A DNA stretch of 36,419 bases from Candidatus Gastranaerophilales bacterium (GCA_944323425.1 CALUSL010000021.1:1-36419); one strand, 5' to 3'. Shown: positions 1-36,419, numbered from the stretch's first letter. The notes: generated from the letters alone by a model not told the origin. Program-made: numbers and translations.

Positions 1-1121
1 CCTACTCCCCCATATATAAATATCAGGTATCATACCACCCCGAAACCGGAGAATTCATGTTCCTCCGTGGCGCAACCACAACCCCCGGCGGAGATATAAT
101 CCCCCCCTCAAACCCCTCGGATGCCTTCAATCCCTCAGTCCTCGCGCCCGCAGTAGCAACCCAGGCAGGCGCCTATACAACCCAGCTCCAAACATTTAAC
201 TACGCCTTCCAACACTCGGATAACTTCATGAATATTCCGTACCTCGAACGAGTAGCAATAATAGAAAAAAATAAATACGCCCTCTCCCCCACCGGAGACG
301 CAACAGACGTGGGAACCTTCTCCCCCCTCTTAACAAAAGAAGAAGACGCCGGCTTCTGGATAAAACCATACGCCAGCTTCGAAAATATCCCGCTTAAAAA
401 CGGCCCGAAAGTAAGCAATATAAACTATGGAACCCTCATAGGCTATGACTCAAACCTCACACACATAAAAAATGGGTGGGAACGAGTCCTCACCGGCTAT
501 GTAGGCTACAACGGAGCAAACCAGAGATACTCAGGAATAGACGCCTATCAGAACGGAGGCTTAATAGGAACAACCGCAACCTTCTATAAAGGCAACTTCT
601 TCAACGCAACAACCCTCTCAGTAGGAGCAAGCGTAGGTGATGCAACAACAATGTACGGCTCAGAAAACTATACAATGCTCCTCGCCGGCATAGGAAACAA
701 AACCGGATATAACATAGAATTTTTTGACGGAAGAATAATTTTGCAGCCAAATTTCCTGATAAGCTATACGTTCGTGAATACCTTCGACTACACAAATAGC
801 GCAGGAGTGCGAATAAATTCAGACCCGCTGAATGCAATCCAACTTTCTCCCGGAATAAAGCTAATCGGAAATACCAAAACCGGCTGGCAACCATATCTGG
901 GAGTGAACATGGTCTGGAATCTTTTGGATGACAGCAAAATGTATGCCAATAATGTGAGACTTCCTGAAATGAGCATAAAACCGTACGTCCAATACGGAGT
1001 AGGGCTTCAAAAGAGATTCAAAGACCGTTTCCTCGCCTTTGGTCAGGCAATGATTCACAACGGAGGCCGCAACGGCATATCCTTCTCCTTCGGAATCAGA
1101 TGGAAAGTCGGTAAAGATTAA
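1..1121 (+). CDS. Autotransporter-like outer-membrane beta-barrel protein, 5' end outside the window
   Basis: The reading frame is open from base 3 with no stop before the ATG at 57. The residues before that ATG (ending YHPETGEFM) read as ordinary passenger sequence, so I take this as the C-terminal part of a longer gene. A GGAGA five bases before the ATG is probably chance. About 270 C-terminal residues alternate polar and hydrophobic/aromatic positions with turn-rich loops, as expected of an autotransporter barrel, and the last strand ends FSFGIRWKVGKD. The probable role is export or surface display of an upstream passenger domain. Codon use is strikingly C-rich up to about base 720 (CTC, CCC, AAC, with ATA for Ile) and then returns to the AT-rich style of the neighbours. 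No passenger domain is visible, so the substrate is unknown. Confidence 0.7.
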   Translation, partial: YSPIYKYQVSYHPETGEFMFLRGATTTPGGDIIPPSNPSDAFNPSVLAPAVATQAGAYTTQLQTFNYAFQHSDNFMNIPYLERVAIIEKNKYALSPTGDATDVGTFSPLLTKEEDAGFWIKPYASFENIPLKNGPKVSNINYGTLIGYDSNLTHIKNGWERVLTGYVGYNGANQRYSGIDAYQNGGLIGTTATFYKGNFFNATTLSVGASVGDATTMYGSENYTMLLAGIGNKTGYNIEFFDGRIILQPNFLISYTFVNTFDYTNSAGVRINSDPLNAIQLSPGIKLIGNTKTGWQPYLGVNMVWNLLDDSKMYANNVRLPEMSIKPYVQYGVGLQKRFKDRFLAFGQAMIHNGGRNGISFSFGIRWKVGKD

Positions 1122-1128
1122 AAAAAAT

Positions 1129-1147
1129 GGGCTTGATAATCAAGCCC
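1129..1147 (-). terminator. GC-rich hairpin, likely minus-strand terminator
   Basis: The arm GGGCTTGA (1129-1136) pairs with TCAAGCCC (1140-1147) around a three-base loop. The adjacent A-run (1120-1127) is a U-run on the minus strand. On the plus strand no T-run follows, so it is a weaker stop for the autotransporter gene. Confidence 0.5.
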
Positions 1148-1173
1148 TGTTGTCTGGAATTAAGAATAGTTGG

Positions 1174-1218
1174 AAGTATGAAAAAGATTTGATTATATTT
1201 AACCTGAGTTTCATACTT
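1174..1218. repeat. 10-bp inverted repeat with 25-base loop
   Basis: AAGTATGAAA (1174-1183) is repeated inverted as TTTCATACTT (1209-1218). It lies between two other hairpins in the gap after the autotransporter gene. Function unknown; it could be a protein-binding dyad or part of an untranslated structured RNA. Confidence 0.45.
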
Positions 1219-1275
1219 TTAACAATTAAACAATCGGGCTATTTAGTATTACACAGTCGGGTAACGTGCACAAAA

Positions 1276-1302
1276 AAAAAGAGCTTTTTTAAAGCTCTTT
1301 TT
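1276..1302. terminator. Bidirectional Rho-independent terminator
   Basis: A 12-bp stem, AAAAAGAGCTTT against AAAGCTCTTTTT with a TTT loop, has T-runs on both strands. It overlaps the stop codon of the minus-strand gene at 1301 and would terminate that transcript. Confidence 0.85.
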
Positions 1303-1924
1303 AAGTTATTATAAAAGAATTTGGATATTTTTTATTTTCAAAGATTTCATAATCTCTTGTGTTTACTATATTCGGATTTGTGAAATACAGTTTTAGTTTA
1401 CGCTCTAAATTTAGTGACAGAGCTGTTTCTCTGGCAAGCTGGGTTTGCTTTTTTCTTTTTTCATAGCTCTGTTTGTTTTCCTGATAGTATTTTATATTTA
1501 CATCAGGCATTCGGGTTATGTCGTTCAGAAGTTGAGAGGCTTTTCTGTTTTTTCTATGCTCCCAGATTGTTTTATCAAAATAAGGATTTTCAAATATTCT
1601 CTGTAATATTTTTTCTGCAGTTTTTTCATCGCTAAAGAAAAAGCCTTCCTGCTGGGACATTGCTTTTTTCGCAAATTTTTCGTTTTCCTGAAATATGTAA
1701 TACAGGGCGCTGTCTATGTTTTTTATTGAATCGGTGGTTTTGTTTACCTTTAAATCTTCGTATATTGAATACATACCGGTTTTTTTAAGCTGGTGCTGTA
1801 CATAATTTACCTGCTGTATGTCCAGTTCATTCCATGGCGTCAGCACAATTTCTTCTGAAAGTCTCGGTGAGTTCGCAGAAATATTGTCAATAGAATTATA
1901 ATAGTTCATATTATAATTGTGCAT
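1301..1924 (-). CDS. Hypothetical protein, 207 aa
   Basis: I do not recognise this protein. It is soluble and polar, with no signal peptide or membrane segment. It is rich in Lys, Glu, Asn and Tyr and is probably mostly helical, with a basic stretch around residues 125-175 (QENKQSYEKRKKQTQ). The start at 1924 is supported by GAGAGGAT just upstream on the minus strand; a Met six residues later (MNYYNS) is an alternative. It stands alone: its upstream side faces the riboswitch promoter divergently and its stop lies inside a bidirectional terminator. Codon use matches the main body of the window, so it is probably a genuine resident gene. Confidence 0.7.
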   Translation of the reverse strand: MHNYNMNYYNSIDNISANSPRLSEEIVLTPWNELDIQQVNYVQHQLKKTGMYSIYEDLKVNKTTDSIKNIDSALYYIFQENEKFAKKAMSQQEGFFFSDEKTAEKILQRIFENPYFDKTIWEHRKNRKASQLLNDITRMPDVNIKYYQENKQSYEKRKKQTQLARETALSLNLERKLKLYFTNPNIVNTRDYEIFENKKYPNSFIIT

Positions 1925-1991
1925 GGGTATATCCTCTCTTATTCATATAAAAACATTTTTCATAAAAAAATTGACATTAATTCATATTTAA

Positions 1992-2020
1992 TTGACAGAG
2001 ATTAATGAGCATTTTAGAAT
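1992..2020 (+). promoter_or_regulatory. Consensus sigma-70 type promoter for the riboswitch operon
   Basis: The -35 box TTGACA (1992-1997), a 17-base spacer and the -10 box TAGAAT (2015-2020) predict a transcript start near 2027. That is just before the conserved riboswitch core, so the promoter and RNA element fit together. Confidence 0.75.
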
Positions 2021-2027
2021 TGTTTAA

Positions 2028-2245
2028 ACAGAGGGAACCGGGGTGGAATTCCCCGACTGAGCCGCAACCGTAAAAGCCGGAATACTCTGGGGGATATCAC
2101 GAAAGGTTGATAAAACTTTTTTGTAGAGAGAGCAAGTAGTTGGAAGTACTTATTCATCCCCGAAATGCCGATACTTCGAGCTTAGGTCAAGGCACATAAC
2201 GAGCTTAAAGTATCCCGCGTTTACAATTTAAACAGGGATTTTTTA
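2028..2245 (+). promoter_or_regulatory. Compact cobalamin-riboswitch-like leader with expression platform
   Basis: The core reads as a cobalamin aptamer. GAGGGAACC (2031-2039) is followed by a GGGG/CCCC stem (2040-2054) closing TGGAATT, then GCCGCAACCGTAA (about 2061-2073). Next comes AAGCCGGAATACTCTGG (2074-2090), which resembles the B12 box. The peripheral P6-type domain of class I is missing, so it looks like the small class II form. Downstream, GGGGAT (2090-2095) pairs with ATCCCC (2156-2161), enclosing two hairpins at 2102-2120 and 2134-2151. GATACTT (2170-2176) pairs with AAGTATC (2208-2214). A last hairpin (2212-2239, ATCCC/GGGAT plus GTTT/AAAC) overlaps the ribosome-binding GGGA and runs into six Ts. 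It shares ATC (2212-2214) with the preceding stem, so the two are mutually exclusive. This is a plausible switch, read by eye only; the ligand is inferred. Confidence 0.6.
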
Positions 2246-2932
2246 ATGTCAACACAGATTACAGGGAATGTTAGAACAGGAACTTGCCCGCACGGATTAC
2301 CGCCGGGGGCTTGCCCTATATGCAACGGTATGGGGGGCGGCGGCGGTGGAACCAGAACAGTTGAACACAAGCCCGGGGAACTCACCTGGAGTCAGTGTTA
2401 TGCCATCGGACAAATGATGAAAGCTCAAAAACTTGCTAAAGAAGAGGCTCAGGCTGAGGCGCTGGCTCAGGCTCAAAAAAGTATGGCGATTGCCACTGCC
2501 CAATTTGCTGCACAGATGCGTGAACTTCTTATTAAATTCCTGCCGGCTCCGGTTTCAGATGCCATTATGTCGGTAAGTAACAATGTTATTATGCCGGCTG
2601 TCAGGTTTGTTCAAAACGTATTCAACAGTGTTCAAACAACTTTAAATAACCTTGCGAATGCTGTTAAAGAAAAATTTGCCGAAATTACTGACAAACTAAC
2701 CGCGCTTTTTGGTGAATTCAAGGCTGCTGTTGAAAAGAAAGTTTCGGACAAATTAAGGGAACTTAAAAAGAAAATTTTTAATCTTTTCGGATTAAGTGAG
2801 GCAGAAAACGAGGACGAAGAAAAGCGGGTAGAGGAAGAAAAAAGGCTTTTTGATTTGAAAAATTTGAAAGAAACTATTTTTAATTCAAAAAATATTAATG
2901 AAGAAGAAAACAATGACGACGGTGAAGAATGA
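2246..2932 (+). CDS. Unrecognised protein with N-terminal double CPxG/CPxC motif, 228 aa
   Basis: First gene of the riboswitch operon. I do not recognise the family. The N-terminus has TCPHGLPPGACPICNG (residues 13-28), three cysteines and a histidine in a spacing suited to binding one metal ion. A Gly-rich linker follows (29-36). Residues 50-90 form an Ala/Gln/Glu-rich helix. Residues 95-180 are a long amphipathic helical region with a moderately hydrophobic patch around SDAIMSVSNNVIMPAVRFVQ. The C-terminus is very acidic. There is no signal peptide. The ribosome-binding site is the AGGGA sequestered in the leader hairpin. The stop overlaps the next start in ATGA, indicating translational coupling. 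It may be a scaffold or a partner of the membrane protein encoded next; that is inference from order only. Confidence 0.75.
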   Translation: MSTQITGNVRTGTCPHGLPPGACPICNGMGGGGGGTRTVEHKPGELTWSQCYAIGQMMKAQKLAKEEAQAEALAQAQKSMAIATAQFAAQMRELLIKFLPAPVSDAIMSVSNNVIMPAVRFVQNVFNSVQTTLNNLANAVKEKFAEITDKLTALFGEFKAAVEKKVSDKLRELKKKIFNLFGLSEAENEDEEKRVEEEKRLFDLKNLKETIFNSKNINEEENNDDGEE

Positions 2933-4485
2933 GTTATATTAAACCATATCAGGACCTGGAAACAAGAAAACAATACAGAAATCTGACAGAAACTCAGAGA
3001 AGAAATATCTCTGAGGTTAAAGAGGGGCTTGTTGTTAATAATTTGATAAAAGACAGGGATTGTTCCGCAGAAACACCTGATTTGAATGAGATATATGACA
3101 ATTTAATTATTCCTGATAAAACAACGCAACCGGATAGTTTTGTGAAAATTTCCGGAGATAAAATAGAGTCACAACCTGAAAAACCTCTTCACAAATCTCT
3201 GCTTCCTTTATTGGGCGGGACTGTGGGATTGTTTGGATTGATTGCCGGTTCTGTCGGGCTTCTGTCTCTTGCTTCAGGTTATAAAAAGAATCTCCCCTCG
3301 TGGAAAACTCTTCAGGAAATTCCAAAAAATATTTCTATAAATGACGAACCGCATTTTGCTACACTATTGATGATAAGAGATCCTAATACAAGAAATATAC
3401 TCGGGGCTCTCGGGGTTTTTGTTCTGAGTGCAATAGGGCTTGTGAGTAAGAATTTTGTTGACGGTGTAAAGGAAATCTGGATAAGAAAGAAACAGGCTGA
3501 TATTCAACGTGATTTGCAGGAAAAACTTATTGCTGTAGAGACAAGAAGTTTTTCTGGTAAGATGCAAATTATGCGGAATATGCTTTCGGATAAGGCTAAA
3601 GAGCTGGACTATGTATTGCATTTAGGCAATCGGGGACAGGAAAATGCTACGTTTAAACAGTTTCTCTCTTTCGGACAAAAGAAAGATCAAAATTCGGATA
3701 AGAATAATTTTGTTCTGGCTGCAGGTTTGGTGTTTGGTACTGTTCTTGCAATAACCGGGCTTGGCACACTGGCTCTTAGATTCCTAAGGCAGACAGCTAA
3801 AAATATAAGCGGTTATCGTGGACAAATGCTGGAGTATTGGAAAAATCTTGTAAAAAATACAGAGGGCAAACTCTCTGATGAGCAGTTGAATACATTAAAT
3901 AATATGTTTGTTTCTCTGAATGCCTCAGAAAAGGAAATAAAACATGTACTCGGTCTTGGTGAAAATTTGTCGGGTGAGGCATTGAAAAAAGAGGCTGAAA
4001 AAATTGGTAAATATCCGCAGGAATTTTTTGATTATGTAAAAAAAGAAGTTGAGCGTGTTACTGTGCACGGTGCTGAGGCAATTGCCGGTAAGCCGAGTTC
4101 AAAACCAATGCTCTATTCATACACAGAGGGTGACAGGGCACATTTGTATAACATGATTGTGAACTGGGAAAATCCTATTTTGAAACTGGTTTTCGCCGGC
4201 ATGTCAGCTGTTACGACGGTCGGGTATGTGGGTACTTCTATTGTTGATGCACAAAAAACAGTTCAGGTAATGAAAGAAAATGCAAAGACTGAACTTGATT
4301 TGCAGGATAGACTGGTAAATGTTGAACTGAATAATTTTAGTGCTAAGAAAAATAGCGTTATTGAGCCGCTTATGGATGAGTTCAGAAAACAGGCACGTGC
4401 AGGCAAGGACAAACAGGAATTAAAAACCCGTGCCGAAAATATTTTGTATGAAATCAAAAACGGTCCTCCGTTTGTATACTCATAG
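2929..4485 (+). CDS. Unrecognised multi-pass membrane protein, 518 aa
   Basis: Second gene of the riboswitch operon, starting inside the stop of the first (ATGA). I do not recognise the family. Four hydrophobic segments are visible: around residues 88-112 (LLGGTVGLFGLIAGSVGLLS), 157-175 (ILGALGVFVLSAIGLV), 262-285 (VLAAGLVFGTVLAITGLGTL) and 420-442 (ILKLVFAGMSAVTTVGYVGT). Segments two and four are each followed by a similar stretch: (V)KEIWIRKKQADIQRDLQEKLIAVE and VQVMKENAKTELDLQDRLVNVE. This suggests an internal duplication of a helical-hairpin-plus-coil module. The loops are long, polar and helical. No catalytic motif is visible. Co-regulation with the preceding cysteine-motif protein suggests an envelope complex. 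Confidence 0.75.
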   Translation: MSYIKPYQDLETRKQYRNLTETQRRNISEVKEGLVVNNLIKDRDCSAETPDLNEIYDNLIIPDKTTQPDSFVKISGDKIESQPEKPLHKSLLPLLGGTVGLFGLIAGSVGLLSLASGYKKNLPSWKTLQEIPKNISINDEPHFATLLMIRDPNTRNILGALGVFVLSAIGLVSKNFVDGVKEIWIRKKQADIQRDLQEKLIAVETRSFSGKMQIMRNMLSDKAKELDYVLHLGNRGQENATFKQFLSFGQKKDQNSDKNNFVLAAGLVFGTVLAITGLGTLALRFLRQTAKNISGYRGQMLEYWKNLVKNTEGKLSDEQLNTLNNMFVSLNASEKEIKHVLGLGENLSGEALKKEAEKIGKYPQEFFDYVKKEVERVTVHGAEAIAGKPSSKPMLYSYTEGDRAHLYNMIVNWENPILKLVFAGMSAVTTVGYVGTSIVDAQKTVQVMKENAKTELDLQDRLVNVELNNFSAKKNSVIEPLMDEFRKQARAGKDKQELKTRAENILYEIKNGPPFVYS

Positions 4486-4493
4486 GATAAGTT

Positions 4494-5018
4494 ATGAAAG
4501 TAGATAAAGTATCGTTTAAAAATAGTTTGCCATACCCTAACAAAGCTCCGCTTGGTACTTTGTTGCCTCAAATTGGAATGCAGGTTAGTTTGCCCGACAG
4601 AAATAGGAATTATACATTATTTAACCAAAATCTTGTAAAACAGATAGTGGACTATAAAGAGTCAGCTCTTCCCGAAATGTGGAAATATCTTTCAGTTGTC
4701 CAAAATGAAAAGCAGGTTGCGGAGGGACTTTATATTCTTGATAGGATGATAGACAACGGGGTTCAGGGTGTTGATAAGCTGTACCCAGTTATATGCCGTT
4801 TTGACCGGACTACATCTCCAACAATTCAGGTTTTGCTTTCGGGTATTTACAGAAAAATAAAAGTTCCCGATGCTTTTGGGCCTTTGATGAGTATGCTTAT
4901 TAAAAATACATTTCAGCCGCCTGCTGTTTCTTTTGATCCTAATCAGGAAATCGGGGGGGCTATATTGGAGTTGTTGAGAAATACTTCTGCAGAAAATGGA
5001 TATAAAAATAAGTATTAA
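4494..5018 (+). CDS. Unrecognised helical protein, possibly HEAT-like, 174 aa
   Basis: Third gene of the operon, eight bases after the second, with AGGATAAG before the ATG. The N-terminus MKVDKVSFKN is followed by a Pro-rich stretch (KNSLPYPNKAPLGTLLP). Residues about 50-170 look like paired helices (LPEMWKYLSVVQNEKQVAEG, LYILDRMIDNG, LYPVICRF, TIQVLLSGIYRKI), reminiscent of a short HEAT-type repeat fold used for protein binding. It has no signal peptide or membrane segment. A strong terminator follows directly, so this closes the riboswitch operon. Function unknown. Confidence 0.75.
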   Translation: MKVDKVSFKNSLPYPNKAPLGTLLPQIGMQVSLPDRNRNYTLFNQNLVKQIVDYKESALPEMWKYLSVVQNEKQVAEGLYILDRMIDNGVQGVDKLYPVICRFDRTTSPTIQVLLSGIYRKIKVPDAFGPLMSMLIKNTFQPPAVSFDPNQEIGGAILELLRNTSAENGYKNKY

Positions 5019-5048
5019 AAAAGCCCTAATTTCGATTTAGGGCTTTTT
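5018..5048. terminator. Bidirectional Rho-independent terminator
   Basis: AAAAAGCCCTAA (5018-5029) pairs with TTAGGGCTTTTT (5037-5048). It ends the riboswitch operon and, read the other way, the skp-like gene at 5068. Confidence 0.9.
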
Positions 5049-5067
5049 ATGAATCTATATTGTTGAA

Positions 5068-5535
5068 TTACTTGATTAATTTAGTAACTTCAGCTGTTAT
5101 ATCTGTACCGCCTGAAAGAACTACGCCTTTTGCAAGAACGAGATTGTAGTTATCCTGTTTTGCTTTGTTTGCGATAACTGATGAGATATTTTTGTCGATA
5201 GATGCGAGTTTTGATGCATAGTCTTTCTGGATAGCAGCTCTTTTTGAGTTGTATTCTTTGCTGTATTTTTCCTGAAGAGCTTTTTTCTTAGCAGCATCTT
5301 TTTCTTTATTTACAGCATCGTTAGCTGTTTTTACAAATGCATTAAGATCCTGGAATTTCTTTTGTTGTTCTGATTTTAATGCTTTTACCTGAGAAGATGC
5401 AGCAACTACTTTCTGAACGTCAACAACAGCTACTTTGTAATTTGCCGGAACATCTGATATAGCAAAATTGTTTACAGACATTCCTATTACAAATGCTGAG
5501 AGACCCAATACGCAGTACTTTACATAATTTTTCAT
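5068..5535 (-). CDS. skp: OmpH/Skp-family periplasmic chaperone
   Basis: At 155 aa it has the usual length and architecture of the Skp/OmpH family. A cleavable signal peptide (MKNYVKYCVLGLSAFVIGMS) is followed by a short beta strand, VAVVDVQKVVAAS, typical of the trimerisation core. A Lys/Gln/Ala-rich helical arm (about residues 50-120) forms the tentacles. A final strand, YNLVLAKGVVLSGGTDIT, ends in VTKLIK. The family holds unfolded outer-membrane proteins in the periplasm, which fits a diderm with barrel proteins such as the one at the start of the window. AAAGGG lies upstream of the ATG. The gene appears to be transcribed alone. Confidence 0.85.
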   Translation of the reverse strand: MKNYVKYCVLGLSAFVIGMSVNNFAISDVPANYKVAVVDVQKVVAASSQVKALKSEQQKKFQDLNAFVKTANDAVNKEKDAAKKKALQEKYSKEYNSKRAAIQKDYASKLASIDKNISSVIANKAKQDNYNLVLAKGVVLSGGTDITAEVTKLIK

Positions 5536-5766
5536 ATAATACCCTTTCTATAAACTTAAAGTACAACCTAACTATGAAAAAAATTATAGCATTAAAATTT
5601 AAAATCGATATGTAAACTTTATATTTCTACAAAATAATTAACAAAAATTCTATACTTCCGGCATGCTTAACAAGACAATTTTAAACTTTATTATCTCTGT
5701 TAAAAATATAAAAAAGCTGATTGGACAACCATATGGCAATTTTATAACAACAGGGAGAATAAAAAC

Positions 5767-6306
5767 ATGGATGAAAATCAAAACAATGCTAATCACAAAG
5801 AATGCAGATGTAACGAAGAACACTGGATAAAATTTGCTTTTATAGCGCTTGCTGTTTTTCTCGGAGTCTTTTTTGCAACTTATTACATTATGGATCAGAT
5901 ACGCCATTCTTATGGAATACCGTATCACATGGATAATCTGGACAGAATACTCAGAGAACAGGACAGGGTGTTCAATGATTTTAATAAAATCCCAATTGGT
6001 TTTCAGGCTGCAATGAATGAAAAAGATCCTGTTTCTGTCGAGTCCTTTAAAGATGAAAAGGCGTATAAAATTATAATTGATTTGAAACCGTTCGATAACA
6101 ATATAAATAATGTGGATGTGAAAATTGATGGAAGAAAAGTTACGGTTAGCGGGATAAAATTCAAGGATAGACACAACAGAGAAGATTTGTATACTTTTTC
6201 CCAGACATTCCTACTTCCACAAGAAGTCGATTCACTGGCTGTTACAAAAGAAAAAGTTAAGGACAAATATGTTATTACACTACCTATCATGGAAGAAGAT
6301 GATTAA
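5767..6306 (+). CDS. Membrane-anchored Hsp20/alpha-crystallin-like protein
   Basis: The first 20 residues hold HKECRC, followed by one transmembrane helix (FAFIALAVFLGVFFATYYIM, residues 23-42). A linker leads to an alpha-crystallin-type domain at about residues 90-175. That domain shows the expected strands: KAYKIIIDLKPF, NVDVKIDGRKVTVSGIKF, FSQTFLLPQEVD and KYVITLPI. Ordinary small heat-shock proteins are soluble oligomers; tethering one to the membrane is unusual and suggests a holdase at the envelope. GGGAGA sits eight bases before the ATG. A terminator follows, so it appears monocistronic. The domain call rests on strand pattern rather than on a full A-x-x-x-n-G-v-L match. Confidence 0.7.
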   Translation: MDENQNNANHKECRCNEEHWIKFAFIALAVFLGVFFATYYIMDQIRHSYGIPYHMDNLDRILREQDRVFNDFNKIPIGFQAAMNEKDPVSVESFKDEKAYKIIIDLKPFDNNINNVDVKIDGRKVTVSGIKFKDRHNREDLYTFSQTFLLPQEVDSLAVTKEKVKDKYVITLPIMEEDD

Positions 6307-6312
6307 AATTTC

Positions 6313-6343
6313 AGAGGGGAGATGTTAAAATCTTCCCTCTTTT
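6313..6343 (+). terminator. Rho-independent terminator
   Basis: AGAGGGGAGAT (6313-6323) pairs with ATCTTCCCTCT (6330-6340) around GTTAAA, followed by TTT. It ends the Hsp20-like gene. Confidence 0.75.
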
Positions 6344-6366
6344 GTAATATTTAGGCATAAAAATTT

Positions 6367-6395
6367 TGACAATTGACATTGTCTAAAATATGATA
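6367..6395 (+). promoter_or_regulatory. Promoter of yceD-rpmF, start site almost at the ATG
   Basis: TTGACA (6367-6372), 17 bases, TATGAT (6390-6395). The predicted start near 6402 is only about two bases before the ATG at 6404. No Shine-Dalgarno sequence is present, so the transcript may be leaderless. Confidence 0.6.
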
Positions 6396-6403
6396 TAAAA
6401 ACT

Positions 6404-6901
6404 ATGAAAGTTTCCGTTGACGATATAAAAAACTCTCCGAATCAGACACTGGAAACAAGTTTTAACGGGAATATCAAAGGTCTGGAAACAGAAGGTCCTG
6501 TCGTTGCAGAGCTTGTTTTTAAATGTCTGGGGCAGTGCATAAATGTGAAGGGACAAATTGTTGCAAATGTTAAGTTGACATGCGACAGATGTCTCAAAGA
6601 ATTTCATCAAAAATTTGAGTTGCCGGTTGATGAAACATATATGCAAGGAGCCTTTAATGACGGGGAAAATAAGGAAATCGAGTTAAAAGATGGAGACTTC
6701 GTTATAGATTTATATGACCAGACAGAAATTGATGTTGATGATTTACTTTACCAAACCTTAATATTAAATCTTCCAAATCCATCTGTTTGTGATATAAATT
6801 GTAATGGAGACGCAGAAATTGAAAAATATATAAAAAAAGAAATTTCTGATCCCAGACTAGAAGTTTTTAAAAATATGAAGATAAGAAAAGAAGGAAGATA
6901 A
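6404..6901 (+). CDS. yceD: YceD/DUF177 family protein linked to 23S rRNA and L32
   Basis: This is a 165-aa DUF177 protein. The characteristic centre, LTCDRCLKEFHQKFELPVDE (about residues 60-80), is followed by the acidic, partly hydrophobic segment EIDVDDLLYQTLILNLP. CDINCNG then supplies further cysteines. Members of this family are needed for normal 23S rRNA levels and are almost always encoded directly before rpmF, as here with a two-base gap. The four cysteines could bind zinc. The start is set by the promoter position: no upstream ATG or ribosome-binding site is available. Confidence 0.85.
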   Translation: MKVSVDDIKNSPNQTLETSFNGNIKGLETEGPVVAELVFKCLGQCINVKGQIVANVKLTCDRCLKEFHQKFELPVDETYMQGAFNDGENKEIELKDGDFVIDLYDQTEIDVDDLLYQTLILNLPNPSVCDINCNGDAEIEKYIKKEISDPRLEVFKNMKIRKEGR

Positions 6902-6903
6902 AA

Positions 6904-7266
6904 ATGGCAGTACCAAAGAAACGTACAGGTGCATCAGCACAAGGTCACAGAAGATCAAACTGGAAAGCAACCGTTCCTGAAACTACGGTTTGCAAAAATT
7001 GCGGTGAAATTATATTGACTCATACAGTATGCGATGCTTGCGGTCAATACAAAGGCAAAGTTGTAAGCAGAAAAGCAGAAGGTTTTGTTGAAGAAGCAGA
7101 AGCTAAAAAACCGGCTAAGAAAGCAACTAAAGCTAAAGCTGCAAAAAAAGCAAAAGTTGAAGAACCGGTAGTTGAAACAGTTGAGACTACTGAAGTTGCA
7201 GAAACAGAAGCAAAAACAGAATCAGAATCTGTCGAAGAAGCTAAAGAAGAAAAAACTGAAGAATAA
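6904..7266 (+). CDS. rpmF: Ribosomal protein L32 with a long Lys/Ala- and Glu-rich C-terminal tail
   Basis: Residues 1-58 are a normal bacterial L32. They start AVPKKRTGASAQGHRRSNWK and carry the zinc cysteines CKNCG and CDACG. The family is usually about 55-60 aa long, but this protein runs to 120 aa. The extra half begins with a basic Ala/Lys stretch (KKPAKKATKAKAAKKAKVEE) and ends in an acidic Glu/Thr/Val tail. The frame is uninterrupted and codon use is the same throughout, so the tail is real rather than a read-through artefact. It is translated directly after yceD. Confidence 0.9.
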   Translation: MAVPKKRTGASAQGHRRSNWKATVPETTVCKNCGEIILTHTVCDACGQYKGKVVSRKAEGFVEEAEAKKPAKKATKAKAAKKAKVEEPVVETVETTEVAETEAKTESESVEEAKEEKTEE

Positions 7267-7286
7267 ATAAAAAAGTCTGTAAATTT

Positions 7287-7295
7287 TGCTATAAT
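7287..7295 (+). promoter_or_regulatory. Extended -10 promoter ahead of plsX
   Basis: TGC directly before TATAAT (7290-7295), with no good -35. It would start the plsX-fab transcript near 7302 and leave a leader of about 90 bases. Confidence 0.5.
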
Positions 7296-7394
7296 TAATT
7301 TAGTAAAAATTTAAGACTTTTCGGTTGTACATGTGCTTATTAATTTGATAAGTGCAAACAGTAGATATAGCTTTAAGGGGAAAGAGAATATAGT

Positions 7395-8447
7395 ATGACG
7401 AGGATCGCAATCGACGCAATGGGCGGAGATCATGCACCGCACGAGATTGTAGCAGGGGCAGTTTGGGCAGCATCGGAATATAACGTTCCGATTGAGCTTG
7501 TTGGAAAACAGGATCAAATAGAACGGGAACTGGAAAAGATTAAACGGTTCGGTATAAAATGTACGAGTCCAAATGTTCCTTATTCAAGAATCAGAGTCGA
7601 TGTCGACAAACTCGATATTAAGATTACTCATGCCTCAGAGGTTATTGAGATGGGAGAGGCTCCCGGTCAGGCTATAAGAAAGAAGAAGAAATCTTCTATC
7701 GTGCTGGCTGTTGATGCGGTGGCGACCGGAAGTTCTCAGGCTGTTGTTGCTGCAGGTTCGACAGGTGCGGCTATGGCTGCAAGTTTATTCGGATTGGGAA
7801 GGTTACCGGGAATTGAAAGACCGGCGATTGCTACGACTCTTCCCACAATGAAGAAACCTGTTATTTTGATTGATGCAGGTGCAAATAGTAATTGCACTCC
7901 GCAAATGCTCTTGCAATTTGCAATTATGGGGGCTTCTTTTGTCAGAGGAATATGGGGAAATGAAAATCCCAGAATCGGTATTCTAAATATCGGAGAAGAG
8001 GCAGGTAAGGGCAATGAACTTGCTCAATCTGCATATAAACTTTTTGAAGAGAATCAGGATAAAGTCAATTTTATAGGTAATATCGAAGGTAAAGAGCTTT
8101 TCCTCGGAAATTGTGATGTGGTTGTTTGCGATGGATTTGTCGGAAACGTTGCACTCAAGAGTATTGAGGGATCTTCTTCAATGCTGTTTCAGATGATTAA
8201 ACAAGAATTCAAAAAAGATTTCTTCTCTATGGTTATAGGTATGCTAGCAAAACCTGCAATGAAAAGAATCTTTAAAAGAATTAACTATGAAGAATTCGGT
8301 GGAGCGCTGCTTCTGGGCGTAAAGGGGATAACTGTTATTTCCCATGGAGCAAGCAAAGCTTATGCAATAAAAAATGCGGTAAGAGTTGCTAAAGAAGCTG
8401 TCGAAACAGAAGTTAACAAAAAGATATCAGAGTTTTACGAAGGATAG
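7395..8447 (+). CDS. plsX: Phosphate acyltransferase PlsX
   Basis: PlsX converts acyl-ACP to acyl-phosphate, the first committed step of phospholipid synthesis in most bacteria. The 350-aa length is typical. The N-terminus IAIDAMGGDHAPHEIV is the family signature. Further conserved pieces are SAGSTGA-like VVAAGSTGAAMAASLFGLGR, PGIERPAIATTLPT, DAGAN, ILNIGEE, KGNEL, NFIGNIEGKEL, DVVVCDGFVGNVALK and GGALLLGVKG. It leads the fatty-acid block and is followed by fabH after five bases, the classical plsX-fabH order. Confidence 0.95.
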   Translation: MTRIAIDAMGGDHAPHEIVAGAVWAASEYNVPIELVGKQDQIERELEKIKRFGIKCTSPNVPYSRIRVDVDKLDIKITHASEVIEMGEAPGQAIRKKKKSSIVLAVDAVATGSSQAVVAAGSTGAAMAASLFGLGRLPGIERPAIATTLPTMKKPVILIDAGANSNCTPQMLLQFAIMGASFVRGIWGNENPRIGILNIGEEAGKGNELAQSAYKLFEENQDKVNFIGNIEGKELFLGNCDVVVCDGFVGNVALKSIEGSSSMLFQMIKQEFKKDFFSMVIGMLAKPAMKRIFKRINYEEFGGALLLGVKGITVISHGASKAYAIKNAVRVAKEAVETEVNKKISEFYEG

Positions 8448-8452
8448 TTTTT

Positions 8453-9460
8453 ATGTCATTAAATTTAATTCCCGTAATGATTGCGGGTGTAGGATACGGG
8501 GTACCGGAAACAGTTATTACAAACGATGATTTAACAAAGCTTGTTGATACCAGTGATGAGTGGATTACAACAAGAACCGGTATAAAAGAGCGCAGAGTTG
8601 TATCTGGAGAAGAAAATGCCGTGACACTCGGTGTAAAAGCAGCTCAAAATGCCTTAGAAAAGGCTAAGATGGATGCCAAAGATATTGATCTTATTATTGC
8701 TGCGGCATCTGTACCTGCTCATCCTTATCCTTCTACAGCTTGTGAAATTCAGGCTGCTATAGGTGCTGATAATGCTGCTGCATTTGATATTACGGCGGCT
8801 TGTACTGGTATGATTTATGCGATGAATATTGCAAAATCTTTTATTTCGTCAGGTATCTATAAAAACATATTGCTTGTTGCTACTGACGCAAACTCTAAGT
8901 TCATTGACTGGTATGACCGAACAAGTTGTGTTTTATTCGGTGATGGTGCGGGTGCTTTTGTTTTGAAAGAGTCTGTAGATGGTGTGGATGATATTATTGC
9001 TATGGATATGCATTCAAACGGGAAAGACGGCGATTTTATAAAAATGCCGATGAACGGTGAAAACTGCCCGCTTGTTGAACCTTGCGCTCCGCAAAAACAA
9101 AAAATTGTAATGAATGGCAGAGAAGTTTATAAATTTGTTGTTACTACAATGCCTGAATCTATAAGCAACTGTCTGGAAAAAGCAGGTTTGACTCCGGATG
9201 ATGTTGACTATCTGATACCCCATCAGGCAAACTACAGAATTATTGAAGCAATGGCTTCAAGATTGAACTACAGTGATGATAAAATCATCGTAAACCTTCA
9301 AAAGTACGGAAACACTTCAGCAGCTTCAATACCTATAGCAATGGCTGAGGGTATAGAAGAGGGTAAAATAAAATTACCTTGCAAAGCTATATTAAGCGGT
9401 TTTGGTGCCGGTCTTACGTGGGGTACTGTTATCGTAAGACTAAGAGAAGGTATTGCATAG
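8453..9460 (+). CDS. fabH: Beta-ketoacyl-ACP synthase III
   Basis: FabH condenses acetyl-CoA (or another primer) with malonyl-ACP to start fatty-acid synthesis. The 335-aa protein carries the full catalytic triad: Cys117 in ITAACTGM, His257 in IPHQAN and Asn287 in YGNTSA. The N-terminal GVGYGVPETVITNDDL and DEWITTRTGI are typical. AAGGA lies seven bases before the ATG. It is part of the plsX-fab operon. Confidence 0.95.
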   Translation: MSLNLIPVMIAGVGYGVPETVITNDDLTKLVDTSDEWITTRTGIKERRVVSGEENAVTLGVKAAQNALEKAKMDAKDIDLIIAAASVPAHPYPSTACEIQAAIGADNAAAFDITAACTGMIYAMNIAKSFISSGIYKNILLVATDANSKFIDWYDRTSCVLFGDGAGAFVLKESVDGVDDIIAMDMHSNGKDGDFIKMPMNGENCPLVEPCAPQKQKIVMNGREVYKFVVTTMPESISNCLEKAGLTPDDVDYLIPHQANYRIIEAMASRLNYSDDKIIVNLQKYGNTSAASIPIAMAEGIEEGKIKLPCKAILSGFGAGLTWGTVIVRLREGIA

Positions 9461-9488
9461 AATATATTGAACAGGAGTAAAAAATATA

Positions 9489-10436
9489 ATGGGTAAAATT
9501 GCGTTTGTTTTTCCGGGTCAGGGTTCACAATCTGTGGGTATGGGGCTCGATTTGTATAAAAATTCGAAAAGAGCTAAAGAAATTTATGATCTGGCAGACA
9601 CATTGCTTGGCAAAAAAATTTCTAAAATTTGCTTTGAGGGACCTGAAGAAGATTTGAAACAGACTATTAATACCCAGCCTGCGATTCTTGTGACGTCAAT
9701 TGCTGCTCTTGAGGCAATTAAAGAAAAGGCAGATATAAAACCTGATTTTGTTGCCGGACATTCGCTCGGTGAATACGGTGCTTTGTATGCAGCAGGTTCA
9801 ATTGATTTTGATACAGCAATGTTGTTGATACAAAAAAGAGCAGAGCTAATGAATGAAGCGGCTTTAAATACAAAGGGTTCAATGACCGCTATAATCGGTC
9901 TTGATAAAGAAAAAATAGAAGATGTTTTGACAAAAGTAGATGGAATTGTTTCTGTTGCTAATTACAATTCGCCGGCTCAGATTGTAATTACGGGTGAAGA
10001 GAATGCTGTATCTAAGGCTAATGAACTACTTAAAGAAGCAGGTGCAAAGAGAGTGATTCCTCTGCCTGTTTCCGGAGGATTTCACTCAATGCTCATGAAG
10101 GATGCAGGTCTTAAATTTGGCGAGTATACAAAGAATTTTGCTGTATCAAATGCAGAAATACCTGTTGTTTCAAATACAGATGCGAAAATCACAACTGATG
10201 CTGACGCATTGAGAGAAAAAATGCCTGCTCAGATTTATTCTTCTGTATACTGGACTCAATCTGTTCAGGAAATGGTAAAAAATGGAGTAGATACAATTAT
10301 TGAAATAGGTCCTGGAAAGGTTCTCGCCGGTTTGTGTAAGAAAATTGATGTATCAGTTACTGTGTTGAATGTTTATGATACAGAAACGCTTAATTCAACA
10401 GTATCTTCATTGATATCGGAGACTGTATGCCAGTAG
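9489..10436 (+). CDS. fabD: Malonyl-CoA:ACP transacylase
   Basis: FabD loads malonate from CoA onto ACP. The 315-aa protein starts AFVFPGQGSQSVGMG. The nucleophile Ser92 is in AGHSLGEYGAL, and His199 follows in SGGFHSMLM. IEIGPGKVLAGL lies near the C-terminus. CAGGAG is 11 bases before the ATG, a longer spacing than usual. The last 10 bases overlap the start of the small gene that follows. Confidence 0.95.
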   Translation: MGKIAFVFPGQGSQSVGMGLDLYKNSKRAKEIYDLADTLLGKKISKICFEGPEEDLKQTINTQPAILVTSIAALEAIKEKADIKPDFVAGHSLGEYGALYAAGSIDFDTAMLLIQKRAELMNEAALNTKGSMTAIIGLDKEKIEDVLTKVDGIVSVANYNSPAQIVITGEENAVSKANELLKEAGAKRVIPLPVSGGFHSMLMKDAGLKFGEYTKNFAVSNAEIPVVSNTDAKITTDADALREKMPAQIYSSVYWTQSVQEMVKNGVDTIIEIGPGKVLAGLCKKIDVSVTVLNVYDTETLNSTVSSLISETVCQ

Positions 10437-10681
10437 CGTTTTTTGAAAGATTATCAAAGAGTAAAACTTTTAAACCTACTAAAAGAAATTTTAATACACC
10501 GGAATTTTACAAAGAACATCCGGACTTGGCGCCAAGAAATATTTATCTTCGAGAGGGACGTATTATAACAGAGAAAGACATAGAAAAGGCAATTAGGAAG
10601 ATAAACAGAAACGCAAAAATTGAAGAGTTTTTTAATCTGGTTTCTAATAAAATAAAACAATTATTTAGGATAAAAAAATAA
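10427..10681 (+). CDS. Small basic protein between fabD and fabG, 84 aa
   Basis: I do not recognise this protein. It is basic (many Lys and Arg) and has no membrane segment or signal peptide. Phe/Lys-rich ends flank a central EFYKEHPDLAPRNIYLREGR and a helical C-terminus. Translation is well supported: GGAG five bases before the ATG, a 10-base overlap with fabD and codon use like its neighbours. Its fixed place inside the fatty-acid operon suggests a role with, or co-regulation by, that pathway, but nothing in the sequence names one. Confidence 0.7.
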   Translation: MPVAFFERLSKSKTFKPTKRNFNTPEFYKEHPDLAPRNIYLREGRIITEKDIEKAIRKINRNAKIEEFFNLVSNKIKQLFRIKK

Positions 10682-10706
10682 ACATTACAAATTAAGGAGA
10701 ACAATT

Positions 10707-11435
10707 ATGGCAGAAAAAAAAGTTGCATTGATTACAGGTGCATCACAGGGGATAGGAAAGGTTACGGCTTTGAAACTTGCAAGCTGCGGTTATGACATAG
10801 CTATTAACTATATTGGCAGAGAAGACGATGCAAAAGAAGTTAAGAAAGAATGCGAAGCTTTTGGTGTTGAAGCAGAGATATTTGAATTTGACGTTACAAA
10901 TGTTGAAGCGGTAAATGCCGGCATCGAAGCTATTCATAAGAGATTTGGCAGAATTGATGTTCTTGTTAATAATGCAGGTATTACAAAAGACGGTCTTTTC
11001 CTCCGAATGACTCCGGATCAGTGGAATGCTGTTATTAATATCAACCTGACAGGTGCTTATAATGTTACTCATCCGGTTGTAAAAATTATGATGAAACAAA
11101 GAGTCGGTTCTATTATCAATATGTCAAGTATTGTTGGTGTAATGGGTAATGCGGGTCAGGCTAATTATTCTGCATCGAAAGCAGGTTTAATCGGCTTTAC
11201 AAAATCTCTTGCTAAAGAGCTCGGTTCGAGAAATATCAGAGTGAATGCGGTTGCCCCCGGATTTATTAAAACAGCTATGACTGCAGGTCTTGATAATAAT
11301 GAAATTTATCAGCATATTCCGTTAAGAAGAATGGGAGAAGCTGAAGACATTGCAACTGTCATCAAATTCCTTGCTGAAGATGCCACTTATGTTACAGGAC
11401 AGGTTATAGGCGTTGACGGCGGTCTTGTTGTATAG
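10707..11435 (+). CDS. fabG: 3-oxoacyl-ACP reductase
   Basis: FabG is the NADPH-dependent reductase of the elongation cycle, a classical short-chain dehydrogenase of 242 aa. The cofactor loop is TGASQGIG (residues 10-17) and the NNAG motif is at 88-91. The catalytic residues are Ser141, Tyr154 and Lys158 (YSASK), with IRVNAVAPGFIKTAMT following. AAGGAGA precedes the ATG. It is the last gene before a separate acpP promoter. Confidence 0.95.
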   Translation: MAEKKVALITGASQGIGKVTALKLASCGYDIAINYIGREDDAKEVKKECEAFGVEAEIFEFDVTNVEAVNAGIEAIHKRFGRIDVLVNNAGITKDGLFLRMTPDQWNAVININLTGAYNVTHPVVKIMMKQRVGSIINMSSIVGVMGNAGQANYSASKAGLIGFTKSLAKELGSRNIRVNAVAPGFIKTAMTAGLDNNEIYQHIPLRRMGEAEDIATVIKFLAEDATYVTGQVIGVDGGLVV

Positions 11436-11477
11436 TGTGTAAAGTCGTATAGTTCTGTAAACATTGACTTTACAAAA

Positions 11478-11505
11478 TTGCATATTTATATTGAAATAGT
11501 ATAAT
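11478..11505 (+). promoter_or_regulatory. Promoter of acpP
   Basis: TTGCAT (11478-11483), 16-base spacer, TATAAT (11500-11505). A private promoter for acpP fits the high ACP level cells need. Confidence 0.65.
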
Positions 11506-11550
11506 AATAGTAAAAAACGAGTAGTTAATTTAAAATGAGGTAGAAAAAAC

Positions 11551-11784
11551 ATGAGTACAGTTCTTGAGAGAGTTAAAAAAGTTGTAGTTGAACAATTAAG
11601 TGTTGATGAAGCATTGGTTACTCCTGAAGCTAGCTTTACAGGTGATCTCGGTGCAGATTCATTAGATACAGTTGAATTGGTTATGGCTTTCGAAGAAGAA
11701 TTCGGATGCGAAATTCCTGATGAAGAAGCTGAAAAAATCGCAACTGTTCAAGATGCAGTAAACTACATCGAATCTCATTCATAA
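11551..11784 (+). CDS. acpP: Acyl carrier protein
   Basis: This is a 77-aa acidic ACP. The phosphopantetheine attachment site is Ser37 in [20 protein letters not shown]. It carries the growing acyl chain for FabD, FabH, FabG and FabF and donates it to PlsX. The sequence is otherwise standard. TGAGGT lies ahead of the start. Confidence 0.97.
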
Positions 11785-11809
11785 TTGTAGTTAAAAGTTA
11801 ATGAATATA

Positions 11810-11901
11810 TTTGCGAGGGGTCGGCTAGGTTTTGTTCTTTTTGAACATTTGTTGTACATATGTATAATTTATAATTAGCCCAAAGCTCCTCGCAAATTTT
11901 T
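11810..11901 (+). other. Long-loop hairpin between acpP and fabF, containing a promoter
   Basis: TTTGCGAGG (11810-11818) pairs with CCTCGCAAA (11888-11896) and is followed by TTTTT. Inside, GGCTA (11823-11827) pairs with TAGCC (11876-11880), and GTTC/GAAC forms a small hairpin at about 11834-11846. Read as RNA it could end the acpP transcript or be a roughly 90-base structured RNA. The loop DNA also holds a promoter candidate. Confidence 0.5.
11841..11868 (+). promoter_or_regulatory. Candidate promoter of fabF
   Basis: TTGAAC (11841-11846), 16 bases, TATAAT (11863-11868), lying within the loop of the long hairpin. A start near 11875 would keep only the 3' arm in the fabF mRNA. Confidence 0.55.
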
Positions 11902-11926
11902 ATCAACCGGAATAGAATAAAGGTAC

Positions 11927-13192
11927 ATGTTAAAAATGAATAAAAGAAGAGTAGTTGTCACTGGGATGGGTATAGTATCGCCTTTCGGTGTAGGACTTGA
12001 AAAATTTTGGAATAGTCTGCTGGAAGGAAAAAGCGGTATTTCAACAATAGAAAATATTTCTCTTGAAGGTCATACTGTCCATATTGCAGGAGAAGTTAAA
12101 AATTTCAAACCCGAAGAATATCTTGATCCTAAAGAAGCAAGAAGAATGGATAGATACAATCAGTTTGCTTTGGTTGCAGCAGATGAAGCAATAAAAGATT
12201 CGGGTATTATTGCCGGAGAAAATGTTGATCCGTATAGATATGGTGTTATTGTCGGTTCTGCTGCCGGTGGTTTTGATACTTTTGAAAAACAGCATGACAT
12301 CATTACGGCTAAAGGACCTACAAAATGTTCTCCATTTACGGTTCCTATGATTATCGCTGATATGGGTGCCGGCAGAATTTCGATTAAACATGGAGCAAAA
12401 GGTGTTAACAAAGCTGTTGTTACAGCTTGCGCAACATCGGCTCATTCTGTTGGTGATGCATTCAGATCTATTCAGTGGAATGATGCAGATGTAATTGTTG
12501 CCGGTGGTGCTGAAGCTGTTATTACAAAACTGGGTATAGGTGCATTTACCAGTGCAAGAACCCTTTCAAAACATAATGATGAACCAGAAAAGGCATCCAG
12601 ACCTTATGACAAAGACAGAGATGGTTTTATTATGTCAGAAGGTGCTGCTGTTCTTATCCTTGAGGAATTGGAACACGCTAAAAAACGCGGTGCTAAGATA
12701 TATGCTGAAGTTGTTGGATACGGACAGACCGCTGATGCCTATGATATCGTTGCTCCAGCCGCTGATGGTGCCGGTGCGGCTAAAGCTATGGAACTGGCAA
12801 TACAGGATGCCGGTGTAAAACCGGAGCAGGTTGACTATGTAAATGCTCATGGTACAAGTACCGGACTTGGCGATATTGCTGAATCTCAGGCGATTGCCAG
12901 AGTATTTGGTGATTTGGATAAGAATCCTCATCTCAAAGTAAGTTCAACAAAATCAATGCACGGTCATATGCTTGGTGCAACAGGTGCTGCTGAATCTATT
13001 GTTTGTATTGAGGTTATTAACAACGGAATAATTCCTCCTACAATCAACCTTGATAATCAGGATGAAGCCGTTGCTAATCTTAATTATGTTCCGCATAAAG
13101 CACAAAAAGCTGATGTAAAATATGCTTTGACAAATTCTTTTGGTTTTGGTGGACACAATGCTTCTATCTTGTTTAAAAAATATGAAGCGTAG
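11927..13192 (+). CDS. fabF: Beta-ketoacyl-ACP synthase II
   Basis: FabF carries out the chain-elongating condensation. The catalytic triad is complete: Cys168 in VVTACATSAH, His308 in NAHGTSTGLGD and His345 in SMHGHMLGATGA. The glycine-rich C-terminus NSFGFGGHN is present. It starts at either the ATG at 11927, three bases after AAAGG, or the in-frame ATG at 11936, 12 bases after it. Neither spacing is ideal. The second would give the more usual MNKRRVVVTGMG beginning. Confidence 0.95.
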   Translation: MLKMNKRRVVVTGMGIVSPFGVGLEKFWNSLLEGKSGISTIENISLEGHTVHIAGEVKNFKPEEYLDPKEARRMDRYNQFALVAADEAIKDSGIIAGENVDPYRYGVIVGSAAGGFDTFEKQHDIITAKGPTKCSPFTVPMIIADMGAGRISIKHGAKGVNKAVVTACATSAHSVGDAFRSIQWNDADVIVAGGAEAVITKLGIGAFTSARTLSKHNDEPEKASRPYDKDRDGFIMSEGAAVLILEELEHAKKRGAKIYAEVVGYGQTADAYDIVAPAADGAGAAKAMELAIQDAGVKPEQVDYVNAHGTSTGLGDIAESQAIARVFGDLDKNPHLKVSSTKSMHGHMLGATGAAESIVCIEVINNGIIPPTINLDNQDEAVANLNYVPHKAQKADVKYALTNSFGFGGHNASILFKKYEA

Positions 13193-13211
13193 AATAAAAT
13201 AAAGATAATAT

Positions 13212-13249
13212 AAAAAAGAGTGTGATTAAAATCAATCACACTCTTTTTT
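13212..13249 (+). terminator. Rho-independent terminator after fabF
   Basis: A 16-bp stem, AAAAAAGAGTGTGATT against AATCACACTCTTTTTT with a six-base loop, ends in a T-run. Confidence 0.92.
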
Positions 13250-13264
13250 TATTAGTAAGGTCGT

Positions 13265-13301
13265 AAAAAAACACCTGATTTTTTTAATCAGGTGTTTTTT
13301 T
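13265..13301 (-). terminator. Bidirectional terminator, serves nrdJ
   Basis: AAAAAAACACCTGATT (13265-13280) pairs with AATCAGGTGTTTTTTT (13286-13301). It lies 16 bases from the nrdJ stop and has T-runs on both strands. Confidence 0.9.
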
Positions 13302-13317
13302 TGTCATATTTAGTTCT

Positions 13318-15288
13318 TTATGAACAACCGGAATATCCGCAGTTAAGACATATAAAGCAGCCTTCACCATATCCAAGAATTGCACCGCATTCAGGACATT
13401 TATGTTCCTCTCCTTCATGCTGTTCAACTACTTCTATAGATTTAATTTCCGGCATTTTTTTATCTTCTTTTTTCTCAAGATTCATTGGCTGGAATTGTCT
13501 TGAGTTGTTGCGGTATACAGTGATACCTTTGAGATTATTTTCAAAAGCCAATTTGTATGAATCTGCAACATCTTCTCTTGTTGCATTTTCTTCAAAGTTG
13601 ACAGTTTTTGAAACGGCATTGTCTGTGTGAAGCTGGAATGCAGCTTGCATTTTTACGTGCCAGTAAGGTGAAACATCATGCGCACAAACAAATATTTTCT
13701 TCGCTTCTTCCGGTACTTCTTTGCAATGAGCTAGAGTTCCGTCAATTGATATTTTTTTCATCAATTCTTCAGAATAGAATCCGTGTTCTCTTGCATATGC
13801 TTCAAATATTGGATTAACCTCAACCAGCTTTGTTCCGTCCATTACGTCTCTTATGAATACAAGACCGAACAGAGGTTCAACACCGCCTGATGCACTTGCT
13901 ATCATAGAGATTGTACCGGTCGGAGCAATACAGGTAGTTGTCGCATTTCTTATACCAACCTGAGCAATTTGTTTGTCTAATTCTGCCCACATTTCGTCAG
14001 TAATTATGCCTGCTGATTTTCCTTTGTATTTTTTTGTAAGCCAGTTTTGTCCATCGTATATGCTGCCTTTGAAATTATTGAAACGACCTCTCGTTTTTGC
14101 AAATTCAATTGATTTTACTTTTGAGTGATAATCAATAAATTCCATAATTTGTGCAGCCAGTTTTGTGCCTTCTTCTGAATTATATCCGACACCTAATTGC
14201 ATCAGCATATCTGCCCAGCCCATTACACCAAGACCGATTTTTCTGTTATTTTGTACCATTTCACTAATCTGAGGAAGAGGATAGTTGTTGATTGCAATTA
14301 CATTATCAAGGAAGTGAATTGCCATTTTTGTAACTGCTGCAAGTTTATCCCAATCAACACTCAAATTACCCTTTTCGCCTTTAAGCATAAGTCCGAGGTT
14401 TATTGAGCCGAGGTTGCAAGCTTCGTATGGAAGAAGCGGAACTTCTCCGCATGGGTTTGTTGATTCAATATCACCAATCAATGGAGTTGGATTGTCATAA
14501 TTCATTTTGTCAATAAATATGATGCCGGGTTCTCCGTTTCTCCAAGCCCCGTCCACAATCAAATCAAATACTTCTTTTGCGTTCAATTTTCCTACAGGCT
14601 GTTTAGTTCTGGGGTGAATTAGTTCATAGTCACCGCCCTGTTTTAATGCTTCCATAAATTTGTCTGTGATTGCTACAGATATATTGAAATTGTTTAATTT
14701 ATTGTTATCAGATTTGCAATTTATAAATTCGAGAATATCTGGATGGTCAACACGGAGAATACCCATATTTGCACCTCGTCTTGTTCCACCCTGTTTTACT
14801 GCTTCAGTTGCTGCATTAAATACTTCCATAAAACTTACTGGACCTGAGGAAACACCCATCGTGGAACGAACGACATCATTTTTCGGTCTTAATCTTGAGA
14901 AAGAAAAACCGGTTCCGCCTCCGGATTTGTGTATTAATGCTGTATTTTTTACAGTCTCAAAAATACCTTCCAGTGAATCCTCAACAGGAAGAACAAAACA
15001 TGCCGCAAGTTGCCCGAGTTCTCTGCCTGCATTCATAAGCGTCGGTGAATTCGGCATGAAATAACGATTTGTTATAAAGTTATAAAATTCTTTTGTTGTT
15101 TCTTTTATTTCTGAATCGGTTGCGCCGAATTGTCTATCCGCTTCTGCGAGAGTCGATGCAACACGCATAAACAAATCTCTAGGTGTTTCTGTCGGCACAC
15201 CGTTTTTGTCTCTTTTTAAGTATCTTTTTTCCAGAACTTTGATGGCATTCTGGGACAAGTTTAGTTTTTCTTCCATTTCAAGGCTCAC
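13318..15288 (-). CDS. nrdJ: Adenosylcobalamin-dependent (class II) ribonucleotide reductase
   Basis: NrdJ reduces ribonucleotides to deoxyribonucleotides without oxygen, using B12 to make the active-site radical. In this 656-aa protein the thiyl cysteine is Cys280 in the motif NPCGE (Glu282). The redox pair is Cys97 (AACFVLP) and Cys291 (EACNLGS), with the 11-residue 280-291 spacing of class II enzymes. The C-terminal zinc ribbon CPECG...CLNCGYSGC is typical of NrdJ. I use the GTG at 15288 because GGGGGAG lies eight bases before it; the ATG at 15276 has no ribosome-binding site. No B12 riboswitch is visible upstream. The gene shows that the organism needs cobalamin. Confidence 0.95.
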
Positions 15289-15378
15289 TTTATGTTCTCC
15301 CCCAATCTACTATAAATTACCATGTTCTATATTGTATAATAAAAAAATCTTTATTAACAGTAATTATAAAGGAAATAG

Positions 15379-15468
15379 TTACTTGACTTTTTTGAATGAC
15401 ATATCATGTTGAGCAAATTCGAACGGCATGCCCATGCCCGATTGTGTAGTATCGAGATAATTATTCAT
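15379..15468 (-). CDS. Possible 29-aa ORF upstream of nrdJ
   Basis: A minus-strand ATG at 15468 opens a 29-codon frame (starting MNNYLDTTQSGMGMPFEF, ending SFKKVK) that stops 90 bases before nrdJ. Its codons resemble genuine genes, but no Shine-Dalgarno sequence precedes it. It may be a leader peptide or chance. Confidence 0.2.
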   Translation of the reverse strand: MNNYLDTTQSGMGMPFEFAQHDMSFKKVK

Positions 15469-15513
15469 TAAAATATTTAAACATGTGTATAACTTTTATT
15501 TCACAAATATTTC

Positions 15514-15522
15514 TGCTAGAAT
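15514..15522 (+). promoter_or_regulatory. Extended -10 promoter of the first plsC
   Basis: TGC followed by TAGAAT (15517-15522), 33 bases before the ATG at 15556; no clear -35. Confidence 0.4.
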
Positions 15523-15555
15523 GTTTGTATTGTAGAAAACAGGATATTATTTTAA

Positions 15556-16194
15556 ATGAGTAAATTTTCAAAAAGAGTCGCAGAGGATTATAATCGTTTT
15601 AGACGTGCATTCCAGTGGCTTACATGTAATTTTTTCGTATGCAATTTTGTAAAATTAATGTATGATTACAAAGTCGAAGGCAGAGAAAATATACCGCAGG
15701 ATGAAAAATTTATAGTAGCCGCAAACCATATATCAGGTAAAGATCCTTTTCTTATACCATGTGCTTTGAAAAAACCTGTTGCTTTTATGGCAAAGGAAGA
15801 ACTGTTTGAAAAATTTTTCTCTAAAAAGCTTATGGATTGGTGCGGTGCGTTCGCTGTAAAAAGAGACAAAGTTGAGGTTTCTACAATAAAAACAGCACTT
15901 GCTATTAAGGATACATCCTGGATGCTCGGTTTGTTTCCGCAGGGAACCCGTGACTCAAGCCAGAATATAGATAAAATAACCAAGGGTTTTGCAACTTTTG
16001 CTAAAGTAACAAAAACAGGAATACTCCCTGTCGCTATTATCGGTGCGGATAAAAAAATCAAGTGGCCGTTTTGTGAAAAACTCACTATAAAAATAGGTCA
16101 TATGATACCATACAGCGATAATGTTGATGAAATGATGAATGAATGGTGCAGGGCTCTGTCCGAGCTTACAGGTAAAAACTTTGCTCTTGCATAG
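15556..16194 (+). CDS. plsC: 1-acyl-sn-glycerol-3-phosphate acyltransferase (PlsC), copy 1
   Basis: PlsC-type enzymes add the second acyl chain to make phosphatidic acid. In this 212-aa protein the catalytic HX4D motif is NHISGKD (His58, Asp63). The substrate-binding motif is FPQGTR (127-132), with Gln in place of the common Glu. A moderately hydrophobic N-terminal stretch (residues 20-35) could sit in the membrane. It is followed 44 bases later by a clear paralogue. Confidence 0.88.
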   Translation: MSKFSKRVAEDYNRFRRAFQWLTCNFFVCNFVKLMYDYKVEGRENIPQDEKFIVAANHISGKDPFLIPCALKKPVAFMAKEELFEKFFSKKLMDWCGAFAVKRDKVEVSTIKTALAIKDTSWMLGLFPQGTRDSSQNIDKITKGFATFAKVTKTGILPVAIIGADKKIKWPFCEKLTIKIGHMIPYSDNVDEMMNEWCRALSELTGKNFALA

Positions 16195-16238
16195 TCGAAT
16201 TTTGAGCAATCAGGAATTAAGAAAAGAAGGAAGTATAA

Positions 16239-16925
16239 ATGTCAAGACACTACTCAAAGCGGACCGCGCAAGAGTTTAATTTTTTCAGAAGATGTTTCCA
16301 GCAGCTCTGGATATATCTAATAGGAGTACCTTTATTTTATATTTTTTATCGAATAGAAGTACATGGAAGAGAGAATATTCCGAAAGGTGCACGTTTTATT
16401 GTGGCTGCTAATCATATTTCTTATCTTGACCCGTTTATTGTTTCCTATGCTGTAAAAAAGCCTGTTGCGTATATGGCAAAGAAAGAACTTTTTGAAGAAT
16501 CATGGTTCCAGACGCTTTGTATGGACTGGCTGGGAGCATTTGCTGTAAATAGAGAAAAGCTGGAAGTCTCTACACTTAAAACGGTTAAAGAAGTGTATAA
16601 AAGCAGCTGGATGCTCGGAATTTTTCCGCAGGGCGGAATTAGAAAAAACAAAACTATTGAGAAAATCAATAAAGGTTTTGCAGTAATTTCAAAAGCCGCA
16701 AAATGGGATATTTTACCTGTTTCTCTTACAGGCTGTGAAAAATACAACTGGATACCTTTTAAGGGTAAGCTTATTGTGAAAATAGGAAAACCTGTCTCGC
16801 ATGAACTTTCTCAGGATGAAATTATTGAGAGCTGGGGACAGCAGGTTGCTGATATGTGCGGGTATAAATTTATTGCTGCAGAAAATGAATGCGAAGAAGA
16901 GCAGAAAAATTTAACACAAGCTTAA
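16239..16925 (+). CDS. PlsC-type acyltransferase, copy 2
   Basis: This paralogue (228 aa) shares the same layout as the gene just upstream, including VAANHIS, KKPVA(F/Y)MAK(E/K)ELFE and SSWMLGIFPQG. The HX4D motif is His59 to Asp64 (NHISYLD). The substrate motif reads FPQGGIR, departing from FPEGTR by an inserted Gly/Ile, which may alter acceptor or acyl-chain choice. The N-terminal hydrophobic stretch YLIGVPLFYIFY (26-37) is more pronounced than in copy 1, and the C-terminus is extended by an acidic tail. AGAAGGA precedes the ATG. Tandem duplication followed by divergence is the likely origin. Confidence 0.85.
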   Translation: MSRHYSKRTAQEFNFFRRCFQQLWIYLIGVPLFYIFYRIEVHGRENIPKGARFIVAANHISYLDPFIVSYAVKKPVAYMAKKELFEESWFQTLCMDWLGAFAVNREKLEVSTLKTVKEVYKSSWMLGIFPQGGIRKNKTIEKINKGFAVISKAAKWDILPVSLTGCEKYNWIPFKGKLIVKIGKPVSHELSQDEIIESWGQQVADMCGYKFIAAENECEEEQKNLTQA

Positions 16926-16990
16926 TTTTTTCTTGCAATTAACTGACCTGTTAATTTATACTTAGTTAGGAAAATTTAAAGGAGAAATTT

Positions 16991-17878
16991 ATGGTCATGC
17001 GTTTTGATCTGGGTGAAATTATTACAGCAATGATTACCCCGATGAACAGCAAAAAAGAAATTGATTACAATTCATTGGAAAAGCTGCTTGTTCATCTCGT
17101 GGACAATGGTTCGGATGCTCTTTTAATTGCGGGTACAACCGGTGAATCGCCTACGCTTACACACGAAGAAGAGGTTGAGCTTTTCTCTTTTGTAAAGGCA
17201 AAGGTTGGCTCTAAATGCAAACTGATAATGGGCGCCGGTTCAAATTGTACAATTACTGCTGTTAAAGCTACTCAAAACGCAAAAGCTGCAGGTGCTGATG
17301 CAATACTCTCCGTTGTTCCTTATTATAATAAACCATCCCAGAAGGGTCTGTTGGCACATTTTTCAACAATAGCTGAATCTACAGATTTGCCGATTATTTT
17401 ATATAATATTCCGGGTAGAACGGGAATATCCATGAAACCGGAAACGATTGCGGAACTTGCTAACAAGTATAATAATATTGTTGCGGTAAAACAGAGCCTT
17501 GCTGATATGGATATAATAACAGAGACCAGAAGACTCTGTCCTGATGATTTTCTTATTTATTCAGGAGATGACAGTTTGACTCTGCCTATGATGTCGGTGG
17601 GTGCATACGGTGTTATTAGTGTTGCATCTCATGTTATAGGAAAAGAGATGAAGTCAATGATTAACCTTTATAAATCAGGAAGGTTTGAAGAAGCGACAGC
17701 TATGCATTTGAAACTGTACCCGCTGTTTAAAAAGATATTTATGGCGCCTAATCCTGTTCCGATAAAACAGTGTCTTGCAAAGATGGGAATCATTGAAAAT
17801 TATGTACGATTGCCGCTGGTTCCTCTCGATGAAAAAGAACAGTCTGAACTATACTCTGTTCTGGAACAGTATATATAG
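16991..17878 (+). CDS. dapA: 4-hydroxy-tetrahydrodipicolinate synthase
   Basis: DapA condenses pyruvate with aspartate semialdehyde on the way to diaminopimelate and lysine. In this 295-aa protein the Schiff-base lysine is Lys167 (IVAVKQS), Tyr138 lies in YNIPGRTG and the Thr pair in AGTTGESPT (49-50). SGDDSLTLPMMSVGAYGVISV is the usual C-terminal barrel part. GGAGA precedes the ATG by six bases; the in-frame ATG two codons later (MRFDL) is less well placed. It is followed nine bases later by trkA, an order without obvious metabolic logic. Confidence 0.95.
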   Translation: MVMRFDLGEIITAMITPMNSKKEIDYNSLEKLLVHLVDNGSDALLIAGTTGESPTLTHEEEVELFSFVKAKVGSKCKLIMGAGSNCTITAVKATQNAKAAGADAILSVVPYYNKPSQKGLLAHFSTIAESTDLPIILYNIPGRTGISMKPETIAELANKYNNIVAVKQSLADMDIITETRRLCPDDFLIYSGDDSLTLPMMSVGAYGVISVASHVIGKEMKSMINLYKSGRFEEATAMHLKLYPLFKKIFMAPNPVPIKQCLAKMGIIENYVRLPLVPLDEKEQSELYSVLEQYI

Positions 17879-17887
17879 GGTGGTCTG

Positions 17888-19216
17888 ATGAAAATAGTAA
17901 TCTTTGGCGCTAGTGAAATAGGATGTTTGATTGCAACAGAGTTCTTTGAAGATCATGACATCACAATCATTGATAAAGATGAAAACAAAACCGGCGCTTT
18001 AGACAGGCTGGATATTATATATATTGCAGGAAACGGATCAAATATTAATACTTTAAAAAGTGCTAATATCGATGATGCTGATATTTTTATTGCATGTTCA
18101 TGTTTTGATGAAGCCAATATTGTTGCCTGCTTGACTGTAAGCCGCCTGAGTGATGCGAAAACAGTTTGTTTTGTTAGCAAGCCTGAATACATAGAATCTC
18201 TTACTTTGATGAAAAACACGAAGTATGAAATGATTGATTATGTTATATGGCCGGAGCAGCTTTTAACACAAGAAATTTTCAGGATTATTACAGTACCTGA
18301 AGCGGTGGATGTTGAATATTTTGCATCCGGAAAAGCGAGACTTCTTGAATATAGAATAAAAGAGGATTCTGTACTGTTAGGCAAAAAAATCAAGGAGTAT
18401 CCTTTTGTTGAAAATACGCTGGTCGTCGGGATAACGAGAGATTGCAATTTATTTATTCCTGACGGTGAGACAGAATTTTTGCTCAATGATAAAGTTATAC
18501 TTATGGGGTATTCGACATCGCTCGATATACTTGCAAACAGACTTTTCCAAAACAGTGAAAAAATAAAAGATGCTACGATTATAGGCGGCGGCAATGTCGG
18601 ACTTATGCTGGCACAGAATCTTGAAAAAGTTGGCATAAGAACAAAAATAATAGAACAGGATTACAAACGTTGTGAAGATTTAACGGAGGAATTGAAAAAC
18701 ACTCTTGTATTGTACGGAGATGGTACGAATATAGAGTTATTGCAACAGGAAGATGTCTCTGATGACGATGTCGTTATCAGTGTAACAAACAATGATGAAA
18801 AGAATCTTTTGTGTTCGCTTCTTTCTAAACAACTCGGTGCAAAACGCGTTATAACAAGAGTTTCAAAATCCTCAAATATTCCTCTTTTTGAAAAGGTTGG
18901 TATTGATGTTGCAATTTCACCTAAAGAAGCTGCAATCCATGAAATAAAAAATAATTTGATAGATACGGATGTTGCGATTCTTGCTACTGTTGAAAGTGGT
19001 CAGGGGCGAATTATAGAGGCTGTAGTCCCCGATACCTTTATTCCCAGACAGGTTATGGATTTAAAATTTCCTGCAAAAGCTTTGATTGCAATTATTCAAA
19101 GAGGTGCTAAAGTTATTATCCCTAAAGGAAACACGGTAGTGCAGCCTTTTGATCAGTTGATAATTTTCACTAAAGACGAAGATTCACAAAAAATAAAAGA
19201 GTATTTTAAAAAGTAG
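17888..19216 (+). CDS. trkA: Potassium uptake regulatory subunit TrkA
   Basis: TrkA is the cytoplasmic NAD(H)/nucleotide-binding ring that gates TrkH. The 442 aa contain two tandem RCK modules. The first Rossmann fold begins MKIVIFGASEIGCLIA with the acidic strand end TIIDKDE. The second begins around residue 230 with IIGGGNVGLMLA and IIEQD. Each is followed by a small RCK-C domain, with LNDKVILMGYS and FDQLIIFTK near their ends. The first glycine motif reads GASEIG rather than the common GAGxVG. It is immediately followed by trkH, its membrane partner. Confidence 0.93.
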   Translation: MKIVIFGASEIGCLIATEFFEDHDITIIDKDENKTGALDRLDIIYIAGNGSNINTLKSANIDDADIFIACSCFDEANIVACLTVSRLSDAKTVCFVSKPEYIESLTLMKNTKYEMIDYVIWPEQLLTQEIFRIITVPEAVDVEYFASGKARLLEYRIKEDSVLLGKKIKEYPFVENTLVVGITRDCNLFIPDGETEFLLNDKVILMGYSTSLDILANRLFQNSEKIKDATIIGGGNVGLMLAQNLEKVGIRTKIIEQDYKRCEDLTEELKNTLVLYGDGTNIELLQQEDVSDDDVVISVTNNDEKNLLCSLLSKQLGAKRVITRVSKSSNIPLFEKVGIDVAISPKEAAIHEIKNNLIDTDVAILATVESGQGRIIEAVVPDTFIPRQVMDLKFPAKALIAIIQRGAKVIIPKGNTVVQPFDQLIIFTKDEDSQKIKEYFKK

Positions 19217-19222
19217 AAATTT

Positions 19223-20677
19223 ATGAGATTAGCTTATGTTTTTAATGCGTTAGGTTTGATATTGCGGTGTATTGCACTGGTAATATTGATGCCTGTGCTT
19301 GTTGCGCTGTATTATCAAGACTATTTTTCAGTAATACCGTTTCTTAGTGCATCTTTTGTTTCTTTGTTTTTGAGTTTTGTAATCAGAAAAAAATCCGATA
19401 CATTTGAGAGCTTAAACGACATAAAAAAAACAGAAGCTCTTATGATAGTTACATCAGCTTGGGTTTTGTTTTCGCTGATTGCTGCAATCCCTTATGTTTT
19501 TTACGGATTTAGCTTTTTAGATTCATTGTTCGAGGCTGTTTCCGGGATTACAACTACCGGGGCGACTATTCTTACAAAATTCGATTATCCAAAAACAATG
19601 TTTTTTTGGCGTTCTATGAGTCAGTGGCTTGGCGGTATGGGAATAATAGTTCTGTTTATTGCTATTTTGCCGCAGTTTGCGGTGGCTGGCAGACAGATGT
19701 TTTTTGCTGAGACTACAGGACCTACGGAGGATAAAATTACCCCGAGGATAAAACACACTGCTATTGCAATGTGGACAATATATGTGCTATTGACAGTGAT
19801 AGAAATAATTCTGTTGAAGATCTCAGGCATGCCGTTTTTTGATTCTGTTTGTAATTCTTTCTCTACGCTATCAGGCGGCGGCTTTTCGCCTAATGCGCAG
19901 AGTATTGCAGGTTATCATTCAATTGTAATAAAATGGATAATTACGTTTTTCATGTTTTTTGCGGCAATGAACTTTTCTTTAATTTATAAAGTATGGTATA
20001 ACAAAAAGTTTTCATTACTTTTAAAGGACGATGAATTTAAGTTTTATACAGGAATTGTTGTCAGTTTTACTTTTTTCATTGCTTTATGCTTGTATTTCTC
20101 AAACGGATACACTATTCCTGATTCAATTACCGATTCTTGTTTTCAGGTGTTGAGTATAATCTGTACCTCAGGTGCTGCTTCAGTTGATTTTGCAAAATGG
20201 ACACTGGATGCTAAACTTTTCTTGTTTTTGTTGATGTTTGTTGGCGGTTGTGCCGGGTCTGCATCCGGCGGTTTAAAAATGGTAAGACTTCTATTTATTT
20301 TTAAATATTTACGTGTGCAAATCGCCAGAATACTGCACCCTAATGCCGTATACCCGATAAAAATAAACGGGCTCGTGCTTCCTATTGAGGTTATAGCTCA
20401 GATGCTTGCCTTCAGTATTTTCTACTATGCCTTGTTTGCGCTAACTGCATTTTTGATTTCCTTGATAGAATCAAATGCACTTATTGGGGTAACAGGAAGT
20501 ATTGCCACAATAGGAAATATCGGACCGGGGTTTGGCAGTGTTATAGGACCGATGGGCAGCTTTGCTTCATTGCATCCTGCTTCTAAAGTAATTGGTATAA
20601 TAAATATGCTTGTTGGAAGATTAGAGCTTATTCCTTTTCTTGCAATGCTTCATCCTGATTTTTGGAGATTGAAGTAG
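19223..20677 (+). CDS. trkH: Potassium transporter TrkH
   Basis: TrkH is the membrane subunit of the Trk potassium uptake system. This 484-aa protein has about ten hydrophobic helices. The four pore-loop filter regions are recognisable: GITTTGATI, TLSGGGFSP, ICTSGAASV and TIGNIGPGFG. It starts six bases after trkA with no strong ribosome-binding site, so translation is probably coupled. No terminator is apparent before the structured gap that follows. Confidence 0.93.
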   Translation: MRLAYVFNALGLILRCIALVILMPVLVALYYQDYFSVIPFLSASFVSLFLSFVIRKKSDTFESLNDIKKTEALMIVTSAWVLFSLIAAIPYVFYGFSFLDSLFEAVSGITTTGATILTKFDYPKTMFFWRSMSQWLGGMGIIVLFIAILPQFAVAGRQMFFAETTGPTEDKITPRIKHTAIAMWTIYVLLTVIEIILLKISGMPFFDSVCNSFSTLSGGGFSPNAQSIAGYHSIVIKWIITFFMFFAAMNFSLIYKVWYNKKFSLLLKDDEFKFYTGIVVSFTFFIALCLYFSNGYTIPDSITDSCFQVLSIICTSGAASVDFAKWTLDAKLFLFLLMFVGGCAGSASGGLKMVRLLFIFKYLRVQIARILHPNAVYPIKINGLVLPIEVIAQMLAFSIFYYALFALTAFLISLIESNALIGVTGSIATIGNIGPGFGSVIGPMGSFASLHPASKVIGIINMLVGRLELIPFLAMLHPDFWRLK

Positions 20678-20986
20678 GAATGTGATAAACTGCGAAGCAA
20701 TCCGGTTAGCCGGCACTGGATATTGATTTCTGTTGGGCTGTGGTTGAAATCCTTCTTGCTCAGATTTGCTTTCGTTTGACTTGGGCTGTATTCGCTTCGA
20801 GCTTCGCTCCCCTGGTTTTTACCCGTTAAAAATCAGCTATGTTCAACCTACTTCTCTATAGTTTGAAATAAATTCATACTATAGTTGGTGTTATTTTTAT
20901 TCGTCTTTTTTTTAGGTCAAATTTTTCGTTTATCTTTTGTGCAATAAAAATTTTCTTATGGTATATTTATTGGAAGCCGAAAGATT
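20678..20986. other. 309-base intergenic region with hairpins, no gene
   Basis: I see no credible ORF. The first half is richer in G+C than its surroundings. Three inverted repeats stand out. CCGG-TTAG-CCGG lies at 20702-20713. A 10-bp stem, CTGGTTTTTA against TAAAAATCAG, lies at 20812-20836. CTATAGT against ACTATAG lies at 20856-20884. It may be a dispersed non-coding repeat or a small RNA; nothing identifies it. Confidence 0.4.
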
Positions 20987-22321
20987 ATGAATATACTAGA
21001 TAAAATACAAAACAACAAAAAATATATTACAGAAATAGTGTCTCTGTCGATTCCTTTGATAGTTGGAAATATTGGTCAGATTTTAATAGGCGCTACAGAT
21101 GTTTTTATTGCTGCAAAACATTCAACGGATACGCTTGCGGCAATAAGTATTGCAAATTCTATTATCTTTTGCATCCTTGTAATCGGTCTAGGGCTTATGT
21201 CCGCAATATCAATTGTTTTATCTAACTATCGCGGCAATCGTAAACCGACAAAAAAGTTTTTGATTTCTTCAATAAATTATTCTCTAATACTTGCGGTGAT
21301 TTTTTGTTTAATAACCCTTTCTGTTGTTCCGCTTATTGGACGGATGGGGTTTGAGGCACAATTGGTTCCGATGATAAAAGAGTATATTTTTATATGTGCA
21401 TTTTCTCTGTTCGGGATGTATATATATCAGTGTTTAAAAGAATTTTTGCTTGCACATGAAATAGTGAATTTTCCTAATTTAATACTCGTTATTGGATTAA
21501 TATTAAATGCAGTGCTCGCTTATTCACTGGTATTTGGATTTGGTCCTATACCGGCACTCGGAGTAATAGGTCTAGCGCTGGCAGCGCTTACAGTCAGAAC
21601 ATTTATGGGGGTCGTTCTTTTTGTGTATACATTTCGGTTTATCAAATTTAAAAATCTTTTTGATACCGGTTATATAAAACAATTATTAAAAATAGGCTCA
21701 CCAATAGGTGCTGCAATGCTTTTAGAATTTTTGGGATTTAATCTTATCACAATTCTTGTCGGAAAAGAGGCAGGTATACTTGCAGCTACTCACAATATTG
21801 CGGTAACAATAACATCAACTGCCTATATGATACCTATGTCTGTATCTGCGGCAATTGCAATAAAAGTCGGGTATTTTAATGGAGCAAGACTGTTCTCAGA
21901 AATCAAAAAATATTCAGTTTCCGGTACTGCAATTTCTGTAATATTTATGGGAATTTTCGGACTTTTTCTCTTCTTTATGCCTGCCAAAATCTTCGGTATA
22001 TTTACTTCGCAGCCTGCAATGATGAAGCTTGGCATTCCTATTATGCATATAGCCGCATTATATTTGATGTTTGATGGTTTTCAGGTGTGTCTGAGCGGCA
22101 TATTGAAGGGTTTAAAAATGACAAAGGTTGCTTCTGTATGTCTTATCTCAGGTTACTGGCTGTTCGGGTTGCCATTTGGCTTTGTTCTTGCATATCATTA
22201 TCACATGTCGCTTCTTGGGTTCTGGATAGGGCTGGCAGTTTCTTTCCTGTTTTTGAGCGTTATTTTTCTTTCTATTGTTCTCAGAAAGTTCAAAAAACTT
22301 CGTCTGGAATTTGCTCAATAA
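20987..22321 (+). CDS. MATE-family multidrug/metabolite efflux transporter
   Basis: This 444-aa protein has 12 predicted membrane helices in two similar halves. The N-terminal SLSIPLIVGNIGQILIGATD is the typical first-helix pattern of MATE transporters. These export organic cations or drugs in exchange for sodium or protons. Conserved family features include the helix-7 segment GSPIGAAMLLEF and VSAAIAIKVGYFNGA. A GGTATATT sequence about 30 bases upstream may be its -10 region. The substrate cannot be told from sequence. It is not in an operon with trkH. Confidence 0.9.
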   Translation: MNILDKIQNNKKYITEIVSLSIPLIVGNIGQILIGATDVFIAAKHSTDTLAAISIANSIIFCILVIGLGLMSAISIVLSNYRGNRKPTKKFLISSINYSLILAVIFCLITLSVVPLIGRMGFEAQLVPMIKEYIFICAFSLFGMYIYQCLKEFLLAHEIVNFPNLILVIGLILNAVLAYSLVFGFGPIPALGVIGLALAALTVRTFMGVVLFVYTFRFIKFKNLFDTGYIKQLLKIGSPIGAAMLLEFLGFNLITILVGKEAGILAATHNIAVTITSTAYMIPMSVSAAIAIKVGYFNGARLFSEIKKYSVSGTAISVIFMGIFGLFLFFMPAKIFGIFTSQPAMMKLGIPIMHIAALYLMFDGFQVCLSGILKGLKMTKVASVCLISGYWLFGLPFGFVLAYHYHMSLLGFWIGLAVSFLFLSVIFLSIVLRKFKKLRLEFAQ

Positions 22322-22354
22322 TTGATGTAAAATCATAAGGATAAGGAGGTTTGC

Positions 22355-22948
22355 TTGCAGTACAGACTGATACCTATGGCAGAAGAACATAATATTAATA
22401 AAAGGGGAAAAAGTTTGAAAGTTTTTCCTGATAGTTATGTTGTGCTGGATATTGAAACAACCGGTTTGAATCCGAAAGAAAATGAAATTATTGAACTTTC
22501 TGCGCTCAGGGTAGAGAATGACAGGATTGTTGAAGAGTTTAGTACGCTGGTTAAGCCGTCCGGAACAATCAGCCCGTATATTACCCGTTTGACCGGTATC
22601 AGCCAGTCAATGACGGAGAATGCACCTGATATAAAAACGGCAATAAAACGTTTTGCTGATTTTTGTTCTGACAGTATAATAATGGGGCACAATGTGAAGT
22701 TCGATATAGGTTTTATCAGTACGAATCTTCACAGACATCATAATCTTCCGTTTGCTAATGATTATGTCGATACACTGAGGCTTGCCAGAATTTATCTTCC
22801 TTCACTGCCGAATAAAAAATTGGGAACTATTGCTTCATTTTTTAAGTTTGATACATCCGGCATGCACAGAGGTTTAAAGGACTGTGTTGTTACGAATTTG
22901 TGCTTTCAAAAAATGAAAGAAATAGCTAAGGTAAAAAATACATTATAG
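22355..22948 (+). CDS. DEDDh 3'-5' exonuclease (DnaQ/PolC epsilon type)
   Basis: This is a 197-aa exonuclease domain. The motifs are DIETTG (Exo I, about 32-37), MGHNVKFDIGF (Exo II, about 110-120) and the Exo III helix MHRGLKDC with the DEDDh histidine. These enzymes remove nucleotides from DNA 3' ends, as proofreading subunit or repair nuclease. I choose the TTG start at 22355 because AGGAGG lies a few bases before it; the ATG at 22376 lacks a site. No polymerase domain is attached. It could be a DnaQ paralogue rather than the replicative epsilon subunit. Confidence 0.85.
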   Translation: MQYRLIPMAEEHNINKRGKSLKVFPDSYVVLDIETTGLNPKENEIIELSALRVENDRIVEEFSTLVKPSGTISPYITRLTGISQSMTENAPDIKTAIKRFADFCSDSIIMGHNVKFDIGFISTNLHRHHNLPFANDYVDTLRLARIYLPSLPNKKLGTIASFFKFDTSGMHRGLKDCVVTNLCFQKMKEIAKVKNTL

Positions 22949-23063
22949 TGTCTGCTTATTTTTGTTGTATTTAAAATCAAACGGCTATGTTTTGTTGAAT
23001 TTTTGTGTATTGTCATTGAAATATTAATTTTTTGTTTATTTTTTCCGGCATGAAAAAATATAG

Positions 23064-23072
23064 TGGTATAAA
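23064..23072 (+). promoter_or_regulatory. Extended -10 promoter candidate of dnaK
   Basis: TGG followed by TATAAA (23067-23072). No CIRCE inverted repeat is present nearby. Confidence 0.35.
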
Positions 23073-23112
23073 GTATATAGTCAAAGGAATAAAATTTCGT
23101 AAGGAGAAATAA

Positions 23113-24957
<1,845 letters not shown>

Positions 24958-24979
24958 TTTGTTCATAAATAATCCTGAT

Positions 24980-25009
24980 AAAAAGCCCTCAATGATTTGA
25001 GGGCTTTTT
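24980..25009. terminator. Bidirectional terminator after dnaK
   Basis: AAAAAGCCCTCAA (24980-24992) pairs with TTGAGGGCTTTTT (24997-25009). It also sits at the end of the small minus-strand ORF at 25013. Confidence 0.92.
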
Positions 25010-25012
25010 TAT

Positions 25013-25174
25013 TTATCTGAATTTATCAAAATAAGTCGCTTCAGGATGTGCTGAATTTGAGAGTACAATTTCTCTGTACTCGTTTTTGTCTATATTCACA
25101 CCCATATTCTTTATGTTGATTTCAGGCGCTTTTCTTTTTTTTAATTTATTTTTGTTTAGATATCTGAATTCCAT
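25013..25174 (-). CDS. Candidate small basic protein, 53 aa
   Basis: A minus-strand ATG at 25172-25174 opens a 53-codon frame. It begins MEFRYLNKNKLKKRKAPEI and ends SNSAHPEATYFDKFR. Codon use looks normal and the stop lies three bases from a bidirectional terminator, which favours a real gene. Against it, no Shine-Dalgarno sequence precedes the ATG. I do not recognise the product. Confidence 0.4.
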   Translation of the reverse strand: MEFRYLNKNKLKKRKAPEINIKNMGVNIDKNEYREIVLSNSAHPEATYFDKFR

Positions 25175-25437
25175 AATTTTATTCTATATCAAAATAGCAA
25201 AAATTATGCATTGCATTAAAATTAGGATAAAAAGAAGAATGGAAAAACTAAAAATATAGATAAGCACTATGCATTGTCAAATTTAGATTAGCTAATCCCT
25301 TAAACCTTGAAATTCACTAAAACTTTTACTTTTTTGTCTTTTGTAAAATTATATTACTTTTTTAGATAAAAGTATAAAGTTTTTATTTAACTTTGCCGAT
25401 AACCACATAGTAAGAAAGTCTATACAAGGAGATGAGT

Positions 25438-25569
25438 ATGAATCAGCAGCAAATGTGGCCCGGTGCCTATAGCTTTAATAATGAATTGAAAATGTTTTTA
25501 GAATATATGCAGGAACAGATAGCTATTGTTCTAAACAATATGGAAAAAACAGAACATCAGGCAGTTTAG
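25438..25569 (+). CDS. Small protein, 43 aa
   Basis: The frame starts MNQQQMWPGAYSFNNELKMF and continues as an amphipathic helix (LEYMQEQIAIVLNNME). AAGGAG seven bases before the ATG is a strong ribosome-binding site, which makes this short gene credible. Its last four bases overlap the stop end of the convergent DUF721-like gene. Function unknown; the length and Gln/Met-rich helix suggest a small adaptor or structural peptide. Confidence 0.6.
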   Translation: MNQQQMWPGAYSFNNELKMFLEYMQEQIAIVLNNMEKTEHQAV

Positions 25570-26126
25570 CTATTATTTTTATGATTTTTTAAAAATTTTT
25601 GATATTTTAAATCATTTATAATTGCAGTTAGCATTTTTTTGCGTTGTTCTGCTGTTGCGAATGTATTTTTGTTCACACTGGCTTTGAGCAAAGAAAGTTC
25701 TGCCTCGTCTAATTCTATTTCGTCGGGATTGAAATCATTATAATGTGGTGAAACCTGACGAGTATTGATATTTTCTGGATTTTCGCTATTTTCGTTTTTT
25801 TCTTCTTTCCATATTTTATGGGAAAAAACTATGTCTGAAATATTAATATCAAGGGATTTTGTATAAGGCAGCATTTTTTTCTGAATGTCAGTTTTAAAAA
25901 GCAGAAGTTCACTTGTTACCATTGAGTTCGCACATGCAACTATAAGTTCACCATTGTTATTTATCGATACTGGGCGTGTTATTTTTTCAAATTTTTTGCC
26001 CACAATTTTTCCCCAGAATTTGAACAACATACTCTTCTGGATTCCATTTTGCAGGTCTGTTCGTTTTACTATCGAATTGACGACATCTCCGATATTATCA
26101 AGTCCGGAGTATAATATTTTTTTCAT
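25566..26126 (-). CDS. DUF721 / DciA-like protein
   Basis: In this 186-aa protein residues about 10-105 follow the DUF721 pattern. A helix (IGDVVNSIVKRTDLQNGIQKSMLFKFWGKIVG) leads to strands ITRPVSINNNGELIVACANS and a helix MVTSELLLFKTDIQKKML, as in the helicase-loading protein DciA. The C-terminal third is Asn/Glu-rich and variable. DciA helps load the replicative helicase in bacteria without DnaC. It overlaps the start of translation coupling with the upstream cytidylyltransferase gene by four bases, forming a three-gene operon (RHH, cytidylyltransferase, DUF721). Confidence 0.7.
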   Translation of the reverse strand: MKKILYSGLDNIGDVVNSIVKRTDLQNGIQKSMLFKFWGKIVGKKFEKITRPVSINNNGELIVACANSMVTSELLLFKTDIQKKMLPYTKSLDINISDIVFSHKIWKEEKNENSENPENINTRQVSPHYNDFNPDEIELDEAELSLLKASVNKNTFATAEQRKKMLTAIINDLKYQKFLKNHKNNS

Positions 26127-26833
26127 AGGTGTTTCTGTTGTGTCTGTGCGTTTCTTTCCAGTATGATTTTTTCAGCCTTTTCAAAATCAGCTATTGTGTC
26201 TATATCAATAGGATTTTTTTGTAAATATATTTCAGGTTTGTAACCGATAAAGTCCTTTACTTCTTTCATTATTTCGGTTTTTACTATATATATTGCACCA
26301 CTTTCTATAAATAACGGATAGTGAAGGTCTTTGTCTTGTCTGCGAGGTCTGTTTCTATAGTCATAAAGACACTCATATTCTCCAGTAAACGGAGATTTCC
26401 GCCATCTTGCATGAGTTGTACCTGCCTGAAATGCAGCAAAAACAGAATCACAGTCTGAATTCAAAAATAGTTCGAAAGCTTCGTCTATTTGTTTTTCATC
26501 ACGTAAAGGACAAGTCGCCTGGAGTAGAATTGTAACATCAGGCTTGTAGCTCTGTTTTTCAAGTTCATCAATAACCTGAAGCATAACAGGCGCTGTCTTT
26601 GTTTCATCCTGTGCAAGTTCAACAGGTCTGTCTATAACTTCCGCACCAAAAGACTCTGCAACTGATTTTATTTTTTTGTCTTCGGTTGATACAACAGTTC
26701 TTGTAATATATTTAGACTTTAGCGATGCATCTATTGTATAAGCTACTAGTGGTTTACCGGCAAGCATTTTGATGTTTTTACCGGGAATCCCTTTTGAGCC
26801 GCCTCTGACGGGTATTATGGATAAAACTTCCAT
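26123..26833 (-). CDS. CMP-sugar (acylneuraminate-type) cytidylyltransferase
   Basis: This 236-aa protein matches the NeuA/PseF/LegF family, which activates nonulosonic acids with CTP for surface glycans. The nucleotide-binding N-terminus is IIPVRGGSKGIPGKNIKMLAGKPL. ILLQATCPLR and a C-terminal NPIDIDTIADFEKAE follow the family order. It sits between a ribbon-helix-helix gene and a DUF721 gene, with one-base and four-base overlaps, and no other sugar gene is near. Whether it acts on sialic, legionaminic or pseudaminic acid cannot be decided here. Confidence 0.85.
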   Translation of the reverse strand: MEVLSIIPVRGGSKGIPGKNIKMLAGKPLVAYTIDASLKSKYITRTVVSTEDKKIKSVAESFGAEVIDRPVELAQDETKTAPVMLQVIDELEKQSYKPDVTILLQATCPLRDEKQIDEAFELFLNSDCDSVFAAFQAGTTHARWRKSPFTGEYECLYDYRNRPRRQDKDLHYPLFIESGAIYIVKTEIMKEVKDFIGYKPEIYLQKNPIDIDTIADFEKAEKIILERNAQTQQKHL

Positions 26834-27021
26834 TAGTTTAAAATTTCTTCTAATAATTTTGCGTTATTTGATGCTTTTTGAGGATTTGGCAATTTTGTAC
26901 GTTTTATATAGCTTCTGAGAGCTTCTCTTACGAGTTCGCTTCTCGTTCTCTGTTCATTATCGGCAACCTGATCGATTTTGCTTAAAAATTCGTCCGGCAT
27001 TGATACCAATATTCTAGCCAT
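26833..27021 (-). CDS. Ribbon-helix-helix (CopG/Arc type) DNA-binding protein
   Basis: In this 62-aa protein a short strand, ARILVSMPDEFLSKIDQ, is followed by the two helices DNEQRTRSELVREALRSYIKR, the standard RHH fold. Such proteins act as dimers that bind DNA repeats, often regulating their own operon or a toxin. No toxin gene is adjacent: the next gene is a cytidylyltransferase, whose ATG shares one base with this stop codon. GGAGA before the ATG supports the start. Tandem 9-bp repeats at 27050-27067 are a candidate operator. Confidence 0.85.
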   Translation of the reverse strand: MARILVSMPDEFLSKIDQVADNEQRTRSELVREALRSYIKRTKLPNPQKASNNAKLLEEILN

Positions 27022-27049
27022 ACATTCTCCTTTTTTTAATAATACGGTG

Positions 27050-27070
27050 ACAAATATTACAAATATTATA
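27050..27070 (-). promoter_or_regulatory. Promoter and tandem repeat operator of the RHH operon
   Basis: ACAAATATT occurs twice in direct tandem (27050-27058 and 27059-27067). On the minus strand TATAAT (27065-27070) overlaps the second copy, so a protein bound to the repeats would block transcription. Confidence 0.5.
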
Positions 27071-27217
27071 CATCAAAAAGTTATATTTTCTATATCATTT
27101 TGTCTAATCTTTATCAAAATGTAACATTTGTATTTAAAAATTTTTAAAATGGCAATTTTTTGTAGGTGTGTGTTTTTAAAACAATATAGAGGATTGAATT
27201 AGCAAGAGGAGATAAAA

Positions 27218-27862
27218 ATGCCGGATACAATTACTATCACTAGCGGACAGACACTATCACAGATTGCTTCACAGTATGGTGTTTCTGTAAATGAACTAAA
27301 AGAAGCAAATAACATTAAAGACGCAGATAATATAAAAGCTGGGCAAAAAATTACTATTCCAATCGGACAAGAGTCTGCTCAAAAATCAGATAAGACCGAG
27401 AATAAAGAAGATTATAATTATGAAAGACAAAAATTGCATTATATGGATTTAAAAATCAGTGATAAATATGCAGAGCTTGCTGAGGCGAAAACACCTGAGG
27501 ATAAAGCAAAAATTCAAAAAGAAATTAATGAGCTGAAAGCAAAACAGGCAAAACAAAAAGAAACGGCAAAAATGGAACTTGACGCTAATCAGGACTATAT
27601 TCTTATTACACCCAATAAGGATATAAATGTTGAAGATCTAAAAAAACTTTTTGACATTGAAGATGGTGCAGTAAAATCGCATAATGAGCTTGATTACGAC
27701 TATGTCTATTATGGCGATGATGTACCGACGGAGCTTGAGGGTCGTCAGTATAAAGATTATTCTAATAACACAATCAAAAAAGGGCAAACTATTAAAGTAA
27801 GACCCTCGGAGATTGATAATCAAGGCGCATGGAAAGAATTTTGGAACTGGGCATTAAACTAA
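27218..27862 (+). CDS. LysM-domain protein without signal peptide, 214 aa
   Basis: Residues 4-48 form a clear LysM module (ITITSGQTLSQIASQYGVSV through IKAGQKITIP), a fold that binds N-acetylglucosamine polymers. A charged helical middle follows (about 65-120, KETAKMEL region). Residues 127-205 resemble a second, degenerate LysM with an insertion, from DYILITPNKDINVEDLKKLF to NNTIKKGQTIKVRP. There is no signal peptide or membrane segment, so how it would reach the wall is unclear; it may be exported by another route or act inside the cell. GAGGAG precedes the ATG. A bidirectional terminator separates it from the convergent hydrogenase operon. Confidence 0.85.
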   Translation: MPDTITITSGQTLSQIASQYGVSVNELKEANNIKDADNIKAGQKITIPIGQESAQKSDKTENKEDYNYERQKLHYMDLKISDKYAELAEAKTPEDKAKIQKEINELKAKQAKQKETAKMELDANQDYILITPNKDINVEDLKKLFDIEDGAVKSHNELDYDYVYYGDDVPTELEGRQYKDYSNNTIKKGQTIKVRPSEIDNQGAWKEFWNWALN

Positions 27863-27882
27863 TAAAACAGTTTTCTAAAACT

Positions 27883-27914
27883 AAAGAAGCAAGATAAACT
27901 TATCTTGCTTCTTT
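27883..27914. terminator. Bidirectional terminator
   Basis: AAAGAAGCAAGATAA (27883-27897) pairs with TTATCTTGCTTCTTT (27900-27914) around a two-base loop. It serves the LysM gene and the end of the hydrogenase operon. Confidence 0.88.
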
Positions 27915-27937
27915 TTATTTAATGATGCAGATTGTGG

Positions 27938-29719
27938 CTAGTGTTTTACCAAATCTTTATATGAACCTGTAAATTTGTCACTGTATGTAGTATGAAGCAG
28001 CTCATGTGCTTTGTGAGAGCCGGGAGCTTCTAAATATTCAGCATAAAGTTTTTTGATGTCAGGGTTCTGATGAGATTTTCTGACGGGAAGCTCCTGGTCC
28101 TCTTTATATAAGCCCTGAGCTCGTTGTTCTTTTATATGAATATCATCACAGCTTCTTGGTTGTCCGCCGCCGTTGATACATCCGCCAGGACAAGCCATTA
28201 CTTCAAGCATATGGAAATCAGCGGTGCCGTTTTTGATTTCTTGAATTGATTTTTCGGCTTCTTTCAAAGTTGAAACTACTCTAATTTTGACTTTTGTTCC
28301 TTTTATATCAACTTCAGCATCTTTTGTACGAGAATCTTTATCTACACCTCTTAATGGTGTGATGTCCACTTCTGAGAGTTCTTCTCCTGTTGCAAAAGTA
28401 TATGCAGTTCTAACTGCAGCTTCTGCAACACCGCCGGATGCCCCGAAAATCGTTCCTGCTCCGGAATAATCGCCGAATGGAGAATCTGCTTTTGCCGGTT
28501 CAAGTGAATCGAAATCTATGCCGGCAGCTTTTATCATCTTTCCGAGTTCTTGCGTTGTTAAAACAACATCTGTTTCCGGTTTTCCGTCTTTGATAAGCTG
28601 TGCACGTCTTGCTTCGACCTTTTTGGCTGTACAGGGCATAATTGAAATAACTCTGATATTTTCTTTTGTAAAGCCTTCAAAGTTTTGAGGTACAAGCTCT
28701 TTTAATATCGGAGAGAGCATACCCTGCGGTGATTTACAGCTTGAAAGATGGTTCAACATATCAGGATGCTGCGTCTCAAGATATCTGACCCAGGCAGGGC
28801 AGCAGGATGTAAATAACGGTAAATCTTTATTTTCGCTGAGCCTCTGGACAAATTCGTGAGCTTCTTCCATAATCGTCAGATCTGCAGAGAAGTTTGTATC
28901 AAATACAAGATCAAAACCTATTTCTTTAAGAGCTGCATAAATCAATCCTATAGTGTTTTCTCCGGGTTTTAAACCGAACATTTCTCCTAATGCAACTCTG
29001 ACAGACGGAGCGATTTGTACTGCAGTTTTTATGTCCGGATTCGTAACCATTGACCATGCAGTCTCAATATCTGATTTTATCGTCAAGGCTCCTGTCGGAC
29101 ATACAGCCTGACATTGTCCGCAGAATACGCAATCTACGCTTGACAGACTTTTTCCCGCCATTGGCTGTACGACAGTTTTTGAACCTCTGTTTGCAAAACC
29201 AAGCACACTGTGACCTTGAAACTCTGTACATGCTCTGACACAGGCTCCGCACAGAATACATTTGTTAGGATCTCTTACAATTGACGGGTTTGATGAGTCA
29301 ATTGGCAGATATGAATCTTTTCTTTTTTCTACATATTTTATGTCTTTAATTCCATATTCATGTGCGTATTCTTGAAGTTCACAGTTTCCTGATTTTTCGC
29401 ACGTTGTACATTCTCTATCATGATTAGCAAGAAGCAGCTCCAGAACAGTTTTTCTGATTCTTCTTGTTCTTTCTGTATTTGTTCTGACTTTTATACCAGC
29501 TTCAGGTGGCATTGTGCAGGAGGAGTTTATCATAACTCTGCCATTTGGATATTCGACTTCTACAACACACATTCTGCAGGCACCGAACTGTGTAAGGTCC
29601 GGTCTGTAACAGAACGTAGGTACTTTAAATCCTGCTTTTCTTATAACTTCGAGCAAATTCGGCTCATTCGTAAATTCTACTTCTTTTCCGTTTATAATTA
29701 ATGTTTTATTATCTGTCAT
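27938..29719 (-). CDS. hydA: [FeFe] hydrogenase catalytic subunit HydA
   Basis: HydA makes or oxidises H2. In this 593-aa protein an N-terminal [2Fe-2S] domain has cysteines 37, 48, 51 and 68. A His/Cys [4Fe-4S] site is HDRECTTCEKSGNC (100-113). Two [4Fe-4S] motifs are CILCGACVRAC (154-164) and CVFCGQCQAVC (197-207). The three H-cluster motifs are TSCCPAW (from 304), MPCTAKK (Cys363) and MACPGGCINGGGQP (Cys510, Cys514). With HydB and HydC upstream it makes a trimeric, NAD-linked and probably electron-bifurcating enzyme that couples NADH and ferredoxin to H2. Maturation genes hydE, hydF and hydG are not in the window. Confidence 0.95.
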   Translation of the reverse strand: MTDNKTLIINGKEVEFTNEPNLLEVIRKAGFKVPTFCYRPDLTQFGACRMCVVEVEYPNGRVMINSSCTMPPEAGIKVRTNTERTRRIRKTVLELLLANHDRECTTCEKSGNCELQEYAHEYGIKDIKYVEKRKDSYLPIDSSNPSIVRDPNKCILCGACVRACTEFQGHSVLGFANRGSKTVVQPMAGKSLSSVDCVFCGQCQAVCPTGALTIKSDIETAWSMVTNPDIKTAVQIAPSVRVALGEMFGLKPGENTIGLIYAALKEIGFDLVFDTNFSADLTIMEEAHEFVQRLSENKDLPLFTSCCPAWVRYLETQHPDMLNHLSSCKSPQGMLSPILKELVPQNFEGFTKENIRVISIMPCTAKKVEARRAQLIKDGKPETDVVLTTQELGKMIKAAGIDFDSLEPAKADSPFGDYSGAGTIFGASGGVAEAAVRTAYTFATGEELSEVDITPLRGVDKDSRTKDAEVDIKGTKVKIRVVSTLKEAEKSIQEIKNGTADFHMLEVMACPGGCINGGGQPRSCDDIHIKEQRAQGLYKEDQELPVRKSHQNPDIKKLYAEYLEAPGSHKAHELLHTTYSDKFTGSYKDLVKH

Positions 29720-29730
29720 TTGTCACTTCC

Positions 29731-31587
29731 TTACTTTTGCTTGATAGCTTTGAACGGGCAGGAATTCAAACAAGCACCGCACTTAATACATTTTGTCTGG
29801 TCAATTTTGTGAGGATTTTTAACAGTACCCTCAATAGCCCCGACCGGACAATTTCTCGCACATTTTGTACATCCTTTGCAAAGTTCGGGATCGATTTCAA
29901 TTACTTTAAGAGCTGTACATACACCGGCCGGACATTTTTTGTCTCTGATATGCGCAATGTATTCATCTCTAAAGTATTTTAGGGTGGACAAAACAGGGTT
30001 TGGTGCTGTTTTTCCGAGACCGCAAAGAGAGCCGTCTTTTACCGCATGAGCAAGTTCTTCGAGCGTGTCTAAATCTTTCATTTCTCCTCGACCTTTGACG
30101 ATTTTTTCGAGGATTTTTAACATGTTTTTTGTACCTTCACGGCAGGGAACACATTTGCCGCAAGATTCATTCTGTGTAAAGTTCATAAAAAATCTTGCAA
30201 CTTCAACAATACATGTGTCTTCGTTCATAACAACAAGACCGCCTGAACCAACCATTGCTCCTGCTGCAATAAGGTTATCGTAATCCATTGGAATATCAAG
30301 GTGTTCCTCTGTGAGACAGCCTCCAGAGGGGCCGCCTATTTGAACAGCTTTGAATTTTTTGCCGTTTCTTATGCCGCCGCCAATGTCAAATACAATCTCT
30401 CTAAGCGTAGTCCCCATCGGTACTTCAATAAGTCCTGTGTTATTGACTTCACCTGTCAGAGCAAACGTTTTTGTTCCTTTTGATTTCTCTGTGCCAAGTG
30501 AGCTGAACCACTCAGCACCCCTTGAAATAATGACCGGTACATTTGCAAGTGTTTCAACATTGTTTATCAATGTCGGTCTGCCAAATAGACCTTTGTTTGC
30601 CGGAAATGGCGGTTTCGGTCTCGGCATACCTCTTTCGCCCTCAATAGAAGCAAGTAAAGCTGTTTCTTCACCGCAAACAAATGCGCCTGCTCCTTCTTTG
30701 ATATGAATTTCAAAGTTGAAGTCAGAACCCATTATATTTTTTCCAAGATATCCTGATTTTTCTGCGTCAGCTATAGCTATTCTCAGGCGTTTTATTGCCA
30801 TCGGGTACTCTGCTCTTACATATATATAAGCTTCGTCTGCCCCGATTGCAAAACCTGCTATTGCCATTCCTTCAAGAAGTTTATGCGGGTCTCCTTCCAT
30901 AATACTTCTGTCCATGAATGCACCGGGGTCGCCTTCGTCTCCGTTACAAACCACATAGCTTTTTCCGCCTCTGTTTGCTGCTGTAAATTTCCACTTTAAG
31001 CCGGTTGGGAAGCCTCCGCCTCCTCTTCCTCTCAGACCTGATTTCGTGATTTCTTCAATTACTGCATCAGGATTGTTCTGTTCCAGTACTTTATGCAACG
31101 CTTCATATCCGCCTACGGCTATAGCTTCATCAAGTGATTCTGCATTTATATGACCGCAGTTTGCCAGAGATGTTCTTGTCTGTTGGTTGTAAAATCCTAT
31201 ATCTTCATTTCTGTGGATATGTTCACCTGTTTTCGGGTCTGTATATAAAAGTCTTTCTACCGGTGTATTGTTTTTAATATGACTTTCTACTATTTCTTCT
31301 ACGTCTTCCGGTTTTACTTTTACATAAGTAATGTCTAAGTCAGGAATAATAACGAGAACACCCTTTTCGCAAAAACCATGACATCCTGTCGGGACTATTG
31401 TCATTTTATCGTGGTGGGTTAGTGTTCTTACGTCAGCACCAAATTTTTCAAACTGTTTTATAACTTCTAATGAGCCGTTAGCTATACAGCCTGTGCCTGC
31501 GCATACCAGAACTCTCAGCCCCTGCGCTTTTATCTGTTCTTTTGCTTTTTCCTGCTCTTTTTTTATATCTATTAAAGTTGTTGTCAT
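29731..31587 (-). CDS. hydB: NAD(P)H- and FMN-binding hydrogenase subunit HydB (NuoF-like)
   Basis: In this 618-aa subunit residues 20-115 form a thioredoxin-like [2Fe-2S] domain (VLVCAGTGCIANGS, PTGCHGFC). A NuoF core follows with the FMN/NADH loops GLRGRGGGGFPTGLKW and NGDEGDPGAFMDR. The [4Fe-4S] site is ESCGKCVPCREGT. The C-terminus adds two ferredoxin motifs, CKGCTKCARNC and CIKCGACLNSC, as in the HydB subunits of bifurcating hydrogenases rather than plain NuoF. It starts four bases after hydC. Confidence 0.94.
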   Translation of the reverse strand: MTTTLIDIKKEQEKAKEQIKAQGLRVLVCAGTGCIANGSLEVIKQFEKFGADVRTLTHHDKMTIVPTGCHGFCEKGVLVIIPDLDITYVKVKPEDVEEIVESHIKNNTPVERLLYTDPKTGEHIHRNEDIGFYNQQTRTSLANCGHINAESLDEAIAVGGYEALHKVLEQNNPDAVIEEITKSGLRGRGGGGFPTGLKWKFTAANRGGKSYVVCNGDEGDPGAFMDRSIMEGDPHKLLEGMAIAGFAIGADEAYIYVRAEYPMAIKRLRIAIADAEKSGYLGKNIMGSDFNFEIHIKEGAGAFVCGEETALLASIEGERGMPRPKPPFPANKGLFGRPTLINNVETLANVPVIISRGAEWFSSLGTEKSKGTKTFALTGEVNNTGLIEVPMGTTLREIVFDIGGGIRNGKKFKAVQIGGPSGGCLTEEHLDIPMDYDNLIAAGAMVGSGGLVVMNEDTCIVEVARFFMNFTQNESCGKCVPCREGTKNMLKILEKIVKGRGEMKDLDTLEELAHAVKDGSLCGLGKTAPNPVLSTLKYFRDEYIAHIRDKKCPAGVCTALKVIEIDPELCKGCTKCARNCPVGAIEGTVKNPHKIDQTKCIKCGACLNSCPFKAIKQK

Positions 31588-31590
31588 AAT

Positions 31591-32091
31591 TTATGCCTCT
31601 TTTTCTTCGTTGATTATGGTATCTATAACGATTTTTATCGCATCTGATGTCATTTGCGGGTATACTTTTCCGTTTATTACAACGACAGGGGCAAGTCCGC
31701 AAGCACCCAAACAGCTGACGGTTTCAACTGAAAAGAGTCCGTCATCTGTAGTGAAACAACCGTCCTTCAAGTTTAGTCTTGCTTTTATTGCGTTAAGTAC
31801 CGGCATCGAGCCTCTTACGTGACAGGCTGTTCCGTCGCAAACTTTAATTTCGAATTTTCCTTTTGGTTCAAGGCTGAACTGGGCATAAAAAGTTGCTACT
31901 CCGTAAACAGTAGCCGGTGATAAGCCTTCTATTTTTGTACCGATATATGTCAGTACATCTAGAGGAAGATATCTGAATTCTTCCTGCACTTGCTGCAAAA
32001 TTGCGATTAATTTTGACTTTTCATAAGAATTGGCTTCAAGAATACTATCCACCTTATGAAAGTCAAATCCTGTCTGGGTCGATAACGACAT
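31591..32091 (-). CDS. hydC: [2Fe-2S] hydrogenase subunit HydC (NuoE-like)
   Basis: In this 166-aa NuoE-like subunit the four cluster cysteines are in CDGTACHVRG and SCLGACGLAP. The N-terminal helical bundle (SKLIAILQQVQEEFRYLP) is typical. It transfers electrons within the hydrogenase complex. It is the first gene of hydC-hydB-hydA; AAGGAGA precedes the ATG. The upstream region holds candidate operators. Confidence 0.94.
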   Translation of the reverse strand: MSLSTQTGFDFHKVDSILEANSYEKSKLIAILQQVQEEFRYLPLDVLTYIGTKIEGLSPATVYGVATFYAQFSLEPKGKFEIKVCDGTACHVRGSMPVLNAIKARLNLKDGCFTTDDGLFSVETVSCLGACGLAPVVVINGKVYPQMTSDAIKIVIDTIINEEKEA

Positions 32092-32131
32092 TTAACTCTC
32101 CTTTAATACATGGTACACACTACACATAATC

Positions 32132-32145
32132 GTGATATTTGTCAC
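32132..32145. promoter_or_regulatory. GTGA-N6-TCAC dyad upstream of hydC
   Basis: GTGA (32132-32135), six bases, TCAC (32142-32145). This is the core geometry shared by Crp/Fnr-type and Rex-type operators. It lies 41 bases upstream of hydC, where a redox regulator would be expected. Confidence 0.35.
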
Positions 32146-32227
32146 TATTAGGTACATTAATAGGGTACACTAAACACACATTGAAATCAAGAACTATATA
32201 TTATAAATAAGTTATCAGGTGGAGAAA

Positions 32228-32255
32228 TTCATATTGACCATATGGTCAATATGAA
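32228..32255. promoter_or_regulatory. Perfect 28-bp palindrome
   Basis: The half-site TTCATATTGACCAT is followed directly by its exact reverse complement, with no mismatch. It sits between the divergent hydC and AMIN-like genes, closer to the latter. It is probably an operator for a dimeric regulator; no T-run follows, so a terminator is unlikely. Confidence 0.55.
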
Positions 32256-32353
32256 AGTTATAACCTCTTGATTGATGTATAAGATTTATCTAACAGGTAT
32301 TATTTAGCTATAGTTGAGTAGATGAAAATCTCTTGGGGAGTATAGAGAAGAGT

Positions 32354-33493
32354 ATGAGAAGTATCGATTTAGGGAAAAAGTTTTTGGGATTGGCTCTGTT
32401 TTTAGCGTTGAGTTCGTCTGCCGTTCTTGCTAATACATTGTCTGAAGTTCAGATTAATGCTGCAGATACAGGATATGATATTGTTCTTAAAACAGATAAT
32501 GCAACAGAAATGAAAAAAGTAGTCAGCTCAGACGATAAAATGTCTATTGAGCTTAAAAATGTTCAGGCGTCTGATACATTAAATACTGTGTATAATAACG
32601 TGGCTAATATCGAAAATGTCACAATTCAGCCGGTATCTAAAGAAGATTTAAAAATTACGTTTAAGGGTGAAGGTATTTCAAAAAGCAAAATCTATTTTGA
32701 AAATGTAAAAACTACTGCTCCTACTTCAGGTGTACCTTCTGAAGAAGAAACAATAGAGCTCGGCAGACCAATGAATTCTTATACACCGGTTTATAATCCC
32801 GCTAATTTTGTTGAGGAAGTTGACCAGACGGCTAATCCTCAGCTGAATGAGGTTTTGACTAAACTCAATATTGATAGAGCATCTGTACTCTCTGTAAAAA
32901 ACTTTGCAAAAAAAGTGGTAAACAAAACAAAGAGTGCTACTGGCGGGTTTGATTTAAATATTACAACACTTATCGGAATAATGTTTATTGCTGCAGCGCT
33001 GTTCTTTAAGCCAAAAAATAAAAAAGAAAAACGTGAAAAAATCGGTCTCAGTCAGACAAATATTGATAGAGAGGTTGGAATAAATGAGGATTTAACTTCT
33101 AGAATGCCGCAAAAGCTTAATCCAATGATGCCAGCTTCTGCTTATGGTGTAAAAGCTTATCAGCAAAGCCAGAAAAATCCTTATATGACGACAAACACAA
33201 TTTCCAACGGCATTTCCGGTATTCCAAGAAGACCGCTTGCACATCCAAAGCCGGTTATGAAGAAACCGGTTGTCCAGCAATCTGTACCCTCTCAAAATCC
33301 CAAAAACGTGATAAATAACACGATTAGAACAAAGAAGCCTGCTGCTCCTGCGGCTAAAAAGCCCATGGAACCATCAGATATAGACAGTATGAAATTCCTT
33401 GAAACTATAACAAAAATTTATGAAAAGAATGGAAGAAATGATCTTGCAAAGGGATTAAAAGACAATTTGAAAAAAGCACAAATGGTTAAATAA
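32354..33493 (+). CDS. Secreted/anchored AMIN-domain-like protein
   Basis: I start it at the ATG at 32354 (after AGAGAAGAG) rather than the in-frame TTG at 32333. This gives 379 aa and puts a clean signal peptide first (KKFLGLALFLALSSSAVLA). Residues about 28-125 are beta-rich (LSEVQINAADTGYDIVLKT, KMSIELKNVQ, DLKITFKGEGIS), resembling an AMIN domain, which targets periplasmic or pilus/peptidoglycan structures. A membrane helix lies near residues 207-222 (TTLIGIMFIAAALFF), followed by a basic Pro/Lys-rich cytoplasmic or linker region and a final helix (MKFLETITKIYEKNGRNDLAKG). The role is unknown; an envelope or pilus function is inference. Confidence 0.7.
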   Translation: MRSIDLGKKFLGLALFLALSSSAVLANTLSEVQINAADTGYDIVLKTDNATEMKKVVSSDDKMSIELKNVQASDTLNTVYNNVANIENVTIQPVSKEDLKITFKGEGISKSKIYFENVKTTAPTSGVPSEEETIELGRPMNSYTPVYNPANFVEEVDQTANPQLNEVLTKLNIDRASVLSVKNFAKKVVNKTKSATGGFDLNITTLIGIMFIAAALFFKPKNKKEKREKIGLSQTNIDREVGINEDLTSRMPQKLNPMMPASAYGVKAYQQSQKNPYMTTNTISNGISGIPRRPLAHPKPVMKKPVVQQSVPSQNPKNVINNTIRTKKPAAPAAKKPMEPSDIDSMKFLETITKIYEKNGRNDLAKGLKDNLKKAQMVK

Positions 33494-33545
33494 CCATCTA
33501 AATAGAAGAGAGAGAAATTTATAGACGATACTCAACAATTAACAT

Positions 33546-33570
33546 GAGGCTTTTAGCCTCTTTTCTTTTT
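33546..33570 (+). terminator. Rho-independent terminator after the AMIN-like gene
   Basis: GAGGCT (33546-33551) pairs with AGCCTC (33555-33560), followed by TTTTCTTTTT. It overlaps the first codons of the longest frame of the next gene. Confidence 0.7.
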
Positions 33571-33588
33571 GTGTGTTATTGTTTATGT

Positions 33589-33978
33589 ATGATTTTAGAT
33601 TTTTTTAAATCGATATATTATGAGTTTTTATCTTATTTTGTGCCAGAAAAGCAGAAGTACAGAGTTGTCGGTGAATGCAAAAAATGTGGAAAATGCTGCA
33701 ACTACATGTACAGTTATGATACTTATACAGAAAAAGAATTCAAGATAATGCAATTTCTTTTTCCTGCATATAAACGTTTTTATATAAGAGGAAGGGATGA
33801 AGACGGAAATTTGATTTTTGCCTGTAAATATGTGACAGATGATGGTTTATGTTCTGTATATGATAAGCGGTTAAAAATGTGTAAGAGGTATCCTGCCAAT
33901 CATATTCTTTATCCTGCAAGAATGCATGAGGGATGTGGATATAGTATTGAAGGGAAGAGATTTAAAGATTTTTTATAA
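33589..33978 (+). CDS. YkgJ-type cysteine-cluster protein
   Basis: The longest frame opens at 33544, inside a terminator hairpin, so I use the ATG at 33589 (129 aa). Neither start has a clear ribosome-binding site. The cysteines fit the YkgJ/DUF cysteine-cluster family: CKKCGKCCNYM near the start, then CKYVTDDGLCSVYDKRLKMCKRYP and a final GCGYS. The family is thought to bind zinc or iron-sulphur, but its biochemical role is not established. The gene may be transcribed from its own unseen promoter. Confidence 0.75.
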   Translation: MILDFFKSIYYEFLSYFVPEKQKYRVVGECKKCGKCCNYMYSYDTYTEKEFKIMQFLFPAYKRFYIRGRDEDGNLIFACKYVTDDGLCSVYDKRLKMCKRYPANHILYPARMHEGCGYSIEGKRFKDFL

Positions 33979-34025
33979 TTTTCATAAATCTCATACGTTT
34001 GTACTGTTTAAGAATATATGAGGGA

Positions 34026-34034
34026 TGGTATAAT
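34026..34034 (+). promoter_or_regulatory. Extended -10 promoter of the YjfB-like gene
   Basis: TGG followed by TATAAT (34029-34034), 29 bases before the ATG; no -35 at normal spacing. Confidence 0.5.
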
Positions 34035-34063
34035 ACATTTGTATATTTAAGAAGGGAAAAAAC

Positions 34064-34255
34064 ATGGTAGATTCTATTTCCTCAGCCATGGCGTCCCAGA
34101 CTCAGGCTTTGCAAATGCAGATTTCTGCATTAACAATGGCAAAACAAAGCGGCGCTATTGCTTTACAATTACTGGCAGGTGCAACTAATATACCTCAGGA
34201 TCCTTCCACTATTACGTCTGCACAACTGCAATCCCCCATTGACATAAGAGTCTAA
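34064..34255 (+). CDS. YjfB-like small protein with C-terminal QLQSPID motif, 63 aa
   Basis: Residues 1-40 (SSAMASQTQALQMQISALTM, then AKQSGAIALQLL) resemble the short helical YjfB family, named as putative motility proteins. The last 17 residues, PSTITSAQLQSPIDIRV, match the end of the next gene's product (PSTVTKEQLQSPIDLKI) although the rest of the two proteins differs. GAAGGGA precedes the ATG, and a terminator follows within two bases of the stop. No flagellar genes are in the window. Confidence 0.75.
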   Translation: MVDSISSAMASQTQALQMQISALTMAKQSGAIALQLLAGATNIPQDPSTITSAQLQSPIDIRV

Positions 34256-34280
34256 AAAGCGGCATTATTGCCGCTTTTTT
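34254..34280 (+). terminator. Rho-independent terminator
   Basis: GCGGCA (34259-34264) pairs with TGCCGC (34269-34274), flanked by an A-run and followed by six Ts. Confidence 0.9.
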
Positions 34281-34363
34281 GCTAATCATATAAAAACATG
34301 ATTAAAACAGATTTAACTGAGTATATAATTATAATCAGATGTTAAGTTTTTAGGTGAAGAAAG

Positions 34364-34384
34364 ACCCGCAAAAGGATTTCGGGT
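34364..34384 (+). promoter_or_regulatory. Hairpin in the leader of the next gene
   Basis: ACCCG (34364-34368) pairs with CGGGT (34380-34384), about 30 bases before the ATG at 34416. It is a possible structured leader; I recognise no riboswitch class. Confidence 0.3.
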
Positions 34385-34415
34385 GAGTCGGAATATAGAG
34401 AAAGAAGGAATTATT

Positions 34416-34697
34416 ATGACTATTTTGGCTTATTCAACAAGTTCTGCTGAAACTTCAGGAACGGATATGAATGCATGGCTTGCAAAATTGCAAGAAGGTA
34501 AAAAAAGTACTGCTCAGCTTCAGCAAGAAATGCTAAAAGGTTCTATTCAAAGTGTAGATACAAATAAACTTGATGATATTGATAATCTTTCTAAAACTGA
34601 TGAAGAAAAAGAAGAAGATGAAGAAAAAGACGATATTCAAGAACCTTCTACAGTTACTAAAGAACAACTACAATCTCCAATTGATTTAAAAATCTAA
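34416..34697 (+). CDS. Small acidic protein with C-terminal QLQSPID motif, 93 aa
   Basis: I start it at the ATG at 34416, which has AGAAGGA six bases before it, rather than the upstream GTG at 34383. The product is MTILAYSTSSAETSG, a helix (MNAWLAKLQEGKKSTAQLQQ), a strongly acidic Glu/Asp/Lys stretch (about residues 60-76) and the C-terminus PSTVTKEQLQSPIDLKI. Apart from that shared end it does not look like its neighbour. It has no signal peptide or membrane segment. Function unknown. Confidence 0.7.
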   Translation: MTILAYSTSSAETSGTDMNAWLAKLQEGKKSTAQLQQEMLKGSIQSVDTNKLDDIDNLSKTDEEKEEDEEKDDIQEPSTVTKEQLQSPIDLKI

Positions 34698-34711
34698 AAA
34701 TATGCCTTTAT

Positions 34712-34748
34712 AAAAATACTGCTCTTGACAACAGGGCAGTATTTTTTT
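34712..34748 (+). terminator. Rho-independent terminator
   Basis: AAAAATACTGCTCT (34712-34725) pairs with AGGGCAGTATTTTT (34733-34746), with one G-T pair, followed by Ts. Confidence 0.88.
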
Positions 34749-34823
34749 GTGTAACAATTTCTGGATTATATGTTTTTTCATATTTATAAAAATAGTAGAA
34801 TAAATTTTAACAGGGAGTTTTTT

Positions 34824-35030
34824 ATGAAAAAACTGTTTTCTTTATTAATATTTCTTTTTTTGATAACAAATTGTGCGTTTGCTGAAACTGTAATTTTTAA
34901 TACAAAAACAGGCAAGATTCATAAACCTTCTTGTCCAAGTGCAAAAAGTTGTACTGTAAATTGTATAAAAATAGATAAAAAAGAGGCTAAGTCCCGCGGC
35001 GGCGTTCCTTGCAAAAGATGCGGAGGCTGA
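34824..35030 (+). CDS. Secreted Ada-type zinc-finger-like peptide, 68 aa
   Basis: I start it at the ATG at 34824, with CAGGGAG before it, which puts a signal peptide first (MKKLFSLLIFLFLITNCAFA). The mature part, about 48 aa, follows the pattern of the Ada metal-binding domain also found at the end of some secreted nucleases. It runs FNTKTGKIHKPSC, a central C, a helix KKEAKSRGG and VPCKRCGG. The residues H-x3-C and C-x2-C could bind zinc. Here the domain stands alone, without a nuclease. The stop overlaps the start of the uracil-DNA glycosylase gene, so the two are co-translated. Confidence 0.7.
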   Translation: MKKLFSLLIFLFLITNCAFAETVIFNTKTGKIHKPSCPSAKSCTVNCIKIDKKEAKSRGGVPCKRCGG

Positions 35031-35032
35031 TG

Positions 35033-35620
35033 ATGACTGTAGAATCAGAGGCGCTTGATAAAATAAGAGAAAAATGCAAAAGTTGTTATAAATGTCCGCT
35101 TGGTAAAACAAGAACAAATTCTGTATTCTCAGGTGGGATTCCGAATCATAAATTGATGTTGATAGGAGAAGCTCCCGGATACTGGGAAGATCAAAAGGGT
35201 GAACCTTTTGTTGGAAAAGCCGGACAGCTTCTTGACAAAATATTCGCATGTGTTGGTCTATCCAGAAAAACGGATGTGTATATATGTAATACTTTAAAAT
35301 GCAGACCTCCTGACAATCGCAATCCACTGCCGGAAGAAAAAGCAGCTTGTCGTGAATATTTAGATGCGCAAATTGAAATATTAAAACCGAGGATAATACT
35401 TCTTTGCGGCGGAGTCGCTGTACAATCAATGCTGGATGGTGCTACCGGTATTACCAGAGTAAGGGGGAAATGGTTCGATGGGCCGTATGGTTCAAGGATG
35501 ATGCCTATTTTTCATCCGTCATATCTTTTAAGAAATGATTCCCGGGAAAAAGGCAGCCCCAAGTGGCTTATGTGGCAGGATATTAAAGAAATTAAAAAAG
35601 CATATGATGCACTGGAATAG
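35033..35620 (+). CDS. Family 4 uracil-DNA glycosylase
   Basis: This enzyme removes uracil from DNA and carries a [4Fe-4S] cluster. The start at 35033 is chosen because GGAGG lies six bases before it; the ATG at 35030 overlaps the previous stop and is too close. In the 195-aa product the cluster cysteines are Cys18 and Cys21 (CYKC), Cys90 (LKC) and Cys106. The active-site motif is GEAPG (45-49) and the second motif is FHPSYLLR near residue 160. KCRPPDNRNP is also conserved. It is co-translated with the Ada-like peptide and is followed by the ssrA promoter. Confidence 0.92.
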   Translation: MTVESEALDKIREKCKSCYKCPLGKTRTNSVFSGGIPNHKLMLIGEAPGYWEDQKGEPFVGKAGQLLDKIFACVGLSRKTDVYICNTLKCRPPDNRNPLPEEKAACREYLDAQIEILKPRIILLCGGVAVQSMLDGATGITRVRGKWFDGPYGSRMMPIFHPSYLLRNDSREKGSPKWLMWQDIKEIKKAYDALE

Positions 35621-35631
35621 TCTGTTTTTTG

Positions 35632-35640
35632 TGCTATAAT
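35632..35640 (+). promoter_or_regulatory. Extended -10 promoter of ssrA
   Basis: TGC before TATAAT (35635-35640). The predicted start near 35647 lies about 26 bases before the mature tmRNA end and leaves a short 5' leader to be trimmed. Confidence 0.6.
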
Positions 35641-35672
35641 AATAAATACACAGTACTTTGAAATATGAATAT

Positions 35673-36082
35673 GGGGACGTTTTGGATTTGACGGGGTGAT
35701 CGTTTGTATCAAACTGCGAGTCCGAGCGCTGTTCTCGGTTATCAACGAGCAACTTAAAATAAACGCTAACAACGTTATCGAAGGCAATTTCGGCAGAAGA
35801 GCAGCTCTCGCTGCCTAGTAACCGATAGTTCTACAAACTGAACTATGCCCACTCTTGCCGCCCAGCTTGCCGGTTGCAAGGGTAAATTATGCAAGACGCA
35901 GTGCAATGATGAGAATTAGTTGCATCAAGTTTTTTCTCAAAGAGCGTATCTCTTAAAACTGCTTTGTTTTGGCTCAGGTTCAGGCAGCTTTCCTTGCTAA
36001 AACGAGATAAAAGACTCCTACGCTCGTAGATGTTTGCTGCATTCCATTTCGGACAGGGGTTCGACTCCCCTCGTCTCCACCA
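35673..36082 (+). ncRNA. ssrA: Transfer-messenger RNA (tmRNA)
   Basis: tmRNA frees stalled ribosomes and tags the peptide for destruction. The acceptor stem pairs GGGGACG (35673-35679) with CGTCTCC (36072-36078), followed by ACCA. The T-arm is GGGG-TTCGACT-CCCC (36056-36070). The tag frame (35765-35818) starts at GCT and ends at TAG. It encodes ANNVIEGNFGRRAALAA, whose ANN start and ALAA end are those of known tags. The RNA is one piece, not circularly permuted. Confidence 0.96.
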
Positions 36083-36124
36083 TTTATTTATATTTTAAGT
36101 TATATAGCAAAGGGAGTCGAACCC
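36056..36124. repeat. Inverted copy of the ssrA T-arm just downstream of ssrA
   Basis: GGGTTCGACTCCC (36057-36069, in the tmRNA T-arm) recurs exactly inverted as GGGAGTCGAACCC (36112-36124). The two copies enclose the ssrA 3' end. Confidence 0.7.
36074..36105. repeat. Direct repeat copy A at the ssrA 3' end (att-like)
   Basis: A 32-base segment from the acceptor stem through CCACCA into the flank. It recurs at 36388-36419 with one T/C difference. ssrA 3' ends are common integration targets for tyrosine recombinases. Confidence 0.65.
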
Positions 36125-36387
36125 AATGCTACCGCATAGGGGTTCTACCTCTCATAAAACAAGACATTTAGTCTTGTTCCCGTTCCCGCCATTGGCGGGG
36201 CGGGGGCAGAGTCCTCGTCTCCATACTTTTGAGCCGTACTCCGACGGAGTAGGCGAAAACGAAAAAGCATACGGATGTGAGTCCGTACCGGCGAAACGTT
36301 GAGTTTCGGCGGACAGGACGAAACTGGACGATGGCGACGTAGAAATCTTTGATTTCACAGGAGCATAGTTCGATTTTACGGACACTA
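36106..36387. mobile_element. Scar region of repeated ssrA 3' fragments and hairpins, no gene
   Basis: I see no gene here. It holds an inverted T-arm copy (36112-36124) and an 11-base exact copy of the tmRNA end CCTCGTCTCCA (36213-36223). It also has several small hairpins, such as AACAAGAC/GTCTTGTT, CCCGCC/GGCGGG and TACTCC/GGAGTA. A T-arm-like TTCGATT lies just before the second direct repeat. It is richer in G+C than the surrounding genes. The best reading is debris of integrations at ssrA. Confidence 0.45.
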
Positions 36388-36419
36388 TCTCCACCATTTA
36401 TTTATATTTCAAGTTATAT
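36388..36419. repeat. Direct repeat copy B (att-like), running to the window edge
   Basis: It matches 36074-36105 over 32 bases with one difference and stops only because the window ends, so the repeat may be longer. The bases before it (TTCGATT, then CTATCTCCACCA) resemble a decayed ssrA 3' end. Confidence 0.65.

Follow-up and report, generated by a model that had tools for sequence, protein, structure and literature searches.

A conserved operon of three proteins without known family under a predicted AdoCbl-II cobalamin riboswitch in Candidatus Gastranaerophilales, possibly for cobalamin acquisition

A cobalamin riboswitch of the AdoCbl-II class precedes an operon of three genes, with products assigned to no known protein family, in a stretch of 36,419 nt (hereafter the window, meaning the whole stretch of DNA that was analysed). 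The source lineage of the window is Candidatus Gastranaerophilales (Melainabacteria), gut bacteria that are non-photosynthetic relatives of cyanobacteria. Linkage of the riboswitch and the operon is conserved across the order, and genomes with the operon mostly have neither BtuC nor CobS. We favor, at a probability of roughly 0.55, the interpretation that this B12-repressed operon encodes a membrane-associated complex acquiring cobalamin in bacteria that have lost B12 synthesis and BtuBFCD. As far as the literature searched shows, the operon is undescribed and its proteins are in no curated family; a search that excluded subscription journals found no paper linking Gastranaerophilales or Melainabacteria to the operon.

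Results

Promoter and riboswitch aptamer

The Rfam scan of the entire window produced two matches above cut-off, a tmRNA at 35673 and the cobalamin riboswitch RF01689. The covariance model of the latter was covered in full (1-81) with a score of 42.9 bits and an E-value of 3.5e-7, while the curated gathering score is 36.5 bits. This was the single RF01689 match in the 2.03 Mb genome of the source organism. The RNA switch is a newly found member of the known class AdoCbl-II; a first-pass annotation of this DNA had described a compact B12-aptamer-like core in a cobalamin-riboswitch-like leader ahead of three proteins of unknown function, and the covariance-model search that it proposed bears this out with one correction, namely that the match begins ahead of the likely transcription start.

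The consensus promoter noted in the same annotation was recognized as well (Table 1). With the promoter ending at 2020, the expected transcription start is close to 2027, where the aptamer has its foot. Because the aptamer match begins at 2019, ahead of this probable start, the outermost base pairs in the Rfam model would not be formed.

The leader is similar to other members of RF01689 (clan CL00101) in that it scores above the gathering threshold, matches the complete model, has the conserved core and precedes a hairpin at the ribosome site. It differs with respect to what it controls, three proteins without known family. In family f3 the aptamer positioned ahead of the same operon scores higher as RF00174 than as RF01689. 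Control of the operon by B12 through the predicted switch is, judging from the sequence, well supported.

The tmRNA extends over positions 35673-36082 and has the tag peptide ANNVIEGNFGRRAALAA. Another feature of the window, an ORF at its edge (57-1121) with no Pfam family, may encode the C-terminal end of a larger surface protein.

Table 1. Features of the riboswitch-operon locus and the NrdJ gene in the window.
Feature	Position	Strand	Basis
Sigma-70-type promoter TTGACA-N17-TAGAAT	1992-2020	+	11 of 12 consensus positions
AdoCbl-II cobalamin riboswitch aptamer (RF01689)	2019-2095	+	42.9 bits vs gathering score 36.5; core nearly invariant in genus
Variable linker, aptamer to expression platform	2096-2169	+	Low conservation, flanked by two conserved blocks
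Candidate anti-sequestor hairpin, GATACTT 2170-2176 / AAGTATC 2208-2214	2170-2214	+	Sequence and genus conservation; putative role
Sequestor/terminator-like hairpin, ATCCC 2212-2216 / GGGAT 2235-2239	2212-2244	+	Sequence, minimum-energy fold
Protein 1, 228 aa, CPHG...CPxC and C51, then amphipathic helices	2246-2932	+	ORF, alignment
Protein 2, 518 aa, four membrane helices, two homologous halves	2929-4485	+	ORF, profile comparison
Protein 3, 174 aa, HEAT/ARM-type alpha-solenoid	4494-5018	+	ORF, structure model (pLDDT 90)
Hairpin AAGCCCTAA/TTAGGGCTT with T-run, probable operon end	5021-5048	+	Sequence; putative role
NrdJ, adenosylcobalamin-dependent ribonucleotide reductase	13318-15288	-	Family search; B12 requirement of the genome

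Expression platform

In the alignment of the leader within the genus, a variable linker separated two conserved blocks, namely the aptamer core and the region that runs from TGCCGATACTT up to the start codon. By inspection, the stems of the candidate anti-sequestor and of the sequestor hairpin (Table 1) are mutually exclusive, as had been claimed in the first-pass annotation; they are kept in the genus, and most of the order has an equivalent hairpin. The sequestor hairpin has an additional pairing of GTTTA (2219-2223) with TAAAC (2229-2233), contains the Shine-Dalgarno sequence AGGGA (2234-2238) seven bases ahead of the ATG of protein 1 and is directly followed by six T residues (2239-2244).

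A hairpin with a T-run ahead of the start of protein 1 was found in 86 out of 110 leaders across the order (a set in which some leaders are duplicated between collections), compared to 9% in dinucleotide shuffles, and the end of the hairpin in these 86 leaders was nearly always 4-10 bases upstream of the protein 1 start. The hairpin in the window, which has a bulge and a longer loop, fell below the threshold of the hairpin scan, yet it is the minimum-energy fold of the region. The platform hairpin may block ribosomes, terminate transcription, or both. When covariation of the aptamer 5' strand with the hairpin arm was assessed by swapping, own combinations gave 0.79 and swapped ones 0.75; therefore, we claim no pairing between the two.

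Genes under the same riboswitch class

Further RF01689 sites in relatives were situated before NrdD, often with NrdG (verified by Pfam), before MetE, before CobT, and before a BtuB-type TonB receptor whose cluster also contains BtuC. The NrdD sites include L178, L181, L182, L183, L185, L187, L188, L190, L192, L193, L194, L195 and others; in many Gastranaerophilales the riboswitch-led NrdD coexists with the B12-dependent NrdJ elsewhere in the genome. We also observed a cobalamin riboswitch ahead of a B12-binding radical-SAM protein in genome G035 (L184:803-2281) and ahead of an OprB-type porin, CbiM and CbiN in genome G050 (L191:599-3078). The latter arrangement suggests that an outer-membrane porin involved in supplying cobalt or cobalamin is under riboswitch control.

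Most of the coregulated genes are classic targets, shut off in the presence of cobalamin. Since the genes sharing the switch class are mostly expected to be B12-repressed, we infer by analogy that the predicted switch of the operon is an off-switch. Riboswitch-controlled NrdD and MetE resemble the operon in having the same switch class, in the same order, and being expressed under B12 shortage; unlike them, proteins 1-3 have no catalytic domain.

The three proteins of the operon

The genes are tightly packed, with a four-base overlap between those of proteins 1 and 2 and an eight-base gap between those of proteins 2 and 3. Searches in Pfam and NCBIfam assigned no family to any of the three proteins singly, Pfam also assigned none through 56-70 relatives, and in neither collection did the operon show a catalytic domain such as those of NrdD and MetE. 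The earlier statement that the operon matches no B12 gene agrees with this outcome, and its descriptions of a four-helix membrane protein and a helical, HEAT-like protein both proved accurate.

In the alignment of relatives of protein 1, the motif C14-P-H-G...C23-P-x-C26 was invariant and C51 nearly invariant. Each half of protein 2 finishes in a long charged helix. Profile comparison of its regions 140-260 and 395-518 revealed an internal duplication with probability 96.5 and E-value 8.5e-10 over 70 columns, compared to probability 1.0 and E-value 0.05 in the reversed control. Structure prediction gave a clear HEAT/ARM solenoid with confident fold for protein 3, while the model of protein 2 was weak (pLDDT 65) and a fold search with it returned no match. 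Hydropathy indicated no membrane segment in protein 3 or in most copies of protein 1.

The predicted fold of protein 3 is similar to that of the phycobilin lyase subunit CpcF (5n3u_B; VIA Z 10.9, rmsd 2.8, 127 residues) and of other HEAT/ARM proteins (VIA Z up to 13.5), from which it differs by having no sequence relationship and no Pfam repeat match. Helical repeats often reach Z values of this size, which therefore say nothing about function; the solenoid matches, CpcF included, were rejected as a functional clue, being many and not distinctive. Matches of proteins 1-3 to profiles of solved structures were also discarded, as they reflected coiled coils or helix composition only, and an N-terminal SFKG motif suspected order-wide in protein 3 was not significant. 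The search for viral relatives of protein 2 found none. Profile and fold searches with proteins 1-3 found no known transporter or corrinoid-binding fold.

Distribution of the operon

Protein 1 was present in 47 of 59 neighbourhood genomes. In 45 of these 47 genomes, protein 1 was preceded, at a distance of 80-343 nt and on its own strand, by a B12 riboswitch, which was RF01689 or, for some members of family f3, RF00174; hence the co-occurrence of riboswitch and operon in related genomes, proposed earlier as a check, extends order-wide. Those relatives that bear names are Candidatus Gastranaerophilales. Of the 386 genomes of the phylum, 162 had protein 2, and all of the matches listed were within Gastranaerophilales. 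The gene order 1-2-3 was conserved in nearly all of 80 named loci.

Variant operons in G028 and G033 (L017, L219, L220) consist of protein 1, protein 3 and a second copy of protein 3, with no protein 2, in genomes that kept NrdJ. Conversely, proteins 1 and 2 were present in the f3 genomes examined, and protein 3 was not found beside them. Given that protein 2 or protein 3 is missing in these lineages, protein 1 is the only constant component. Genus g53 kept the operon without NrdJ, and the riboswitch was not detectable in two of its genomes.

Two side observations concern neighbouring genes. In family f3 there is a protein 1 paralogue that lacks the cysteine motif; its gene invariably adjoins one for a putative secreted protein, some 270-325 aa long (L210:4578-5213, L211:380-958, L212:2540-3160, L213:4972-5568, L214:4837-5484, L215:4875-5609). 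At about 31 loci (including L128, L130, L087 and L114), a gene with the product start MGMAASQARFLGLTARK..EGQQINQQRT (MGMAASQARFL start) and no Pfam family is situated 55-150 nt after protein 3 on the same strand; it occurs in some genera only and is absent in the window.

B12 economy and anticorrelation with standard genes

The dependence on B12 through NrdJ, claimed in the first-pass annotation, is supported by the NrdJ gene within the window. Family searches of the source genome found no TonB-dependent receptor plug (PF07715), no FecCD permease BtuC (PF01032) and no CobS (PF02654); the FecCD control search was positive in 13 of 14 known genomes.

The presence of the operon was anticorrelated with these alternatives. 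BtuC or CobS was found in 4 of the 47 genomes with protein 1 compared to 7 of the 12 genomes without it (p = 5e-4, Fisher test, kinship not corrected). For genomes with NrdJ, the respective counts were 3 of 41 and 5 of 6 (p = 2e-4, Fisher test, kinship not corrected). The same contrast was seen within families: G021 (f1), G050 (f3) and G051 (f6), which have no protein 1, carry BtuBC or CobS, while their relatives possessing protein 1 are mostly without BtuBC or CobS. Four genomes (G019, G029, G034 and G048) have neither protein 1 nor BtuBC nor CobS, and they likewise have no NrdJ and no RF01689. The only NrdJ genome without protein 1 and without every alternative source searched was G038. Both the operon and BtuC were present in four genomes.

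For seven further genomes without protein 2, the prediction was that NrdJ would be absent or BtuC present. Six of the seven were without NrdJ, and five of these six were also without RF01689. The seventh, G226, runs against the NrdJ part of the prediction, the part covered in that genome, as it has NrdJ and no protein 2 or riboswitch. The PF02310 domain did not help to mark other B12 enzymes, since B12-binding radical-SAM proteins are present in both groups. The pattern of presence and absence suggests that the operon contributes to B12 acquisition as a substitute for the standard uptake genes, which are missing from most of the order.

Discussion

Under the proposed mechanism, plentiful cobalamin would make the AdoCbl-II switch shut the operon off: with ligand bound, the hairpin 2212-2239 would form and hide the Shine-Dalgarno sequence, and termination could take place on the U6 run. 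With no ligand, the arm 2170-2176 would capture the 5' side of the hairpin, leaving the ribosome site free, and proteins 1-3 would be made. The proteins may then form a membrane-associated complex, in which protein 2 would sit in the inner membrane, protein 1 would be a partner contributing the cysteine motif and amphipathic helices, and protein 3 would act as a solenoid scaffold. Such a complex would obtain or import cobalamin for B12-dependent bacteria that have lost B12 synthesis and BtuBFCD.

The uptake role is argued for by the coregulation, the absence of alternatives and the anticorrelation taken together, and it is weakened by lineages without protein 2 or protein 3, since a permease should not be optional. 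The more specific proposal, that proteins 1-3 form a system of cobalamin acquisition with no relation to Btu, ECF or BacA importers and have replaced BtuBFCD and B12 synthesis, is tentative and in our judgment falls somewhat short of an even chance. The unrecognised cobalamin uptake or remodelling system suggested by the first-pass annotation is, accordingly, upheld in part: the B12 economy of the source genome and the anticorrelation speak for it, while the absence of a recognisable transporter or corrinoid fold and the variant lineages speak against it, and the absence of CobS counts against the standard remodelling route. Gastranaerophilales are reported to be diderm, with lipid A genes (PMC4040986). 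The acquisition model leaves passage through the outer membrane unaccounted for; porins are one possibility.

A comparison can be made with Anabaena PCC 7120, where cobalamin uptake by BtuB-TonB-BtuFCD is under control of a cobalamin riboswitch (PMC10878165). Both are riboswitch-controlled operons in the same phylum, serving here a purpose that is presumed, and riboswitches of the same class are situated ahead of BtuB/BtuC in a few relatives. On the other hand, the operon has no beta-barrel, TonB plug, periplasmic binding protein, FecCD permease or ATPase.

Among the genes coregulated in relatives, B12-independent NrdD is the commonest, which would fit a response to B12 starvation with no cobalamin transport, one that spares or replaces a B12-dependent process or protects the membrane or DNA synthesis when NrdJ stalls. 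The loss of protein 2 or protein 3 from some lineages with protein 1 also fits such a modular response better than it fits a permease, and protein 1 is similar to apolipoprotein-type helices. We still consider this explanation unlikely, as proteins 1-3 have no enzyme-like domain and the anticorrelation with BtuC and CobS is not expected of a backup function. Intracellular cobalamin handling appears less probable again. Protein 1 would then be a membrane chaperone or store for corrinoid or cobalt, docked by proteins 2 and 3, and the importer would be an ECF-type BtuM/CbrT or BacA-like protein. The constancy of protein 1 with its invariant cysteine/histidine motif, as well as the two NrdJ genomes that keep it without protein 2, would be explained in this way; however, the motif matches no known corrinoid site, and genomes with BtuB/BtuC or CobS need handling proteins too, yet they are mostly without the operon.

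It is highly improbable that the operon is a part of the cell-surface or secretion apparatus of the order and is B12-regulated by chance. The MGMAASQARFLGLTARK gene following protein 3 and the f3 paralogue next to a putative secreted protein point in this direction, but the linkage of the following gene is confined to some genera and is absent in the window, while hydropathy shows no membrane segment in protein 3 or in most protein 1 copies.

If the acquisition role is true, the operon represents a new kind of cobalamin system. Gut communities are shaped by B12 exchange, and the operon bears on the question of where NrdJ bacteria without BtuB, BtuC or B12 synthesis get their cobalamin. It offers for testing three defined genes that are riboswitch-tagged, conserved order-wide and of no known protein family, and it opens one of few routes into the physiology of these little-studied non-photosynthetic relatives of cyanobacteria.
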